Part shown: positions 1 to 64,000 of the stretch, piece by piece | How the letters are laid out: each line of letters begins with the position of its first letter | Numbering within the stretch: the first letter of the stretch is position 1 | Assembly: GCF_000025285.1 (NCBI RefSeq) | Contig: NC_013741.1 | Location: 372,001-436,000 of the forward strand | DNA length: 64,000 nt | Source of the DNA: Archaeoglobus profundus DSM 5631 | GTDB lineage: Archaea > Halobacteriota > Archaeoglobi > Archaeoglobales > Archaeoglobaceae | Direction: 5' to 3' | Notes under the pieces: generated by a model | The model's input: only the letters and a program-made list of their open reading frames with translations | Databases searched by the model: none | What the model was told of the DNA's origin: nothing | Position numbers and translations under genes: made by a program

Positions 1-528
1 GTAATCAGCATCTCTAACACTTTCAACCATAGGGCAGGATGTCCCGGGCGGGCAATCTATAATTGCATCGCCTTTAATCTTTTTTTTGACCTGCTTTATG
101 ATCGGAACTGGAGTAGTCTCTCCGACATTCAAAATGCCGTAGGTCAGTTTTATTTTGGAATTCACCTCAACGATCTTTCCTATGGGTATCTCGACTTCTT
201 CAATCGCTCTTTTAGAACAAAAGTAGCTGCAAGCTCCGCAGCTGTGACAGAGCTCTGGCATAACGTATATTTTGTCCTTTAGAACGACTATAGCATGAAA
301 TTCACATACGTCTCTGCAGATCCCGCAATAGTCGCACCTGCTTTCATCTATTGATGGAACCTTTCTGCAAACAATTTCTTCCCTCTTTTCACCTTTGATG
401 AAAAGGTGGCAGTTCGGTTCCTCAACATCCAAATCGAAGAGGTCTACACCGTTGAAGTATGCCAAATTTACTGCAAGGGTCGTTTTTCCCGTCCCTCCCT
501 TACCACTCGCAATCGCAATCTTTACCAT
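1..528 (-). CDS. MinD-superfamily P-loop ATPase with inserted ferredoxin domain (3' end cut by window)
   Basis: The product starts MVKIAIASGKGGTGKTTLAV, a deviant Walker A box of the MinD/Mrp type. An insert with two clusters follows (CDYCGICRDVC and CHSCGACSYFC), typical of two [4Fe-4S] sites. Later DCPPGTSC is the second nucleotide-binding motif of the family. This layout is the ferredoxin-containing MinD group (COG1149), thought to act in Fe-S cluster or metal-cofactor handling in the cytoplasm. The ATG at 528 overlaps the end of the upstream NifX-like gene by 7 bases, so the two are probably one operon. The C-terminus lies outside the window. Confidence 0.88.
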   Translation of the reverse strand, partial: MVKIAIASGKGGTGKTTLAVNLAYFNGVDLFDLDVEEPNCHLFIKGEKREEIVCRKVPSIDESRCDYCGICRDVCEFHAIVVLKDKIYVMPELCHSCGACSYFCSKRAIEEVEIPIGKIVEVNSKIKLTYGILNVGETTPVPIIKQVKKKIKGDAIIDCPPGTSCPMVESVRDADY

Positions 529-920
529 TGACCCCTTCCTCCCCCTCTTCTCCACCTTCCCATCTTTGGCTGGGATGGAGATGTAATCTCCTCAAGCTCT
601 CCCCTGATTAGCTTTTCAATAGCCTCTTTCACTGTCAGTCCACTCCCTCTGTAAACCTTGATCCCGGCCGAACTTAGAACTCCCAAAGCGTTGGGACCGA
701 CGTTTCCAGTTATAACCGCATTGACTCCTTTATCGACCAAAAACTGAGAAACCGCAACTCCCGCACCTCCACCTCTCACAGCGAAATCGTTTCTAACAAC
801 TTCAACACTCTTAATTTCTCCATCTTCAACATCTACTATCGTGAAGCTCACAGCCCTTCCAAAAACTTCAGAGACCTTGTCATCCAAACCACCGCTTATA
901 GTAGAGACTGCAACTCTCAT
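522..920 (-). CDS. NifX/NifB-type dinitrogenase iron-molybdenum cofactor family protein
   Basis: The 132-residue protein begins MRVAVSTISGGLDDKVSEVF, and a later GNVGPNAL stretch fits the small alpha/beta domain of PF02579 (NifX, NafY and C-terminal NifB). Such proteins bind Fe-S or Fe-Mo precursors. The last 20 residues are rich in Gly and Arg, which is unusual for the domain. It sits directly upstream of and overlaps the ferredoxin-MinD ATPase gene, a pairing common in archaea that have no nitrogenase. A general Fe-S or metal cofactor role is therefore more likely than nitrogen fixation. Confidence 0.85.
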   Translation of the reverse strand: MRVAVSTISGGLDDKVSEVFGRAVSFTIVDVEDGEIKSVEVVRNDFAVRGGGAGVAVSQFLVDKGVNAVITGNVGPNALGVLSSAGIKVYRGSGLTVKEAIEKLIRGELEEITSPSQPKMGRWRRGGGRGQW

Positions 921-1043
921 GAGTGCTAATGGGCTGTGCGGTATATTAGGTTATCCTAAAGTTCGACTCGATCTAAAACATCTTATATGAACTAACCATT
1001 TTGATGGACAAGTCTTAAAATACTTCAATGAAACACTTGTGAG

Positions 1044-1703
1044 ATGCTCAGGGCTATACAGATAATAGCCAAGAACGAAATCGGTGTTCTTAGGGATGTT
1101 ACGACGGTCATAGCAAATTACAATGGAAACATAACGTATTCCCAGACGTTTATACTCGAAGATGGAGAGTACAAGGGTAAAGCCATGATATATTTTGAAG
1201 TTGAAGGTGGTGATTTCGAGAGTATGCTCAAAGAGATCAAGGAGATTCCGACCGTTTTGAGTGTTGAAGAAGTAAAACCGTTCAAGGACATATTTGGTAA
1301 GAGAGTTATAATATTTGGCGGTGGTGCTTTGGTTTCTCAAGTGGCGTTGGGTGCGATTAGCGAAGCGGACAGACACAACTTGAGAGGGGAAAGAATTAGT
1401 GTCGATACGATGCCCATAGTTGGTGAAATCGAATTGGCTGAAGCTGTGAATGCCGTTTCAAGATTGCACAGAGCTAAAGCTTTAGTTTTGGCCGGTGGTT
1501 TGATGGGCGGTAAGATTGCGGATGAGGTGAAGATGCTTAGGAGATGTGGTATTCCAGTGATATCTCTGAACATGCTCGGTAGTGTTCCAAAGGTCAGTGA
1601 TCTGGTTGTAAGTGATCCTGTCATGGCCGGAACTCTAGCAGTTATGCACGTAAGTGAAAAGGCTAAGTTCGACATCAGAAGGGTGAGGGGCAGGCGGATT
1701 TGA
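1044..1703 (+). CDS. ACT-domain predicted regulator of amino acid metabolism (COG2150-like)
   Basis: Residues 1-75 form an ACT domain (MLRAIQIIAKNEIGVLRDV, with the IGVL turn), the usual ligand-binding module for amino acids. Residues 80-219 are an alpha/beta domain with a glycine-rich start (VIIFGGGALVSQ) and LAGGLMGGKIADE, matching the archaeal COG2150 family. No catalytic role is known. A TATA-like TCTTAAAATAC about 30 bases upstream and almost no leader suggest leaderless translation. Its 3' end overlaps that of convergent mobB by 29 bases. Confidence 0.75.
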   Translation: MLRAIQIIAKNEIGVLRDVTTVIANYNGNITYSQTFILEDGEYKGKAMIYFEVEGGDFESMLKEIKEIPTVLSVEEVKPFKDIFGKRVIIFGGGALVSQVALGAISEADRHNLRGERISVDTMPIVGEIELAEAVNAVSRLHRAKALVLAGGLMGGKIADEVKMLRRCGIPVISLNMLGSVPKVSDLVVSDPVMAGTLAVMHVSEKAKFDIRRVRGRRI

Positions 1704-2154
1704 TCCAGCTGATCATGAAGTTTGCTATATTCTCGTAATCGTCCCTCCTGAATTTGGGTTGGAAATCGACATTGAAATCGGCAACGACAGCAATCACATT
1801 TGTATAACTTCTTAAATCCTCTCCGTCTTTAAGAACCACAATCTTTGGATAATTCGAGCTACTGAAACCTTCTGTTAGTATCAAATCGTACTTGTCCTTG
1901 AAAATTTCGATAAGTGTATCGAGATCATCTGGAATCCTACCTATGAAAGCAGTCTTTTCCTTAGAGGTTATTACGACATCTGCTCCACTCCTAAAAATCC
2001 TCCAAGAGTCCTTTCCTTCCCTATCAATATCGAACTCCTTCGCATGCTTAATAACCAGAACTACCAAGCCTTTTTTCTTCAGAATGGGTACAACACCTTC
2101 TATCAGTGCAGTCTTTCCAGAGTTTGATTTTCCGACTACACACAGAACTTTCAC
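1675..2154 (-). CDS. mobB: Molybdopterin-guanine dinucleotide biosynthesis protein MobB
   Basis: The protein starts MKVLCVVGKSNSGKTALIEG, a Walker A P-loop. VVLVIKHAKEFDIDREGKDS carries the conserved KH...D..GKDS element of MobB, and LILTEGFSSSNYPKI is the expected EGF/Y region. Length (159) is normal. MobB binds GTP and assists MobA in building the guanine dinucleotide form of the molybdenum or tungsten cofactor. No mobA or moa gene is visible nearby, so the gene stands alone here. Confidence 0.9.
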   Translation of the reverse strand: MKVLCVVGKSNSGKTALIEGVVPILKKKGLVVLVIKHAKEFDIDREGKDSWRIFRSGADVVITSKEKTAFIGRIPDDLDTLIEIFKDKYDLILTEGFSSSNYPKIVVLKDGEDLRSYTNVIAVVADFNVDFQPKFRRDDYENIANFMISWIKSACPSPF

Positions 2155-2192
2155 TTAGAATGATTTGCACGCTCAAATATAACGCTTTTTTT

Positions 2193-4088
2193 TCAGATGA
2201 ACCTTATAGTTTCCAAGTTCATCGGAGCTCTAGTTTCGATCTTGTATGTCTTGTAGATGCTCGATGCCAAGTCTATGCATTTACTTTCTTCACCGTGCAC
2301 GGTAATTATCTTTTCAGGCTTATCGCTCAGCGCTTTGACGTAGTTCATTAGCTGCCTTCTGTCTGAGTGTCCAGAGAAACCATCAACAGTTTCAACTCGC
2401 ATGTTCACCTTGACTACCTCTCTCCTTCCATCGACCGTGAAAGGCACTTCTTTCCAACCCTTCTGAATCCTCCTACCCAAAGTTCCCTCAGCCTGATAAC
2501 CGACAAACACGATAGTGTTCTTTTCATCACCAGCCAGAGCCCTAAAGTATTCCATGACTGGACCTCCGTTGAGCATACCTGATGTGGAGATTATCACGCA
2601 AGGCTCCGATGAGTCGATGACTTCCTGCCTCTTCGAAGGAGAATCAACTCTCACGAAGCTCTCGCTTATAAATGGATTTATACCCTGATGGAATATCAAA
2701 TCCCTCAGATGTGCGTTTAGATATTCTGGATAGGCTGTATGGATAGCTGTAGCCTCGTATATCATTCCATCGATGTAGACTGGAACTTCATCTATCTTCT
2801 TCGTTCTTATAGCCTCTTCAAGAACTATCATTACTTCCTGACTCCTACCAACTGCAAAGGCTGGGATGAGAACCTTACCACCCTTACTTATTGTCTCGTT
2901 AACAATCCTGATTAAATTCTCTTCAGCCTCCTTTCTCGAAGGTTGGAAGTCTTGGCTGCCTCCGTATGTTGCCTCCATTATAAGAGCTTCAAGCCTTGGG
3001 AAGTTTGTCTCTGCTTTATCGAATAGCCTAGTCCTCTCAAATTTGAAGTCTCCTGTGAATGCTATGTTGTACAGTCCCTCACCTATGTGGAAATGGGCTA
3101 TTGCTGAACCTAAGATGTGTCCAGCGTTGTAGAATGTCAGTCTGACGTCGGGTGCTATGTCCGTTACGACACCATAATCAAGCGTTATACAGTGCTTTAA
3201 GGCCGTTCTTATCCAGTGAGACTCGTAAGGTATTGTAGTCCCTTCTCTGCTCGCAACTTCTATGAAGTCGAGTTGCAACAGAACCATAAGATCTCGGGTA
3301 GGTGGTGTTAGGTAAACTGGGCCTCTGTAGCCGTACTTGAACAAGACTGGAACTAGACCGCAATGGTCGAGGTGTGCATGTGTAATTACAACGGCATCTA
3401 TGCTGTCTAACGGCTGGATTTCTGGGATGTAGAGGTAGGGAGGTTGGTTTCCACTGACGTTTATTCCACATTCAACCAGTATCTTGCTATTTGGAGTTTG
3501 CAGGAGGTAGCAACTCCTACCTACTTCCCTCGCTCCCCCCAAGAACGTCACTCTTACCCACTTATCTGCATGTAAGATTGGACGGTTTATGCTCTCTCCT
3601 ATTCTCTTCAGAATTTCCTTTCTTTCTTCTCTGACGCTTAAAAGATAGCTCCTTATGCTTTCTATTGTTTTAGATTTTAATGGCGGAGTTCTAACTACTC
3701 TAGGACTCCAGCCCGTCTCCTTTAGAATCTTTCTAAATGTCGAACCACCCTTACCAATGACTACACCCGGCTTCTCAGCCTCTATTATAACTTCACAGTA
3801 CTCTTCATCAAAGAATATGCTCGTAATCTTGGCATCCTCCGGTACAATCTGTCTGATTATCTTTTCAGCTTCCTCCTTAGGCTTTAAGCTCTTGGGATCG
3901 GCTCTTATGATGATTCTCTTCCTCAAATCCTTTGCCAGCTTTTTTACGATATCGGCGTTAGCAAGCTCTTGTGGATTTTTGACATAAACTACTAGAAATG
4001 GGCCTTCAAATTCTACATCCTTTACCTTAACTTTCTTGGGCAGAGACTCTATTACCTTTTGCTTTATCTCCTTAATCTTGTCCATCAT
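2193..4088 (-). CDS. fttA: aCPSF1/FttA: KH-domain beta-CASP ribonuclease and transcription terminator
   Basis: 631 residues with the order known for archaeal CPSF1: N-terminal KH domains (residues 1-170, GKGG at about 112-115), a metallo-beta-lactamase domain with the HAHLDH zinc motif (237-242), and a beta-CASP domain ending with [10 protein letters not shown] and TVHGEES. The family cuts RNA at U-rich 3' ends and terminates archaeal transcription together with Spt4/5. The start overlaps the psmB stop in an ATGATG string (4085-4088), so it is translationally coupled to the proteasome beta subunit. ATG at 4088 or 4085 could serve as start. Confidence 0.96.
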
Positions 4089-4732
4089 GCTCTTCTCAAG
4101 CTGCTCAGTATCTTATCGACCTCTTCTTTGCTGAGTTCGAAGTAACCATCTTTTGTTATCTTAACTACATCTATACCGTCGCCTGATGCAGAGTCTCTCC
4201 TCATTGCGGAGTATATTGCTCTTACAGCTAGTTCGACTCCGTCATCCACGGTTATTTCTGGCGTGTACCTGTCTTCAAGGACACCGTAAGCTGTTGGACT
4301 TCCCGAACCGGTTGCCACAATGTCTATTTCCTCAATAGCGCCACCCAGGAGGTCTATTGAATATATGCTCGGTCCTCTCTTGTCTACACCACCAACTAGA
4401 AGTTGTACGAAATACGGGAACCATCTAACGGAGTTCAGTATGTTGGATAGTAGTGTAGCTATGGCCTTAACAGTAGGTTTCTCCTCTTTCCTGATCTCGT
4501 AGAGCTTTATCTCAACGGATATCAGTCTAGCTAGGAACTGCGCATCACCAACAGCACCAGCAGTTGTCATTGCAACCCTGTCTGCAATCCTGTAAATCTT
4601 CTTAGCTCTCCTACTCGCTATGAAATTGCCCATAGTAGCTCTCTTCTCTGTGGCAAGTACTACTCCGTCTTTGCAGACTAGTCCGACCGTAGTTGTTCCT
4701 TTATACACCTTATCCTGTATTTCCCCTAACAT
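4085..4732 (-). CDS. psmB: Proteasome beta subunit
   Basis: After a 12-residue propeptide ([12 protein letters not shown]) comes [11 protein letters not shown], so Thr13 is the nucleophile of the mature subunit. Lys in EKRATMGN and the [12 protein letters not shown] block complete the Ntn-hydrolase site. The chosen ATG at 4732 follows a GGTGATC ribosome binding site, and the GTG at 4741 lies inside that site. It forms the inner rings of the 20S proteasome with PsmA (gene at 61230). It is co-transcribed with fttA by overlap. Confidence 0.96.
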
Positions 4733-4819
4733 TCTGATCACCAGAATTCGAAGAATTCGTTTGATGATGCTCCAAACGTACGAAGATATTTAAGCCTTTT
4801 TGAAGTTAAAAAATTAAAA

Positions 4820-6004
4820 TCAAACTTCCGCAAGTTTTTCAAACCAATCCTTCAACATCACGAACTGTTCGTGTGTGTTTATGACATCCGTCTCCATTGG
4901 GCTCTTGAAGAAGAAGGCCATTTCCTTGACGACTCCGCTTATACCCTTCTTCTTGGCAAACAGCAGGAATCTTGCTATGTCCAAAATTAGAGGTGCTGCG
5001 ACAATCGCATCTATGCCATCCCATATGAAGTAGAACTTCATCTTAGTGCCTAGGAACCCTTGGAAGTGAATGAAGTCGAATGCTGTCTTATTATCAACTA
5101 AGCTTGGGAAGTATTCGATTTCTGTTATTGTGTACGGTGAGTATCCCATTATCTTCTCAAGTACCTTATCCTTACTTATCACTTTGCTCTCCTTATTCTC
5201 TCTGTGGCTTAACACCTTTCCGTCGTAGTCACCCAAGATGTTGTAGCTCATCCATCCCAAAATCTTCAGATTTCTGTATGCGAACATCGGAGCCAAGGTT
5301 GTTTTAACAAGTGTTTCACCAGTTTTACCGTCGTTTCCTGCATGAGGAACTCCCTTCTCCTCAGCCAACTGCTTCAGAGCTGGTAAACTTGATCCAACAC
5401 TTGGTGTGAAGTTTCCGTAAGGCAATCCAAGCTTCAAGGCTACATATGCGTAGAGCATGCTCGCTGTGGCGTATTCCTTGACATCGTTATCGAGCATCTC
5501 TTCAAATCCTTCTATAGTCGTGTGATACTTCTCGCTGAACTTTGGAAGGGGCTCAGTTGAAGCGACATTTATCACAACAGTTTCATCATCTGCAAAACCC
5601 TTGATATCTTTCTCGATTCTGTCTACAATCTCCCTCAAAGTAAGTCCCTCATCTTCAAGCGTCTCTACCCTTCCAAGTTCCCTTATACCTTCTCCGCAGT
5701 TTAGAGCTGTTCCCTTGCAAGCCTTTATCTTCTTAAGCTCATCTCCAACAGCGTCGAGAATTTCCCTGTCGAAGTGTCTGTTTGACTCCCAATGCTCCAT
5801 TATGGCATCGTAAGCTGTGGGAAGGGGCCTTATGTCGTGTCCACCGAACTCAAACTTAAGAGGAACGTACTCCGAAATCTTCTTGAACGGTGGTAACTCT
5901 GATACCAACCCAGTTTTGTCGACTATTCCTCTCTCCAAGGCTTTTGCTCCTACCATCGCCGTGGTGGAGACTATACCATAAGCACCTATCAGCCACACCT
6001 TCAT
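4820..6004 (-). CDS. ino1: myo-inositol-1-phosphate synthase
   Basis: The protein starts MKVWLIGAYGIVSTTAM, an NAD-binding Rossmann motif, and contains NVASTEPLP and the active-site region around GNDGKTGETLVKT. About 394 residues matches archaeal enzymes. It turns glucose-6-phosphate into inositol-1-phosphate, the precursor of di-myo-inositol phosphate (a heat-stress solute of Archaeoglobus) and of inositol lipids. The ATG at 6004 is preferred because GGTGAT lies just upstream (GGGGGTGATGAGC). In-frame starts at 6010 and 6019 are less well placed. Confidence 0.94.
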   Translation of the reverse strand: MKVWLIGAYGIVSTTAMVGAKALERGIVDKTGLVSELPPFKKISEYVPLKFEFGGHDIRPLPTAYDAIMEHWESNRHFDREILDAVGDELKKIKACKGTALNCGEGIRELGRVETLEDEGLTLREIVDRIEKDIKGFADDETVVINVASTEPLPKFSEKYHTTIEGFEEMLDNDVKEYATASMLYAYVALKLGLPYGNFTPSVGSSLPALKQLAEEKGVPHAGNDGKTGETLVKTTLAPMFAYRNLKILGWMSYNILGDYDGKVLSHRENKESKVISKDKVLEKIMGYSPYTITEIEYFPSLVDNKTAFDFIHFQGFLGTKMKFYFIWDGIDAIVAAPLILDIARFLLFAKKKGISGVVKEMAFFFKSPMETDVINTHEQFVMLKDWFEKLAEV

Positions 6005-6072
6005 GCTCATCACCCCCAAAAAATTTGGTTAGAATGTGAGAGTGCTTTCTGCTTTGATATTTAGAAATCGTT

Positions 6073-7482
6073 TTAAAAATGTTTCGTAAGCCATCTTGTT
6101 CCCTTAGGTGTGTCTATAAGCATTATTCCCTTCTCTCTCAGTTTTTCTCTAATCTTGTCCGCTCTCTCGAAATCTTTCTCCTTTCTTGCGACTTCTCTCT
6201 CCTTAACAAGCTCTATAAGCTCTTTGGGAAGTGTAGGGATTCTTTCATAGTTTTCGAACAATCCCAAGACCTTCGAGAATGTCATAAAAGTTTCAAAACA
6301 GCTTTCAAGCTCTTTTAAGCTCATATCGTAGAGATTCTTGTTGATAGCCTTTGCGAAGGAATGGAAGACTGCTAGAGCCTTAGGGGTGTTCATGATGTCC
6401 ATAGCGCTCTCAAATTCCTTTAAAAAGCTACTCGGATCAAATCCCATATCCTTCCTATCTTCACCGTACGACTTCAATGCCGAAATCTCCATGTCCAAGT
6501 TGATGAGCGTGTTTTTGAGGTAGTTGTAGGAGTTCTTAGCTCTCTCAAGTGACTTCTCGCTGTAATCGAGCGGACTTCTGTAAAATGCAGTGAGGAGGAA
6601 GTATCTCAGCACTTCTCCTCCGTAAACGTTCAAAACATCCCTTATCTTGACTATATTTCCTAAACTCTTGCTCATCTTCTCCCCTTTGATCATTACGAAG
6701 TCGCAGTGAATCCAATACCTCACAGGCTCAACACCGAATAATGCATAGCTCTGTGCCCTTTCATTTTCATGATGGGGGAAAATCAAGTCCTTACCTCCTC
6801 CATGAATGTCGAAGGGTACTCCCAAATATTTTGCCGACATCACACTACATTCTATGTGCCATCCCGGTCTCCCGTAACCCCAAGGGGAATCAAATACCGC
6901 TTTAGCCTTGAAATCATCTTCCTTCGCTGACTTCCAAAGGGCGAAATCCTTTACGTCTCTCTTTTTGGGGTTGGGCTCTATCCTGTGCCTGTTCAACTCT
7001 TCTAAGCTCATACCAGAGAGCTTTCCGTAGCTCTCGAAAGCTGGAACATGGAAGTAAACATCCTTCCCATGCTCATTCTCAACCTCGTAAGCGTATCCGA
7101 GCTCTATCAGCTTTTGAACCGCTTGAACTATATCCTGAATGTGATCCGTAACCTTTGGCATGTAATCGGGCATCTTCACGTTCAAAGCGGACATATCTTT
7201 GAGAAATTCTGAAATAAATTTCTCAGCAATCTCTTTTTGCGTTTTACCCTCATTCACAGCCCTTCTTACTATTTTATCGTCTACATCGGTAAAGTTCTGG
7301 ACGTAGATGACCTCATGCCCCTCATACTCCAAATACCTCCTCAGAACGTCGAAAAATACGAAAGTCCTCGCGTGACCTATATGCGAGTAATCGTAAGCAG
7401 TTATTCCACATACGTACATTCTCACAGTCTTATCCAGCTTCAACTCTTCCATCTCCTTAGTTAAGGTATTGTAAAGTCTCAC
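6073..7482 (-). CDS. cysS: Cysteinyl-tRNA synthetase
   Basis: Class I synthetase: YVCGITAYDYSHIGHARTFV holds the HIGH motif and zinc ligands, and GEKMSKSLGN is the KMSKS loop. The DALR-like anticodon region and a short tail follow. I chose the GTG at 7482 (VRLYNTLTKE), which follows GGGGTGATCCT, rather than an ATG at 7539 that would overlap the upstream Trm10-like gene. Length is 469 residues, normal for the family. The only tRNA gene in the window, tRNA-Cys, lies 3 kb away, probably by chance. Confidence 0.95.
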   Translation of the reverse strand: MRLYNTLTKEMEELKLDKTVRMYVCGITAYDYSHIGHARTFVFFDVLRRYLEYEGHEVIYVQNFTDVDDKIVRRAVNEGKTQKEIAEKFISEFLKDMSALNVKMPDYMPKVTDHIQDIVQAVQKLIELGYAYEVENEHGKDVYFHVPAFESYGKLSGMSLEELNRHRIEPNPKKRDVKDFALWKSAKEDDFKAKAVFDSPWGYGRPGWHIECSVMSAKYLGVPFDIHGGGKDLIFPHHENERAQSYALFGVEPVRYWIHCDFVMIKGEKMSKSLGNIVKIRDVLNVYGGEVLRYFLLTAFYRSPLDYSEKSLERAKNSYNYLKNTLINLDMEISALKSYGEDRKDMGFDPSSFLKEFESAMDIMNTPKALAVFHSFAKAINKNLYDMSLKELESCFETFMTFSKVLGLFENYERIPTLPKELIELVKEREVARKEKDFERADKIREKLREKGIMLIDTPKGTRWLTKHF

Positions 7483-7498
7483 AGGATCACCCCGCAAC

Positions 7499-8530
7499 TC
7501 AGTTAAATCCTTTGAAGATATACCTATTTTTAGATTCATCGAACGTCGAGTTCCTCAAAATCCTTTCGAGCCACTCATCATCGATAACGAGATAACCTAG
7601 CTCGCTACAAGCCTCATAGAAATCTTTTGGTCTTATATTGAGCCAATCAAAGCTCTTTATCTCCGACTTCCTCACGACTCTGAAGGGCTTACCGTTTACG
7701 TCTATTCTAATCGTCCTCTTGGGCAATTCCCTTCTGAGCCTCCACTTGGCTACGAGATGAGATTGAACAGACCTTACAGCCTTTTCAACATCCTCTCCAT
7801 CTAAAACAACTCTCAAAACTATCTCGACTATTGTGTTAAGTCTATCGGGAACTCCTATGACGTCTCCTCTGAGTTCTATTCTCATCGATCTGAAACTGAT
7901 GCCTTCCCTCCTCAAATTTTCGCCGATCTTTGAAGTCCATCCTCTCTTGTTTCCCGTTTTATCTACTATACCTCCAATTATATAGCACTCCGCTCTTTGT
8001 CCTTCAAAAACTTCATCTCCATTCGGATCAAGCAAAATGATATCTTTCAAACCCATTTCTTTGATAAATTTCGCCGTTGAAGGATAAAACACTCCAACTC
8101 CAAAATCCTTGTGAGTTATTACCAACCTTTCATCCCACATGAACTTTCTTATAACTCCCAAGCATTGCTGAATCTGAAGCTTGAGCTTCTTCTTCTCCTT
8201 TTCTGTGTGAAAATCATAGAACGAGCAGTCTATGACAATAAAAGGAAAATCCTTCGCCTTTTCAAGTAGATCGTTTCTCGTTAAAATTGGATCGTCGCAT
8301 TTGCCTACATAAGCTGGGTTCTCGCATTCTTGATTTAAGTTGAAAACTTTTCCTTTCAAACCCCTGCAAACTTGAGCTTTACCCATTATGACGTGATAGG
8401 CCATTGATTGAAGAGGATCGTCACTTTCTGTTATCCTTTTTATCTCTGTTGATATGCAATCTATTCCCAACTCCTTCAACGCCTTCACGAACACGTCTCT
8501 GAGCCTCATGGAGTACTCTCTGGTATACAC
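7499..8530 (-). CDS. Archaeal Trm10-like SPOUT tRNA (purine-9 N1) methyltransferase
   Basis: The central part has CYIIGGIVDKTGNKRGWTSK and ELRGDVIGVPDRLNTIVEIV, which resemble the trefoil-knot SAM-binding region of archaeal Trm10 (m1A9/m1G9 in tRNA). The N-terminal 100 residues carry a Cys-containing region (ECENPAYVGKCDD), and the C-terminus looks like an RNA-binding extension. The assignment is by family resemblance and moderately sure. The start is uncertain (GTG 8530 or ATG 8509). Either way the gene overlaps the upstream membrane-protein gene by about 90-110 bases. Confidence 0.72.
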   Translation of the reverse strand: MYTREYSMRLRDVFVKALKELGIDCISTEIKRITESDDPLQSMAYHVIMGKAQVCRGLKGKVFNLNQECENPAYVGKCDDPILTRNDLLEKAKDFPFIVIDCSFYDFHTEKEKKKLKLQIQQCLGVIRKFMWDERLVITHKDFGVGVFYPSTAKFIKEMGLKDIILLDPNGDEVFEGQRAECYIIGGIVDKTGNKRGWTSKIGENLRREGISFRSMRIELRGDVIGVPDRLNTIVEIVLRVVLDGEDVEKAVRSVQSHLVAKWRLRRELPKRTIRIDVNGKPFRVVRKSEIKSFDWLNIRPKDFYEACSELGYLVIDDEWLERILRNSTFDESKNRYIFKGFN

Positions 8531-9161
8531 GATATTTTCTTATCGATCTCGCAACAACTCCCAAGATGAGTATGAAGCCTATTATTACTAGAACTGAACA
8601 GTCCCTGAAATAACTCGTTAGATAAATGGAAACCAATGCTATGAAGAGGGAACTTGTAAAAGAGGCGCTGACAACTGTAAGAAATAGCTTCAAATTATCT
8701 AAGCCAAGCAATCTCCCGATAATGCTTGCGGTGGAGCTTCCAGTTCCCTGAAATGGTATGAAAACGAATATGAAGAGACCTAAATAAGTGCTCCTCGCCA
8801 AATCGTATTCCTCTACGAACTTCCTAGCTTTCTCTTCGAGTTTGAAAATGAGTTTACCAATCTTTGGAATCATTAGAACTATGTCAAAGTTCCAGATGAT
8901 GAAGAAGGCTGTGAATGCATCAGTTGCTGTTATGAGCAGTATAGTTATTACGACTGCAAACGCTCCGTAATCTTTCAGGTATGATATCATCAGAGGTATT
9001 ATGCTCTCCTTACCGGCTGGCGGTATGAAGTATGCAATCAGAAATCCCGCCAAGTAGTAACCAAATACGTTGAGAACTGAGTACACCAGAGAAGCATACA
9101 GTAGAGGTGGCAAAATCAGACAAGCCAATTTCTTGAGTATCCTTTTAAGTTTCAATCCCAT
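8421..9161 (-). CDS. Small multidrug-export family membrane protein (COG2426/PF06695-like)
   Basis: A hydrophobic protein with about five to six membrane segments. The FIPFQGTGSSTASIIGRLLG stretch is the re-entrant, glycine-rich signature of PF06695. The substrate is unknown despite the family name. The charged tail (residues 215 onward) is cytoplasmic by the positive-inside rule. Start candidates are ATG 9161, close behind GGAGGG, and GTG 9185. Both overlap the end of the UPF0146 gene, so the genes form an operon. Confidence 0.72.
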   Translation of the reverse strand: MGLKLKRILKKLACLILPPLLYASLVYSVLNVFGYYLAGFLIAYFIPPAGKESIIPLMISYLKDYGAFAVVITILLITATDAFTAFFIIWNFDIVLMIPKIGKLIFKLEEKARKFVEEYDLARSTYLGLFIFVFIPFQGTGSSTASIIGRLLGLDNLKLFLTVVSASFTSSLFIALVSIYLTSYFRDCSVLVIIGFILILGVVARSIRKYRVYQRVLHEAQRRVREGVEGVGNRLHINRDKKDNRK

Positions 9162-9528
9162 CCCTCCAGACGTAGAACCTTTCACCCCTGTAGTTTATCA
9201 GCTTACCGCTGTAGAACTCGTTTCCGAAAGGCCTTATCAGAACGTCCGCTTTGACTTCTTTAGCTACTCTAAGTATATGCGGAACTATCTCCGGTGGAGG
9301 TCTTATAGAGTATATGAGGCTTGAATTTGAATAAATCTCAAGTCTTGGTGTGGTTATGTCATCGATGTAAAACTCAATATCCTTAATGGGAATATGCCTT
9401 ATATCAGTCGCAACTACTCTAAAGCCGTTTTCTTTTAATTTTAGAGCTACGATCCAGTTGTAACCTATACCTACTTCAACCAACTTCCCGCTGTAACGCT
9501 TGGATATGTAATCTGCTATCTGCAACAC
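9145..9528 (-). CDS. UPF0146 family protein
   Basis: 127 residues starting MLQIADYISKRYSGKLVEVG. The VEVGIGYNW and VVATDIRH strings resemble the SAM-binding start of a Rossmann methyltransferase, and SIRPPPEI replaces the usual catalytic motif. This matches the archaeal UPF0146 (PF03686) family, whose role is unknown. It overlaps the downstream export-protein gene and runs divergently from the GNAT gene. Confidence 0.78.
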   Translation of the reverse strand: MLQIADYISKRYSGKLVEVGIGYNWIVALKLKENGFRVVATDIRHIPIKDIEFYIDDITTPRLEIYSNSSLIYSIRPPPEIVPHILRVAKEVKADVLIRPFGNEFYSGKLINYRGERFYVWRDGIET

Positions 9529-9562
9529 AAGTTTTTAATCTTGAAAAGTATTATAACGTTTT

Positions 9563-10033
9563 GTGTTGGGTGTGGTAATAAGGGAGTACAGCGTAAAGGA
9601 CTTTAGAGATATAATGGAAATAGATGGAGAGGCTTTTTCTCCGCGAAACCCTGTTTATGACGTGTACATTTACGTGACTTACGGTAGCGACTTACTCGTT
9701 GCGGATATAGGTGGGAAAGTTGTTGGTTACATAGCAGTGATGGATATAGACAGGGAAACATCCAAGATAGTATCTTTAGCCGTTAAGAAGGAGTTCAGAA
9801 GGAAAGGAATTGGTACCAAATTACTCTCCACGGCCATAGAAAGGTGCAAAGAGAGGGGAAAAAAGAAGATAATACTTGAAGTTAGGGTATCAAACTACCC
9901 TGCTCAGAATTTGTATAAAAAAATGGGTTTCAAGATTGTTGACGTAATCCCAAACTACTATCAAGATGGTGAAGATGCTTACCTCATGGTTTTAGATCTG
10001 ACTCAATCGACTCAAGAAGCTCCCTTATCTTAG
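9563..10033 (+). CDS. GNAT-family N-acetyltransferase (RimI-like)
   Basis: A full GNAT fold: beta strands 1-3, then VSLAVKKEFRRKGIGTKLLS with the acetyl-CoA loop (RRKGIG), and NYPAQNLYKKMGFKIVDVIP as motif B. This is the RimI/Ard1 pattern for protein N-terminal or ribosomal protein acetylation; the substrate cannot be read from sequence. The start may be GTG 9563 or GTG 9572, and no ATG is available. It overlaps the convergent UPF0058 gene by 50 bases. Confidence 0.85.
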   Translation: MLGVVIREYSVKDFRDIMEIDGEAFSPRNPVYDVYIYVTYGSDLLVADIGGKVVGYIAVMDIDRETSKIVSLAVKKEFRRKGIGTKLLSTAIERCKERGKKKIILEVRVSNYPAQNLYKKMGFKIVDVIPNYYQDGEDAYLMVLDLTQSTQEAPLS

Positions 10034-10262
10034 GGTTGTTCAAGAGCTCGCTTGCATGCTTGTCCTTAAATATCTCGTATATTCCTTTACACAAAAGAAG
10101 TATCGCTCTTTTATGATCTGCTTTGCTCTTGTGGATGTGTACTGGGTGTACACCCAATTCGTCATACAACTTGAAGTGTCCGTTTGCAACACCGGCGTTT
10201 TCAAAGAACCTCTTGACATTAAAAAGAGCCAGATGCAGTAAGACCATTTCCTCCTTGTGCAT
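9984..10262 (-). CDS. UPF0058 family protein
   Basis: 92 residues beginning MHKEEMVLLHLALFNVKRFF, with the GVHPVHIHKSKADHKRAI block that defines UPF0058 (PF01893), a small helical archaeal protein of unknown role. The ATG at 10262 is chosen because GGTGATG lies four bases upstream. A longer frame to 10343 would be a hydrophobic run absent from the family. Confidence 0.82.
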   Translation of the reverse strand: MHKEEMVLLHLALFNVKRFFENAGVANGHFKLYDELGVHPVHIHKSKADHKRAILLLCKGIYEIFKDKHASELLNNPKIRELLESIESDLKP

Positions 10263-10395
10263 GGGCATCACCACTACGAGATGGTAGTATAGAATAAAAA
10301 AACTTATTGCTCGAAAAACACTTTTACATACAATACCATACATATTTATTTGTATTTACCATCATTATCTTTCATTTAATTTGTTTTCCAAAACT

Positions 10396-10404
10396 CTTAA
10401 ATAC
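10396..10404 (+). promoter_or_regulatory. TATA box of tRNA-Cys
   Basis: CTCTTAAATACTG sits 24-32 bases before the first base of the tRNA, the usual distance for an archaeal TATA box. The region upstream to 10262 is AT-rich, and I see nothing else in it. Confidence 0.6.
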
Positions 10405-10801
10405 TGCCTAAGGGAATAAAGAAATAGGCCAGGGTGGCAGAGGGGCCATGCGGGGGACTGCAGATCCCCTGACCCCGGTTCAAATCCGGGCCCTGGCTTA
10501 AATTTAAATTCTCTAAAAGTTCTCTTAATTTCTCATTGATAAATGAGCTAATATCAACTTCCAGTTCTTTAGCTTTCTGTAATAGATTTTTATCAACTCC
10601 AACAAATTCTATAGAGTTGTCCAACTTGTTGTCCAACTCACTTTCATCTACTGAAATCAAGAATTTATTTTTATCAATTTCATAAATCTTAGCTCCTTTT
10701 CCAATTATTTCTTTGTATTCTAGAGGAAATCTAACAATAGGATATTCAAATCCTTCTTTTGCTTTCTTCTTTCCAATAATAGATCTACCAACTAATTTCA
10801 T
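10397..10801 (-). CDS. Integrase N-terminal fragment, int(N), split at att
   Basis: Residues 1-100 (MKLVGRSIIGKKKAKEGFEY onward) belong to the element. Residues 101-115 (LSQGPDLNRGQGICS) are read from the att sequence, antisense to the tRNA, and the last 19 residues are host read-through. The same 15 att residues occur in frame in the C fragment at the other end. Excision would give 115 + 284 = 399 residues. The N part resembles the short SpoVT/AbrB-like or arm-binding region that precedes some archaeal integrases, but I cannot name it surely. It overlaps the upstream wHTH gene by 4 bases, so the integrase promoter probably lies before that gene. Confidence 0.85.
   Translation of the reverse strand: MKLVGRSIIGKKKAKEGFEYPIVRFPLEYKEIIGKGAKIYEIDKNKFLISVDESELDNKLDNSIEFVGVDKNLLQKAKELEVDISSFINEKLRELLENLNLSQGPDLNRGQGICSPPHGPSATLAYFFIPLGSI
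10428..10498 (+). tRNA. tRNA-Cys (GCA)
   Basis: GCCAGGG at the 5' end pairs with CCCTGGC at the 3' end (7-bp acceptor). The anticodon stem GGGGA/TCCCC carries the loop CTGCAGA, so the anticodon is GCA. The T arm is CCCGG-TTCAAAT-CCGGG, and position 73 is T, as in Cys tRNAs. CCA is not encoded. The 3' part from the anticodon loop onward doubles as the attachment site of the integrated element and remains intact after integration. Confidence 0.96.
10457..10502 (+). repeat. attL: 46-bp direct repeat (tRNA-Cys side)
   Basis: The stretch from ACTGCAGATCCCC to GGCTTAAA is identical to 20127-20172. Bases outside differ on both sides (G versus C before, T versus A after). It spans the anticodon loop to just past the tRNA 3' end. 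Confidence 0.95.
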
Positions 10802-11814
10802 TTCTCGATCACCTCTTCTTTAGCTTCTTTAATCAAGCTCTCAATTTCAGATTCAATCTTAGACTTGAAGAACTTTAATCTCTCGAGAGAAGAGTAAGGA
10901 TCGAGTGCTATTGCAACATCCTCTGTTAATTTCCCAACTTCTTCGGCTTGATGAATAAATTCAAATAGATCTTCAAGAAATTCACCAAACCCTTTAGCAA
11001 ACCCTTCAGGATTCTCTTCTATCGTTCTTACAAGCTCTTCGAGCTTCTTTTTATGTTCCTCTTCAGTATACTTACTTCTAAGAGCTATCTTTTTTCTTCT
11101 TTCTTCTTGTTCGTGTTTGAAAAGTTTGTATAGTTCCTTGTTTACTTGCAATAAATTCTTCTCAAAAATCGTCTCAAATTTTTCAATCGTCTCCAATGGA
11201 TCCTTTTTAAACTCTTCAATGCATTCCTGCAAAGTCTTTAAATACGCTCTGTAAAAATCGTAAAGGGGTTCAATCCTTCTAATTTTATTAATAAAATCAC
11301 TTTCTATTTCTTTTTCGACTTCAAAAGTCTCGAAAATTAAATCTTTCTTGAAATCTTCTGATAATTCTGAGCTTATAATCTCTTTTCTCAATAAGTCAAG
11401 CTTATGTGCAATGTAACTCTTCCCGAACTCTATTTCATTCAGTATTATTAATCCTTCAAAAGGTTCCAAGGATTCTAATTCGCTCTTTAATCTAGAAACA
11501 CGATTCTCTAAGAACATATCAAATGCTTTTTTGAATGCTCTTATCTCTGACAATTTACTAGCTATAAATTTACCTGCATCCTTTAGCTTTATTGTTTTCT
11601 TTTTTCCTTTTGTCCAACCTTCCTCTTTAATCACTATTTTTCCTTTTTCCTTTAACTTTCTAATAACATTTGAAAACGTCAAGTTTGAAACAGCGTTTTC
11701 CCCTTCTCTTTCTTTATAAAGTCTATACAGCTCGTTAAACCCTAATCCTTCTGGGTACTTGCTTAAGATTTCAAGCACTCTTTCTTCAGCTATTTCTGAC
11801 CTCCTTTTTATCAT
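10798..11814 (-). CDS. Winged-helix plus coiled-coil protein of the element
   Basis: Residues 1-85 look like a winged helix (ERVLEILSKYPEGLGFNEL, then SNVIRKLKEKGKIVIKEE). The remaining 250 residues are almost wholly charged helices with heptad-like spacing. No enzyme motif is visible. It is the first gene of the pair with int(N) and is divergent from the 76-residue wHTH gene across a 16-bp inverted repeat. A role as DNA-binding regulator or organiser of integration is inferred. I do not recognise a named family. Confidence 0.7.
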   Translation of the reverse strand: MIKRRSEIAEERVLEILSKYPEGLGFNELYRLYKEREGENAVSNLTFSNVIRKLKEKGKIVIKEEGWTKGKKKTIKLKDAGKFIASKLSEIRAFKKAFDMFLENRVSRLKSELESLEPFEGLIILNEIEFGKSYIAHKLDLLRKEIISSELSEDFKKDLIFETFEVEKEIESDFINKIRRIEPLYDFYRAYLKTLQECIEEFKKDPLETIEKFETIFEKNLLQVNKELYKLFKHEQEERRKKIALRSKYTEEEHKKKLEELVRTIEENPEGFAKGFGEFLEDLFEFIHQAEEVGKLTEDVAIALDPYSSLERLKFFKSKIESEIESLIKEAKEEVIEK

Positions 11815-11828
11815 TTAAACCACCTAAC

Positions 11829-11864
11829 TAAGTAACTAACTAATTAACATTAGTTAGTTACTTA
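11829..11864. promoter_or_regulatory. 16-bp perfect inverted repeat, divergent operator
   Basis: The left arm TAAGTAACTAACTAAT (11829-11844), a 4-base spacer TAAC and the right arm ATTAGTTAGTTACTTA (11849-11864) are exact reverse complements. It lies between the starts of two divergent DNA-binding protein genes, 15 bases from one and 33-39 from the other. A further CTAACTA copy lies just left of it. This is a strong candidate operator for one or both neighbours. Confidence 0.75.
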
Positions 11865-11902
11865 AGACTTTTGCAAGAAAGTCCAATTGAGGTGATGTGA
11901 AA

Positions 11903-12127
11903 GTGGCTGTAAGAACTCGTGAAATTGAAGAGATTAGAAAAAATGTGAGAGAGTTTGCAAAAAAACAGACACAACCCTTTTCAGTAAACGATGTGGCTAG
12001 AGAATTCGGTATCTCATGGACGACAGCAAGAGCAATTCTTCTTGAATTAGCTCTTGAGGGAGAAGTCGAAGTTATGAAAACTAGCAAATCCTATATCTTT
12101 ATTCCGAAAAGGGGTGATAAGAGATGA
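11903..12127 (+). CDS. Small winged-helix DNA-binding protein
   Basis: About 74 residues. FSVNDVAREFGISWTTARAI is a clear helix-turn-helix, and the following EGEVEVMKTSKSYIFIP forms the wing. GTG at 11903 is preferred because GAGGTGAT lies six bases before it; GTG at 11897 would touch the ribosome site. It overlaps the next gene by the ATGA string at 12124. It is likely the regulator of this rightward operon and of the divergent int-side operon through the inverted repeat. Confidence 0.78.
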   Translation: MAVRTREIEEIRKNVREFAKKQTQPFSVNDVAREFGISWTTARAILLELALEGEVEVMKTSKSYIFIPKRGDKR

Positions 12128-12798
12128 AAAAGATAAAGATTGAAAATGTAATGATTGAACTTGAAGAACCTCTAAGATTCTTCAAATTCGAAGCGGATAA
12201 GATATATGAGGTCGAAATAGACTTGCAAAGATTTCCTATAATTAAGAAATTCAGAAGTAGAAATGGAGGAGAATATCCTGCATGCATTTACAATCTTAGA
12301 ATACTCAGAGAAAATGGAAAAGAGATTAATTCCGAATGGATGCAAAGGAGAGTAAGTGTAGGGGATTACAGAGAGGACGAAAATGGCATAAGAGTAAAGC
12401 CAAGAATGTTCTCCGAGTTTTGGCAATTAGCACAGATATATGATAAGTTTAGGGCAGGAATTCACAAATGCATCGTAAAAACTAAAGGAGGAAATAAAGG
12501 ACAAGTTCTTACGAGAATCATTCATAGCAAGGACTGCGATTGCTTGAAAAGCAGAGAGGGAGAAAAAAGAAGAGAAGAAAGAGATTCTGATATACAAGTT
12601 TATCATCCTCAGGAAATCGCAGAAAGACTAAAGGAGGATATAAAAGAGGAAAAAGCCATCACCGTTAAAGAAGTAATGGATCGATACAATACAAACGAGG
12701 AGACCGCAAGAAAAGCTTTAGATGTACTGACAGAGGAAGGATTAGCCGTAAAGATCAGAGAGGACAAATACTTCATCTCCCCAAAATCAGAGCTATGA
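12124..12798 (+). CDS. Element protein with C-terminal winged helix; N-domain possibly OB-like
   Basis: 224 residues. Residues 1-135 are beta-rich with YEVEIDLQRFPIIKKF, FWQLAQIYDKF and GQVLTRI, which could be an OB-like nucleic-acid-binding fold (weak inference). A polar linker of about 25 residues follows. Residues 160-220 (ITVKEVMDRYNTNEETARKA, then EGLAVKIREDKYFI) form a winged helix. It lies between a small wHTH gene (ATGA overlap) and the ATPase gene, so it may deliver DNA to the ATPase. Confidence 0.6.
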   Translation: MKKIKIENVMIELEEPLRFFKFEADKIYEVEIDLQRFPIIKKFRSRNGGEYPACIYNLRILRENGKEINSEWMQRRVSVGDYREDENGIRVKPRMFSEFWQLAQIYDKFRAGIHKCIVKTKGGNKGQVLTRIIHSKDCDCLKSREGEKRREERDSDIQVYHPQEIAERLKEDIKEEKAITVKEVMDRYNTNEETARKALDVLTEEGLAVKIREDKYFISPKSEL

Positions 12799-12854
12799 GG
12801 AGATATGGCTTTAAAGGCTTTAACACTTCTCTTTCAATTTTTTGAGGTGGTTTC

Positions 12855-13826
12855 ATGGCAATAGGCTTGAAACCTCTTGAGGATATCGTGGAACTTGCAA
12901 TAATTTCAGCATGGATAAAGCCTAAGCCTGTAAGCTTAGGAATCTTTGCCCCTCCAGAATACGGTAAAACTGAAGCTCTACTTCAATTTGCAGGATGTAA
13001 GGGAGTAAAAATTATTTCAGATGTAACATCTTTCGGTTTAAGTAGGTTTATACTTCCAGAAATCTCTTCGAAAAGAGTTAAATGCTTAATATTTCCTGAT
13101 TTATTAAAAATTTTAAATAGAAGTTGGAAGGTAACAAATGAAATACTATCTCTTCTCAACGTGATAATAGAGGAAGGAGTTAGTGCTGTATACACTTTCA
13201 ACATTCAATTCGATGCTGAAATTATAGGAGACAGAGTAAGATGTGGTGTCATTCTAGCATGTCCCGAAGAAGTTATCAAGGAGAGGGAGAACAGACTTAA
13301 AAAATTTGGATTTTGGAGCAGGATTCTGCCTTTCTACTTCGAGTATACTAAAGAAGATCTGTTAAGAATACACGAGGAGATTAAAGAGGAGAGATCTCCA
13401 TTCATGAAGAAAAATCTAAACATTCCTGATGATGAAATTGAAATTAAGCTTCCTAAAGAGGAAGCTGATAAATTAGATCCAATTGTATTTGCATTTAAAG
13501 ATTCTATAGGATCTACTACTGGATTTAGGTTAAGATGGAATTTACAACAATTAGCTAAAGCTAATGCTTGGATTAATGATAGAGATATAGTAATAGAAGA
13601 AGACATTAGGAAAATTATCTCGTTTACTCCTTTCTTCTTTAATCCTATCAAGGGAGATGAATGTATTTATCGAATTCTTAGATTACTTCCTGCTAAATCA
13701 GAGGAAATCGTTGAAGAATTATCAGATCTTTATTCGAGGAGAACTATTTATGATCGACTAAAGAGGCTTAAGGAGAGTGGAATAATAATTGAATCTGAAA
13801 GAGGATGGAATTTAAGATTAAAATAA
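12855..13826 (+). CDS. AAA+-like ATPase with C-terminal winged helix
   Basis: 323 residues. APPEYGKTEALLQF (about residues 32-45) is a Walker A box, and RVKCLIFPDLLKIL is a Walker B-like strand, though with D rather than DE. VRCGVILACPEE looks like the sensor-1 strand. Residues 210-260 resemble an AAA+ lid (TTGFRLRWNLQQLAKANAWI). The end (EEIVEELSDLYSRRTIYDRL) is a winged helix. A GAGGTGG site precedes the ATG. It resembles replication or remodelling ATPases of archaeal plasmids; function is inferred. The adjacent 365-bp non-coding region would be its natural target. Confidence 0.65.
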   Translation: MAIGLKPLEDIVELAIISAWIKPKPVSLGIFAPPEYGKTEALLQFAGCKGVKIISDVTSFGLSRFILPEISSKRVKCLIFPDLLKILNRSWKVTNEILSLLNVIIEEGVSAVYTFNIQFDAEIIGDRVRCGVILACPEEVIKERENRLKKFGFWSRILPFYFEYTKEDLLRIHEEIKEERSPFMKKNLNIPDDEIEIKLPKEEADKLDPIVFAFKDSIGSTTGFRLRWNLQQLAKANAWINDRDIVIEEDIRKIISFTPFFFNPIKGDECIYRILRLLPAKSEEIVEELSDLYSRRTIYDRLKRLKESGIIIESERGWNLRLK

Positions 13827-14190
13827 TTTTATTTTTATAAATACCTCAATGTGCAAGAAACTTGTTACTTCAAGTATTCACGACTCCTGCACACATTATT
13901 GATATGCTATGGCGTATGTCAAAAATACTGATTCTACAACTACGGAGTAACTAAGATACATGGGAATGAGAATGAAACTGAAACGACATTATCATGTATC
14001 GAAGATGTCTAATTTCAATGTGTGTTTAAAGCTATTCTTAACTTCTTTTCAAGAATATTATGAGAATATAGGAGGAAACAGTGTCTATAACTTCTATTAG
14101 CATTCAGTCTACACGATACATCTAATCAGAAATTTTATCTGATAATGTTAATAAAACTATATCTTCAACTCGGTTAATTAACTAAGTTAA
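13827..14190. other. 365-bp non-coding region rich in inverted repeats; candidate replication origin
   Basis: No credible ORF. The region contains GATACATG...CATGTATC arms (13955-13968 and 13987-14000, 12 of 14 positions paired), ACTTG...CAAGT inside an AATGTGCA...TGCACACATT pair near 13850-13900, ATCAGA-7-TCTGAT near 14125-14145, and GTTAATTAAC plus AGTTAACT near 14174-14192. GATACATCTAAT at 14115 recurs at 14637 next to the HTH-coiled-coil gene. It lies between the ATPase gene and that gene, convergent ends on both sides. Such structure fits an origin or partition site (inference). Confidence 0.45.
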
Positions 14191-14622
14191 CTATAACTTT
14201 TTAACAGCTTCATGAATTTTATTAGCTTTAACTATTAAGTCTCTAAAATTATCATCTGATAAAGCTAAGTAATGGATGTACGGATTTGACAGGATTGATT
14301 GGAAAGCTTTATCGAACAGTTTAAGAGTTCCTATAGCTTCTTTCTTAAGCTTAGCAACTTCTACTATTTCATCTATTAGCTTCTCTTTCTCTTTTATTTC
14401 CTTCTCTAATTTAGCTTTATATTCTTCCAATTCATTAATCTTATTCTCTAATTCTTTCAGTTTCCTCTTATTAACTTCTAAATCAACCATTATTTCTAAA
14501 TCTTTAGCAATTTGATTAATCTGAGATATTGATAGCTTTAGCTTCTTAGCTATTTGTCTGTAAGAGTATCCTTGCCTTAACATTTCTACACATTTTTCAT
14601 ATTTCTCTTTATGAACTTTCAT
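14191..14622 (-). CDS. HTH plus coiled-coil protein
   Basis: About 143 residues from MKVHKEKYEKC. Residues 10-45 (GYSYRQIAKKLKLSISQINQ) are a homeodomain-like HTH of the resolvase/Hin type. Residues 50-95 are a strong coiled coil of K/E heptads. The C-terminal 45 residues are a separate helical unit. GATTACATCT and GATACATCT direct repeats overlap its start, and GATACATCTAAT recurs beyond its 3' end, so it may bind these and control itself. A small partition adaptor or regulator is inferred. Start ATG 14622 is chosen over 14643, which lies in the repeats. Confidence 0.65.
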   Translation of the reverse strand: MKVHKEKYEKCVEMLRQGYSYRQIAKKLKLSISQINQIAKDLEIMVDLEVNKRKLKELENKINELEEYKAKLEKEIKEKEKLIDEIVEVAKLKKEAIGTLKLFDKAFQSILSNPYIHYLALSDDNFRDLIVKANKIHEAVKKL

Positions 14623-14624
14623 AA

Positions 14625-14648
14625 GATTACATCTATGATACATCTAAT
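14625..14648. promoter_or_regulatory. Tandem GAT(T)ACATCTA repeats at gene start
   Basis: GATTACATCTAT at 14625 and GATACATCTAAT at 14637 are 12 bases apart, about one helical turn. They sit immediately before the HTH-coiled-coil gene. The second copy is identical over 12 bases to 14115-14126. They are likely operator or iteron sites. Confidence 0.5.
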
Positions 14649-14737
14649 AAAATTTGCTAATAGCTGAGAAATTTAGCTATAAACGATATAGAAATGAGTT
14701 AAAATTTTTAATATTAGAGTTGAAGAATAATATCATG

Positions 14738-14763
14738 AGATACAAGTATGGAAAATTGTATCT
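14738..14763. repeat. 8-bp inverted repeat AGATACAA/TTGTATCT
   Basis: AGATACAA, ten bases, then TTGTATCT, lying between the 3' end of the zinc-ribbon gene and the promoter side of the HTH-coiled-coil gene. It could be a terminator hairpin or another regulatory site; the shared GATACA core hints at the latter. Confidence 0.35.
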
Positions 14764-15287
14764 TAGAACGGTATCTCTCCACAGTTAGAACAAACCCATT
14801 TCCCCATTGATTTATCATATCTCAGCTTGGAATTTTCCAAGCAATTAGGACATTGAAAACTTAATTCAGCAAATCCAAATCCTGTTCTTACCATTCTTGA
14901 AGCTTTATTTAATCTATCTTCAATTTCTTCAATTGCTTTAAACTTACAAAGAATATCATAAAGCAATTCCTTCAATCCCTCCCTCTTATTAAGCTTCCAT
15001 TCAACGTATTTCCATAATACGTCGTAAATTTCAATTTCATCAAGATTATGTCTCTCCATTACCTTCGTAATCGAGTATTCTTTCTCTATATCCTCAAAGA
15101 TTGGAAGATACTTAAACTCCTCTTTCAACCTCTTACAAAATTCATTGAATCTCTTAGGAAGAGTGTAAGATTTAACTCTGCCATTTATCCTCTTCTGTAA
15201 TTTATACTTCTGATTAGTTTTATCATAACTCAATGTCCATCCTTGATTAATGTATTCGATTATCTTCTCTTCTGTCCATTCCATCAT
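14763..15287 (-). CDS. Zinc-ribbon protein of the element
   Basis: 174 residues. The C-terminus has CPNCLENSKLRYDKS and VCSNCGEIPF, two CxxC pairs 18-20 residues apart, a classic zinc ribbon. The N-terminal 35 residues (NQGWTLSYDKTNQKYKLQKR) read like a small beta unit, and the middle is helical. No catalytic motif is seen. DNA or RNA binding is likely; the role is unknown. A divergent AT-rich gap with an AAGTTGC/GCAACTT inverted repeat near 15345-15373 precedes it. Confidence 0.65.
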   Translation of the reverse strand: MMEWTEEKIIEYINQGWTLSYDKTNQKYKLQKRINGRVKSYTLPKRFNEFCKRLKEEFKYLPIFEDIEKEYSITKVMERHNLDEIEIYDVLWKYVEWKLNKREGLKELLYDILCKFKAIEEIEDRLNKASRMVRTGFGFAELSFQCPNCLENSKLRYDKSMGKWVCSNCGEIPF

Positions 15288-15346
15288 TGTTAGTTCAACT
15301 TAGAAATTTAAAAGTATAATGTAGAGAGAGGATATATTCCCTATAA

Positions 15347-15373
15347 GTTGCTTGATTTATCTATGCAACTTAA
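15347..15373. promoter_or_regulatory. 7-bp inverted repeat in divergent promoter
   Basis: AAGTTGC and GCAACTT with a 13-base spacer lie between the divergent zinc-ribbon and 130-residue genes. A TATA-like ATATATTTAAACTC follows near 15437, close to the rightward gene start. Operator function is plausible but untested. Confidence 0.4.
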
Positions 15374-15455
15374 TAAGTTTCATTAACTGTTGCATTTGCA
15401 TATCTGTATCTCGTATCTTGGAAATGTTTATAACGATATATTTAAACTCATAATC

Positions 15456-15848
15456 ATGACTGTTCCATATTGGTTCAATGAAAAATTAATTGATACAGAT
15501 GCTAAAGCTTTTGGTGTTTATTTAGCTTTATTAAGATCCCGATTTACCCACGGTTGGTGGGATAAGGAAGTAAGACCAAGCCCACCGATAGTAGATGATG
15601 TTAGACTGGAAATTCAAAAGTTTTTAACAGGAAGGGATATACTCGAAGCTTCTGAAGCAGTAAGAGATTTTATGAAGCTATTAAATGAATACGAATATGA
15701 AAAGTTATTTTTAGATAAAAGTTTCTTAGATGAAATAGAAATAAAGTATTACGAAAAATTCAGAAGAGCTTGCTACAGATACTTTAAGAGAGAGGCTATT
15801 AACGAAGAAATTAGGGATTATATATTAGGTTATTTCTTAAAGATGTAA
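15456..15848 (+). CDS. Hypothetical element protein, 130 residues
   Basis: Starts MTVPYWFNEKLIDTDAKAFG after a TATA-like sequence, probably nearly leaderless. It is mainly helical, with HGWWDKEVRPSPP as the only loop of note. No membrane segment, no metal motif and no family that I recognise. It is followed after 26 bases by the frameshifted nuclease gene in the same direction, so both may be one transcription unit. The frame extends upstream to 15390, but without a ribosome site. Confidence 0.55.
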   Translation: MTVPYWFNEKLIDTDAKAFGVYLALLRSRFTHGWWDKEVRPSPPIVDDVRLEIQKFLTGRDILEASEAVRDFMKLLNEYEYEKLFLDKSFLDEIEIKYYEKFRRACYRYFKREAINEEIRDYILGYFLKM

Positions 15849-15874
15849 AAGCTGGTGTTTATAAGAGAATATTA

Positions 15875-16704
15875 ATGACCAAAATTGGTAGTGTACACAT
15901 TTATTCAATAGCAAGTAAGGCAAGTAAGTATTTAGCAATTAGTAAAGACTTTGAAAGATACTGTACAAACTTACAATGTAAGAAAGATAAAATTGATGAA
16001 ATCGCTAAAGCCTTAATAGAGTCGGGAATTGTAGTTTTTGGAATTAGTGGTGCAGACATAATCCAAGCACCATTTCTTAAAGATGAGTTTATAGAGAGAT
16101 TAGCTCCACCTGAAGAGACAGAAGAAGTTGAAGGAGAAGAAAAGATTGAAAGGGAAGAAAAAGAGAAATTAGGTAAGGAATATGAGGGAAAGGCTCTGAC
16201 AAGAGAAATATTAGAGAGTATAGTTAGGGATGTATTAGAGGATTTAGGGTTTAAAGTTGAGACTAATAAGAAATTAGATGCAAGGGGAGGAGGGAAGATA
16301 GAAGTAGATGTATGGGGAATGAAATTAATTAAGAATGCTGGATTTTATGTCTATGCATCATGTAAGAATTGGGACAGAAAATAGATAGATCAACAATAGA
16401 TGAAGAATTTGGAAGAACTCAGCACTTAATTCAAATTCCTCATCTTAAAATATTCGTAGCTAAAAGATTAACAGATCCAGCAAGACAAACTGCTTTAGCA
16501 GATGGATTTATCGTAATTGAATTAGGTGAAAAAGCTTCTACAAATAATGCAAGAGAAATCTATGAAATAATCTATAAACACCTAAGAGAACTATTCATAG
16601 GAATTGCTCCTCCAGAACTACAAAAATTCGCTAAAGAAACTAGAGAAATTTCTGAAAGATTAAAAACCTTAGCAGAGGAAATTGAAAGGATATCTAGTCT
16701 TTAA
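15875..16704 (+). pseudogene. PD-(D/E)XK-like restriction endonuclease family gene with a -1 frameshift
   Basis: Frame one ends at 16384 just after ASCKNWDRK. The continuation IDRSTIDEEFGRTQHLIQIP lies one base back, entered at the A run around 16378-16381. Joined, the product is about 276 residues: an N-terminal unknown domain, an acidic linker (residues 85-110), then a nuclease-like domain with KIEVDVWG and SCKNWDRKIDRS, resembling archaeal restriction-endonuclease-like proteins. The usual E of the ECK box reads S here. One missing A would explain it: a mutation, an assembly error or programmed slippage. The C-terminal LFIGIAPPELQKFA and coiled tail match the family. Confidence 0.68.
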
Positions 16705-16728
16705 GAAACAATTTCTAGCATGGATTTT

Positions 16729-16986
16729 TTAACAAATCTTTTTTATAAAGTTAGCAATTTCCTCTCCAATCATAGTTCTCTTGTAAACTCTTCCAACTTT
16801 TTCATTTGGTGTTAAACACTCAATTAAACCCTCTTTTTCAAGTTCCTTTAAAGCCCTACTTACGTGAGGTAAGCTTAAATTAAGCTCCTTAGCAATTTGA
16901 GCAGGAGTTTTTGGATTAGATAAACATAATAGAACAGCTTTCCGGTTTTTAGCTCTAATGACAAAGCTGTATTTTGACCAATCCAT
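16729..16986 (-). CDS. ArsR-like winged-helix regulator
   Basis: 85 residues from MDWSKYSFVIRAKNRKAVLL. KTPAQIAKELNLSLPHVSRA is the helix-turn-helix and KEGLIECLTPNEKVGRVYKR the wing, typical of small archaeal ArsR-type repressors. No metal-binding Cys pair is present. It is divergent from the 490-residue gene, with TTACCAATCA repeats in between, so it probably represses both. The longer frame to 17016 would run into those repeats. Confidence 0.8.
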   Translation of the reverse strand: MDWSKYSFVIRAKNRKAVLLCLSNPKTPAQIAKELNLSLPHVSRALKELEKEGLIECLTPNEKVGRVYKRTMIGEEIANFIKKIC

Positions 16987-17020
16987 GTTATTTAGATTCG
17001 AAAAATTAATAAACAATCTA

Positions 17021-17041
17021 TTACCAATCAGTTACCAATCA
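17021..17041. promoter_or_regulatory. Tandem TTACCAATCA operator repeats
   Basis: Two identical 10-mers at 17021-17030 and 17032-17041 are spaced 11 bases, one helical turn, in the 72-base gap between the ArsR-like gene and the divergent 490-residue gene. They lie just before the GAGGTG ribosome site of the latter, placed to block its transcription or initiation. Confidence 0.65.
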
Positions 17042-17058
17042 ATTATAGAGGTGTTACC

Positions 17059-18531
17059 ATGGCCAATATGCATTCAGAAGTTCAGGATTATCTGAAAGCT
17101 CTTCTTGAATATTACGATTTTACAGTGGAGAAAGAACGTTATATTTCGCCTAGTGATAGAATAGATTTGTATGGATATAGCAAATCACACAACAAAACTA
17201 TTGGAATTGAGATAACTTTTACAAGTGATGTTAGGAGAGATGCTGAAAAATTAGCTAAATCTGGATTTGATTTAATTTACATAGTCGTCGATAATCCAGC
17301 ATATGAAGGCAAAATTGAATATCGAGGGAGGGTAATCCCGATCGTCCATTACAACTCTTTTGAGAATGAGCTAAGGAGATCTTTAAACATCTCTCTGACA
17401 TTTCCTATGTTTGGTTCCTTTGAAGAATGGATCAAAGGTAGGAGAATCGAACAAATTCCAGTAGCAGAGGGAAAATTAGATAAGTTCATACAAACGCTAA
17501 GATACTCAGGATTGGATGAGTTTATTGAAGATGTTATAAATCTTCTTGCAATGTTATATATTACTAGAGAGATTCCTTCTATGTATAGAGATGCTATAAC
17601 TTACGATTTAATATGTTCTGGTGTAAAGACTAAAAGACCTCAGTACAGAACCATAATTGAACCTAAGATTTTAAATATACTGAAAAACTTTGATTTAGTA
17701 CTTGAAGAAGCTAGAGGTAGTGGAGAACTAAGAAAGTATTTCATACATTTAACTAATAAAGGAGATGAAATCGGCAGAGAAATAATTGCTAATAGAATTA
17801 GCACGAATTCTAGAGAACTTGATAGTATTATCAAAGAGTTCGGTAAAATGGCCCCAATAATAGCAGTTGGAACTGTGGAGAGGTATGTAAGAGAAAGAAT
17901 TATGAGATTTGAATTATCAGAGAAAGACATCTTTGATCGCTTGCTTTTGCATGTTGAAAGTAGAGTTACGGATTATGTAATCCACAGTAAACTTGTAACA
18001 ATGGGAAAAGAAGTTGAACTCAGATATGGAAGAAAGCGAAAATTACATCCACTTCTATCCCTAATCTGTTATTTTATCACTTACTATAATTACAGCAAGA
18101 GCAGAGACTTCTTCAACCGATTAGAAGAACTCGGTTTAGCTTATGAAGTTCCCATTTACGATTCTCGTGGTCGATTTATCCATGATGAAATTAGAAGTTC
18201 AATAGAAGTCTCGGAATACATATTGAGTAGAATTCCTTTGCCTGAGAGTGAACTTATATTTGAATTTGGATCGCTAACGACAATTCTTGCAATTAGCAGA
18301 ATTAGAGATCCGAAAATTGCAAGAGAAAGACTAGAGGAATATATAAAGTTCTATGAAATTCCTCTCGATAGCATAAAAAGAGTTCTGGATGAGTTTAATA
18401 GATTTGGACTTGCATCGAAATTTATCGAAGTTTCAGATTCTGGACCATTTTTGATTTTTGATGAGAAGAAATTCGAAGAAATTATAAAAAGAAAATTAAT
18501 TGATACAGCTTTAAGATTTCTTAAATTATAA
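17059..18531 (+). CDS. Nuclease-like N-domain plus helical/wHTH region, 490 residues, unknown
   Basis: Residues 1-100 have the order of a PD-(D/E)XK fold: HSEVQDYLKALLEYYDFTVE (early acidic helix), SDRIDLYGYS (D), then IGIEITFTSD (E-x-T instead of E-x-K) and FDLIYIVVDNP. The middle and C-terminal parts are helical. YFIHLTNKGDEIGREI and similar strings look like winged-helix wings. GAGGTG precedes the ATG. It is paired with a divergent ArsR-like regulator. It may be a DNA-targeting effector, defence protein or sensor; the altered third residue could mean no cleavage. No family name is certain. Confidence 0.6.
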   Translation: MANMHSEVQDYLKALLEYYDFTVEKERYISPSDRIDLYGYSKSHNKTIGIEITFTSDVRRDAEKLAKSGFDLIYIVVDNPAYEGKIEYRGRVIPIVHYNSFENELRRSLNISLTFPMFGSFEEWIKGRRIEQIPVAEGKLDKFIQTLRYSGLDEFIEDVINLLAMLYITREIPSMYRDAITYDLICSGVKTKRPQYRTIIEPKILNILKNFDLVLEEARGSGELRKYFIHLTNKGDEIGREIIANRISTNSRELDSIIKEFGKMAPIIAVGTVERYVRERIMRFELSEKDIFDRLLLHVESRVTDYVIHSKLVTMGKEVELRYGRKRKLHPLLSLICYFITYYNYSKSRDFFNRLEELGLAYEVPIYDSRGRFIHDEIRSSIEVSEYILSRIPLPESELIFEFGSLTTILAISRIRDPKIARERLEEYIKFYEIPLDSIKRVLDEFNRFGLASKFIEVSDSGPFLIFDEKKFEEIIKRKLIDTALRFLKL

Positions 18532-18572
18532 TAGTTCAATTGGCTTATTTACGATCCTAAAATACTATGTCA

Positions 18573-19214
18573 TTAACATGGTGGTTGTGGTAATTTTTTA
18601 GGGAATATACCTCGTGGTATTAGTTCTTTCTTAATGATTTCAGCGAGTTGATCTATGTAAACTTCTCTACAATCACATCTCGGAAAAGGTAAACATCTAA
18701 TGTCATTTAAGTTAAAGTTAGGTTGAGTTTTCGACTTCTTTAACTTTTTTAATGCTTCCTTGGCTGATAATATTGCCCAACAGCATACTCTTTCATGTAT
18801 AACGATTATAAAGTAAGGATTTAATTGAGATATTTGATTTGCTAAGTTAGGAATTAATTTTCCCTTCTCTTGTCTTCCTACCCATCCACAAGGACTTTTT
18901 GCTTTTGTATCAGGTTTATTGTATACGTCGATCAGATAACAACCTAAGTATTTAAAGCAATCTAAGAAATTAGTGATTGATTTACTATAAGCTTTTTCAA
19001 ACGCTTCTTTAGTTGCAAAATATAGGTTTGAGTTTGCACAATAAAAGAATGTAGCACCAGCAGGGGATTCTCCAATGAAAAGAACTTTTATTTTTATATT
19101 TTGCTTCATTGGATTGTAATTCTCTCTTATTTCTCTGTAATTCTCATCTATTCGATCTTTTTCACTTTCTTCTATCCTTAAATAAAGTCTTTTCACTACA
19201 TTAAGTTTAATCAT
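18573..19214 (-). CDS. Uracil-DNA-glycosylase-like protein
   Basis: 213 residues. KVLFIGESPAGATFFYC resembles motif 1 of the UDG superfamily (GExPG-like, here GESPA). A central FIIVIHERVCCWAIL strand and the later CLPFPRCDCREVYID loop occupy the places of the later UDG motifs. It is rich in Cys (over ten), including CDC. It is small for a family 4 enzyme and the catalytic identity is unsure. Position beside int(C) makes it cargo. Base-excision or a defence-linked UDG-fold role are both possible. Confidence 0.6.
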   Translation of the reverse strand: MIKLNVVKRLYLRIEESEKDRIDENYREIRENYNPMKQNIKIKVLFIGESPAGATFFYCANSNLYFATKEAFEKAYSKSITNFLDCFKYLGCYLIDVYNKPDTKAKSPCGWVGRQEKGKLIPNLANQISQLNPYFIIVIHERVCCWAILSAKEALKKLKKSKTQPNFNLNDIRCLPFPRCDCREVYIDQLAEIIKKELIPRGIFPKKLPQPPC

Positions 19215-19271
19215 AAAAAATCTAAAAAAGATTAAAATATTTTAAGTATTTTGAAGATTTCAATTATAGAA

Positions 19272-20249
19272 TTATTTAAATAAATTTAGTAACTTACTAA
19301 TTATTCTAGAATACCATTCATCAGCTTGTTTTACCTTTGCAAGATAATGCATAGAACCAACTGTAATTGAAGCTCTTCCTTGTATAAAATCAGCTACTGA
19401 TTCTGGAACTCCATTTAAGATAAGGAAGTTGTAGTTCCATTTTCTTAGATATTTAGCTGGTAATCCTTTCTTTGCAAAATATTGTGAGACTGCATCTTCA
19501 TCTAATTCCATTCTTCTAAGCTCATTAGAGAATTCTAGAGGGAGATAAGCATAATAGGATTTCTTACTTCCTCTATCAAGTCCTAATGGATATTTAGCTA
19601 TTTTATCATTAGTTATTAGCTTATTTGAGTCAAATGTTCTCAGTAGGTGTAGTGCTTCTCTTAATCTTATTCCTGAGAAAGCTAAGAGTTTAAAGAGAAT
19701 TTTATATCTTTCATCTTTGAATTTTCTAAATACTTCAATGACTTTAGAATCTTCGGGAACGTATTCATCTTGGTTGGTCTTTGGAATCTTTACAATTTTA
19801 CGATATTTCATTAAGCTTTCTTCGTTCATTAAGTCGAAAGCTTCATAGAAATTCAATAGATTTCTTAATCCAACACAAAAATGTCGTTTCCCTTTCTCGA
19901 CTTTCCTAATTATTTCAAACAGTTCTTTCGGATTTCTGATTCTATCTGGAAGATACTTATCGAGATAATAGATTTGCTTATCTGCATGTTCTTTAGAACA
20001 TTTTTCATATAACCAATTGATAAAATCTTTCCTAACTTCATCATATCTTATCTCATCTATATTGCTTTCTTTTGAGCTACATCCTATTGAAATTACTCTA
20101 TTCTTAATTTTCTCTTCTCTTAACCCACTGCAGATCCCCTGACCCCGGTTCAAATCCGGGCCCTGGCTTAAAATATGATGCACATCCCAGCCTCCAATTC
20201 TTCTTAACATGGTGCCTACATTAACATTAGCATCTCTAACCTCCTTCAA
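19272..20249 (-). CDS. Integrase C-terminal catalytic fragment, int(C)
   Basis: Residues 1-26 are host-derived, 27-41 are the att residues, and 42-325 are the catalytic part of an archaeal tyrosine integrase. FSGIRLREALHLL holds Arg195, GSKKSYYAYLP the Lys, KYLRKW the KxxR box (266-269) in place of HxxR, GRAS Arg292, and SMHYL Tyr302. This is the SSV-type set. With int(N) it makes a 399-residue enzyme only in the circular form. The start codon now present lies in host DNA, so any product in the integrated state would have a foreign N-terminus. Confidence 0.88.
   Translation of the reverse strand: MKEVRDANVNVGTMLRRIGGWDVHHILSQGPDLNRGQGICSGLREEKIKNRVISIGCSSKESNIDEIRYDEVRKDFINWLYEKCSKEHADKQIYYLDKYLPDRIRNPKELFEIIRKVEKGKRHFCVGLRNLLNFYEAFDLMNEESLMKYRKIVKIPKTNQDEYVPEDSKVIEVFRKFKDERYKILFKLLAFSGIRLREALHLLRTFDSNKLITNDKIAKYPLGLDRGSKKSYYAYLPLEFSNELRRMELDEDAVSQYFAKKGLPAKYLRKWNYNFLILNGVPESVADFIQGRASITVGSMHYLAKVKQADEWYSRIISKLLNLFK
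20127..20172 (+). repeat. attR: 46-bp direct repeat (tRNA-Cys 3' half)
   Basis: Identical to 10457-10502. It contains the anticodon loop, T arm and acceptor 3' strand, but the preceding sequence (TCTTAACCC) cannot form the tRNA 5' half. Confidence 0.95.
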
Positions 20250-20298
20250 CCTGCTCCATTCCTCACAAGTTCAATGATCATTCTTGAAAAGGCTAAAT

Positions 20299-20312
20299 CC
20301 CTCTAAAGAGGG
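20299..20312. terminator. Hairpin between attR and the RND gene
   Basis: CCCTCT-AA-AGAGGG is a perfect 6-bp stem. It lies just past the stop of the RND gene and is followed on the plus strand by AAAATTT and the palindrome ATTTGATCAAAT (20317-20328). It is likely the 3' end of the leftward RND transcript. Confidence 0.4.
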
Positions 20313-20331
20313 TAAAATTTGATCAAATGAA

Positions 20332-22575
20332 TTAAGTAGCTCTACTCAACGCATTTGCAACGCTGTCCATTACGTCAGTTCTTCTGAATCTCTCTACAAT
20401 CATGAGGAACGCTGGAACCACTGTTAAAGCTCCAATCAGGCTGAAAATTATAGCTATTACCGAAAGAAAGCCGAAGTTCCATAGCATCGGGAAGCTTGAG
20501 AGCATTAGAGCACCGAATCCACCGGCCATTGTTAGAGCTGAGGTAACTATAGCTTTTCCAGTCTCCTCTATTGCAACTGTGACTGCTTTTTCTGGCGAAT
20601 ACTTCTGCCTTTCTTCAGCATACCTCTCAGCCATGTGGATTGAGAAGTCTATTCCTAAACCGAGAGTTATCGAGTTTATGGCTATAGACATAAACGTCTG
20701 CTTCATCCCCATTGCAAACATTGTCGTGTTTAGAACACCGATCACTGTGGTAATCGCAACTAAAGGAACTACTGCCCTCGTTATTGAACGGTAGGTTGCA
20801 AAGAGCAGTAGAACGATAAGCCCATAGGAAACCAGCGTCATCTGAGTCTGGCTGTTTAGCATAATTTCACCAAGATGTGCCATTATAGCTGGCTGTCCAG
20901 TTATGTAGTAACCTTCGTGCCATTCAAAGAATCTTACATCCCTTTTGAGATATTCCGTAAGCTCCACCCTTTTGTCGTGAGTGTCCGCTGATGTGTATAG
21001 GTATAAGGCGAGTGTGTGGCCCGAGATGTATCTCTTAAGAACATCCTTTGGAATCATGCTCAAAACTGTCGAAAGCTCAGCATCACTCTCTGGCAACTTG
21101 CCTAGATACTCCTTTATCAGCGACGAGAGCGAGTCACACCTGTAAACCATGTCCTCCTTGTTCACTATGTAATTTCCAAGCTCGTCCAATCTTTTGAGCT
21201 CGTCAACTCCCACCTCATCGACGGACAGAACGACTGTATAGATGTACTGCTTACCCATTACTTCTTCAAGCTCGTTGAATTTCACCATAGCTGGTAGATT
21301 CTCTGGGAAATATTTCTTGGTGTCAGTCTCAAGCTCTATCTGTGTGTTCGCATAGGCACCAACTATTACGATTATCAGAGCTAAGGCAAGTATGGCCTTC
21401 GGCTTTGAAGCGGTAAGAGATGCTATAGAAGTTAGAACTTTCTCCAAAATTCCGACTTCTTTCTTTTCCTTTACTTTGGTTGTTTCTTCCTTATCCAGTA
21501 TCTTTAAAATTGCTGGTAGTGATGTTATCGAAAAGATGTAGGCTATTACCAGACCCAAAGATATGCTTCCCCCGAAAATTGCAAATTCTGGGATCAAAGT
21601 TGTAGCCATGGACATAAAGCCTATGACTGTGGTAATCATGGCAAGGATCACAGCTAAACCAGTTTTTGTCACAGATATTACAATCGAATTATCCCTGTCA
21701 ACTCCCCTCATTCTCTCGTGTTCGTATCTGTTCTGAATCTGCGCGGCATATTCAATTGCCAATCCTATGAGTATCGGTAGAGATGCGGATATCATCGTGT
21801 CGAGCTTTATGCCAGTAAGGGGTAGAAGACCGACTACGACTATTACAGAGAATACGGAAATAACGAGAGGCATGAAAGCAGTGTATTTTTTCCTAACAGC
21901 TCCACTGAAAGTTACGATAAGCAGAATTATCATCGCAATTATCGAAGCCATCGTTGTCATTCCCGTCTCTTTCTGAGTCGTTTGGGTGATCTGGTAGCTT
22001 AATACAGGGGATCCGGTGACTTCAGCTGTTATACCAGTGGGTCTGTCTGTGAATTTTACGACCCTCTCTATCTGCTCAGCAAGTTCCATCGTTTTATCGG
22101 GGTCTGTAACCGTTATAGTTATGGATATCAGCGCAAGCGTTTTTTTAGGAACGAGATGATACGCGTAGAGTTCCGTCAAACGTTTAAGCTGAGAATTATC
22201 GCTTGGCAGAACTCCTCCGTTCAGCTCGGCGATTATCGAAGCTGGGGATGTTACACCTCCAACGCCATCAATGTTCTTTAAATTCTCTCCCAATTTGAGC
22301 ATGTATTCGTAGACTTCCCTGTTCACAACATCGTCGCCCTTTATCATTATGTAAACTCCCTCAGCACGGATTCCGAAATCCTTTTGATATAGCTCGAGAT
22401 CTTTGTAAACCGGATCGCCTATGGGAAACATGTTTTTGTATTCGAGCGATGTGAACTCTGTTTGCGAAGCAGAAATTAGAAAGATTATAACGACTAAAGC
22501 TGTAACCGAAACTATAAATCCCGGTCTTTTTGCGACAAATCTCGAAACTTTTTCGAGGAAATCCTCGAAACTCAC
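20332..22575 (-). CDS. RND-superfamily exporter (MMPL type)
   Basis: 747 residues in two homologous halves. Each half has one membrane helix, a large external domain of about 180 residues and a five-helix bundle. The repeated motifs GLAIEYAAQIQNRYEHER and GLGIDFSIHMAERYAEER mark the TM4 region of both halves, with the Asp of the proton path in GIDFS (second half). In euryarchaea such proteins export lipids or hydrophobic compounds. The ATG overlaps the stop of the upstream surface-protein gene (22572-22575), so the two are made together. Confidence 0.9.
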   Translation of the reverse strand: MSFEDFLEKVSRFVAKRPGFIVSVTALVVIIFLISASQTEFTSLEYKNMFPIGDPVYKDLELYQKDFGIRAEGVYIMIKGDDVVNREVYEYMLKLGENLKNIDGVGGVTSPASIIAELNGGVLPSDNSQLKRLTELYAYHLVPKKTLALISITITVTDPDKTMELAEQIERVVKFTDRPTGITAEVTGSPVLSYQITQTTQKETGMTTMASIIAMIILLIVTFSGAVRKKYTAFMPLVISVFSVIVVVGLLPLTGIKLDTMISASLPILIGLAIEYAAQIQNRYEHERMRGVDRDNSIVISVTKTGLAVILAMITTVIGFMSMATTLIPEFAIFGGSISLGLVIAYIFSITSLPAILKILDKEETTKVKEKKEVGILEKVLTSIASLTASKPKAILALALIIVIVGAYANTQIELETDTKKYFPENLPAMVKFNELEEVMGKQYIYTVVLSVDEVGVDELKRLDELGNYIVNKEDMVYRCDSLSSLIKEYLGKLPESDAELSTVLSMIPKDVLKRYISGHTLALYLYTSADTHDKRVELTEYLKRDVRFFEWHEGYYITGQPAIMAHLGEIMLNSQTQMTLVSYGLIVLLLFATYRSITRAVVPLVAITTVIGVLNTTMFAMGMKQTFMSIAINSITLGLGIDFSIHMAERYAEERQKYSPEKAVTVAIEETGKAIVTSALTMAGGFGALMLSSFPMLWNFGFLSVIAIIFSLIGALTVVPAFLMIVERFRRTDVMDSVANALSRAT

Positions 22576-24386
22576 TTCCTACGCCTCCTCAGGTAATAAC
22601 CAACTGCTACAATAGCTAATATTGCAATTAGAGCAATTGCACCGTATGGCGGTTTTGGTGGGACTACCTCAATTACTGCCTTGGTAGGCTCGCTTATGGC
22701 CCACTCATCCTCTAAATCCTTGTATTTGACTTCCAAGTTCAGCCCGTATTTCTTGGGGGTTGCATCCGCATCTACACTTAGCTTGAATTTTATCTCTGCT
22801 GATTCTCCCGGCTTTAACGTTCCTATGTATGCTGTATCATCGTCTGAAGAGAAGGGATCTGTTATAGTTAACCTCGCAGTAGCCTCTCTTATCGTAAAGT
22901 TTCCAACGTTTTTGATAGTGAATGTAACTATCCCCTCGCTCCCAGCTGCAATTTTCGGAGTTCCATAAACCTCAAATTTCATCTTCGGATTTATCTTTAT
23001 TCCTATACTTTTCGAATCGGTGTAGAAGTATTCGTCCATGCTTCTGTATTTCAGCTTGATCTCCGCTGGATAGATTACGGGCTTTGCTTCATCCGATGCC
23101 TGTACTTTAAACACAGCCGTATATTCCTTTCCAGCTTGAACGTCGCCAAGATAGTATTCTGCGCTCAGAACGGAGAGGGGCGGTTTTGTCGTTAGGTAGA
23201 CACTGACGTCCTTTAAATCCATTTCTGGAACTAATGTTACCACCACATCGCCCTTTGCATTTACAAAGACCTTGCTCTCAACAGATTTAACTTCGAAGTC
23301 AGGAGCTTTTGAAACGTAAACTCCAAACGGAACTGGATCACTTTCAGCGATGTTACCGTATTCGTCCAAGTAAACTGCTTTGACCTTAAACGTGTAATTC
23401 CCTTCGTCTTTAGTATCAATCCTGATGTAAAAGATTGCCTTTGCAACATCATTCGGCCTCAGTTCGCCCACGTAGTAAGCTGGCTGAGATGTTGTTGAAG
23501 GCATTGAAGCTACTTGTGCTGGCATTCCCATAGGCATGGAAGGAGCATTTGCCATTTGTGTTCCCGGTACAGCCATCGCTGGCATCGCTGACATGGTTTG
23601 AGCTTGCGATAAGCTTAAAGCAGAAGCCTTAAAGCCAGATGGTGTTTCTAGGACAAGATAAGCATTTTTAGCAGTTTTCTCGCCAACGTTTTTCACTTCA
23701 ACGACCAATTTTCCCTTACTTTTGCCAACCATGTTCTCGGCATTCACGTTGACAATGTCAAGTCTAACGTCCTTCTCTTCCACATAGACCTCTATTGGGA
23801 TTTCAAAGCTCAAATGCTCGTATCTGAGTTTATAGTGCTCAGTTAACATCTCGTATTCGTAGGTGTATGTTGCATTAGCCTCGTCTTCATCCTTCACCTG
23901 CTTTTGAGTTGGCATCCATGTCGGATTGAATGTATCCACATAGACAAGATCGTCAATTATGTCAAAGCTAACTTTCAGCTTCAACTCGTACTTGCCAGCC
24001 TTTGCTTCATCTTTGACTTTAACAATGAATGCAAGGTTTACTGGCTGTAAAGGTGGTAAAGCGGGAATTTTTTGTGTTGGAGTCTTAACTTCGATGTATT
24101 CGTTACCTTCAAGCCTAACTTCGACGTTGTATGCTGTGAAGAGCATGTCTTCTTTCCCAGCGAAGAAAGCAGCCTCCTCTTGGTCAAAGTAGTCGACTTT
24201 CTTTCTTTCCGCCGGATTGTATATTGCTATATATACAGTCTTCTGCTCACCCCTATCCAAGTAGTTTGAGCCTACGATGTACGCTGTTACGTTTGGCTTT
24301 TCTTCATACTCCAATGCTTGCACAGGCATTGTTGCTACAATAAGGAAAGACACGATGAGGGCAAGAAGAACGATTCTAACTTTCAT
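22572..24386 (-). CDS. COG1361-type secreted surface protein with C-terminal anchor
   Basis: About 604 residues. MKVRIVLLALIVSFLIVATM is a signal peptide, with cleavage near PVQALE. Four or so beta-sandwich (CARDB/NEW3-like) repeats follow (for example GNFTIREATARLTITDPF, and IGTLKPGESAEIKFKL), then a Met/Ala/Pro-rich linker around residue 280 and a final helix IALIAILAIVAVGYYLRRRR. ATG 24386 is preferred over 24410 for the signal peptide and the GGGGTGGTG site. It pairs with the RND exporter, likely as its extracellular partner. Confidence 0.85.
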   Translation of the reverse strand: MKVRIVLLALIVSFLIVATMPVQALEYEEKPNVTAYIVGSNYLDRGEQKTVYIAIYNPAERKKVDYFDQEEAAFFAGKEDMLFTAYNVEVRLEGNEYIEVKTPTQKIPALPPLQPVNLAFIVKVKDEAKAGKYELKLKVSFDIIDDLVYVDTFNPTWMPTQKQVKDEDEANATYTYEYEMLTEHYKLRYEHLSFEIPIEVYVEEKDVRLDIVNVNAENMVGKSKGKLVVEVKNVGEKTAKNAYLVLETPSGFKASALSLSQAQTMSAMPAMAVPGTQMANAPSMPMGMPAQVASMPSTTSQPAYYVGELRPNDVAKAIFYIRIDTKDEGNYTFKVKAVYLDEYGNIAESDPVPFGVYVSKAPDFEVKSVESKVFVNAKGDVVVTLVPEMDLKDVSVYLTTKPPLSVLSAEYYLGDVQAGKEYTAVFKVQASDEAKPVIYPAEIKLKYRSMDEYFYTDSKSIGIKINPKMKFEVYGTPKIAAGSEGIVTFTIKNVGNFTIREATARLTITDPFSSDDDTAYIGTLKPGESAEIKFKLSVDADATPKKYGLNLEVKYKDLEDEWAISEPTKAVIEVVPPKPPYGAIALIAILAIVAVGYYLRRRRK

Positions 24387-24422
24387 GACACCACCCCTGT
24401 CGTAGCTCAATTAACGAAAAGC

Positions 24423-24434
24423 GATATATATATC
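24423..24434. promoter_or_regulatory. Shared TATA palindrome of divergent operon
   Basis: GATATATATATC lies in the 68-base gap between the surface-protein gene and the TrmB-like regulator gene. It is symmetric, so it could place the pre-initiation complex for either direction; regulator binding here would control both. Confidence 0.5.
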
Positions 24435-24454
24435 TTTCGAACTTACATTCAGCG

Positions 24455-25150
24455 ATGAAGATTACGGAGGTCCTCAAATACTTCGGACTCAGTGAGTATG
24501 AAGCAAAGGCTCTGTACGTTTTACTGCTCCACGGTGAGCTGACTGCAAAGGACATTGCGGAGCTGAGTGGGATTCCGCGCACCTCCGTTTATGACGTAAT
24601 GAATCTGCTTGAATCGAAAGGTTTGGTGGTATCTTACGGAAAGCCTCTGAGATTTAGGGCGATAGAGGCTGATGAGATAGTAAAGATATTTTCGGGCATA
24701 GTTCTGGACAGACTCGATTTGCTGAAGAAGGAACTTTCTAGACTGAGAGGTGGAGCTTCCGAAGAGGTGAGAGTTTATAAGGGAGAGGCTACGCTCAGCA
24801 TTCTGCGGACATTGGTGAGTGAGGCAAGAGAAAGAATAGTCGCTTTACTATCATACATCACAGACGACATGGCAGAAATACTGAACTCAGCTAAGTGCAG
24901 AGTTACAGTTGTCTCTTCGAATGCCTCCAGAGTTAAGGGAGAATGTTACGAGTTCCAAAGAAAAGAAAAGCTTTTGGAGAAAGTCAAGGGTTTGTGTCAT
25001 GGCATACTGATCTTCGATGACAGAGCGGCGATGATCGTGTTCATGAACGGAATAGCTTTATCTATCGTGAGTTACGATGAGAGGCTTGTTCTGTTCTTGA
25101 AGATGCTCGTGAACTCGCTTATCGAGTTCTTCAGGGATGTAAGGACTTGA
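24455..25150 (+). CDS. TrmB-family transcriptional regulator
   Basis: 231 residues. The N-terminal winged helix is textbook TrmB (LKYFGLSEYEAKALYVLLLH, then IPRTSVYDVMNLLESKGLVV). The C-domain (residues 100-231) has VRVYKGEATLSILRTLVSEA, a degenerate phospholipase-D-like effector domain seen in such regulators. It is divergent from the surface protein and RND exporter genes with a shared short promoter, so it most likely controls that exporter. Confidence 0.88.
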   Translation: MKITEVLKYFGLSEYEAKALYVLLLHGELTAKDIAELSGIPRTSVYDVMNLLESKGLVVSYGKPLRFRAIEADEIVKIFSGIVLDRLDLLKKELSRLRGGASEEVRVYKGEATLSILRTLVSEARERIVALLSYITDDMAEILNSAKCRVTVVSSNASRVKGECYEFQRKEKLLEKVKGLCHGILIFDDRAAMIVFMNGIALSIVSYDERLVLFLKMLVNSLIEFFRDVRT

Positions 25151-25209
25151 GGTTTCTGAATTTAAGAGCTGAGAGCATTTTATTAACTGTTGTGTGCACT
25201 CTTTAGACT

Positions 25210-25926
25210 ATGCCCGTGTTGATAATGAGCGGTGGTATCGATAGCTCGACGTTGCTCTGGTATCTGATGAAAAGATACGATGAAATTTACGTCATTACAT
25301 ACATCTACGGGCAGAGGCATGCGAGGGAAGTAGAGCATGCGAAGATGATAGTTGAAAAAGCGAGAGAAAAGGCTAAAATTCATCACGAAATTGCAGATAT
25401 TTCCTGCATTCAAAGATTGATTGCTAAGGGTGCTTTGACTGGTAATGAGGAAGTTCCAGAAGGGTTCTACACTGATGAGAGCCAGAAGAAGACGATAGTG
25501 CCAAACAGAAACATGATCCTTTTGGCTATTGCTGTAGGGTACGCTGTGAAGGTTGGTGAAAGAGAAGTTTACTACGCTGCACACAAGTCTGATTATGCAA
25601 CATACCCTGACTGCAGAAAGGAGTTCGTTAAAGCTTTAGATACTGCTGTCTACTTAGCCACAATCTTTGATCCTGTGGTAATTAAGGCACCGTTTGTGGA
25701 CATGACAAAGGCCGATATCGTTAAGCTCGGCTTGAAGTTGGGTGTTCCCTATGAGCTTACTTGGAGTTGTTATAGGGGTGAGGAGAGACCCTGTCTTAGG
25801 TGTGGAACATGCCTCGAAAGGACTGAAGCTTTCTTAATAAACGGAGTAAAGGATCCTGCTTTGAGCGATGAGGAGTGGAAAAGAGCTGTTGAGATTTATG
25901 AGAGGTTTAAAGGTGGAAGTAGGTGA
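25210..25926 (+). CDS. queC: 7-cyano-7-deazaguanine synthase QueC
   Basis: SGGIDSST at residues 7-14 is the PP-loop for ATP. VPNRNMILLAIAVGYAV is the conserved QueC helix, and CYRGEERPCLRCGTCLER supplies the four zinc cysteines. It makes preQ0, the base precursor of archaeosine at tRNA position 15. It stands alone here, with no queD or queE nearby. Length 238 is normal. Confidence 0.94.
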   Translation: MPVLIMSGGIDSSTLLWYLMKRYDEIYVITYIYGQRHAREVEHAKMIVEKAREKAKIHHEIADISCIQRLIAKGALTGNEEVPEGFYTDESQKKTIVPNRNMILLAIAVGYAVKVGEREVYYAAHKSDYATYPDCRKEFVKALDTAVYLATIFDPVVIKAPFVDMTKADIVKLGLKLGVPYELTWSCYRGEERPCLRCGTCLERTEAFLINGVKDPALSDEEWKRAVEIYERFKGGSR

Positions 25927-25965
25927 AGTTTCCACAAGTATTTCAGAGAGATGGAGGTGAAACGA

Positions 25966-26790
25966 TTACTCGATTTCAACACCGTAAACCTTCTCCACAT
26001 TTTCGACGCAAATCTTGTAAATGAAATCTTCGTCAAATCCATGCTTCAGCAACTCTTTAACCTTCCTTGGAACGGTCTTAGGACCTAAAACTGCACCGGG
26101 CCTATCTTTGTCGTCTATGTAGTCCGTTTCAAGCATAAACCTGCTACCCTGCTTTGCAGCCTCCAGAGCGTAGTCGTTCAAGCATATGACTGAAGGAAAT
26201 ATTCCAATCTCTTCGAACTCCTTTATCTTTGGCGGGGAGAAGTGCTTCACAACCTTGTACCTCTTCAAACCAACCTTATCAGCCATCTCGGCAATTTCCT
26301 TTATACCTTCATACGTGTACGACTCTGTATGAAGTTGAACGGCACATCCCACATCCTTAGCCACTTCAAAGGCATGCTTCATCACCTCGTTGCTCAAATC
26401 CCAGATTTCCTTCGAAACTTTGTAGTGTGGCCTCCCGCTCTTTAGAGCTACAGCTTTTCCTTCTTCTATGAGCTTTCCAGCCAAGTCGAAAGCTGATTTC
26501 ATAATTTCAGCAGCCTTCTGGACTTTCATCCTACCTCCCAAGAGTGTGATCTCAGCAGGATGGACGCCTATAACAGCAAAAGCTCTAACGATTTTGTTGG
26601 CCTTTTCAACCATGCTTATGTGTTTCTTGAACATTTCCAAGTAATCTTCAGGCTTGGTAGGTTTCAAACCGTAGTGTTTGCTGAGCAAGTTAACTAGGAA
26701 GACGTGAGTTCCTCCAGCACTTTTGAACTGCTCTAGAGCCTTAAATTTGAGGTGGTTGTACAGGTGCATGTGATCATCGGTTATGATCAT
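25966..26790 (-). CDS. TatD-related metal-dependent hydrolase (COG1099)
   Basis: 274 residues starting MIITDDHMHLYNH, where DxHxH is the first metal site of a TIM-barrel amidohydrolase. Later VIGVHPAE, VQLHTESYTYEG and MLETDYIDD give the remaining His and Asp ligands in TatD order. This is the archaeal COG1099 branch; nuclease activity is possible but untested. It stands alone between queC and aroC. Confidence 0.82.
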   Translation of the reverse strand: MIITDDHMHLYNHLKFKALEQFKSAGGTHVFLVNLLSKHYGLKPTKPEDYLEMFKKHISMVEKANKIVRAFAVIGVHPAEITLLGGRMKVQKAAEIMKSAFDLAGKLIEEGKAVALKSGRPHYKVSKEIWDLSNEVMKHAFEVAKDVGCAVQLHTESYTYEGIKEIAEMADKVGLKRYKVVKHFSPPKIKEFEEIGIFPSVICLNDYALEAAKQGSRFMLETDYIDDKDRPGAVLGPKTVPRKVKELLKHGFDEDFIYKICVENVEKVYGVEIE

Positions 26791-26851
26791 AAAGTGTAAG
26801 TGGTGTCCCGTGCATTTAAGCTTGACCTACTCAACCTGAAATCGACAAAAA

Positions 26852-27952
26852 TCAACCCAAAAATCTTGGAATCAGCCCCTGCATCATCATGCAGTCTACC
26901 AAAACCAGAGCAACCATAGCCTCAAGAACTGGAATTGCTCTTGGAACAATGCAGGGATCGTGCCTACCCTTCACGACTATTTTATCTTCAACCATCTTCA
27001 CCCAGTTTACAGTTTTCTGAGGCTTTGAAATTGATGGTGTTGGCTTTATTGCAACTCTGACGACTATATCCTCCCCATTTGAGATTCCACCCAAGATTCC
27101 CCCTGCGTTGTTCGTTGCAAATCCTATTTTACCTTCCTTCAATACAATCGGATCGTTGCACTCGCTTCCCCTCATTTTAGCAACCTTGAAGCCAGCTCCA
27201 ATCTCAACTCCCTTAACTGCTGGCACACTCATCAATGCGAATGCCAGATAAGCATCGAGCTTAAAAAAGACTGGCTCACCCAAACCGGCTGGAACTCCCC
27301 TCGCAATTACTTCAGCTATACCTCCAACGCTGTCTCCCTCAGCCTTAGCCTTCAAAATAGTCTCTTCCATTCTCCTTGCAACATCCTCATCTGGACATCT
27401 AACAGCATTCGATTCAGCCAACCTGAAAATCTCGTCCAAATCGTATTCCTCCGGATTGATATCGCATCTTATTCCAGCAATCTCTCGCGTAAAACCCACG
27501 AGCCTGATTCCAAATCTCTGAAGGATTTTCTTCGCAATTGCACCTGCCATAACCCTCGCAACTGTTTCTCTTCCCGATGACCTTCCACCACCTCTCCAAT
27601 CTCTCAAGCCGAACTTAGCCTGATATGTGTAATCGGCATGTCCCGGTCTAAACAGGTGCTTTATCTCTTCGTAGGGCTTTGAATTGACATCTCTATTATA
27701 AACTAGCATGCTTATCGGAGTCCCTAGAGTTTTGCCCTCGAAAACGCCCGAAAGTATTACCACCTCATCCTTCTCTCTTCTCGCAGTTGATATTGCGGAT
27801 TTCGGCCTTCTCCTATCCAATTCCCTCTGAATGTCTTCCTCTCTAAGTTCTAAACCGGCTGGACATCCATCAACAACACAACCGACGGCTTTTCCGTGAC
27901 TTTCTCCCCAAGTCGTAACTCTGAAAAGGTATCCAAAGGTGTTACCGACCAT
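26852..27952 (-). CDS. aroC: Chorismate synthase
   Basis: 366 residues. [20 protein letters not shown] is the N-terminal signature, [20 protein letters not shown] the second and [17 protein letters not shown] the third. It binds reduced FMN and makes chorismate in aromatic amino acid synthesis. No other shikimate gene is present nearby. Confidence 0.97.
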
Positions 27953-28005
27953 CGCTCAGGTTTAGTTCACCTGTTAAGAAACTTTTTCCAAAGAGCTTTA
28001 TAACA

Positions 28006-29289
28006 ATGATAACCCCCACATATTCGGTGGAGGAGGTTGTTGGGATAAGGGGCTACATAACTTCGCACGAAGGAATTAACGGAATCTTTAAGGAAAATCC
28101 AGAAGACTTCTATGTAGAAGAGGTTGCAGATTTAAAGATTGGAGAGGGAGATTGGGTTATTATAAAGGTGAAAAAGGTAAACTGGGATACACTGAATTTC
28201 GTCAGAGTCCTTTCAAACAAGCTTAGGATAAGCCAAAAGAGGATTAGCTACGCTGGAACCAAGGATAAGAGGGCAGTTAGCGTTCAATACTTCGCTGTAA
28301 GGATAAAGAGCGAAGATGAATTGGAAAGACTTAAAGGCTTAAGCATAAAGGATGCTGAGATAGAGGTTGTTGGAAGAACTAACAGATCTATTCAACTCGG
28401 TGATTTGAAGGGGAATATCTTTAAGGTCGTCATAAAAAATGCCAAGAACGTTAGCAACATTCCACTCATAGAGGGGGAGCTTAGAGCTAGAGGAACGCCA
28501 AATTTTTTCGGATTGCAACGCTTTGGTTCTATAAGGTTCATAACGCATGAAGTGGGAAAGTACATACTCAAGAGAGACTACGAAACTGCTTTCTGGGTTT
28601 ACGTTGCGAAACCTTTCGAGGGTGAGAGTGAGGATGCTAGGAAGGTTAGAGAAATACTGTGGAATACTAGAGACGTCAAGTTTGGCCTAAGGGAAATGCC
28701 CAAATACCTCAGATACGAAAGAACACTTCTGCAAAAGTTGAGAGAAGGTAAGAGTGAGAAAGAAGCTTTGCTTTCCTTACCAGAAAACCTCAAGATGATG
28801 TTCATACATGCCTACCAGTCCTATGTTTTTAACAACGTTCTCTCAGACAGGATTGCTGAATTTGGAAATCTGAAAGTTGTAGAGAAAGGAGACTGGGTCG
28901 ATTTTGTAAACTTAAACGATTATTACACGTTTAGAGAAGATTTTGTTAAGGTTCACGATCACAACTACAAGCGTGTAAAGTTTTTGATCGAAAGAGGATT
29001 GTGTGCTCTAGCAATACCTCTACCGGGTTACGAGACACCTTTGGGGGATGACTGGACTTCGGAGAGAATTCGATTTTACTTGGAGAGGGATGGAATAGAT
29101 TTGAAAGACTTCAAGCACGAGTATAAGGAGTTTTCTTCAAAGGGGAGTGTGAGAGTTGCCGATATGCTAATAGAGCAAACCAACCTGAAGTATGAGGTGG
29201 AGGAGAACGTCACATTTAGCTTTTATTTACCGAAAGGTTGCTACGCAACTGTTCTATTGAGGGAGTTCGTTAAGAAGCCTCTAGCCTGA
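28006..29289 (+). CDS. truD: tRNA pseudouridine(13) synthase TruD
   Basis: 427 residues. YAGTKDKRAVSVQYFAVR carries the catalytic Asp of TruD, and GTPNFFGLQRFGSIRFITH and the C-terminal FYLPKGCYATVLLREF are family blocks. An insertion domain sits in the middle as usual for archaeal and eukaryotic Pus7-type proteins. ATG 28006 is preceded by a TATA-like TTTATAAC, suggesting a short or absent leader. It converges with the DUF5611-like gene, overlapping by 9 bases. Confidence 0.95.
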   Translation: MITPTYSVEEVVGIRGYITSHEGINGIFKENPEDFYVEEVADLKIGEGDWVIIKVKKVNWDTLNFVRVLSNKLRISQKRISYAGTKDKRAVSVQYFAVRIKSEDELERLKGLSIKDAEIEVVGRTNRSIQLGDLKGNIFKVVIKNAKNVSNIPLIEGELRARGTPNFFGLQRFGSIRFITHEVGKYILKRDYETAFWVYVAKPFEGESEDARKVREILWNTRDVKFGLREMPKYLRYERTLLQKLREGKSEKEALLSLPENLKMMFIHAYQSYVFNNVLSDRIAEFGNLKVVEKGDWVDFVNLNDYYTFREDFVKVHDHNYKRVKFLIERGLCALAIPLPGYETPLGDDWTSERIRFYLERDGIDLKDFKHEYKEFSSKGSVRVADMLIEQTNLKYEVEENVTFSFYLPKGCYATVLLREFVKKPLA

Positions 29290-29589
29290 CTCGACTTCTT
29301 TCTTCATCATCTTTGCCCTCTCTTTTGCCGTATACCCCGTTAGCTCCTCTAAAAACTTATTGTATGTCTTTATGGTCTGGACAGCGACATCTTCTGTTAC
29401 CTTCGGATTTGTTCTCGTTTCTGCATAGAGCCTTTTGTTTTCTATCCACAGTCTCAGCTCCTCCATGGCTCCATACCTGACTACGTAGACGTTTCCGTCC
29501 TTTTCAAACTCGCCGAAGTACTTTCTTATGAGTTCTTCCAGTCTGCCTTCATCGGGCTTGTAACCCCTTTTAAATCTGTACTCTCTCAT
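29281..29589 (-). CDS. DUF5611-like conserved archaeal protein
   Basis: 102 residues starting MREYRFKRGYKPDEGRLEEL. It is soluble alpha/beta, with a middle GAMEELRLWIENKRLYAETR and a lysine-rich end. I associate it with a small uncharacterised archaeal family (DUF5611); the function is unknown. Confidence 0.6.
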   Translation of the reverse strand: MREYRFKRGYKPDEGRLEELIRKYFGEFEKDGNVYVVRYGAMEELRLWIENKRLYAETRTNPKVTEDVAVQTIKTYNKFLEELTGYTAKERAKMMKKEVESG

Positions 29590-29647
29590 GAAATGAGAAT
29601 TCCTTGGCGATTAAAAACCTTATATACTTCTTGTCAAAATCGGAATT

Positions 29648-30364
29648 ATGGATACAAAGGTTGTTGTGGATAGAGTGGACATCGAGAATCCTATTGTCTT
29701 TACAAGCTTTCCAGGGATTGGGCTTGTTGGAACTATAGCATCTTCGCACCTCATAATGGAGCTAAATCTGGAGTGGATTGGAGTTGTCGAATCGAAGGAT
29801 CTTCCACCAGTAGCTTCCCTGATGGACGGCATAATACTGCCTCCGATAAGGGTTTATCAGTCGTCCGAGCTTGGTTTCGTTCTAATACACTCCGATGTTC
29901 CTATATTCCCGCACATAGCTTACGAGATGAGTGAAAAAATACTGGACTGGGTAATGGAGATAAAAGCTAAGAGAATTTATTCCCTAGCGGGAGTTGCGAC
30001 TTTTGAGGATAAGAAGAGAGTATTCGGAGCTGCAACTTCGAAGGAGCTTTTGGAGGAGATAAAGGACTACGTCGAAATATTCAAGAGCGGAACGATATCG
30101 GGTATAGCTGGAAGCATTTTGAATGAGTGCGTTGCAAGGAAGTTCCCGGGCTTAGCTTTGCTTGGAGAGACGTTGGGATTCAACCCAGACCCAAGAGCTG
30201 CTGCAGAAGTTATAAACGTTCTGAATAGAATGTTTGGATGGAGTATCAGTGTTGAAAAGCTAATAAAGGAGGCGGAACTCATAGAGGCACAGATGCAAAA
30301 GCTTGCAGAGCAGACGAGAATGCAGGAGATGGGTAGAAAAGAAGAATTACCTATGTATGGGTGA
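29648..30364 (+). CDS. PAC2-family proteasome assembly chaperone-like protein
   Basis: 238 residues. NPIVFTSFPGIGLVGTIASS is the PAC2 (PF09754) start, followed by LPPVASLMDGIILPPIRVYQ and SGIAGSILNECVARKFPG. Archaeal members may help proteasome assembly or act as ATP-independent ligases. The C-terminal 40 residues are a coiled tail. It overlaps the DUF473 gene. The window also carries psmA and psmB at other loci. Confidence 0.85.
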   Translation: MDTKVVVDRVDIENPIVFTSFPGIGLVGTIASSHLIMELNLEWIGVVESKDLPPVASLMDGIILPPIRVYQSSELGFVLIHSDVPIFPHIAYEMSEKILDWVMEIKAKRIYSLAGVATFEDKKRVFGAATSKELLEEIKDYVEIFKSGTISGIAGSILNECVARKFPGLALLGETLGFNPDPRAAAEVINVLNRMFGWSISVEKLIKEAELIEAQMQKLAEQTRMQEMGRKEELPMYG

Positions 30365-30369
30365 TAAGT

Positions 30370-30759
30370 ATGAAGTGCCTAGTGCTAACAGGTATATCGA
30401 AGGATGTTCTAGACGATCTGATGAGAAGGCACATAAAAACAATAGAGTTGAGAAGTGCTCACAATATAGCAACTGCAATGAGAGCTGAAGTGGGAGACTG
30501 CGTCTTTTTAACGAGTGCAAAGACGTTCGATGTAGACAGGGGAACTTTGGGAATAATAGCTCAGGTAACTGGAAAGGAGATTTACTCGCACTCTCTGATG
30601 TTCTCAACACCAACGCTAATTCAGGAGAGTGAGATGACTGTTGTCAGGCTTAAGCTTGAAGTAAGAGGTGTGGGGAGAGTAGTTAGAGTGTACAACACGG
30701 GAATTCTTGATACTACAGAAGCTGAAGTTGTTGAAGTTAGTTACTTTGACGCTAGATGA
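30370..30759 (+). CDS. DUF473 family protein
   Basis: 129 residues from MKCLVLTGISKDVLDDLMRR, the archaeal DUF473 (PF04322) family of unknown function. It is beta-rich, with an ASCH/PUA-like feel (ELRSAHNIATAMRAEVGDCV). ATG 30370 follows GGTGAT by four bases, so the GTG at 30361 is not needed. Its end overlaps the remnant of the split gene on the other strand. Confidence 0.72.
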   Translation: MKCLVLTGISKDVLDDLMRRHIKTIELRSAHNIATAMRAEVGDCVFLTSAKTFDVDRGTLGIIAQVTGKEIYSHSLMFSTPTLIQESEMTVVRLKLEVRGVGRVVRVYNTGILDTTEAEVVEVSYFDAR

Positions 30760-30887
30760 TCGATCTTGTCATCTATTATCATTTTTAGAGCTTCGACTTT
30801 ATCTTCAAACTTGAGGAAACCGCTCAGTATCGCTCCATCAAACGTTGGAAGTTTGTTTACTATTTCGAAAGCCTTGCGGAGCGGTAA
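30741..30887 (-). pseudogene. C-terminal remnant of a gene split by the TnpB element
   Basis: An open frame of about 48 codons (LPLRKAFEIVNKLPTFDGAI, then a helical end and stop) lacks any start. It joins in frame and in sense with the fragment at 32236-32313 (ending RHMSALGHI) if the element between is removed. The product family is not recognised. Confidence 0.6.
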
Positions 30888-32235
30888 CAATTTTCGTAGA
30901 TATTGATAGACATTAGTGAATTTTAACGCCGTATTTTTCGAGCCAGAGGATTAAAGCTTCCTCTACAGCTTCGCTTAATGCACCCTTCTTATTTCCCTTA
31001 ATTTCTACGACTTTCATTCTAAACAACTTTCCAATATCTTCTCTCACAGTAACGTTGAATCTCATAACATTCATAAATTCTATTACACAGGAAAGCTTAT
31101 AAACTTTTACGTTTAAGTGCTATTGTGGAATTGATAAAAGCTTACAGTATCCCAATAAAAGCACCGAAAGACCTGATGGAAGAATTCTTCAAGCTGAGAA
31201 AAACAGTGTTAGATGAAGTATTCAAGCACATAAAGTATTCCAAAAGCGGAAAAGCTCATTTAAAGTTCAACAAAAATGATAGAAAGGAATTGAGAGATAA
31301 ACTATTAAGAAACTGGAGATTTGCAAAACATTACGTAGATTCAGCTATTAATTCAGTTATAGGATTAGTTAAGGGTTGGATTCAATTGTACAATCGAGGC
31401 AAAGCAAAGTCTAAACCCGAAATTACAAAAAAGACCGTTTACGTTAAAACTACCTTGTTCACAGTTAGAAACGGTAAGATTAAAATTACAATTGAGCCAA
31501 AAAAGCGTTATTTAGAGGTAGATTTAGCAAAATTCAATTATCTGCCAAAAGATTACGATTCAATTGGCGGTTTGATACTGCAAAAAGATAAACTGATTAT
31601 TACGTTCAAAAAGAGAGTCGAATTAGTAGAACCAAAAGACTACGCATCTTTCGACGTGAACTTAACAAATGTTACAGGTTTGATCAATTACAGAATTGTC
31701 AGATTCGATCTTAGAGAGCTATACCACATTCACAGAGTTTACGAGGAGAAGAGAAAGAGAATTCAAAAACTGGCTAAGACTAAACCTAAAACCGCTAAAA
31801 AACTTATGCAGAAGTATTCGAAGAGAGAAAGAAATCGTGTAAGAGATATAATGCACAAAATAACCACTACTATTGCAAGAGAATTAGTATCGATAAAGCA
31901 TGGTGCAATTTTAGAAGACTTGAAAAATATCAAGGATGGAATCCTCAACGGTAGTAAAAATCTAAATCGTAAACTCTCAAAATGGAACTGTAGAATGTTT
32001 CAATCGATGCTCGAATACAAGCTCATGTGGTTCGGTCTGCCAGTTAAATACGTTAATCCCGCTAACTCTTCCAAAACCTGTCCCGTCTGCTCTGGCAGGT
32101 TATCTGCCTATCGGGACAGGTTAATGAAATGTGATCGTTGCGGTCTCGTTCAGGATAGAGATGTTATTGCAGTCTTAAACCTTCGGATGTGGGGCTTGGG
32201 GGGTTACCCCGAAGGGGGACGAGCCCTTCAAGGGT
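30888..32235 (+). mobile_element. IS200/IS605-type element with tnpB only, about 1.35 kb
   Basis: The boundaries are deduced from the interrupted frame: removing this interval restores a continuous minus-strand reading frame, give or take a few bases. It holds tnpB and a small divergent RHH gene; there is no tnpA. The right end has the hairpins GGGGTTACCCC and CCCTT-C-AAGGG. No target duplication is seen, as expected for this family. Confidence 0.7.
30913..31065 (-). CDS. Small ribbon-helix-helix protein next to tnpB
   Basis: 50 residues: MRFNVTVREDIGKLFRMKVV, then NKKGALSEAVEEALILWLEK. The short strand followed by two helices fits the RHH fold of antitoxins and small repressors. ATG 31065 or 31074 may start it. 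It is divergent from tnpB with a 50-60 base gap, inside the element, so it is probably a regulator of tnpB or a passenger. It was too short for a usual ORF cutoff. Confidence 0.68.
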   Translation of the reverse strand: MRFNVTVREDIGKLFRMKVVEIKGNKKGALSEAVEEALILWLEKYGVKIH

Positions 32236-32237
32236 GA
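31125..32237 (+). CDS. tnpB: TnpB RNA-guided nuclease homologue (IS605 OrfB)
   Basis: 370 residues with all expected sites: RuvC-I Asp in YASFDVNLTNV, RuvC-II Glu in HGAILEDLKNIKDG, a zinc ribbon CPVC...CDRC, and RuvC-III Asp in DRDVIAVLNL. The N-terminal helical part starts from a GTG (VELIKAYSIP). No frameshift is seen, so it is probably active. TnpB proteins cut DNA using an RNA made from the element's right end. No TnpA partner lies nearby. Confidence 0.92.
   Translation: MELIKAYSIPIKAPKDLMEEFFKLRKTVLDEVFKHIKYSKSGKAHLKFNKNDRKELRDKLLRNWRFAKHYVDSAINSVIGLVKGWIQLYNRGKAKSKPEITKKTVYVKTTLFTVRNGKIKITIEPKKRYLEVDLAKFNYLPKDYDSIGGLILQKDKLIITFKKRVELVEPKDYASFDVNLTNVTGLINYRIVRFDLRELYHIHRVYEEKRKRIQKLAKTKPKTAKKLMQKYSKRERNRVRDIMHKITTTIARELVSIKHGAILEDLKNIKDGILNGSKNLNRKLSKWNCRMFQSMLEYKLMWFGLPVKYVNPANSSKTCPVCSGRLSAYRDRLMKCDRCGLVQDRDVIAVLNLRMWGLGGYPEGGRALQG
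32185..32236 (+). ncRNA. Candidate omega (guide) RNA scaffold of tnpB element 1
   Basis: The tnpB 3' end overlaps a GC-rich stretch with nested hairpins (GGGG-TTA-CCCC, then CCCTT-C-AAGGG) in an AT-rich gene. In known systems the scaffold overlaps the tnpB 3' end and the guide is the flank just past the element. Here that would begin near GATGTGTCCCAAAG. By analogy only. Confidence 0.4.
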
Positions 32238-32545
32238 TGTGTCCCAAAGCGGACATATGTCTATCTATGACTACGTCCGCTGAACCCCTGATTTCTGCTT
32301 CTGAGAATTCCATTTAAGCTAGTTGCAGTCGTGCAAAAAACAATTAAGTCTTCGCAGGCTACACTCTCCATCGCCGATATTAGTCTTTCGCCCTCTTCAC
32401 CACCCAGCTCAGATGTCAACACGATGAAGTCGTACTCTTCGATGTTCACATCATCCAAGCTGTTGAATACATCTGCCTGCGGATATAGAGGCAGAACTAC
32501 ATCAACAATATCTCTTAAGCCGAACGACACTATTGCAAACTTCAT
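32236..32545 (-). pseudogene. N-terminal part of the split gene, with a probable frameshift
   Basis: From ATG 32545 (MKFAIVSFGLRDIVDVVLPL) the frame runs through YDFIVLTSELGGEEGERL, a Rossmann-like alpha/beta pattern, and then turns into an unlikely Arg/Ser-rich tail ending at 32261. A one-base shift near 32312 gives MEFSEAEIRGSADVVIDRHM and MSALGHI up to the element border. Either two overlapping genes or one frameshifted gene existed. The whole product would be about 150 residues. Family unknown. Confidence 0.5.
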
Positions 32546-32575
32546 TAAACCCACTAGGCCGAATCAAATAAAAGC

Positions 32576-34134
<1,559 letters not shown>

Positions 34135-34180
34135 GGACGAAATTGGTTAGGACTATAAATACGTTTTCGACATTCGTATT

Positions 34181-34453
34181 ATGAAGGAGATTGAACTAAC
34201 GCTCGATGAGTTTGAGAAGTGGTTAAGGGAGAGAGGATACGATAAGAGGATGGGTAAAGAGAACTTTGAACTCTTTCTAAAAATAGGCTTGGCTGGATTG
34301 TTCTTTATGAACAGCTCACTTTTAATGGGTTACATATTCTCCAGTTTGGGTCTTCCCTCTGAGAGGATATCGGAAAAGACCAGATTCGAGATCGGACGTA
34401 GGATTAAAGAGATCAAAGCGACCAGAGATTACTTGAAAATTGTCATTGAATGA
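34181..34453 (+). CDS. Hypothetical protein, 90 residues
   Basis: MKEIELTLDEFEKWLRERGY begins a charged helix. Residues 28-55 (FLKIGLAGLFFMNSSLLMGY) are hydrophobic and may be one membrane segment or a core helix; the end is basic. ATG 34181 comes right after the TATA-like TATAAATAC of the gap, so it may be leaderless. Family unknown. It converges with trm5 (11-base overlap). Confidence 0.6.
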   Translation: MKEIELTLDEFEKWLRERGYDKRMGKENFELFLKIGLAGLFFMNSSLLMGYIFSSLGLPSERISEKTRFEIGRRIKEIKATRDYLKIVIE

Positions 34454-35276
34454 AATCAACAACCCTCAAATCGACTACGTATCTGTAAACGCGCGGAGCG
34501 AAGCTACCGCACTCTCTAACGTTTAAAACCTCTACAACCATTCCGTGCTTTCTAAACAACTCTTTGACCTTTTCGGGAAGTTTTTCCTCTTCTTCTTCAC
34601 CTGCAAACGTGTAGTAGTGTACGTATCCACCCTTCTTTATCTTGTCTCTAACCAAGTATACGAAGTTTTCAGCTGAATAAGGTGCCGGCATCAGTATTCT
34701 GTCAAATTTACCCTCGAGCTTTGGAACGACATCTCTAACGTCTCCTTCGTAAACTTTTACGATACCTTCAACTTTGTTAAGTTTGACATTCTTTCTAAAG
34801 TATTCAACTGCCTTCGGATTGAGTTCTACCCCTATGACTTCACTCGGCTTTGCGAGCTTGGCTATGACTATTGCATAAGGACCTACTCCAGCAAACATAA
34901 CCAAAACCCTCTCTCCCTCTTTGACCATTCTGGCAATTCTCTCCCTCTCGCTCGAAAGTCTCGATGAGTAGTAGACCTTTGTTGGATCTACCAGAAATCT
35001 GCAACCAAACTCTTTAGCTATAGTTTCGGTTTCACCGCCATAAAGAACCTCATACCTTGCAACCCTGAATTCGCCACTTACTTCTCCCACCTTTCTTAAA
35101 ATCGTTTTTACGTGTTTGTGCTTTTTCAAAATGGCTTCTACTATCAGATCCTTCAGGTGAGATATCTCGTCCGGTAGGTTTATTATGACTACATCACCTA
35201 TTATCTCGAAGCTTCTTACAACCTTCTTCAATTCATCATCGCTGACCTTTCCCTTCAGGTACTCCTTAAGGCTCAC
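34443..35276 (-). CDS. trm5: tRNA (guanine-37 N1)-methyltransferase, Trm5 family
   Basis: 277 residues. N-terminal domain, then FLVDPTKVYYSSRLSSERER, LVMFAGVGPYAIVIAKLAKP (SAM motif I), GVELNPKAVEYFRKNVKLNK and RILMPAPYSAENFV, the NPPY-like position. It is the class I m1G37 enzyme of archaea, needed for reading-frame maintenance and for wyosine-type bases. The MPAPYSA string differs from the more common NLP/NPP, but the pattern is otherwise complete. Confidence 0.88.
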   Translation of the reverse strand: MSLKEYLKGKVSDDELKKVVRSFEIIGDVVIINLPDEISHLKDLIVEAILKKHKHVKTILRKVGEVSGEFRVARYEVLYGGETETIAKEFGCRFLVDPTKVYYSSRLSSERERIARMVKEGERVLVMFAGVGPYAIVIAKLAKPSEVIGVELNPKAVEYFRKNVKLNKVEGIVKVYEGDVRDVVPKLEGKFDRILMPAPYSAENFVYLVRDKIKKGGYVHYYTFAGEEEEEKLPEKVKELFRKHGMVVEVLNVRECGSFAPRVYRYVVDLRVVDFIQ

Positions 35277-35322
35277 GAAGAGAGTTCAACACACATTTAT
35301 TAACCCTTGCACATCTCTTTCC

Positions 35323-36321
35323 ATGATCAAGATAGATGGCAGTTACGGTGAAGGTGGTGGACAGATTTTGAGAACTGCTATAGCGCTATCCTGTGTGACG
35401 CAAAAACCCGTTGAGGTTTATAATATCAGAGCAAACAGACCCAAACCCGGTTTGGCTATGCAACACCTAAAAGGAATTGAAGCTGCGAAAATGATAACTA
35501 ACGCAGAGGTAGAGGGATTGAAGCTAGGATCAACCAGAGTTGTTTTTAAGCCGAGAAGTTTAAGGGGAGGTAACTTTAAAATTGATATCGGAACAGCTGG
35601 AAGCGTTACTCTCATACTTCAGACAATTCTTCTCCCTTCGCTCTACGCAGAAAGACCAAGCACATTCGAGATAAGGGGTGGAACTGATGTAAAGTGGTCA
35701 CCCAGCGTTGACTATGTAAGGTTTGTGACTTTCAAAGCTTTGGAGGAGTTGGGAGCTAAGGTTGAGCTCGATTTAATTGCAAGGGGGTACTATCCAGAGG
35801 GTGGTGGGAAGATAATTGTAAGGGTTGAGCCTTCAAAGCTCAGGGGTAAGAGCTTCGAAGTTTTACCTTGCGATGTAGTTAAAGGCATAAGTCACTGTCA
35901 GAATTTACCAAGTCATGTAGCTGAAAGACAGAAAAATTCAGCTGTGAGCTTTCTGAAGGAGAGAGGATACGATGCAGAAGTTGAAATTGAAGTGAGAAAG
36001 GGGATTTCAACAGGTTCGGGTATAACCCTTTGGTGCGGTTATAAGGGCAGTGTTGAGTTAGGTGAGAAAGGTAAGAGGGCTGAGATTGTCGGAAAGGAGT
36101 GTGCCGAAAAGCTTGTAAAGGAGCTTGAATCTGATGGAGCCTTTGACAAGCATTTGGCCGATCAGATAATGCCTTTCTCAGCAGTTGCAAGTGGCGAAAC
36201 TGTCTACACGACAACAGAAGTCACGAAACATCAAATCAGCAACGCTTACGTCATGAACAAGTTTTTCGATAATGTCAAGATAGATGGGAATAGGATAGAG
36301 ATAGATGGAATTGGACTGTAA
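35323..36321 (+). CDS. rtcA: RNA 3'-terminal phosphate cyclase
   Basis: 332 residues from MIKIDGSYGEGGGQILRTAI, the RtcA hallmark. RANRPKPGLAMQHLKGIEAA and the C-terminal HLADQIMPFSAVASGETVYT (catalytic His) complete it. It makes 2',3'-cyclic phosphate RNA ends with ATP. The frame is open to 35185 upstream, but that part is antisense to trm5, so the ATG at 35323 is chosen. Confidence 0.95.
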   Translation: MIKIDGSYGEGGGQILRTAIALSCVTQKPVEVYNIRANRPKPGLAMQHLKGIEAAKMITNAEVEGLKLGSTRVVFKPRSLRGGNFKIDIGTAGSVTLILQTILLPSLYAERPSTFEIRGGTDVKWSPSVDYVRFVTFKALEELGAKVELDLIARGYYPEGGGKIIVRVEPSKLRGKSFEVLPCDVVKGISHCQNLPSHVAERQKNSAVSFLKERGYDAEVEIEVRKGISTGSGITLWCGYKGSVELGEKGKRAEIVGKECAEKLVKELESDGAFDKHLADQIMPFSAVASGETVYTTTEVTKHQISNAYVMNKFFDNVKIDGNRIEIDGIGL

Positions 36322-36606
36322 TTACGTCTTCTTCCTTCTTTTCAGTAAAGATGGTAGATGAATTGCGTATTTACCTTCTTCACCCAGAGCTATTATTATC
36401 CCTTCCTTTTTGAAGGCATTTTCAAGATTTATCTCGTAACAGCCCGGAGATAATATTCTTACAATCTCTATCTTTTCACCTTCCTTTCTTTCCTTTCTCT
36501 CCTTCGGTATGTATTCGAACTTGTTGTTTCCACACTCACATCCGTTTAAAATTCTCATGTCTCCATCCTCATATACCTTCCCACACTTCGTACATCTATG
36601 TGGCAT
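36322..36606 (-). CDS. Zn-ribbon protein (OapC/DUF2072-like)
   Basis: 94 residues. The N-terminus MPHRCTKCGKVYEDGDMRIL with GCECGNNKF gives two CxC/CxxC pairs. A basic linker and the RILSPGCYEINLENAFKKEG block follow, typical of this archaeal family. It is the last gene of a three-gene cluster with the DUF2073 and GTPase genes. Role unknown, possibly RNA or membrane trafficking related. Confidence 0.75.
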   Translation of the reverse strand: MPHRCTKCGKVYEDGDMRILNGCECGNNKFEYIPKERKERKEGEKIEIVRILSPGCYEINLENAFKKEGIIIALGEEGKYAIHLPSLLKRRKKT

Positions 36607-36608
36607 CG

Positions 36609-36962
36609 CTACCCCCTTATCAGCGCCTCTATAATATCCTCTCTCTTCTCCAGAGTTTTTAATCTATTAGCTGGACCTATAACCATCAGCCTTCCTCCCT
36701 TCTTACCGAAGAGTTTACCGAGAAATCCTGACGACTTTTGAGGATAGCTTTCAACTTCAATACCAACAAAGTTCTCGTGATCTATCTCGAGCATAGTCAT
36801 CTCTATAAGTTTTGCTTCTTCCTCAGGAGTCAAACCGCTCTCAAGAACTACTATCTTACCAGCTTTTACCTCATCCAAGATCAACCTGAGCTTTTCCATA
36901 GTTCCCATCTTTTCAAGCTTCTCCTTAGATATCAAATTTAGCTTAACCTCCATAATCATCAC
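36609..36962 (-). CDS. DUF2073 (OapB/ArvB-like) family protein
   Basis: 117 residues. [20 protein letters not shown] and [16 protein letters not shown] match this conserved archaeal family. Its ATG overlaps the GTPase stop (ATCACC gap at 36959), so it is translated with the GTPase. The function is unknown. Confidence 0.72.
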
Positions 36963-37594
36963 CCAAACTTCTCAGCCAAAACTCTATAGAATGTGTCCAT
37001 GTTCAAGCCTTTTAAGGCTGAAATGGGGACTACAGTGTGCTGCGGGAAAGCGGATTTTATTCTGGCTGGAGATGCGTTCGGTAGATCTATCTTGTTTGCA
37101 GCAATTATCAAGGGTAGCTTTCTAGCTTCTATATTTCCTACGATCGTTATGTTAACCTGAGTGAAAGGATCTTCCGTTGAATCCATTACCAGTATTACAC
37201 CATCTAGATCATCCAACCACTTGATAGCCTCTATAACACCTTCAGTAGCCTCCTTAGCCCTCCTCTTAGCCTCCTCCTCACTTAAACCGTACTTTAAGAA
37301 ATCGTGAAAGTCAATCTTCGTGGCCAAACCCGGTGTATCTACTATATCTATTGTTATAGTCCTTCCATCGACCTCTATCTTTACACCTTCTCTCAGCCTA
37401 GCTCTTCTAGTTTCGTGAGGAACTTCGCTGACAGATCCCATTACATCTCCGACCCAATCGAGTAGAATCCTATTAGCCAAAGTCGTTTTTCCGGCATTTG
37501 GAGGACCGTATATTCCGATTTTGAGTTTATTTCTCTTCCTGAACAGTTTGAAGATTGCTCCGAACCTTCTCTTGATCCTGAGTATTAGTCCCAT
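36959..37594 (-). CDS. Era-like GTP-binding protein
   Basis: 211 residues. [20 protein letters not shown] is G1, [15 protein letters not shown] is G3 and [14 protein letters not shown] is G4. The switch region ([18 protein letters not shown]) is typical of the archaeal Era-like GTPase next to DUF2073 and Zn-ribbon proteins. The conserved trio suggests one complex, perhaps in ribosome or membrane processes. Confidence 0.85.
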
Positions 37595-37634
37595 GTAAAC
37601 ACCTCAAACATACAACACTGAAAAGTTAAAAAGT

Positions 37635-37805
37635 TTATTCTATCCTTATAGCCTCGTTTGGGCATACATCCACACATAAACCGCAATCATCGCATATATC
37701 TGGATCAACATGAGCGACATCGTTAAGCTCTATTGCACCGGTAGGACATTCGTCAACGCATTCCCCGCAACCATCGCACCTATCTTCATCAACTACAGCT
37801 GGCAT
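37635..37805 (-). CDS. 2[4Fe-4S] ferredoxin, 56 residues
   Basis: [20 protein letters not shown] and [13 protein letters not shown] are two CxxCxxCxxxC clusters in the compact clostridial-type arrangement. It is acidic, with pseudo-twofold symmetry between halves. It is an electron carrier of the cytoplasm. It lies alone in the gap between the GTPase and purA genes and is too short for common ORF cutoffs. Confidence 0.92.
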
Positions 37806-37872
37806 GTCGCAAGTTGAGTTGAATAGATTTAACGTTTGCTAAAACATAAATACATCCAAACCAACTAGAGCT

Positions 37873-38898
37873 ATGCCTGCCACAATCGTCGTAGGTGGTT
37901 TCTGGGGTGATGAAGGGAAAGGAAAGATAATATCCTACCTTGCATACAGCGATAAGCCGAAGATAATTGCAAGAGGAGGAGTAGGACCAAACGCTGGGCA
38001 TACTGTTGAAGTTGAGGGGAAGAAGTTCGGAGTTAGAATGCTACCTTCTGGCTTTGTCTACAAGGATGCTAGACTCTTGATAGGTGCTGGCGTTTTGGTC
38101 GACCCTCGTGTATTCTTGAACGAGCTTGAGGTTTTGGATAAGGATTACAACGTCAGGAGTAGAGTTGGAGTGGATTACAGATGTGCTATAATAGAGGAGA
38201 AGCACATTCAAGAAGACAGAGGAGATGAACATCTCAGAAAGAAAATTGGCACAACTGGAACGGGATGTGGACCAGCAAACGTTGATAGGGTAAGAAGAAA
38301 GGCTAAGCAGGCAAAGGACATCCCCGAACTGAAAGATTACCTAGCCGATGTTCCCCTTGAGATAAACGAAAGCTTGGATGAGGGACACTTCGTTCTGATT
38401 GAAGGAACCCAAGGATTTGGTTTAAGCCTCTACTACGGAACGTATCCTTATGTAACTTCAAAAGATACAACAGCTTCTTCAGTAGCGGCGGATGTGGGAA
38501 TAGGGCCTACAAGGGTCGATGACGTTGTCATAGTATTCAAGACTTTTCCGACGAGGGTTGGAGAAGGCCCGTTTCCGACAGAAATTCCTCTAGAAGAGGC
38601 TGAAAAGATGGGCATAGTTGAATATGGAACGGTAACTGGAAGGAGAAGGAGAATAGGACTGTGGGATGGTAAGATGGCAAGATATGCGGCAATGGTGAAT
38701 GGTGCTACACAGGTAGCCATAACGGGAATAGACAAACTTGACAAGGAGTGCTATGGTGTTACAGAATGGAGTAAGCTCACTCCTAAGGCAAAAGAGTTCA
38801 TTGAAAGAGTTGAGGATGAGGTTAAGGTTCCTGTAACACTAATTTCGACCGGACCAGAGTTACACCAGATAATCGACCTGAGAAAGGAGAAGCTCTGA
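37873..38898 (+). CDS. purA: Adenylosuccinate synthetase
   Basis: 341 residues, the short archaeal form. [20 protein letters not shown] is the GTP-binding start, [20 protein letters not shown] follows, then [20 protein letters not shown] and TGRRRRIG. It joins IMP and aspartate using GTP in AMP synthesis. TATA-like CATAAATAC sits about 25 bases before the ATG, so it is likely leaderless. Confidence 0.95.
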
Positions 38899-39074
38899 TT
38901 TCATCCTTTTACTTTTTTCTTTGAAAACACGTTTATAAAAACTTTAGCAGATCGGTAATACCATTTCAAGTCTTTTCCCGATCCAGTTTCTCCTCTCATC
39001 TACGAACGTTAATTTGTTAACTTCTTCTGAATATTCTCAAAAGTTTCCTAAATCTCCCTTCCTTCTCTTCTTTG

Positions 39075-39728
39075 TCAGGATTCTAAGAACTTTGATACAT
39101 ATTCTGGTAATGCTTCCTTCAACTCGTTCAACTCTTTTAGATTTCTCTCCACACTTACACCGTTAATGTAGGGCAAATCGAACCAACCTTTTGGGACCAA
39201 ATAAATCTCAAAGGCTCCAAGTTCGTAAAGCTTTCCGGCTACTTCTGCATTGCTTTCATCAACCTTTAGAGGCTTGCCGCTTAGAGCGATCTTTACATCA
39301 TCTTTAAGCTCGATCTCCTCCTGTAGGAAATCTTCAAGCTTTTTAGCAAGTTCCTCCTTGTTTTTCGCTTTTATCTCAACGCCAGATACCTTATAGGTCA
39401 CTTCAGCAAGTCCTTCTTCCTTTAATTTTTCTATAAACTCGTCTGGGACATCCAATCCAGCGTACAACTTAATGATTTCCTCTTTCTCGGTTCCCCTTAT
39501 TGATCTTACAAGCTTAACTTTTCCGTAGATGTTCAAAGCCTTCTCTCTAACATCCCTATCTTTAGCTCCAACTGCTACGGCAAAGCTCAACTCTTCAAGT
39601 CTTCTCAATATATCGTCTTCGATATCCACCCCATATTTCTCCCTCAGAACATCAACATCTTCCGTAGGAGAAACTCTCTCACCCAAGTCTTCGGCTTTTT
39701 TCTTCTTTCTAAACAACATTCCTATCAC
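39075..39728 (-). CDS. Hypothetical protein, 217 residues
   Basis: Begins MIGMLFRKKKKAEDLGERVS. It is soluble and acidic, with a helical N-half (DDILRRLEELSFAVAVGAKD) and an alpha/beta C-half (VTYKVSGVEIKAKNKEELAK, GAFEIYLVPKGWFDL). No known family or active site recognised. The start could be M1 or M4. The 170-base gaps on each side hold T-rich runs consistent with terminators and no further gene. Confidence 0.6.
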   Translation of the reverse strand: MIGMLFRKKKKAEDLGERVSPTEDVDVLREKYGVDIEDDILRRLEELSFAVAVGAKDRDVREKALNIYGKVKLVRSIRGTEKEEIIKLYAGLDVPDEFIEKLKEEGLAEVTYKVSGVEIKAKNKEELAKKLEDFLQEEIELKDDVKIALSGKPLKVDESNAEVAGKLYELGAFEIYLVPKGWFDLPYINGVSVERNLKELNELKEALPEYVSKFLES

Positions 39729-39915
39729 CTCGGTGTGTCGAACAACTCAAACACTTCAAAAATCTCTACAACCCTTATTATACATTACGCTTAAGTCGTT
39801 GCTTATTGCTGTGTCGTTCATTCCTTAGAGTTTTAACTACATCAACACCGACAACCACTTCATTTACAACTAACTTTTGAGACTCTGAAAACTCTTTTGT
39901 AGTACCTCCTCTCCA

Positions 39916-40881
39916 CTAGCTTACTTTCACAATCTTCGCAACGAAAAATCCAGAAGATTCATGCTTGTGCGGGTAAAAACGCCTACATTTTGCAATATCT
40001 TTGTCGAGCTTCCCAAAATTTGGTATCTCCGTCAAAGCCGGTTCGCCCCACTCTATTTCACCTATTTCAACTTCAAATCTATCGAGCACGTACTGAATTA
40101 CCAATTCGTTCTCCTCAGGTGCTAGAGTACATGTTGAGTACACCAAAACACCTCCGGGCTTTAAGCTCTTAAGAGCAGATTCCACAAGTTCCTTTTGGAG
40201 CTTTGAGCAGAACTCTATATCTTTCCTTCCACTAACCCTTTTTCTGTCCTTGTCTTTGTGAATAACTCCTTCACCACTACAAGGTGCATCCAACAGGATT
40301 TTGTCGACCTTCAAGCCCAGATTACAGAACCTTACTGCGTTCATGTGAATAACTGCAGTGTTCAAAACACCCATTCTGTGAATGTTGTCTATCAGAGCTT
40401 GGATTCTCTCTTTGTTAGCCTCTATCGCAATCAGAACTCCTCTGTTATTCATTAGTTGAGCTAGGAACGTTGTTTTACCACCGGGAGCTGAGGCAAAATC
40501 TGCAACGAGTTCATTAGACTTCGGATTGAGTACTAGAGGTGGTATGCAGGAACTCTTTTCCATCACGTAGTAATACCCCATCAAATACTCTGGTGTTGCC
40601 CCGATTGAGTATGGCTCTTCAACTACTTTATAGCAAAACGGTACTTCCGTCTTTTCGAGCTTAAATCCTCTCTCCCTAAGCCTTTCAATTAGATCGTTCT
40701 CATCTATTTTTATCGTGTTCACTCTAATATGTTTTGGAATTCCCCTTTCCATAGCTTCGATTAGCTTAACGGTTTCTTCGAAACCGAAGAAGTTAATCCA
40801 TCTTCTGACGATGAACTCGTTGTAACCGTATCTTTTGGCAAGTTCTCTCGACTTCTTTGTGGATGGATAATCGAGTATCAC
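39916..40881 (-). CDS. RNA cytosine-C5 methyltransferase (NOL1/NOP2/Sun family)
   Basis: 321 residues. PGGKTTFLAQLMNNRG is the SAM loop, LLDAPCSGEGVI contains the PC motif with its Cys, and YSTCTLAPEENELVIQYV has the catalytic TC Cys. The target is a tRNA or rRNA cytosine and cannot be told from sequence. GTG 40881 is the only start before the conserved region; it overlaps the start of the divergent radical SAM gene by about 20 bases. Confidence 0.9.
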   Translation of the reverse strand: MILDYPSTKKSRELAKRYGYNEFIVRRWINFFGFEETVKLIEAMERGIPKHIRVNTIKIDENDLIERLRERGFKLEKTEVPFCYKVVEEPYSIGATPEYLMGYYYVMEKSSCIPPLVLNPKSNELVADFASAPGGKTTFLAQLMNNRGVLIAIEANKERIQALIDNIHRMGVLNTAVIHMNAVRFCNLGLKVDKILLDAPCSGEGVIHKDKDRKRVSGRKDIEFCSKLQKELVESALKSLKPGGVLVYSTCTLAPEENELVIQYVLDRFEVEIGEIEWGEPALTEIPNFGKLDKDIAKCRRFYPHKHESSGFFVAKIVKVS

Positions 40882-42374
40882 ACTACGAGTATGCTCAACA
40901 TTTTAAACATTGGTTTCAACAAGTATCGGTGGAAAACAATCCATTCATCAAGAAGTGGAGGAAGGGTTTGAGGAAGATCGCATTGGTATATCCCAACGCT
41001 TATGCAAGTGGAGTTGCGAATATAGGTCTTCAGTATATTTACGCCTATCTCAACTCTTTAGAAAACTGCATATGCGAACGATTTTATCTGGACATTCACA
41101 ACTGTTTAAGAAGTTTTGAGAGCGGTACACCTTTAAGTGATTTTGACATAGCGTTGTTTTCCTTACAATTTGAGGAGGATTATTTCAACGTGGTGAAGAT
41201 TTTAAAGGAGAGCGGATTTAAGGGTTTGAAGATTGCTGGTGGGCCGTGTGCAATGATAAACCCCAAACCAATAGCAAAGTACTTTGATGCCTTCGTGATT
41301 GGGGAGGTAGAGAACAGCAGAGTTTTGGATGTAATTGCTGAAGCTAGATCGGTTGAAGATTTGGAATGTGAGGGTGTTTGGCTAAAAGAGGGGAAGGTTA
41401 AGAGAATATATCCGAAAAGGCTTGATTTCTACCTCAGAAGACAGATAATTGCCGACAACGTCTTTGGAAGATGTTTAATTCTGGAAATCGGAAGGGGTTG
41501 CATAAGGCGTTGCAGATTTTGCGTTGTTAGGCAGATTTATTCCCCACCGAGGTGGAGAGACCTGAAACTGCTGATAGATACTGCTGAAGACTATAAGGGT
41601 GTTGTAGATAAGATCTGTTTGGTGGCTCCATCAACATTAGATCATCCTAGAGCAAAGGAATTAATTGCTCGACTGATAGAGATGGGTTTTCTAGTTTCAC
41701 CTTCTTCAACGAGGGCTGACAAGCTCGATGAAGAGACTGTTGAGCTTTTGGTAAAGGGTGGTTTAAGGAGTTTGACAATAGCACCGGAGGTCGGTAGCGA
41801 CAAGCTTAGGGATATTTTAAATAAGGGGTTGAGCGAAGAGCATATACTCAATGCTGTAGAAATTGGAAAGGAGAAAGGTATTAATAGTTTTAAGCTCTAT
41901 TTCATGATAGGATTACCTAACGAGAGTTTTGAAGATGTTAAAGAAATTGTTAGACTTGTTGAAAAGATTAAGTCGTTAAAAGTCGAAGTTTCCGTCTCGA
42001 TCAATCCCTTCGTACCTAAACCGCACACTCCGCTACAGTGGTGTTCTTATACGGGAATTGAGAGAGTTGAGGATGGTCTAAAGGAGATTAAAAGAAGGAG
42101 AGAATACCTTATCAAAGAACTTTCAAAAATTTGTGAAGTCAACGTTGAAAGCGTTGAAAGGTTTGCCATCCAGACAATACTTTCGAGGGGTGATGAAGAC
42201 GTATCAAAGCTGTTAGAGGCTAAGCCAAGCCTTAGGTTGGCAAAAAAGATGAATTTAACAAGATATTTAGAGAAAATTCCTCTTGACTCGGAGCTACCTT
42301 GGGATTTTATTGATCATGGTTATAAAAAGGAAAGATTGATTAAAGAGTTCATCCAAGCAGTTTGGTCTGAATAG
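40863..42374 (+). CDS. Radical SAM protein with B12-binding-like N-domain
   Basis: About 503 residues. Residues 30-175 look like a cobalamin-binding-type Rossmann domain. GRGCIRRCRFCVVRQIYSPP holds CX3CX2C for the [4Fe-4S]-SAM cluster, and FMIGLPNESFEDVKEIVRLV is the later barrel. The group includes archaeal tRNA- or cofactor-modifying enzymes; the reaction is unknown. ATG 40863 is preferred over TTG 40857. The gene starts overlap with the m5C methyltransferase gene head to head. Confidence 0.8.
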   Translation: MDNRVSHYEYAQHFKHWFQQVSVENNPFIKKWRKGLRKIALVYPNAYASGVANIGLQYIYAYLNSLENCICERFYLDIHNCLRSFESGTPLSDFDIALFSLQFEEDYFNVVKILKESGFKGLKIAGGPCAMINPKPIAKYFDAFVIGEVENSRVLDVIAEARSVEDLECEGVWLKEGKVKRIYPKRLDFYLRRQIIADNVFGRCLILEIGRGCIRRCRFCVVRQIYSPPRWRDLKLLIDTAEDYKGVVDKICLVAPSTLDHPRAKELIARLIEMGFLVSPSSTRADKLDEETVELLVKGGLRSLTIAPEVGSDKLRDILNKGLSEEHILNAVEIGKEKGINSFKLYFMIGLPNESFEDVKEIVRLVEKIKSLKVEVSVSINPFVPKPHTPLQWCSYTGIERVEDGLKEIKRRREYLIKELSKICEVNVESVERFAIQTILSRGDEDVSKLLEAKPSLRLAKKMNLTRYLEKIPLDSELPWDFIDHGYKKERLIKEFIQAVWSE

Positions 42375-43230
42375 TAGTCTCCATCTTGGCTAAGCTAAAT
42401 TCAAACTTCTTACCGCCAATCTCTACAAACGGATCTATGAGAACTTCAAGCTTTGTCCTCTCGCCATTCCTTATGTGATTAACCCACCAGTCCTTGAGCT
42501 TTGGCGTTTCTATTGTTAGAACCATCGGAACTTCTGCCGTCGACTTCGGAGATATGACTGTGCTTACGTTGGAGTAACCTTCACCAATAACGATTCCATT
42601 AGCCTTGATTACGTAGTGCATCCTTGTGAAAAGCAGAGGAATCAAGTTGTCATTCCTAACTTTGGCCACTGCAATTATTTCGGTAACATTATCATCCACT
42701 TTACCCCAATGAGCCTTCACAGACTCAATTTCGACACTGTATATGCCTAACCTAAACGACTGGCTCGAAGATGATAATTCTCCTAAGAAGTCAGTTTTGA
42801 ACTCACTATGAATTCCTGGAAGCTCAAACTTAAAAGTTGTAATCTTTAAGTCAAAAACCAAGTAACCTTTAACGTCGAGCACAGAAGTCTCTCTATTCTT
42901 TATATGGCTTACCCACCATTTTGGAATGTAATCGTTGTCGATTTTGGTTGAGATTACTATTTTAGACTCAGAGCTTGGCTTTATCTCTGACTGTAAGGAT
43001 TTTCCTTCTCCCACCTTTATCCCATTCAAGTAGACTTCTGTTAGAACGTCCTTGATTGGAATTGGTATTGGATTCGGATTGTAGACTGTGATTTCAGTTA
43101 CTATTTCGGTATAATCTTCCGTTACGTTACCCCACCTATTAACGATCTTCTCGATCTTAGGTTTGCCTAGGCTTTGAGAGCATCCCAAGAAAATTAGTGC
43201 CAAGACCAGTATGACTACGAGTCGTTTCAT
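42349..43230 (-). CDS. Lipoprotein-like protein with two LEA_2 domains
   Basis: 293 residues. MKRLVVILVLALIFLGCSQS is a signal sequence with a lipobox (FLGC). Two homologous halves follow, each with NxxPIPIPI-like or IPLLF strands and a WWV(N/S)HI(K/R)N(R/G)E segment, typical of tandem LEA type 2 domains. It is attached to the outer face of the membrane. It overlaps the GIY-YIG gene start and the convergent radical SAM gene end. Confidence 0.82.
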   Translation of the reverse strand: MKRLVVILVLALIFLGCSQSLGKPKIEKIVNRWGNVTEDYTEIVTEITVYNPNPIPIPIKDVLTEVYLNGIKVGEGKSLQSEIKPSSESKIVISTKIDNDYIPKWWVSHIKNRETSVLDVKGYLVFDLKITTFKFELPGIHSEFKTDFLGELSSSSQSFRLGIYSVEIESVKAHWGKVDDNVTEIIAVAKVRNDNLIPLLFTRMHYVIKANGIVIGEGYSNVSTVISPKSTAEVPMVLTIETPKLKDWWVNHIRNGERTKLEVLIDPFVEIGGKKFEFSLAKMETTIQTKLLG

Positions 43231-43601
43231 GATTTAGTGTCTTCATCTGACTTTAATATGTTACCCAAGTAAAACAGATGACTGATGCATCCGCAATCGG
43301 AGCAACCGAAACCTTCGATGTATTCGAATTTGGTAACCAGATGTTTCGCTAAATCGCATTCTAACCTTTGGTTGGGAATTAAAAAGGCTACGATTTCGTC
43401 GGCTTGAACACTCAAATAGTCGATGTGCCACTTGAGCTTTTTGACCCTTTTGAAGTGCCTTGCAACTCTTTTAATGAGTGAATTCATCCCACTACCAACA
43501 TAAACATACCATCCTTGCCTGAATTCTACTCTGCCTAATCTACCGACATTAATACGCTTGTCATCACCTAGCTTCAAAAAGAGTAGGTATGTACCTTTCA
43601 T
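43227..43601 (-). CDS. GIY-YIG family protein (DUF123)
   Basis: 124 residues. GTYLLFLKLGDDKRINVGRL and GWYVYVGSGMNSLIKRVARH give the GIY..YVG pattern. HIDYLSVQADEIVAFLI and CSDCGCISHLFYLG match DUF123, a compact endonuclease-like archaeal family (COG1833). It overlaps prf1 upstream and the LEA_2 gene downstream by ATGA-like contacts, so all three are one operon. Confidence 0.85.
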   Translation of the reverse strand: MKGTYLLFLKLGDDKRINVGRLGRVEFRQGWYVYVGSGMNSLIKRVARHFKRVKKLKWHIDYLSVQADEIVAFLIPNQRLECDLAKHLVTKFEYIEGFGCSDCGCISHLFYLGNILKSDEDTKS

Positions 43602-44815
43602 CCGTGTTTAGGTTTAAATCTTAAGATGGCTGCTATACCGCCGAAAGCGTTTAAGAGCATAGCTCCTTCTTCACTCTCAGTTGAGAGAATTTCAACCTTC
43701 GCACCGCTTTGCTCAGCCAACTCGGACAGCTCAAGAACTACATCTTTCCTCTCAACTTCTTCCATCTCAACACCGCACTCGCAAACCATCTTCTTCTTTG
43801 TCTCATCCCTAACCGTAATTTCAACTTCCTTTCCGCACTTTGGACATCTGTACTTAACTCGCTCAAGCCTCAAATCCTCGCTCAGCAGGAGGGTATCAAC
43901 AGCACCCATTGTTAAGTACTTTCTAACCTCCTCTTCACCATAAGCTGCCAACCCGTCACTAACTACCTCCTTCAAAAATCTGCTCATCAATCTCTTCTCT
44001 CTGACCAAATCGAGTTCGTGGAGTTTGTCCTGAGCTTTTTCAACAAGCTCGTATAGACCACTTTCATCAGTATAACCGACATCGAAAAGTCCTATCACCT
44101 TCTTCTGGAGTTCGTGATGCAGGTATTCACCCTTATAGAACTCCTCCTTAGTTGGAGATGGTCCTCCTATCAAGATTCCCTCGAGCTGATCTTTGTATGG
44201 CAGAAAAGCCTCACTTGCAGCTTCTCCGACTCTCTTGTAGAATTCGTTTATGGCTATTTCTCTTAGTCTCTCAAATCTAACGCTACTCTGTCCGCCCTGC
44301 CTGTGTTTACCCGGAACGTTTGATGTTTTGTAATCGAGAACTTCTATCCTCTTACCTCTAAGCAAACCTATCGTAGCTTCTCTCCTATCCAGAACTATTA
44401 GTCCGTAAACCTTCTTATCCTTAAGCATGTCCTTTAGAGGCTCCAAGTAGAATTTGGAGTCACAGTGATACTTGTAAAGAGGGACTGGCTCGGGCGGGAT
44501 TATAATCTCTGTAATTCTCTTCTGCTTTCCATCTTCCTCAACGACACCACTAACTATGACCATTCCGTGCTCTGGAGGCTTCTTGAACATCTTCAATCGC
44601 TGAAGTATCGCCTCCAATCCTCCTATGACATTTACTCTGGTCTGTTTTGACTTGATGTTTTCAGCCTGACTTAGCTCATTTCTAAGTTGACTCATTACAT
44701 CTGCTATGTTTTTATCTGGAGGAATGTAAAGTGTAATAAGTTCAGTACCTCTACCCTTATACCTTTCAAGCTCCTCCAACTTCCTCTTGAACTCGTACAT
44801 CAACTTTGAGGTCAT
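43598..44815 (-). CDS. prf1: Peptide chain release factor aRF1
   Basis: 405 residues. NIKS (residues 53-56) reads the stop codons, GGQ (174-176, in HRQGGQSSVRF) triggers peptide release, and the C-domain contains a zinc-ribbon insert CPKC...CEC. This is the archaeal/eukaryotic eRF1 type. Confidence 0.97.
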   Translation of the reverse strand: MTSKLMYEFKRKLEELERYKGRGTELITLYIPPDKNIADVMSQLRNELSQAENIKSKQTRVNVIGGLEAILQRLKMFKKPPEHGMVIVSGVVEEDGKQKRITEIIIPPEPVPLYKYHCDSKFYLEPLKDMLKDKKVYGLIVLDRREATIGLLRGKRIEVLDYKTSNVPGKHRQGGQSSVRFERLREIAINEFYKRVGEAASEAFLPYKDQLEGILIGGPSPTKEEFYKGEYLHHELQKKVIGLFDVGYTDESGLYELVEKAQDKLHELDLVREKRLMSRFLKEVVSDGLAAYGEEEVRKYLTMGAVDTLLLSEDLRLERVKYRCPKCGKEVEITVRDETKKKMVCECGVEMEEVERKDVVLELSELAEQSGAKVEILSTESEEGAMLLNAFGGIAAILRFKPKHG

Positions 44816-44892
44816 GATCTATGACTATTAGCGCTGTATTTATAAAGGTGTTGTCATGCCAAAGCAATTTGGTTAAAAGGGCTTGAGACTGA

Positions 44893-45651
44893 TTAGAATG
44901 ATTTAGCAAAGACTCTACGCTGCCACATTCTTATCGCTCTCAGGAAGTCTATTTTTCTAAACTCTGGCCAAAATACATCGCTGAAATAAGCTAAACAATT
45001 GGTGGTCTGCCAAGGTAGGAAATTTGAAAGCCTTTGCTCGCCTCCAGTCCTTATGAGTATATCAACAGACTCGTATCCGTTATCCGAGTAGAGAAAGCGC
45101 TCGATGAGATGGCGATCTATCTCTTCAGGCCTAATTTTACCACCTTCAACGAGCCTTAATACGCATCTTATGGCATCTACTAGCTCCTGTCTGCCACCGT
45201 AGGCTAGGGCTATGTTCAGGTTATATCTATCGTAGTCTCTCGTAGCCCTCTCAAGATCATCCACTACTTTTTGAACATTTTCTGGTAGTAATTCCCTCTT
45301 ACCGACTATTCTAACTCTTACCTTGTTCTTGTGTATCCTCCTATCTTCCATTAGCCTTCTTAACTCTCTCTCCATGAGCTTGAACAAGTTTATCTTTTCT
45401 TCCTCGCTTCTTCTGAAGTTTTCTGTTGAGAACGCGTAGGCTGTCACCGTCTTAATTTTAAGCTCCAAGCACCATTTCAAAACCTCTTCAGCCTTTCTTG
45501 ACCCGAAGAAATGTCCCATGTACGAGGGCAATCCTTTCTTCTTTGCATACCTCCTGTTTCCATCCATTATGAAAGCTACGTGCTTCGGTGGTGGAAACTT
45601 CTTTACCTCTTTCAGGAGTTTAATTTCATAGAGTTTATATATGGCTTTCAT
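44893..45651 (-). CDS. uppS: cis-prenyltransferase (undecaprenyl/dolichyl diphosphate synthase type)
   Basis: 252 residues. HVAFIMDGNRRYAKKKGLPS holds the catalytic Asp and Asn, GSRKAEEVLKWC and YAFSTENFRRSEEE are family motifs, and DILIRTGGEQRLSNFLPWQT is the C-terminal signature. It makes the lipid carrier for protein glycosylation in the membrane. It overlaps the DUF2551-like gene start. Confidence 0.95.
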   Translation of the reverse strand: MKAIYKLYEIKLLKEVKKFPPPKHVAFIMDGNRRYAKKKGLPSYMGHFFGSRKAEEVLKWCLELKIKTVTAYAFSTENFRRSEEEKINLFKLMERELRRLMEDRRIHKNKVRVRIVGKRELLPENVQKVVDDLERATRDYDRYNLNIALAYGGRQELVDAIRCVLRLVEGGKIRPEEIDRHLIERFLYSDNGYESVDILIRTGGEQRLSNFLPWQTTNCLAYFSDVFWPEFRKIDFLRAIRMWQRRVFAKSF

Positions 45652-45941
45652 GAAAACTCCCTCAAAACAGACTTTACAAGTTCTATGTATTCGGGCTTGA
45701 TGTAATATCTGTTCTTTTCGCCAGTCTCCGTTCTAACTATACCCAAACGAGTGTTCATCAGTCCCAGCATTGCGGAAACCCCTCTCAAATTTACGTCATA
45801 GCCTTTTGCCTTCAAAATTTCGTAGATCTCAGAGGTAGTGTATTTTCTCCCGTCGATCATGATGGACAGTACTTCTCTCCTAATGCCTTTTTTATCCCTT
45901 TTTAGGTAGTTTACAAGCCTGTCTTGAATTCTGTCTATCAT
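45648..45941 (-). CDS. DUF2551-like small winged-helix protein
   Basis: 97 residues. YTTSEIYEILKAKGYDVNLR and GVSAMLGLMNTRLGIVRTET form a winged helix, and KNRYYIKPEYIELV closes it. It is a conserved archaeal family of unknown role (DUF2551 by resemblance). It overlaps uppS and the radical SAM gene, forming an operon. Confidence 0.7.
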   Translation of the reverse strand: MIDRIQDRLVNYLKRDKKGIRREVLSIMIDGRKYTTSEIYEILKAKGYDVNLRGVSAMLGLMNTRLGIVRTETGEKNRYYIKPEYIELVKSVLREFS

Positions 45942-46951
45942 ACTGGATTAACCTCTACAACTACCCTTTTAGAGGTAGGATACCTTTCGATTATAAAAAC
46001 GTTTGTTCCGAGCTTTTTCAACAGACTCGAATACTCTTCGACAAATTCTACGGAAGTCTCGACTCCCCCTTCTACAACGACGTAATCTTCCGACCTTTTC
46101 AAACCCTTTGATTGTAAGAACTCTTCGATGACCCTTACATCACCTTCAATGTAACCGCAGATCACAGTTCCTTCCCTCGTTATGATGTAGAAGTCCGGCA
46201 GATTCTTGGCCATTCTGATAAGCCTTCTCCTGAGCTGAGCTTTATCTTTGAATCTGGCACTACAGTAATGAAACTTATTAACGTTCTCAGCATAAGCCTT
46301 GATTATTTCATCACAGTTAGAACAGCCGTAGTGATCGTTTGGCCTGAATCCCTTAGCTATTAGGTTTTCGTAGTTGGTTGATGAGAACTCCAGTTCGTTG
46401 AGGTTGAGGAATATGTCTAACTTGTTTGTAATCTCAACAAGCTCATCGCTGTAGGCTATCGACGGAATTTCAAATCCGACATCCATTTCAAGCTTTTTAG
46501 CTGTTTTTATTGGCTCCTCGTAAGCTTTAACGTTCCTAAGCTCTGGTGGATGAAACCTGATTTCATCAAGATGCTTAAGCTTACTCAAGACACTTTCCTT
46601 AGCTGGGATGGCTGTATACAGATGGCTGTGCAAATCTTTGAATGTTTTGAGAAATTCTACAACCCTGTCAAGTTTTAGTAAAGGTTCGCCACCAGTTATT
46701 GCAATTCCCTCAGCGGACATAGCATTTGCCTCTTCGATTGCATCCTCGATTCTTTTAACCTCTCTCTCATTCGCAAAGACTACATCTTTTCCCCTTCTCT
46801 CCTCTGAAATGGGACAGTAGAAGCATGAGTTGTTGCAGATCCCAGTGACAAATAAAACCATTTTAGCTCCTCTTCTGCACAGCTTACATCCTTCGCTTAG
46901 GTAGCTGTAAAAGCTTCCAGCCTCTATTCGTTTGAACTTTCTCACAGGCAT
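45938..46951 (-). CDS. Radical SAM protein (COG2108-like)
   Basis: 337 residues. VTGICNNSCFYCPISEERRG carries the CX3CX2C cluster motif, and ITGGEPLLKLDRVVEFLKTF the SAM GGE motif. An earlier CKLCRRG and the CSNCDE, plus FHYCS, supply extra cysteines, possibly for a further cluster. Substrate unknown. It is the first gene of the uppS operon. Confidence 0.82.
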   Translation of the reverse strand: MPVRKFKRIEAGSFYSYLSEGCKLCRRGAKMVLFVTGICNNSCFYCPISEERRGKDVVFANEREVKRIEDAIEEANAMSAEGIAITGGEPLLKLDRVVEFLKTFKDLHSHLYTAIPAKESVLSKLKHLDEIRFHPPELRNVKAYEEPIKTAKKLEMDVGFEIPSIAYSDELVEITNKLDIFLNLNELEFSSTNYENLIAKGFRPNDHYGCSNCDEIIKAYAENVNKFHYCSARFKDKAQLRRRLIRMAKNLPDFYIITREGTVICGYIEGDVRVIEEFLQSKGLKRSEDYVVVEGGVETSVEFVEEYSSLLKKLGTNVFIIERYPTSKRVVVEVNPV

Positions 46952-47147
46952 TGAGTTTAATGCACAGATTTTAATATCTATCTCTGCTAACCTATCATTG
47001 ACTCCTGACTCTCACCGCATTAGCTCATATAAAACTGCTTTGTGTAGTAAATACCGTAAGTTTGGTTGTTAATCGATTGTAGGTTGCTACTTTTCCAACA
47101 ATAAAAGAAAGCAAGCACGAGATCGAAAACTATTGTGAACCCAAAGG

Positions 47148-47157
47148 TTTAAAAAGC
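47148..47157 (+). promoter_or_regulatory. BRE/TATA of the L7Ae operon
   Basis: ACCCAAAGG followed by TTTAAAAAGC is a good archaeal BRE/TATA pair, about 60 bases upstream of the L7Ae start, giving a leader of about 35 bases that carries the strong ribosome site GGAGGTGAT (47205-47213). The rest of the gap 46952-47147 shows nothing else I can name. Confidence 0.6.
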
Positions 47158-47217
47158 GATTGCAAAATTCGAGACTTACCGATGAATGATGACAAATAGG
47201 GGAAGGAGGTGATGGGA

Positions 47218-47580
47218 ATGGCGTATGTAAGATTTGAAGTTCCTGAAGAGATACAGCAGGAAGCTTTGGCTCTGCTTGAGAAGGCGAGAGAGACAGGAAA
47301 GATAAAGAAAGGTACAAACGAAACTACAAAAGCCGTCGAAAGAGGTTTGGCTAAGCTGGTTTACATAGCCATGGATGTCGATCCACCAGAAATCGTAGCT
47401 CACCTACCTCTGCTCTGCGAGGAGAAGAACATACCATACGTCTACGTAAAGAGCAAAGCTGATTTGGGTAAAGCTGCCGGAATAGAAGTTCCTGCTGCAT
47501 CCGCATGCATCATCGATGAAGGAGAAGCCAAGAAAGAGCTCAAGGATCTGATTGAGAAGCTTAGAGGATTGAGGAAGTAA
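47218..47580 (+). CDS. rpl7ae: Ribosomal protein L7Ae
   Basis: 120 residues from [40 protein letters not shown] is the kink-turn-binding signature. It serves the 50S subunit, C/D and H/ACA guide RNPs and RNase P. ATG 47218 follows GGAGGTGAT by four bases; an earlier in-frame ATG overlaps that site. Confidence 0.96.
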
Positions 47581-47612
47581 CCTTTTTATATTTACTTGCT
47601 TGGTGATTGAAC

Positions 47613-47822
47613 ATGGAAGAGGATGTTGCACCAGCTGAGGTAATCGAGATAATCGGCAGAACTGGAATGCACGGTGAAGCTACTCAGGTAAAGGTAAAGA
47701 TACTTGATGGGCCTAACAAGGGTAGGATTATTACGAGAAACGTGTTCGGGCCAGTTAGGGTAGGAGATGTGTTGATGATCAAGGAAACAGCGAGAGAGGC
47801 TAGGAAGCTCATCGTGAGGTGA
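47613..47822 (+). CDS. rps28e: Ribosomal protein S28e
   Basis: 69 residues: [20 protein letters not shown], then the S28e signature near the end (ESAREARKL-like, here [12 protein letters not shown]). ATG 47613 follows TTGGTGATTG. It is a small-subunit protein with an OB-like fold. Confidence 0.95.
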
Positions 47823-47827
47823 TTGAA

Positions 47828-48013
47828 ATGGAGAAGAGAGTCTGTTCATTCTGCGGATACGAGATCGAGCCGGGAACTGGCAAGATGGTTGTCAGAAAAG
47901 ATGGAAAGATCCTGTACTTCTGCTCCCGCAAGTGCGAGAAGAACATGCTTGAACTCAAGAGAAATCCAAGAAAGCTCAAGTGGACAAAGTTCTACGTTAA
48001 AGGTGGACAGTAA
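47828..48013 (+). CDS. rpl24e: Ribosomal protein L24e
   Basis: 61 residues: [20 protein letters not shown] and [20 protein letters not shown], a four-Cys zinc finger. The ATG at 47828 follows GGTGATTGAA, which overlaps the S28e stop region. Confidence 0.95.
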
Positions 48014-48015
48014 AA

Positions 48016-48306
48016 TCAGATTTTCTCCAAAACTGATCTCACCTTTTCTTCCATACCTTTACGCTTTTTCCTCCAGTCTGCCTTTATAACAATATACACT
48101 CTCGGTACTCCCTTGGATTCGAGCCTATTTACAGCTTCATCCATCAAATCTGCCAACTCTCTGAAGTTTTTTATTTCAAAAACGGTTCCCATTGGATTGA
48201 CGGAGAACTTTATACCCCTCTCTTTCAGCAACCTCACAACCTCGCTTACATACTCGCTCTGTGACTCACTTACACCAATTGAAACAACGGAAATTTCGAC
48301 TATCAT
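48016..48306 (-). CDS. MTH1187-type thiamine-binding family protein
   Basis: 96 residues from MIVEISVVSIGVSESQSEYV. KFSVNPMGTVFEIKNFRELA is characteristic of the MTH1187/YkoF-like ferredoxin-fold family (PF01910). It binds thiamine or a related small molecule in some members. It lies between rpl24e and ndk but on the opposite strand; upstream frame to 48381 lacks family similarity. Confidence 0.82.
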   Translation of the reverse strand: MIVEISVVSIGVSESQSEYVSEVVRLLKERGIKFSVNPMGTVFEIKNFRELADLMDEAVNRLESKGVPRVYIVIKADWRKKRKGMEEKVRSVLEKI

Positions 48307-48355
48307 AATTTGACGTATCAGATAAATTTTAAAACAGTATTCGATTGATGATGGC

Positions 48356-48805
48356 ATGGAGAGGACTTTTGTTATGATCAAGCCAGATGGGGTTCAGAGA
48401 TGCCTAATAGGTGAGATAATTTCGAGACTCGAGAAAAAGGGGCTGAAGATCGTTGCAATGAAAATGATGAAGATTGAGAGAGATTTGGCTGAAAGACATT
48501 ATGCGGAGCATAAAGGAAAACCGTTCTTCGAAAGCTTGGTCAGTTACGTGACATCTGGACCGGTTGTAGCTATGGTTGTTGAGGGCAAGAATGCAATAAA
48601 GATCGTGAGAACTCTAGTAGGAGCAACAAATCCAGCCGAGGCTGCACCGGGAACTATAAGAGGAGATTTTGGCATGGAAGTCGGGAGAAACGTAATCCAC
48701 GCATCAGATTCCCCTGAGTCAGCTGAGAGGGAGATTGCCCTATTCTTCAAGCCAGATGAGATAGTCGAATACAGGAGAATAGACGAAGATTGGCTTTACG
48801 AATAA
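48356..48805 (+). CDS. ndk: Nucleoside diphosphate kinase
   Basis: 149 residues. [38 protein letters not shown] and [20 protein letters not shown], with the catalytic His in NVIHASDS. It equalises NTP pools. Position rpl24e-ndk-infB is a conserved archaeal order. Confidence 0.97.
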
Positions 48806-48850
48806 AGTTTTTTAAACCCATATCCATACCTCTTTTTTGCGGTGATGACA

Positions 48851-51800
48851 ATGAGTAAAGAGGAGAAGAAGCTTCGAACACCAATAGTTGCAGTGCTCGG
48901 TCACGTTGATCACGGAAAATGTCTTACCCCAGAGTCTCTCGTAGCGACACCGGAGGGTTTGGTAAAAATTAAAGACTTCTTCGACTCCGCTCAGCCTTAC
49001 TTTAGGGAGAACGGATGTGAGGTTAGAAAGATTTCCACAGTAGTTCAGGGTTTATCTGCAGATGCCAAAAACTCTGTGTTCAATTCAACTCACGTATGGA
49101 AGCTTAGACATAGAGGAAAGGTCGTAAAGATTAAGCTTAAGAACTGGCACACAGTAACGACGACTCCCGAGCATCCGTTTTTAACCAACACAGGATGGAA
49201 AAAGGCTTGCGAGCTTAGAGTTGGCGATTTCGTAGCGATTCCTAAAAAAATCGTCGGAAACGAGAGGTTTGAAAGATTTCTGAGCTACGTTTACTCGAAG
49301 TTTGGTGGGGATGCAATATTTAGGGTCGAGGAGGATAAATTAAAGGACGTAACTCTGCCATCTCAAAAGGCTTACAAGGTTAAGAGAAATGTCTTCAGAA
49401 TAGAAGAGATTAGAGAGTTGGGACTTTTCGATTCCATCGAAAGCTTTGCGTTCTGTTCAAGAAAACGACGTTGCGGTAAGCCGAGATACTATCTGAGATT
49501 CCCAAGAAGTGTTGAAGACTGGAAGGCAGTATTTTACTTGGCTGGCGTCCTGTTTGGAGATGGGAGTGTGTCGAAAATTGCAAACAACGATGGAGAAGTT
49601 TTTGAAAGGATCAAACGTATAGAATCTTTGGGTGTTGAAGTAGTTAGGATTAGAAGACACTCATCATACGAGATAGAATTTAGGAAGGGTAGAAACACCC
49701 TCTTTAAGTTCATCAAAATGCTGTTTGACTATCCCGAAAAAAGGAAGTCGCACACGATTGAGGTCCCGCAAATACTGTTTTTAGCACCGAAGGAACTTGT
49801 TGCGGAGTTTATTAAAGGTTACTTCGATGCAGATGCAACGGTAAACAAGCGTTCCGTTAGAATAGAGGTTTCGAGTGCTTCTCACGAGTTCATCCTCAAG
49901 CTATCGTTGGTTTTGTTGAGGTTTGGAATTTTATCCAAGATATACCGCATCAGCAAGTGCTACAACGGTAAAATGTGTAAATACTCCCTGCTAATAATTT
50001 CTGGTAAGAGAAATCTCGAAAACTACGCAAAATACATTGGATTTTCCGTCAAACATAAGATTGAATCTTTGAAAAAGATTGTTAGGAAAAGTAAGAAAAG
50101 CGAAGCCTATCCGTTGCAAAAAGAACTAAAGAGGCTTAGAATACTGTTCGGATTTACGAAATCGGAGATTAGCAAAATTATTCCGTTCTACACTAAATAC
50201 GAAAGCTGTCAGATGCCGAGCTACGAAATCGTAAAAAGATTCTTGAAGGTTTTGGAAAGGGGTTGTAAAAACCTGAATAAAAAAATTGGAGTCTTAGAAG
50301 GTAAGATTAGAGATTCAAATTACGTTAAAGCGTTTGTAAGCGATGGTCTGCTGGATGAGAATGGAAACCTCACGGATTTGGGTAGAGAAGCTTTGAACAT
50401 CTGGAAGAACATGGAGTTCGATTTGAAGGATATAAAGTATCTTGAAAATCTAATTGAGAACGTTGCGTTTGTCGAGGTTGAAGATGTTGAGGAAATAGAT
50501 TACGATGGATACGTTTACGACTTAACAACACCAACGCACAACTTCGTTGCGAACGGTGTAATTGTTCACAACACGACGCTACTTGATAAAATAAGAAAGA
50601 CCAGAGTGGCTCAGAAGGAGGTAGGTGGAATTACGCAGCACATAGGTGCTACGGAAATTCCAATAGACGTGATTAAAAAGATTTGCAAGGATTTCCTCAA
50701 GAATGTTAAGATAACGATTCCCGGTTTGCTGTTTATAGACACTCCAGGTCATCAAGCTTTTACGAATTTGAGGAAGAGAGGAGGAGCTTTGGCAGATTTG
50801 GCAGTTTTGGTTGTAGATATAAATGAAGGATTTAAGCCTCAGACTGAAGAAGCAATTTCAATCCTTAAAACTTTCAGAACTCCTTTCGTCGTTTGTGCAA
50901 ACAAGATAGACAAGATACCTGGATGGAAGAGTGTTCCTGACGCCCCATTCTTGAAGAGCTACGCTCAGCAGGATGAATACGCTAAGAGGAACTTGGAGAA
51001 CAAGATTTATGAGCTTATAGGGGAGCTTTACAAACACGGCTTTAACGCTGACAGGTTTGATCGCATAAGGGATTTCACAAGGACTGTTGCTATAGTCCCG
51101 ACATCAGCTGTAACTGGTGAGGGAATTCCGGAGCTTCTAATGGTTTTGGTTGGATTAGCCCAAAAATACTTGGAGAAGTCTTTGAGGTTGCATGTAGAAG
51201 GCAAGGCTAAGGGAACGATTCTTGAGGTTAAGGAAGAGAAGGGATTGGGTGTTACGTGCGATGCCATCCTCTACGACGGAACCCTAAAGGTTGGAGATAC
51301 GATCGCGATAGCTGGAATAGACGACGTTATCGTTACAAAAGTGAGGGCTATTCTGAAGCCGAGACCGGTTCAGGACATAAGAATGGAGAGAAAATTTGTG
51401 GGTGTTAAGCAGGTTACAGCAGCAGCTGGAATAAAGATAGTTGCTCCCAATTTGGAGAACGTTTTGGCTGGGAGCGAGTTCGAGGTTATTGAGAGTGAGG
51501 AAGATGTTAAAAAATTCAGGGAGAGAGTCAGAAAGGAGTATGAGGAAATTGCAATAAGGACTGATGAGGAAGGAATAGTTTTGAAAACAGATACGCTCGG
51601 TTCCCTTGAGGCACTTATAAACGAGCTTAAGAGGGCTGGAATTCCTATAAAGAAAGCTGAAGTAGGAGATGTTGATAAGAGGGATGTTGTGGAAGCTTCA
51701 GCTAACAAGGACGAAGTTAACAAGGTAGTTTTAGCTTTTAATGTGAAGCTGTTGCCGGGAGTAGCTGAGGAAGCTGAGAAATACGGTGTTAAAATCTTTC

Positions 51801-52285
51801 AGGACAGCATAATCTACTCTCTTGTAGATAACTACGTTAAGTGGAGAGAAGAGACGAAAGCTCTGAAAGAGAAGCAGAGAATAGAGGCTCTGATCAAGCC
51901 GGGCAAGATAAAGCTTCTGCCAGAGTTCATATTCAGGAGGAGCAAGCCCGCAATAGTTGGAGTTAGAGTTTTGGCTGGAGAGCTCAGGAAAGATGTTACT
52001 CTTATCAAGCCAGACGGGACGAAGGTAGGAACTGTCAGGAGTATGCAGAAGGAGGGTAAGAACGTAAACATTGCCAAGGAAGGAGAGGAGTTAGCAATTG
52101 CAATAGATGGAGTCACCATAGGTAGGCAGCTGGAGGGTAACGAGGTTCTCTACGTCGATGTCCCGGAGAACCATGCGAGGATAATAGAGAGGGAGTTCAT
52201 GGACATACTCAGCGAGAAGGCTAAGGAGGCATTTAAGGAGTTCTTAGAGATAAAAAGGAAGCAAAATCCGTTATGGGCTAAATAG
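48851..52285 (+). CDS. infB: Translation initiation factor aIF5B, intein-containing precursor
   Basis: The 1144-residue precursor starts MSKEEKKLRTPIVAVLGHVD. The P-loop GHVDHGK is interrupted right after Lys by an intein (48920-50572) and resumes at TTLLDKIRKTRV. The mature factor is about 593 residues with DTPGHQAF (G3), NKID (G4) and four domains typical of IF2/eIF5B. It promotes subunit joining. ATG 48851 follows GGTGATG with four bases spacing. Confidence 0.96.
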   Translation: MSKEEKKLRTPIVAVLGHVDHGKCLTPESLVATPEGLVKIKDFFDSAQPYFRENGCEVRKISTVVQGLSADAKNSVFNSTHVWKLRHRGKVVKIKLKNWHTVTTTPEHPFLTNTGWKKACELRVGDFVAIPKKIVGNERFERFLSYVYSKFGGDAIFRVEEDKLKDVTLPSQKAYKVKRNVFRIEEIRELGLFDSIESFAFCSRKRRCGKPRYYLRFPRSVEDWKAVFYLAGVLFGDGSVSKIANNDGEVFERIKRIESLGVEVVRIRRHSSYEIEFRKGRNTLFKFIKMLFDYPEKRKSHTIEVPQILFLAPKELVAEFIKGYFDADATVNKRSVRIEVSSASHEFILKLSLVLLRFGILSKIYRISKCYNGKMCKYSLLIISGKRNLENYAKYIGFSVKHKIESLKKIVRKSKKSEAYPLQKELKRLRILFGFTKSEISKIIPFYTKYESCQMPSYEIVKRFLKVLERGCKNLNKKIGVLEGKIRDSNYVKAFVSDGLLDENGNLTDLGREALNIWKNMEFDLKDIKYLENLIENVAFVEVEDVEEIDYDGYVYDLTTPTHNFVANGVIVHNTTLLDKIRKTRVAQKEVGGITQHIGATEIPIDVIKKICKDFLKNVKITIPGLLFIDTPGHQAFTNLRKRGGALADLAVLVVDINEGFKPQTEEAISILKTFRTPFVVCANKIDKIPGWKSVPDAPFLKSYAQQDEYAKRNLENKIYELIGELYKHGFNADRFDRIRDFTRTVAIVPTSAVTGEGIPELLMVLVGLAQKYLEKSLRLHVEGKAKGTILEVKEEKGLGVTCDAILYDGTLKVGDTIAIAGIDDVIVTKVRAILKPRPVQDIRMERKFVGVKQVTAAAGIKIVAPNLENVLAGSEFEVIESEEDVKKFRERVRKEYEEIAIRTDEEGIVLKTDTLGSLEALINELKRAGIPIKKAEVGDVDKRDVVEASANKDEVNKVVLAFNVKLLPGVAEEAEKYGVKIFQDSIIYSLVDNYVKWREETKALKEKQRIEALIKPGKIKLLPEFIFRRSKPAIVGVRVLAGELRKDVTLIKPDGTKVGTVRSMQKEGKNVNIAKEGEELAIAIDGVTIGRQLEGNEVLYVDVPENHARIIEREFMDILSEKAKEAFKEFLEIKRKQNPLWAK
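48920..50572 (+). other. Intein in aIF5B (551 residues, LAGLIDADG endonuclease)
   Basis: Cys1 (CLTPESLVATPEG) begins the Hint domain, TTTPEHPFLTN is block B with its His, and the end HNFVANGVIVHN gives the penultimate His and last Asn; the +1 residue is Thr. LAGVLFGDGSVSK and IKGYFDADATVN are the two LAGLIDADG motifs with both Asp present, so the endonuclease may be active. It splits the P-loop between GK and T, a common intein site. Confidence 0.95.
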
Positions 52286-52568
52286 CCTTCAAAATCTCGC
52301 TCCAAACTATCCCAACTACATCGATCCCGTTAGCTTTGAGAACGAAGTTCAGTATCGCACCGATTATAGCTCCCACAAGTAGGGATGCTAATATCCTAAC
52401 CTTGACTATCAGCACTATTGCTATTATCAACAGAATCAGCGTCGATGCCTGCGTTAAATGAGCTTGTACCTCGTTAACAGCCTGACCGAGCATGTTGAAG
52501 ATCGTTGCAATTCCGTTAAATCCAAATAGAAATCCAACTGCTACGCCAATAACAGCCCACTTGTCCAT
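52278..52568 (-). CDS. Small membrane protein, 96 residues, unknown
   Basis: Three hydrophobic segments (AVIGVAVGFLFGFNGIATI, LILLIIAIVLIVKVRI, SLLVGAIIGAILNFVL) with small loops. No charged residue is buried. No family recognised. It converges with infB, overlapping its end by 8 bases, and lies downstream of the aminotransferase gene. Confidence 0.6.
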   Translation of the reverse strand: MDKWAVIGVAVGFLFGFNGIATIFNMLGQAVNEVQAHLTQASTLILLIIAIVLIVKVRILASLLVGAIIGAILNFVLKANGIDVVGIVWSEILKAI

Positions 52569-52582
52569 AGCGCAGTCTGGAT

Positions 52583-53758
52583 TTAATCCGATTTAAGGTT
52601 TTCTACAAACTCCTCCATTCTTTCAACAGCCTCTTTCAACTTCTCCATGCTAACAGCATAGGCGCATCTTACAAATCCTTCTCCACATTCCCCGAAAGCG
52701 TTTCCTGGAACTACAGCCACGCCTTTTTCGATCAAGAGCCTTTCGGCAAACTCCTCACTGCTCAAGCCAGTTTCCTTTATACTCGGAAATGCATAGAAAG
52801 CCCCTTCGGGCATTTTTACATCCAAAAACTTGCTAAGTCTCTTAACAAAGAAATTTCTCCTCCGCATATATTCAGCCCTTATCTTGTCCATCTCCTCATC
52901 CTTCAGCTTTAGAGCCTCCAAAGCTCCGATTTGAGATGTTATCGGAGCGCAGAGCATGCAGTATTGATGAATTTTCGTCATAGCTTGAACTATTTCATCG
53001 GGAGCAATTGCGTAACCTATCCTGAACCCTGTCATGGCATAAGCCTTCGAGAAACCGTTGAGTATTACTGTTTTCTCCTCCATACCGTTCAAACTCGCTA
53101 TGCTAACATGCTTACCCTTGTAGGTTAGCTCTGCGTAGATCTCGTCGCTTATAACGATCATATCATTATCTATGACGAAATCGGCTATCTCTTCAAGCTC
53201 CTTCTTGGTGTAAGTTATGCCAGTTGGGTTGTTTGGATAGTTTAAGACCAAAACCTTCGGCTCGAATTTTGAATAAGGCTTGAGTACATCGTAGTTGAGT
53301 CTAAAATCTGGATTCGTAGGAATGCTTACGGGCTCTCCATAAGCTAGAAATGCAAGAGGCTTGTATGCTACGTAGCAAGGCTCTGGAATTAGAACAACAT
53401 CACCGGGATTGATTGTAGCCCTTAAAGCCAGATCCAACCCTTCACTGACTCCAGTTGTAACTAAGACGTTCTCTCCACTGGTTTCAACTCCAAACTTCTT
53501 GTAATATTCCGCAATACCATCTCTAAGCTCCTTCAAGCCCAGATTTGATGTGTAGGATGTCCATCCCTTTTCGAGGGAGTAGATCATGCTCTCTCTGATA
53601 CTCCAAGGTACAGGGAAGTCCGGCTCTCCTACACCTAAGCTGATAACGTCTTTCCTACCTATGACTAGCTCGAAGAACCTCCTTATTCCGGATGGACGTA
53701 TGGCTTGAACCCTTTCACTTATCTTACGGGACAAAGGCAAGCCTCCTATCTTCTTCAT
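52583..53758 (-). CDS. Class I/II PLP aminotransferase (aspartate-aminotransferase-like)
   Basis: 391 residues. VLNYPNNPTGITYTKKE has the conserved NPTG, DEIYAELTYKG the PLP Asp and Tyr region, and LNGFSKAYAMTGFRIGYA the Lys in SKAYAMTG. FVRCAYAVSMEKLKEAVER closes the fold. Substrate could be aspartate, aromatic or branched amino acids. It overlaps the Lrp regulator gene by 35 bases. Confidence 0.92.
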   Translation of the reverse strand: MKKIGGLPLSRKISERVQAIRPSGIRRFFELVIGRKDVISLGVGEPDFPVPWSIRESMIYSLEKGWTSYTSNLGLKELRDGIAEYYKKFGVETSGENVLVTTGVSEGLDLALRATINPGDVVLIPEPCYVAYKPLAFLAYGEPVSIPTNPDFRLNYDVLKPYSKFEPKVLVLNYPNNPTGITYTKKELEEIADFVIDNDMIVISDEIYAELTYKGKHVSIASLNGMEEKTVILNGFSKAYAMTGFRIGYAIAPDEIVQAMTKIHQYCMLCAPITSQIGALEALKLKDEEMDKIRAEYMRRRNFFVKRLSKFLDVKMPEGAFYAFPSIKETGLSSEEFAERLLIEKGVAVVPGNAFGECGEGFVRCAYAVSMEKLKEAVERMEEFVENLKSD

Positions 53759-54212
53759 CCTTAAAGAGCAAAACTCCTTCCTCCTTATAACTTCTCAAGA
53801 CGAAGTGAGTAAACGTATCTCTTACCTCCGGTAGCGTAGAAATCTTTTCAGCTACGAAGAAAGCGACATCTTTGAGAGATTTACCCTTAACAACAACTTG
53901 AAAATCGTAATCACCGCTTATAAGCCTAACAGCGTGCACCTCAGGAAACTTTGCAATCCTCTTTGCTATGTCGTCGTAACTTTTCTCCCTCGTTAACGTT
54001 ACACGAACGTCGATGATTGCATAAACTACGTCTTCTCCAATCTTCTCCCAATCTATTAGAGTCTTATACTTGAGAATTACTCCTTCTTCCTCAAACTTTT
54101 TGATTATTCTAGCTACTTCATCTTCACTCAAACCTACCATCTCAGCAATTTCCTTCGGAGTGAGTCTCGCGTTGTCCTCAAGAATTCTAAGAATCTCCAA
54201 CTCCTTAGACAT
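53724..54212 (-). CDS. Lrp/AsnC-family transcriptional regulator
   Basis: 162 residues. NARLTPKEIAEMVGLSEDEV is the HTH (residues 14-45), and VYAIIDVRVTLTREK and HAVRLISGDYDFQVVVKGKS form the RAM ligand-binding domain. It probably senses an amino acid and controls the overlapping aminotransferase gene. Confidence 0.92.
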   Translation of the reverse strand: MSKELEILRILEDNARLTPKEIAEMVGLSEDEVARIIKKFEEEGVILKYKTLIDWEKIGEDVVYAIIDVRVTLTREKSYDDIAKRIAKFPEVHAVRLISGDYDFQVVVKGKSLKDVAFFVAEKISTLPEVRDTFTHFVLRSYKEEGVLLFKDEEDRRLAFVP

Positions 54213-54283
54213 CGCACGGAATAAGCACTGATTAATAAAATGTTTTGCGGTAAACGCTTAAATAACATTCACAAACTTTGGGC

Positions 54284-55702
54284 ATGGATGACGTAATCAT
54301 CGGTTTGGAAGTTCATGTCCAGTTGAACAAGTTGAAGACTAAACTCTTCTGCTCCTGTCCTCTAAACTATCACGACAGCGAACCGAACACCCACGTATGT
54401 CCGGTCTGCTTAGGATTGCCGGGGGCTATGCCGGTGGTAAATAAGGAAGCAGTTAAAGCTGCTATCAAGGTTGCTTTAGCCTTAAATGCTGAAGTTCAGC
54501 CAGTTGCCATATTCGACAGAAAGAACTACTTCTATCCCGACTTACCCAAAGGATTTCAGATAAGCCAATACGACAAGCCTTTGGCTTTGGGTGGTTACGT
54601 TACGATTGAAACTGAGGAAGGAGAGAAGAAGATCACACTCAAAAGGATTCACATGGAAGAGGATCCAGGCAAGTTAGTTTATAAGGGATCGATAACCACA
54701 GCCAAATACTGCCTAATAGACTACAACCGTTCTGGAGCACCTCTGCTTGAGATCGTTACCGAGCCTGTTATGAACTCCCCCAAGGAGGCTAGGTTGTTCC
54801 TGAACAAGCTTAGAATGATTTTGGAGTATTTGGACGTATTCGACGGTAATCTTGAAGGAGCTATGAGGGTGGATGCGAACGTATCGATAAGGGGTGGTGG
54901 AAGGGTTGAAATCAAGAACATATCAAGCTTTAAGGGAGTTGAGAGAGCTTTGACTTACGAGATTGCGAGGCAGAGAAATCTGATCAGAATGGGTAGGAGG
55001 GTTGAGAGGGAAACGAGACATTACGACGAAGTGAACAACATAACAGTCTCGTTGAGAAGCAAGGAGGAGGAGCAGGATTACCGCTACTTCCCCGAGCCTG
55101 ATTTGGTTCCAATTTACACCGCCGAATTGCTTGAAGAGGTTAAGGGAACTTTACCAGAGATGCCAGAGGAAAAGAGAGAAAGATTGAAGAGGGAATACGG
55201 CATCGGAGACAACTTCGCAAAAGTTCTAATCCTCGATAAGGTGATGGCTGATTACTTTGAAGAAGTTGCTAAGGAGATTGATCCAAAGCTCTCTGCAAGC
55301 TGGATTGTTGATGTATTAAGAGGAGAGTTGAATTACAGAGGAAGGGACTTCAGATTTGCCTATGAAGTTTTTAAGCCAAAGGAGTTTGCGAAGCTTCTGA
55401 GTTATCTCAAGAAGGGTATGATTACGGAGAAAGGGGCTGTTGAGGTCATCAGGACTAAGCTCGATCACGGTGGAGATGTTGATGAGATAATCAGGTCTAG
55501 GGGTCTGTTTGCTATAAGTAGGGAGGAGGTTGAAAAGATTTGCAGAGAAGTTGTTGAAGAGTGCAGGAAGGCTGTTGAGGATTACAGGTCTGGTAAGAAG
55601 CAGGCTCTCGATTATTTAGTCGGACAGGTTATGAAGAGGACAAGGGGTAAGGCTGATCCAGCTGAAACTGCTAAGATAATCAGGAGTTTGATAGAGGGTT
55701 GA
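54284..55702 (+). CDS. gatB: Aspartyl/glutamyl-tRNA amidotransferase subunit B
   Basis: 472 residues from [28 protein letters not shown] and [17 protein letters not shown] hold zinc ligands, and the C-terminal YqeY-like helical tail is present. With GatA and GatC it amidates Asp-tRNAAsn or Glu-tRNAGln. It is alone here without gatA/C. ATG 54284 is close behind a TTAAATAACATT promoter-like sequence, so it may be leaderless. Confidence 0.96.
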
Positions 55703-55770
55703 AAAGTCTACAAAGTACACAGCATAGTGAATTACAGAGGTTAAGAGGGCTATAAAAGCTATAAAAGTGG

Positions 55771-55845
55771 TTAGTGAACCCCCGTCTGGGACCACACCTT
55801 CATCGCTCGCTGGTGCTTCACCGCTTGGGAGTGGGTGAGCCTGTT
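55771..55845 (+). ncRNA. GC-rich structured leader before the CDF gene
   Basis: Inside an AT-rich gap, this block has CCC-GTCT-GGG, CACC-13-GGTG and CACC-11-GGTG stems. The frame is open through it, but its amino acids (NPRLGPHLHRSLVLHRLG) do not look like a CDF start. GC-rich islands in hyperthermophile spacers often mark RNA genes. It could be a metal-responsive leader or an sRNA. Confidence 0.4.
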
Positions 55846-56763
55846 ATGCATTTACACGATCGATATTTAAGCTTTAACAGAAAGGTTAAGGTTGCATTCG
55901 CAGTTTATACGATCATCGCAATACTAAAACTGGTCTGTTATTTCTTGACTGGCTTTTTGGTGATGTTTGCCGAGTTTCTGCACAATTTGGTGGACATAAC
56001 GATATTTTCGACAATAGTGTACACTCGCAAGTTGTCGGAAAAGCCACCCGATTCCACTCACCCATTCGGTCACGGTTTGGCTCAGAATGTTGGTAGTGTT
56101 GTGATTTCAGTCGTTTTCGTGACAGTTATAGCGTTGGAGTTGGTAAGAGAGGGTATCGAGAGAATTCTCCACCCCTATACAGGGCACTTTCCAGAATTGG
56201 CCATTACAGTTCTAATTTTCAGCTTGGTAGCCTCATCGATTCTCTACGTAATCTTCGGTAGTGAGATAGTTGCAGAGAGAGCGACAAGAGCGGAGCTTTA
56301 CAACGATATACTTTCAAATGTAGGGGCACTAGCGGGGATCTTACTCACTTCCGTCGGTTATCCGAGAGCGGACGGTTTTCTAACGATTTTCATAGCTTTT
56401 CTGATATGCAGGAACGGTTACAGGCTTTTTAAGGAAAACGTCACGTATCTACTCGGTAAAAGTCCAGATGAAGAAGTTTACGTTAAGATCAAGGAAATAA
56501 CGGAATCCTTTCCAGAAGTTTTAGACGTTCACGACATCATAGCAATCTATACGGGGGAAAATTCACTTCACGTCGATATGCACGTAACCGTGAGGGGGGA
56601 TATGAAGGTTAAAGAGGCGGATGAGCTAACCAAAAGAATTGCGAAGAAGCTTATGGAGAATATTCCAGAGATAAGCTACGTATTAATTCACGTTTGCGCC
56701 GAAAGGGGAGAAATCGTTAAATCGACCAGTAACAACGTCATGAGAAAGGTTTACGATATGTAG
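55846..56763 (+). CDS. Cation diffusion facilitator (CDF) transporter
   Basis: About 305 residues from MHLHDRYLSFNRKVKVAFAV. Six membrane helices; LVMFAEFLHNLVDITIFST holds the HxxxD metal site of TM2, HPFGHGLAQNVG is the conserved loop, and ELYNDILSNVGALAG the TM5 site. The cytoplasmic C-domain (VLDVHDIIAIYTG, then LHVDMHVTVRG) has the His/Asp fold of the family. It exports Zn, Fe, Mn or Co. The ATG follows GGGTGAGCC. Confidence 0.88.
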   Translation: MHLHDRYLSFNRKVKVAFAVYTIIAILKLVCYFLTGFLVMFAEFLHNLVDITIFSTIVYTRKLSEKPPDSTHPFGHGLAQNVGSVVISVVFVTVIALELVREGIERILHPYTGHFPELAITVLIFSLVASSILYVIFGSEIVAERATRAELYNDILSNVGALAGILLTSVGYPRADGFLTIFIAFLICRNGYRLFKENVTYLLGKSPDEEVYVKIKEITESFPEVLDVHDIIAIYTGENSLHVDMHVTVRGDMKVKEADELTKRIAKKLMENIPEISYVLIHVCAERGEIVKSTSNNVMRKVYDM

Positions 56764-56821
56764 CCCGCGCGGAGCCCACGGGGTCTCATGCTTCTCAACC
56801 CCGCCGGGTTTGCGGGCATTG
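56764..56821 (-). ncRNA. GC-rich stem-loop after the CDF gene; possible H/ACA guide RNA on the minus strand
   Basis: GCCCGC/GCGGGC close the base, an internal loop follows, and a second stem (CGGGGT/ACCCCG plus CCC/GGG with one bulge) encloses a TGAGAAGCATGAG loop that has kink-loop-like TGA and GA. Read on the minus strand, TACA follows the stem directly, as the ACA box should. The lower stem is short. On the plus strand it could simply be a terminator. Confidence 0.42.
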
Positions 56822-56890
56822 TTTACTACGCATGGAGGTATTAATCGTTAACGCTTAGGTTTTTATATTTTCAGCGCATTCACTCTTTCA

Positions 56891-59158
56891 ATGGAAGCGG
56901 AAATCTGGGTTGAAAAGTACAGGCCTAAGACCTTGGACGAAGTGGTCGATCAGGAGGAAGTTGTTAAGAGGTTGAAAAACTACGTCAAACAGAAGAACAT
57001 ACCTCACCTACTCTTCGCGGGTCCTCCTGGGACTGGTAAAACAGCAACGGCAATAGCCTTAACGAGAGATTTGTTCGGAGAAAATTGGAGGGATAACTTC
57101 ATTGAGCTAAATGCTTCGGTTTCTAAGGATACACCTATACTCGTAAGGATAGACGGTCAAATCAGGAGGGTAACGTTCGAAGAACTCGACAAAATATACT
57201 TCAAGGACTCGAATGAGGAATATGTTAAGGTTGACAACTTGGAAGTCTTGACCGTTGATAGGAACTACAAAGTTGCATGGGCGAAAGTTTCGACACTAAT
57301 CAGACATTGGGTTCCAAAGATTCTCAGGATTCATTTGGAAGGTGGTGGCGTAATAGAACTGACGGGAAATCATTCAGTAATGATTCTGAGCGAGGAGGGG
57401 TTAAAAGCAATCAAAGCAAGCGAAATTAAGGAAGGAGAATACCTTCTAAGCTTTACCGCGGAACTTGAAGGAAATCTTAACGTTATAGATCTATCAGACT
57501 ACGGATCCAAGGTCGTAACTTCAAGAACTGTTGTGTTAAATGATCTGGAACTAAACGAAAATAGCTCATGGGTCTTTGGACTATACACCGCAGGGGGAGC
57601 TGTAGGGTTTAAAGGTAATACATCTGGTCAAATTGTTTATACGGTAAATGCGGAAGAACAGAATTTAGCGAACCGAATAGGGAATTTTGCCGATTACTAC
57701 AACATCGGTGTTTACGAAAACTACACCACTTCCGGTTTCAATAGAGAAAGATTATCAGCTAAGCAGATCAGAATATTAAGCACACAGTTGGCTAAATTCT
57801 TCAGAGACAACTTCTACGATGGAAATGGCTTCAAGGCTAAGAACAAGCGAGTTCCAAGCTTCATGTTCTCGGCAAAGCTTGAGAACAGATTGTCTTATCT
57901 CAAAGGCTTGTATGAGGGCGATGGCTACGGTGAGTGGGGCAACGTTATCAGAATATTCTCGGTTTCGAAGGATTTGCTAATTGATGTTGCTTGGCTCGCA
58001 AGGATTTCCGGAATTGAAAGCTCGATATTCGATAGAGAGGTTAGACTGATATGGAGAGGCAAAATGAACTGGAAGAAAAGTGATCTCCTACCAGCGAAGC
58101 CAATTATATCATTGATTGAAAAGATAGAGAAAAAGATCAAAGGAAACTGGAGATACGAGTTTAGACATCAACTATATGATGGAAGGGATAGGATTTCAAA
58201 GGATACGCTTAAAAGAATCGTGAAGATGATCGATGAATACGAGCTGTCCGAAAACGAGAAGAAGATATTTGAATTGCTTAAAAAGCTTGCTTGCACAGAC
58301 TTGCACGCTTTAAAAGTTAAGAAGATTGAAATAGTAGATTACGACGACTACGTTTACGATGTTTCAGTGCCGAACAATGAAATGTTCTTCGCTGGAAACA
58401 TTCCCATCTTACTGCACAACTCCGATGAAAGGGGGATAGACGTTGTTAGACATAAGATAAAGGAGTTTGCGAGGACTGCTCCGATTGGAGGAGCTCCTTT
58501 CAAAATAATCTTCTTGGATGAAGCTGATGCACTGACTCCTGATGCGCAAGCTGCTTTAAGAAGGACTATGGAGATGTATTCCAAGACTTGCAGATTTATA
58601 CTGAGCTGTAACTACATAAGCAGAATTATCGAGCCAATACAGAGTAGATGTGCCGTTTTCAAGTTCAAACCCGTTCCGCCAGAGGCTATGAAGAAGAGGC
58701 TTAAGGAGATTGCTGAGAAAGAGGGGGTTAAGATTACCGACGACGCTTTAGATGCTTTGGTTTACATAGCAAACGGAGATTTTAGAAAGGCTATAAACGC
58801 TTTGCAAGGTGCTGCAGCTTTGGGTGAGGTTGTTACTGCTGAAGCTATTTATCAGATTACAGCAACTGCAAGACCTGAGGAAATGAGAAAGCTCATAGAG
58901 ACTGCTTTGAGCGGTAAGTTCTTAGAAGCTAGACAAATTTTGGACAGGATGATGGTCGAATATGGTATGAGCGGTGAGGACATTGTTTCACAGCTTTTCA
59001 GGGAGATAATATCTTCGAACTTGGATGAGAGGGTTAAGGTTATGCTGATAGACAAGCTTGGAGAGATAGATTTCAGGCTGACGGAAGGAGCTCACGACAG
59101 GATCCAGCTTGACGCCTATTTAGCATATTTAGCAACTATTGGTAAAAAGCTGTCATGA
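56891..59158 (+). CDS. rfcS: Replication factor C small subunit, intein-containing precursor
   Basis: The 755-residue precursor starts MEAEIWVEKYRPKTLDEVVD. Walker A GPPGTGKT is at 44-51. The host sequence ELNA-SDERGIDVVR is interrupted by an intein (57116-58420). FLDEADALTPDAQAALRRTM is Walker B, and QSRC the SRC arginine finger. The mature protein is about 320 residues, the small RFC subunit that loads PCNA. Its stop overlaps the next gene's ATG. Confidence 0.97.
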   Translation: MEAEIWVEKYRPKTLDEVVDQEEVVKRLKNYVKQKNIPHLLFAGPPGTGKTATAIALTRDLFGENWRDNFIELNASVSKDTPILVRIDGQIRRVTFEELDKIYFKDSNEEYVKVDNLEVLTVDRNYKVAWAKVSTLIRHWVPKILRIHLEGGGVIELTGNHSVMILSEEGLKAIKASEIKEGEYLLSFTAELEGNLNVIDLSDYGSKVVTSRTVVLNDLELNENSSWVFGLYTAGGAVGFKGNTSGQIVYTVNAEEQNLANRIGNFADYYNIGVYENYTTSGFNRERLSAKQIRILSTQLAKFFRDNFYDGNGFKAKNKRVPSFMFSAKLENRLSYLKGLYEGDGYGEWGNVIRIFSVSKDLLIDVAWLARISGIESSIFDREVRLIWRGKMNWKKSDLLPAKPIISLIEKIEKKIKGNWRYEFRHQLYDGRDRISKDTLKRIVKMIDEYELSENEKKIFELLKKLACTDLHALKVKKIEIVDYDDYVYDVSVPNNEMFFAGNIPILLHNSDERGIDVVRHKIKEFARTAPIGGAPFKIIFLDEADALTPDAQAALRRTMEMYSKTCRFILSCNYISRIIEPIQSRCAVFKFKPVPPEAMKKRLKEIAEKEGVKITDDALDALVYIANGDFRKAINALQGAAALGEVVTAEAIYQITATARPEEMRKLIETALSGKFLEARQILDRMMVEYGMSGEDIVSQLFREIISSNLDERVKVMLIDKLGEIDFRLTEGAHDRIQLDAYLAYLATIGKKLS
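57116..58420 (+). other. Intein in RfcS (435 residues) with damaged first LAGLIDADG motif
   Basis: Ser1 (SVSKDTPILVRIDG) starts it, LTGNHSVMIL is block B, and the end is NEMFFAGNIPILLHN, with His-Asn and +1 Ser. It uses Ser rather than Cys at position 1. Motif one reads VFGLYTAGG, with Gly where the catalytic Asp belongs; motif two LKGLYEGDG is normal. Splicing should work, but DNA cutting is probably lost. Confidence 0.93.
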
Positions 59159-59538
59159 AGGTCAGAATAGCCGGATTGCATGCAAGTGACAAGAAACCAG
59201 TTGTTGGAGATGAAGTCGTCATTAGGGGATACGTCCAGAGGTACGATGATAAGAGAAAGATGTGGATTCCGATTAGAACGAGAGTCTGGGTGGATGTGGA
59301 TGGGATAAACTACGGTGTTGTTTACAGCAATCCAGACGGTAGCTTCGAGTTCAGATACAGCTCGGGAGTTAAGGGGAAGAAGAGGGTAGAGTTCAAGGCA
59401 GAGGGTTGCAAGAGGGAAATAGAGATCGAATTCGTCGGAGAGGAGGAGAAGAGGAGAGTTAATAGGATTGGAACGATTGTTGTGGCGATTTTAATCCTCC
59501 TCTTAATTTTGCTCTACCTGATCATGGTGCTCGTATGA
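59155..59538 (+). CDS. Tail-anchored Ig-like protein, 127 residues
   Basis: MKVRIAGLHASDKKPVVGDE begins a beta-sandwich-like domain (residues 1-95; VNPDG-type loop YSNPDGSFEFRYSSG). A single membrane helix, TIVVAILILLLILLYL, ends the protein. It overlaps the rfcS stop by ATGA. Function unknown; it appears to be part of the rfcS operon. Confidence 0.65.
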   Translation: MKVRIAGLHASDKKPVVGDEVVIRGYVQRYDDKRKMWIPIRTRVWVDVDGINYGVVYSNPDGSFEFRYSSGVKGKKRVEFKAEGCKREIEIEFVGEEEKRRVNRIGTIVVAILILLLILLYLIMVLV

Positions 59539-59642
59539 TCAACAATTTTAATGAAATTGTTATCGAATGTAACTATTTAATAATAAATGAAATATATAAA
59601 TTAACCGAAAATTTTATAAATTATGTATGCAAACAAACACAC

Positions 59643-60803
59643 ATGGGCGATGAAGTAAGCCTAACGGGAGTTGTGGAGATGACCGTTAGGGCAGAGCCCT
59701 TAGTTCAGTTAATCAGAAATTATACGAATGCGCTAAGGTTTGTAGTTCACGAAATTCTGAGAGACCCAAGCAAATACGGTAGATGGAGATATGTCAAAAG
59801 AAGCAAAAGAATCAAGTGGGAACACGATTTAAGAAGAATTCACCACAGTTTTTACGAGGTTTTAAAGTATAGATTTAGCTTACCACCGAAGTTTGCAATT
59901 GCATGTCAGAAAGAAGCTGTAGCGATTGTTAAGTCGGTTCTAAACAATGAAAACAACGGAGGTAAGTGCGTCATCAAGAATTACAGAGCGAGAGTAGATT
60001 ACCAAGCTTATAAAATTGAGGTTAGGAATGGTAAATGTTATCTGAAGCTCAGAAACTTTGATGAGATTGAGGTAACGGGATTTTCGAGAAAGTGGTTTAC
60101 AAAGTTCAAAGATTGGAGATTAGGAGATCTGATAATGAAGCTTGAAAATGGACTCGTTAAGCTCTTCGTAACATTCAAGAAAACTGTTAAGGTAGCAGAA
60201 CCGTCAGAGAATGCCGTGGCGGTGGATTTAAACTTTGAAGAGGTTGTACTGGGTAACCACGAATTTGAGGTGAGGTTTAAAACACCCTTACGAAAAATCA
60301 TACACTTGAAAAAGAATCACATCGAGAAAACTCAGAAGAAGTATAATAGGAAGTGGAGATACGTTAAGGGAATAAGAAATGCAATCTCAAGATGGTGGAG
60401 CAGAATTAACGGTATTACAAACGATTTCGTAAAGCAAGTCTCAAGAAGGATTGTAGTATTTGTGAAAGAAAGAGGATATGACACGATAGTGCTTGAAGAC
60501 CTGAACGGGTTAAAGGATGAGCAAGCCAAGTTAAGGAAATCTTGGAGAGAAAGATTTACGTTCTTCGCTTACCGTAAGTTACAGAATTGGATTGAATGGC
60601 AGGCTAAGAAAGAAGGATTAGCAGTGGTTTACGTCAATCCCGCAAATACGTCAAAAACCTGTCCTAAGTGCAAGAGCTTGAATACTGAATTCAGAGAAAG
60701 AATCCTAATTTGTAAAGATTGTGGATTTACAATGAACAGAGATTCGGTGGCTGTGATTAATTTGGTAGACAGATGGTTGTCCATCATGGGGTGTGCCGTG
60801 TGA
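59643..60803 (+). CDS. tnpB: TnpB RNA-guided nuclease homologue (IS605 OrfB)
   Basis: About 386 residues from MGDEVSLTGVVEMTVRAEPL. RuvC-I Asp in NAVAVDLNFEEV, RuvC-II Glu in DTIVLEDLNGL, zinc ribbon CPKC...CKDC, and RuvC-III Asp in NRDSVAVINL are all present. The sequence is only distantly like the other TnpB in this window. The frame is intact. The longer frame from 59535 starts in AT-rich promoter-like DNA, so the ATG at 59643 is chosen. Confidence 0.92.
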   Translation: MGDEVSLTGVVEMTVRAEPLVQLIRNYTNALRFVVHEILRDPSKYGRWRYVKRSKRIKWEHDLRRIHHSFYEVLKYRFSLPPKFAIACQKEAVAIVKSVLNNENNGGKCVIKNYRARVDYQAYKIEVRNGKCYLKLRNFDEIEVTGFSRKWFTKFKDWRLGDLIMKLENGLVKLFVTFKKTVKVAEPSENAVAVDLNFEEVVLGNHEFEVRFKTPLRKIIHLKKNHIEKTQKKYNRKWRYVKGIRNAISRWWSRINGITNDFVKQVSRRIVVFVKERGYDTIVLEDLNGLKDEQAKLRKSWRERFTFFAYRKLQNWIEWQAKKEGLAVVYVNPANTSKTCPKCKSLNTEFRERILICKDCGFTMNRDSVAVINLVDRWLSIMGCAV

Positions 60804-60870
60804 GGGTGCACGGTGAACGGGGTCGAGGAGATGTATCCCCGAATCCGATGAGACTCAAGAATGAAGGATG
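60765..60870 (+). ncRNA. Candidate omega (guide) RNA scaffold of tnpB element 2
   Basis: The tnpB 3' end and following bases contain GTGTGCCGTG/CACGGTGAAC and GGGG/CCCC stems, far more GC-rich than the gene. The position at the right end of the element fits an omega RNA, with a guide read from the rnp2 5' end. Assigned by analogy. Confidence 0.4.
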
Positions 60871-61225
60871 CATAACTATTGATGGCATCCAGACACACCT
60901 GAAAGGCTTACCTCCAGCTTTGAGAAGGAAGAAGAGGTACATAGCGTTTGAGGTTTATTCCGACGGGGATATAGATGGGAACAGGCTCTTTAGGGCTATA
61001 AGTGAGACCATGCTGTCCCTATTTGGCGAACTGAAATTTTTAGGATTGGAACTTAAGCATTTCGACGGGAAGAGGGGGATTTTGAAGTGTTATAGGGAAG
61101 CTTTAAAAGACGTGAAGTTCGGACTAAATCTCGTAGATAGAGTGGATGAAAGAAGAATAGCCATAAGGATATTGGGAGTTAGCGGAACGATTAAAAGTTG
61201 TATGAGAAAGTTTCTGAGGAGGTGA
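60848..61225 (+). CDS. rnp2: RNase P protein Pop5/Rnp2
   Basis: [20 protein letters not shown] and [20 protein letters not shown] are archaeal Pop5. The family normally starts MxxLPP, but here the Met position is CTG (HLKGLPP) and the nearest in-frame ATG (60848) lies in the right end of the TnpB element, adding about 17-18 foreign residues. It works with Rpp30 and RNA in tRNA 5' processing. It begins the conserved rnp2-psmA-sbds-rrp4-rrp41 cluster. Start codon uncertain. Confidence 0.85.
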
Positions 61226-61229
61226 TGAA

Positions 61230-61970
61230 ATGCATCTACCGCAAATGGGATACGACAGGGCTATAACGGTATTCAGTCCAGATGGAAGACTGTTTCAAGT
61301 TGAGTATGCGAGAGAGGCAGTTAAAAGAGGAGCAACGGTGATAGGCGTTAAGACGAAGGAAGGAGTTATACTCGTAGCGGATAGAAGGGTTACGAGCAGA
61401 TTGCTTGAACCGGACACGATCGAGAAGATTTACATCATTGACGATCACATCGGTGCCGCAACATCGGGATTGGTTGCGGATGCGAGGATTCTGATAGACA
61501 GAGCAAGGCTTGAGGCACAGATCAACCGCCTGACTTACGATGAGCCAATAAGCGTCAAGGATTTAGCTAAGAGGATTTGCGACTTTAAACAGCAGTTCAC
61601 TCAATTCGGTGGTGTCAGACCTTTTGGTGTTTCGCTGTTAATAGCTGGTGTCGATGAGAAACCCCGTTTATACGAAACCGATCCGAGTGGAGCACTGCTC
61701 GAATACAAGGCTACTGCTATAGGTGCTGGGAGAAATGTCGCCATGGAGTTCTTCGAGAAGGAGTACAATGACAACATGAGCTTGGATGATGCTATGGTCA
61801 AGGCTATGATCGCGATGGGTAAGGCTATAGAGAGCGAGTTAACCTACGACGGAATTGAAGTTGGAATGATAAAGGTTGACGATAAGGTTTTCAGGATTTT
61901 GAGCGTTGATGAGGTTAAGGATTACGTAGATAAGGCTAACGAGGTGATTAGGGAGGAATTGAGGAAGTGA
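61230..61970 (+). CDS. psmA: Proteasome alpha subunit
   Basis: 246 residues. [20 protein letters not shown] is the gate-forming N-terminus with the YDR motif. The outer rings of the 20S proteasome open through the HbYX motif of regulators. AGGAGGTGATGAA precedes the ATG. The partner psmB lies at 4.1 kb. Confidence 0.97.
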
Positions 61971-61976
61971 TGGATT

Positions 61977-62684
61977 ATGGTTTCGCTTGAAAAGGCAGTG
62001 ATCGCAAGGCTGAGAAAGGGAGGTGAGGTTTTCGAAGTTTTGGTTGACCCTTATTTGGCAAGGGATCTCAAAGAGGGTAAAGAGGTCGATTTCGAACAGC
62101 TTTTAGCTGTTGAAGAAGTCTTTAAGGATGCTAAAAAGGGTGAGAGGGTTTCAAAGGAGGAACTGACAAAGGCTTTTGGGACTGCTGACGTAAGGGTAAT
62201 TGCAAGGAAGATAATAATGGAGGGAGAAGTACAGATCACAGCTGAACAGAGAAAGGAGATGCTTGAGCAGAAGAGAAGGCAGATAGTAGAGTATTTAAGG
62301 AGAAATGCAGTTGATCCGAGAACTGGAGCACCACATCCTCCCCAAAGAATAGAAATGGCTTTGGAGCAGGCGAAGGTACACATTGACATTTTCAAGCCCG
62401 TTGAAGCGCAGATAAAGGATATAGTCAAAGCTTTGAAACCGATTCTTCCGATGAGGTTTGAGGAGATAGAAATAGCCATAAAAATACCTCCAGAATACAC
62501 GGGAAAGGCTATATCCGCCCTCTACTCCTTCGGAAACGTGATCAAGGAGGAGTGGCAGAGGGATGGAAGTTGGATATGCGTTATGAGGATTCCCGCTGGC
62601 TTGCACGGTGATCTGCTCGATCTCCTTGGTAAGGTTGCCAAGGGTGAAGCTCTGACTAAGATTTTGAAGAGAATACAGCTGTGA
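61977..62684 (+). CDS. SBDS-family ribosome maturation protein
   Basis: 235 residues. The N-terminal domain ([20 protein letters not shown]) and [20 protein letters not shown] are SBDS signatures. It has three domains and helps 50S maturation by releasing aIF6. It lies 6 bases after psmA in the exosome-proteasome cluster. Confidence 0.96.
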
Positions 62685-62693
62685 GGTGGTGAA

Positions 62694-63539
62694 ATGGCTG
62701 AAGTAAGTAGGAAGATCGTTTTACCTGGTGATCTGCTATCAACTAATCCAAAGACCGCAGGACCGAACACGTATGTTGAAGGGAATAAGGTTTACGCGAG
62801 AGTTTTGGGTTTGCTTGACAAAACGGAGACGATGGTTAAGGTTATTCCGCTTAAGGGTAGGTACGTTCCCTCCTTGGGGGACACAGTTATCGGCATCGTT
62901 AAGGAAGTAACGGCTAACGGTTGGATTGTAGATATTCTTTCACCCTACGTAGCGTTTTTACCGGTGCAAGAAAATCCAGCCATGAGACCCAACAAGAAGC
63001 CGAACGAGGTTTTGGATATAGGAGATGCGATAATTGCAAAGGTAATGAACATTGATCCGAAGATGAGGGTTACTTTGACCATGAAGGACAAGCTCTGCAG
63101 ACCGATTAGAGTAGGTAGAATTGTCGTGATAAATCCAACGAGAGTTCCGAGAGTTATAGGGAAGAAGGGTAGCATGATCAAATTGCTCAAATCGGAGTTG
63201 GACGTTCAGATAATAGTCGGTCAGAACGGTTTGATTTGGATAAACGGAGATAGGAGGAAAGTTTCAATTGCCGAGGAGGCTATTTACATAATCGAGCAGG
63301 AAGCTCATACCGAGGGCTTAACTGACAGAATCGCTGAGTTTATCAAGAAGAGAAAGGTGGAAATGGGATTGGCAAAGCCAGAGGAAGTAGAGAAAGAGGA
63401 AGTTGAAGAGAAGGCTGAAGAACTCGGCAAAACTGAAGTTGAGGAGGAGAGAACTGAAGAAGTAAAGATGGAGGAAAAGCCTGAAGAGTCGTTGGAAATT
63501 CCGCCAGAAATTCCCGAGGAGAGGTTAAAGGGTGAGTGA
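62694..63539 (+). CDS. rrp4: Exosome RNA-binding subunit Rrp4
   Basis: 281 residues. [20 protein letters not shown] is the N-terminal domain, the S1 domain spans [20 protein letters not shown], and [20 protein letters not shown] holds the KH GxxG. The C-terminal 45 residues are an unusual Glu/Lys-rich tail ([19 protein letters not shown]), longer than in many relatives. It caps the archaeal exosome with Csl4. Confidence 0.96.
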
Positions 63540-63540
63540 T

Positions 63541-64000
63541 ATGGAGGAGATCAAGCTCATAGTTAACGGTAAAAGGTTGGACGGAAGGGATTTCGAGGAG
63601 CTTAGACCTATAAAGATTGAAGCTGGAGTATTGAACAGAGCTGATGGCTCATGCTACCTTGAGATGGGAGGAAACAAGGTAGTTGCCGCCGTTTACGGAC
63701 CAAGAGAAGTTCATCCGAAGCATTTGGAAGATCCGAGCAAAGCGATAATAAGATACCGTTACAGCATGGCACCTTTCAGCGTTGAGGAGAGAAAAAGACC
63801 CGGACCAGATAGAAGGAGCATAGAAATATCGAAGGTCAGCAGAGAGGCTTTGGAGCCAGTGATAATGAAGGAGTTGTTTCCTCGTTCGGCAATAGACATA
63901 TTCGTCGAGGTCTTGCAGGCTGATGCTGGTTCGAGGACTGCTTGCCTAAACGCTGCGAGCGTTGCTTTAATAGATGCTGGAATTCCGATGAAGGGTATGG
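63541..64000 (+). CDS. rrp41: Exosome subunit Rrp41 (3' end cut by window)
   Basis: [20 protein letters not shown] starts the RNase PH fold. [20 protein letters not shown] and [16 protein letters not shown] (RNA and phosphate binding Arg) follow, up to [20 protein letters not shown]. It is the catalytic ring member that works with Rrp42. It starts one base after the rrp4 stop. The C-terminus is outside the window. Confidence 0.97.

Follow-up and report, generated by a model that had tools for sequence, protein, structure and literature searches.

The window, that is, the entire stretch of 64,000 nucleotides of Archaeoglobus profundus DNA that was analysed, harbours an element of 9,670 bp (approximately 9.7 kb) integrated into the tRNA-Cys gene of strain AV18T. 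The tRNA gene, called by ARAGORN and Rfam, is located at 10427-10499, and a 46-bp repeat representing its 3' half constitutes the left attachment site on the forward strand (attL; 10457-10502), with a second, identical forward-strand copy delimiting the right end (attR; 20127-20172). The integrase is split between the two ends: the N-terminal half IntN (10397-10801, reverse strand) extends into the antisense of tRNA-Cys, the catalytic half of this SSV-type integrase, IntC (19272-20249, reverse strand), matches Phage_integr_3 with E=6.8e-63, and the att-encoded peptide SQGPDLNRGQGIC is common to both. Weak relatives of IntN are found near other integrases, and relatives of IntC occur in 35 of 55 Archaeoglobaceae genomes. 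With a GC content of 32.0% versus mostly 40-46% in the surrounding host DNA, together with the split SSV-type integrase and the 46-bp att repeats, the locus is a cryptic, mobile, SSV-type integrative element of plasmid- or satellite-like character. In a sister genome (G002, contig C38) the left host flank could be matched up to the tRNA end with no element behind it; the right flank was unmatched beyond the att repeat. A search of the element against Rfam gave no match other than the tRNA.

The element belongs to a well-known kind and carries orphan genes. As in other SSV-type archaeal elements and proviruses, a Phage_integr_3 integrase is split into IntN and IntC, the att site falls within the 3' half of the tRNA gene and the gene content is dark matter; the difference is that, in the loci and collections compared, none of its proteins has a specific relative except for the integrase and the product of a 490-aa gene. 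The genome of A. profundus has been described to consist of a chromosome of 1,560,622 bases and a plasmid of 2,801 bp (PMC3035285), and a word search of this genome paper found both 'integrase' and 'provirus' to be absent. Seven matches to the SSV-type integrase of the element are present in the A. profundus chromosome (L062-L067), because of which the organism probably contains several integrated elements. At another of these integrase loci (L063:6710-9641), a BrxL-type ATPase (E=1.5e-11) is encoded beside a 174-aa protein with an HUH-like motif recognized by eye, a different replication-like pair.

At its left end the element contains a forward-strand operon encoding, in this order, a 76-aa wHTH protein, a 224-aa wHTH protein and an ATPase. 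The first gene (11897-12127), which is absent from the account of a possible replication module given in an earlier note on this DNA, codes for a product with matches to HTH_Tnp_ISL3 (E=2.1e-5) and DUF7342 (E=9e-5), both below cut-off, and overlaps the second gene by 4 bp; the 76-aa protein is likely an autoregulator. The 224-aa protein (12124-12798) possesses a C-terminal wHTH (residues approximately 151-218) that scores above the curated cut-off for Ribosomal_S25 (31.9 bits, E=1.7e-7). Of the domain composition previously proposed for this protein, OB-like plus wHTH, only the wHTH could be retrieved, as the search for an OB domain in Pfam, PHROGs, NCBIfam and PDB sequences gave no match outside of the wHTH; equally, contig and genome searches gave no relatives other than via the wHTH. 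A special kinship of the 76-aa protein with the wHTH of the 224-aa protein was considered and rejected, with a z of 4.3 being no stronger than between the other wHTH proteins of the element. The ATPase gene (12855-13826) follows after a spacing of 56 bp, both ORFs are located on the forward strand, which confirms their earlier description as co-directional, and ribosome-binding-like sites precede the 76-aa gene and the ATPase gene.

Divergent from the operon, a 338-aa protein with an N-terminal winged helix followed by a long helical-looking region is encoded on the reverse strand (10798-11814). This protein has a match to MCM4_WHD (E=8.6e-5) below cut-off and no relatives in 55 Archaeoglobaceae genomes or in viral contigs. 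Scans of viral and genome contigs gave no matches for the 224-aa, 338-aa and 490-aa proteins and the ATPase, and for the other proteins of the element tblastn in phages and plasmids yielded a generic 95-aa wHTH only.

The third operon product is an AAA+-like ATPase of 323 aa. Its Walker A motif, IFAPPEYGKTEALL, occupies residues 30-43 (12942-12983), the lid at approximately 13518-13616 matches AAA_lid_2 with 18.5 bits (E=0.0017), below the cut-off of 22.7, and the C-terminal wHTH at approximately 13662-13820, already recognized in the earlier note, matches HTH_11 (E=3.5e-5) just under the curated cut-off. The other motif assignments were made by eye and comprise a Walker B-like LIFPD(L) (13083-13115), in which the Asp is kept and the following catalytic Glu is missing, and a putative Arg-finger FGFWSR (13305-13334). 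AlphaFold2 models of the ATPase, alone and with a two-row alignment, reached a pLDDT of 34 and 37, a poor prediction because of too few relatives. Searches with tblastn in phages and plasmids and those of viral contigs and genome contigs gave no match for the ATPase, and two matches from a scan of viral contigs with a PDLLK...EEG DNA motif were discarded, both being due to chance.

Upon HMMER searches over 393 Halobacteriota genomes, nearly all matches of the ATPase were generic wHTH regulators or unrelated proteins, and one was kept, a 408-aa ATPase (L017:869-2095) encoded on contig C2 of a genome of the same genus (G001). The two proteins are 21-24% identical over approximately 220 aligned residues, with a Smith-Waterman z of approximately 11-12, above 500 of 500 shuffles, and a z of 9.8 if the wHTH is left out, so that the 408-aa protein is a probable distant relative on sequence grounds, although borderline when counted over the whole search. 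Shared between the two are the position of Walker A, a LSLxN...EEG/ENG motif, the lid and the C-terminal region; on the other hand, the 408-aa protein has a longer N-terminus, and in place of wHTH proteins its neighbours are a UvsX-like protein and one with a SWIM zinc finger. The contig in question (66 kb; also L132, L145-L147) looks viral because of its coding capacity for PolB, the primase small subunit, a thymidylate synthase (ThyA), an anaerobic ribonucleotide reductase (NrdD), a helicase, a UDG and a UvsX-like protein, and it encodes a MoxR-like ATPase as well. In the phage collection the 408-aa ATPase had no match.

With respect to established AAA+ groups, the lid of the ATPase, like that of the 408-aa relative, resembles the lids of MoxR and BchI (Mg-chelatase), as seen not only with AAA_lid_2 but also with profile matches (E=4.6e-5 to 0.03) and the lid of PDB 2r44 (E=0.042), and the 408-aa relative shows similarity to a protein of BchI type with a z of 9.4. 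These similarities would be consistent with a MoxR-like chaperone or remodeller that has no part in replication and works on protein complexes belonging to the element or its host, with the wHTH being regulatory. The match is, however, limited to the lid, as the P-loop part has no detectable similarity to this group and the Walker B lacks the DE pair, and the C-terminal wHTH points to DNA. MoxR is usually accompanied by a vWA-domain partner, and such a partner is absent among the family matches of the element's proteins. We thus consider a chaperone or remodeller role unlikely. MoxR/BchI proteins are neither replicative proteins nor initiators, and MCM is part of the same broad AAA+ group.

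The layout of the ATPase, AAA+ followed by a lid and a C-terminal winged helix, is the layout of the MCM and Orc1/Cdc6 initiators; what sets the ATPase apart is that no profile of these families in Pfam, including the Pfam ORC C-terminal families, and NCBIfam is matched at E <= 1. Equally, like the SSV1 B251 'DnaA-like' family (arCOG07960), the protein is a P-loop ATPase that a mobile element encodes close to its SSV-type integrase, but it has no sequence similarity to B251 (z = -1.1). All seven ATPases tested from Archaeoglobaceae integrase loci belong to the B251 type (z 9 to 48), and the z of the ATPase to these seven is 0.2-2.8, which together with the z to B251 rules out an assignment to the B251 type. 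Considering all proteins of the element, Pfam, PHROGs, NCBIfam and the comparisons gave no match to Rep, prim-pol, MCM, Orc1/Cdc6 or the SSV1 'DnaA-like' protein.

Downstream of the ATPase gene, a non-coding stretch of 364 bp with 29.7% GC (13827-14190) separates the 3' ends of two convergent genes. As previously stated, this is the only long gap of the element (with a length of 365 given before), approximately three times as long as the next longest non-coding stretch (119 bp). The gap had also been described as full of inverted repeats and placed as the origin in an order of initiator, loader and origin, and this part found no support. Inverted repeats with an arm of at least 6 number seven, where shuffles gave 4.1 +- 2.0 and 25 of 200 had as many, the longest arm of 8 is equalled in 66 of 200 shuffles, and the folding z is -1.45 as DNA and -0.9 and -0.3 as RNA. 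Furthermore, a scan for an ORB-like box in the gap remained at chance level, and neither an Rfam match nor a second copy in the genome was found. A chromosomal ORB has been reported for A. profundus (PMC3035285). The gap is not a repeat-rich origin. That an origin served by the operon proteins is nevertheless situated here, for which the length of the gap, its low GC content, its position adjoining the ATPase gene and a weak palindrome at 14167-14188 with TTAACTAA-type words also found in the palindrome upstream of the operon might be considered, is very unlikely in view of the chance-level repeats and folding, the missing ORB-like box and the convergent 3' ends on both sides. The gap may have another function, for example as the template of an RNA transcribed from the TATA-like TTTTTATAAATA near 13834.

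A different picture emerges from the 82-bp intergenic region (11815-11896) from which the 338-aa wHTH gene and the operon diverge, approximately 2 kb away from the gap. CTAA repeats with a palindrome extend from 11824 to 11864, and at their core a 36-nt palindrome (11829-11864) built of CTAA units has perfect 16-bp arms (11829-11844 and 11849-11864) separated by a 4-nt loop. This palindrome, unique in the genome, is the longest inverted repeat of the element and its one DNA feature out of the ordinary, and an arm of 16 is reached in none of 60 shuffled elements (maximum 15). The folding z of the 82-bp region is -6.14; an outer stem CACCT/AGGTG of the folded region was discounted, as its two strands are nothing but the ribosome-binding sites that serve the genes on either side. 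Cumulative GC skew, which had been suggested as a check on the gap, has its minimum in the element at 11848, upstream of the operon; coding-strand GC skew is positive in all genes of the element, and the minimum is not independent evidence because it follows from the divergent gene directions. The region 11824-11864 is the best candidate for an operator or an origin.

The location of the palindrome exactly between two divergent wHTH genes, where it overlaps both promoter regions, is the usual place of a divergent-promoter operator, and the operon might accordingly be a transcriptional control module similar to a lysogeny switch. The 76-aa, 224-aa and 338-aa wHTH proteins would compete for the palindrome and thereby choose between the integrated and the active state, the ATPase would be an ATP-dependent co-regulator, and replication would be host-dependent or absent. 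Six genes of the element encode HTH or winged-helix domains, and the small proteins find their best matches mostly among transcription-regulator HTH families, which equally fits such a switch, although a dedicated AAA+ protein is unusual in switches of this kind and the element would be left without a replication protein. We regard this as a possible explanation, and because the palindrome sits at the operator position, the operon is almost as likely to act in transcription alone as to have a role in replication.

Elimination and context point to the operon as the strongest candidate for replicating and maintaining the element, and we favour, with a probability of roughly 0.4, the plausible reading that this is its function in the cryptic integrative element. 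No recognizable replication gene is present in the element, the operon combines two wHTH proteins with a P-loop protein that itself carries a wHTH, a palindrome beyond chance with iteron-like CTAA units lies beside it at the cumulative GC-skew minimum, and the one distant relative that the ATPase has comes from a virus-like contig that also encodes PolB, primase and a UvsX-like protein. A published survey reported many cryptic integrated archaeal elements without recognizable replication genes, and stated that a wHTH protein may initiate (PMC6563490). What tempers this reading is the operator-like position of the palindrome, the explanation of the skew minimum by gene direction, the Walker B without catalytic Glu, the lid of a type found in non-initiator proteins of the MoxR/BchI kind, the borderline status of the 21-24% identical relative and the fact that autonomous replication is absent in some elements. 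The earlier idea of a replication module is thus plausible with regard to the role of the genes, though not supported with regard to the gap as origin; if there is an origin, a location upstream of the operon is more likely than the gap at 13827-14190.

The anatomy is established, with the element and its ends, the operon of three genes, the P-loop and wHTH domains, the palindrome and the lack of known replication genes. For the replication and maintenance operon, we infer each protein-DNA and protein-protein step, and replication of the element as such, as follows. The integrase would first excise the element, whereupon the 76-aa and 224-aa wHTH proteins would bind the CTAA-repeat palindrome at 11824-11864. 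The 76-aa protein would repress its own operon and thereby set the copy number, and the 224-aa protein would mark the palindrome as the site of initiation. The ATPase, tethered via its own wHTH, might then spend ATP on opening of the site or on recruitment of the host MCM helicase, with subsequent copying of the element by host polymerases. A new replication system is possible in this context; a more specific proposal appears doubtful, namely a previously undescribed initiation system that has distant relatives in Archaeoglobus viruses and in which a CTAA-repeat palindrome is the target of a wHTH initiator together with an AAA+ ATPase of the MoxR group with a C-terminal wHTH. With three genes and an intergenic region of 82 bp, in a type strain whose genome is sequenced, the candidate set is small and defined. 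Should the operon initiate replication, a family of initiators or loaders would be added, and an origin for vectors used in Archaeoglobales could be obtained.

The right part of the element (14191-19214) codes for HTH/coiled-coil, zinc-ribbon and unknown proteins, a broken nuclease-like gene, a wHTH protein, the 490-aa protein and a UDG-like protein. The presence of nuclease-like genes and a UDG-like gene in this part could suggest that the operon belongs to a cargo with accessory or defence functions, but PADLOC matches of the operon proteins are at the wHTH level only and the operon is situated at the integrase end opposite to the nuclease-like genes, which makes a cargo function most improbable. 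Two ORFs of 169 and 111 aa (15875-16704) appear to be a single nuclease-like gene, judged by eye to be of the PD-(D/E)XK style, that is broken by a frame change near 16380. Apart from the integrase, only the 490-aa protein (17059-18531) of the element has specific relatives in Archaeoglobaceae, with 57% identity over residues 4-245 in G019:C30 and 19 further genomes giving weak matches, and its N-terminus is a possible PD-(D/E)XK domain (E=0.12). A 213-aa protein (18573-19214) has a weak uracil-DNA-glycosylase match (E=0.0013). Elsewhere in the window, at 31125-32237, a 370-aa TnpB-like protein of the IS200/IS605 family with a C-terminal zinc finger, identified by eye, coincides with a dip in GC content to 0.33.

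Follow-up and report, generated by a model that had tools for sequence, protein, structure and literature searches.

Two GC-rich blocks flank the gene of a CDF metal transporter in Archaeoglobus profundus, and we consider both, with a probability of roughly 80%, to be minus-strand genes for pseudouridylation guide RNAs: the block on the 3' side would encode a canonical H/ACA sRNA, the one on the 5' side an H/ACA-like RNA. The basis for this reading consists of the conservation and covariation of the blocks, their K-loop and K-turn motifs, a minus-strand promoter signal, guides whose complementarity exceeds that of most shuffles, and the Cbf5 gene (528 bits) in the genome of A. profundus. From these features we infer transcription, RNP assembly and rRNA modification for both RNAs. 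Coordinates refer to the window, i.e. the whole stretch of 64,000 nucleotides that was analyzed.

The initial annotation of this DNA described a CDF metal transporter gene between GC-rich stretches and suspected structured RNA in the latter, possibly with a metal-sensing leader in front of the transporter. The identity of the gene is confirmed by its Pfam matches (Table 1). Its neighbors are gatB upstream and, downstream, a replication factor C subunit gene (56891-59158) split by an intein with homing-endonuclease motifs; further on, at 59535-60803, lies a 422-aa ORF that by eye resembles transposon proteins of the TnpB/IS605 OrfB type, zinc-ribbon end included. The likely start codon is the ATG at 55846, and the 5' block directly abuts the ORF. 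The unusual composition is likewise real: G+C amounts to 60% at 55771-55845 and 70.7% at 56764-56821, compared with 40.9% in the window, where equally GC-rich stretches of the same lengths make up only 0.17% (5' block) and 0.02% (3' block). Folding energies sustain the suspected structures in part. The CACC/GGTG and CCC/GGG words that had been read as three short leader stems are present, but the plus-strand fold of the 5' leader is no better than chance (z +0.95; 174 of 200 shuffles as good), and neither is the minus-strand fold of this block (z +1.08). The strong stem-loop on the 3' side holds for 56758-56830, which folds better than shuffles in both orientations (plus z -2.42, minus z -2.33), but not for the shifted plus-strand stretch 56764-56840 (z -0.07). 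A search of the whole window against Rfam at the gathering threshold matches solely a tRNA at 10428; at E≤10, the region 55600-57000 yields no riboswitch and two matches far under their gathering scores. That the islands mark structured RNA is borne out by the covariance search in related genomes, with compensatory changes at 11 of 15 pairs in the 3' block and at 7 of 8 stem pairs in the 5' block. Both are conserved, including at loci that have no CDF gene, and the evidence assigns both to the minus strand.

Table 1. Features of the CDF locus of A. profundus, with window coordinates; RNA features are predicted.
Feature	Position	Strand	Basis
CDF cation-efflux transporter gene	55846..56763	+	PF01545 and PF16916; between two putative minus-strand RNA genes
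Canonical H/ACA guide RNA (mature core)	56759..56817	-	R1 84.9 bits, covariation, fold z -2.78
ACA box	56759..56761	-	ACA in 21/22 strong rows of alignment A5; L104 = GCA
Lower stem, 5' strand GCCCGC	56812..56817	-	Pairs with 56763-56768; 6/6 pairs changed on both sides
Lower stem, 3' strand GCGGGC	56763..56768	-	Partner of 56812-56817
5' guide segment AAACCCG	56805..56811	-	Target scan; pairs 3' of target uridine
3' guide segment GGCUCC	56771..56776	-	Target scan; pairs 5' of target uridine
K-loop (UGA ... AUGA), predicted L7Ae site	56786..56797	-	Conserved in alignments A4, A5
H/ACA-like guide RNA (K-turn stem, two guide segments, without lower stem)	55774..55842	-	Models R2, R3; 7/8 stem pairs covary
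Ten-layer GA stem, 5' strand including AA of K-turn	55825..55834	-	Layer count and covariation
Ten-layer GA stem, 3' strand starting with GA of K-turn	55792..55801	-	Layer count and covariation
K-turn bulge GAU	55802..55804	-	NRU in 15/15 rows
5' guide segment GCUCAC	55835..55840	-	Target scan
3' guide segment UCCCAG	55786..55791	-	Target scan
Degenerate NCA box (UCA)	55775..55777	-	14 nt past GA stem; NCA at 14-15 nt in 8/16 rows
TATA-like element GCTTAAAT of H/ACA-like RNA gene	55865..55872	-	Within 5' end of CDF ORF

With a cutoff of E<1e-4, a search at the DNA level detects the 3' block in 11 of 60 genomes, the own genome counted; in five of them (G013, G023, G003, G015, G024) it lies distant from CDF. 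The covariance model R1, built from these 11 sequences with that of A. profundus among them, has 24 matches of at least 45 bits in 22 of the 57 genomes of the order, and 11 of these genomes are outside the model-building set. At E≤0.5, matches extend to 41 of 57 genomes, the weaker ones belonging mostly to a second H/ACA family. CDF adjoins the block in only 7 of 22 loci. In the minus-strand reading, an internal loop separates the stem GCCCGC/GCGGGC from a second stem, which carries a loop of the type UGA-GAAGC-AUGA, and an ACA follows; the form UGA..AUGA or UGA..UGA of the K-loop is conserved in A4 and A5. Among the 22 strong rows (19 distinct), changes on both sides affect each of the six lower pairs and five of the nine upper ones, while 268 of 272 cells remain paired; 36 cells are changed on both sides, compared with 9.1 in shuffles and a maximum of 15 over 500 shuffles. 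When all 31 rows (27 distinct) of two families are mixed, the figures are 11 of 15 pairs, 71 cells and 96.4% paired; the 22-row count describes one family. The strand is indicated by 19 G-U versus 2 A-C cells in the minus-strand reading, which the plus-strand reading reverses; the strand and target counts from A5 omit its last row (L097, in wrong orientation) and the second-family rows L114-L121. By the ten-layer count, the distance from the upper stem to the ACA is 14-15 nt in 11 of the 22 rows, 16 nt in 8, 13 nt in 2, and 12 nt in 1; A. profundus has 16 nt, or 15 with one bulged G. One member (G014) has a poor 3' guide. These sequence features identify the 3' block as a putative minus-strand gene of the box H/ACA sRNA type. 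A second, weaker copy of this family is seen in G013 (C1:884354-884411, 47.0 bits) and in G023 (C28:1897-1954, 49.6 bits).

The 5' block is found strongly in six genomes and weakly in two by DNA search. The model R2 has 22 matches, of which 17 were kept; we dropped L138, L140 and L141, which by eye are without K-turn motif, as well as L142 and L143, which have the same sequence, L143 lying inside the 23S gene of G013. A further model, R3, built from 15 of the 17, refinds 16 of them and adds a homolog from another family of the class (G038), but nothing in G007 and G019, the source genomes of L140 and L141. Over 246 genomes of the phylum, R3 matches at E≤0.05 in 28, but with at least 37 bits in just 17. 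A CDF gene within the fetched 3-kb locus, our definition of adjacency, is present at 7 of 18 loci (G000, G002, G010, G035, G020, G029, G069). Alignment A7 omits G029, whose block sequence equals that of G020, and the damaged copy of G023 (L139 / L172), in which part of the 3' side of the stem is lost, by appearance through decay or an assembly fault.

In A7, the helix 12-19/50-57 shows both-side changes at seven of its eight pairs and in 28 cells versus 11.1 in shuffles, counts that, like those of the 3' block, are not independent, as the rows are related; sliding the helix abolishes the pairing. Above this helix, the 3' strand of all 15 rows reads GC, NRU and GA in that order, and their 5' strand has an A preceding GC, i.e. 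a K-turn core with NRU-GA and the 1n A; at position 2n, 12 rows have A, 2 have U, and 1 has G. The second G.A pair of the K-turn is fully canonical in G013 and G038 only, and G038 replaces the apical GC/GC pairs by AC/GU. Counted from the K-turn, the tenth layer pairs in 14 of 15 rows and a hypothetical eleventh, by inspection, in none; these borders were set by rule and not fitted, those of G038 by hand. A lower stem is absent: the mean score is 8.6 for the 16 rows versus 8.9 for random places, whose 95th percentile none of the rows attains, whereas 20 of the 22 canonical rows score at least 14, in a slightly different search range. At 14-15 nt past the stem, an ANA box occurs in only 2 of 16 rows, NCA in 8 – mostly close relatives – and neither in 6. 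Other parts vary as well. The 5' guides of G002 and G031 are poor, and some members have T runs soon after the 3' guide, while others carry a small 3' hairpin overlapping it. In A. profundus, the GA stem contains one U.U and one C.A opposition, and the minimum-energy fold of the RNA alone is without the GA stem and less stable than most shuffles (z +1.44). Hence, proteins would have to assist its folding.

The orientation of the 5' RNA is indicated by several lines of evidence. A full 7/7 match to a simple TATA consensus at -45 to -21 on the minus strand occurs in 12 of 17 loci, against a background of 3.6% of 25-base stretches, and in 2 of 17 for the corresponding plus-strand stretch, where the block end is not a mapped start; as the loci are related, the binomial value is a guide only. 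In G002, G010, G069 and G013, no more than a few bases separate the start of the block from the end of the upstream plus-strand gene, which leaves no room for a plus-strand promoter, and the gene that comes next on the plus side is convergent in G003 and G013. T runs follow the RNA downstream in G073, G022 and G020, and G-U to A-C cells stand at 6:2 in favor of the minus strand. In G076 (L137 1436-1575), the RNA lies immediately upstream of tRNA-Val(CAC), both on the minus strand, which suggests a joint sRNA-tRNA transcript. In G003, a gene of the same strand begins about 60 bases past the end of the RNA, which may act there as its leader.

How do the two candidates compare with known guides? 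According to PMC4652768, canonical archaeal H/ACA RNAs have a lower stem of about 9 bp and an ANA box 14-15 nt past the upper stem, and working guides have an upper stem of ten layers. The 3' block resembles Pab21 and Pab91 of Pyrococcus and Af46, Af4 and Af190 of A. fulgidus in its lower stem, pocket, upper stem with K-loop and ACA, and in guides that flank the target uridine on both sides; the K-loop of Pab21 and Pab91 is also documented in PMC3726423. It differs from these sRNAs in its guides and in its predicted 16S target, and U927 is not among the A. fulgidus sites S1004, S1167, L2601, L2639, L1970, L1364 and L2878 named in section 14 of PMC4652768. The Pyrobaculum H/ACA-like RNAs have, by the same paper, lost the lower stem and carry an ANA or NCA box, or none in 14%. 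The 5' block shares with these RNAs (sR203-sR210) the K-turn GA stem, the missing lower stem and an NCA box that is degenerate or absent (PMC4652768), but differs from them in its host group, Archaeoglobi, in the variable second G.A pair of the K-turn, and in the T runs or the overlapping small hairpin at the 3' guide. With neither the lower stem of about 9 bp nor the regular ANA box, and with a ten-layer GA stem and K-turn, it falls outside canonical H/ACA RNAs and within the structural description of H/ACA-like RNAs; its guide function is predicted from sequence. Our comparison extends to open-licence PMC papers, and for neither RNA do we claim that it is unpublished. In the genome G033, presumably that of A. 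fulgidus, neither guide was found; the one R1 match there (28.7 bits) was assigned to the other H/ACA family.

Targets were sought among the uridines of A. profundus 16S and 23S rRNA with guide borders fixed by the stem and not fitted, except for two start offsets permitted for the canonical 3' guide. With nine diverse members of the canonical family, 16S U927 in GUGGAGCC-U-G-CGGUUU ranks first of 630 uridines (253.0 versus a best of 251.8 in 300 shuffles). Two other candidates were set aside: 23S U2664, a first guess by reading, was overtaken by the scan, and 16S U75, which led in an early and freer scan, came second under fixed borders. For the 5' family, 16S U1287 in CUGGGA-U-C-GAGGGCU ranks first across six genera (183.9 versus a best of 175.2 in 400 shuffles). 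The margin is narrow with 16 sequences (418.2 versus 416.6), and in an earlier 15-row test the observed 381.2 stayed below the largest of 60 shuffles, 409.3. The shuffle margins of both target calls are thus real but modest. By our own count, U927 and U1287 would be E. coli U950 and U1307; likewise, by our own count, 23S U2664 would be E. coli U2580. Position 922 of P. abyssi 16S rRNA, named in PMC4652768, may correspond to U927.

Two observations weigh more than the shuffle margins. The 5' guide GCAGCCCUC of G038, a homolog found after the target had been proposed, is complementary in 9 of 9 bases to the U1287 site, the comparison being made with A. profundus rRNA rather than with that of G038. 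In addition, the same rule applied to four members of the second H/ACA family ranks 23S GACCG-U-CGUGAGAC first (without shuffles), the site that corresponds to L2639 of A. fulgidus at a numbering offset of 5, the sole one of 61 offsets that makes all five published 23S positions U. L2639 is given as a pseudouridylation site, and these positions are listed, in PMC4652768. To this second family, which R1 matches at lower scores in many genomes of the order, we assign G000:C1:1196757-1196809 (outside the window), G033:C1:413570-413622 and L114-L121; the G000 and G033 copies were placed there by match length and score, not by alignment. The family is presumably Af46.

What is more difficult is the assignment of a single site to the 5' RNA. 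A look-alike in 23S rRNA, U2656 in GGGGA-U-C-GUGAGC, scores 28.7 in A. profundus versus 27.4 for 16S U1287, and it stands above U1287 in 8 of 16 rows (G000, G010, G035, G020, G073, G012, G022, G076). By contrast, the 5' guide scarcely pairs at U2656 in G003, G013, G069 and G038, and the family-wide score of U2656 is below the shuffle mean. The 16S and 23S sites are identical across the seven rRNA pairs read. We therefore take 16S U1287 as the probable target of the family as a whole; because U2656 equals or surpasses it in half of the rows, A. profundus included, one or both sites may be served in this species. The competing 23S site slightly lowers our confidence in the reading of the two blocks as guides.

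The metal-sensing leader remains to be weighed against this interpretation. A metal-sensing or other cis-regulatory plus-strand leader of the CDF mRNA would agree with the 5' block preceding CDF at 7 of the 18 loci, with a TATAAAAG pair on the plus strand of A. profundus at 55751-55767, and with a plus-strand pairing GCUCGC/GUGAGC that can be drawn in some species. However, 11 of the 18 loci are without CDF in the fetched locus, a full plus-strand TATA match occurs in only 2 of 17 in the stretch tested (the TATAAAAG pair itself lies nearer to the block than that stretch), and the pseudoknot drawn with GCUCGC/GUGAGC in the first alignments breaks in G002, G069 and G023. Together with the convergent genes of G003 and G013 and the 6:2 ratio of G-U to A-C, these observations make such a leader very improbable. 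Across homologs the block does not behave as a riboswitch should, that is, as the same-strand 5' UTR of a regulated gene; promoter signal, scarcity of CDF at the loci of both blocks and the Rfam search all speak against the proposal of the initial annotation. The CDF homologs of G013 (presumably Ferroglobus placidus), G003 and G015 (presumably Geoglobus), G024 and G007 (which we take to be A. veneficus) are adjoined by neither block. An even smaller chance is left to the view that the 3' block serves the CDF gene as a terminator or as a hairpin of its 3' UTR: a strong hairpin does start at the CDF stop codon, with TTT near its plus-strand end, but the block of G002 is 98% identical, as against 66% for the CDF protein of that genome, 15 of 22 loci have no adjoining CDF, K-loop and ACA fit the minus strand, and so does the 19:2 ratio of G-U to A-C.

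A more serious competitor, which we nevertheless regard as unlikely, accepts the minus strand and the K-turn and denies the 5' RNA a role in pseudouridylation; it might, for instance, be a regulator that binds L7Ae or act antisense to the leader of the CDF mRNA. K-turn and promoter are clear while lower stem and regular ACA are absent, and in A. profundus the RNA does lie antisense to the presumed CDF leader. On the other hand, 14 of 15 rows have a stem that stops after ten layers, as published guides do, and both flanks fit one 16S site across genera, the distant homolog found later included. A box C/D guide was discarded by inspection, as the 5' block contains no pair of C (RUGAUGA) and D (CUGA) boxes on either strand.

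According to the guide RNA model, the 3' block would give rise to a one-hairpin canonical H/ACA sRNA, whose K-loop would be bound by L7Ae and whose stem, pocket and ACA box would be bound by Cbf5, Nop10 and Gar1. With GGCUCC below and AAACC(C)G above, its guides would hold the 16S rRNA on both sides of U927, and this uridine would be isomerised. The 5' block would produce an H/ACA-like sRNA with a ten-layer stem, a K-turn and a guide segment on each side, but no lower stem and, in some members, no NCA or ANA box either; the RNA probably starts near its 5' guide. We put forward tentatively, at a little less than even odds, a wider proposal: guides free of a lower stem exist beyond Pyrobaculum, in Archaeoglobi, and start approximately at their own 5' guide; one such RNA may serve a 16S site together with its 23S look-alike, and in A. 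profundus, where it lies antisense to the presumed CDF leader, it could act on this leader as well.

The analysis adds two candidate RNA genes for Archaeoglobi, predicts rRNA modification sites that can be tested, and reinterprets a presumed leader as a putative RNA gene on the opposite strand. If a guide free of a lower stem does exist outside Pyrobaculum, this would show that Cbf5 can use stripped-down guides in distant archaea, and the minimal requirements for RNA-guided pseudouridylation would become open to direct testing. Among the loci examined, the RNAs lie beside CDF only in the own genus and in one other (g9). The adjacency hence appears to reflect the gene order of two genera, and the RNAs probably do not serve mainly to regulate the transporter. 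The TATAAAAG boxes of A. profundus stand in tandem and are absent from this place in the other loci printed; a CDF transcript started from them would run antisense to the H/ACA-like RNA.
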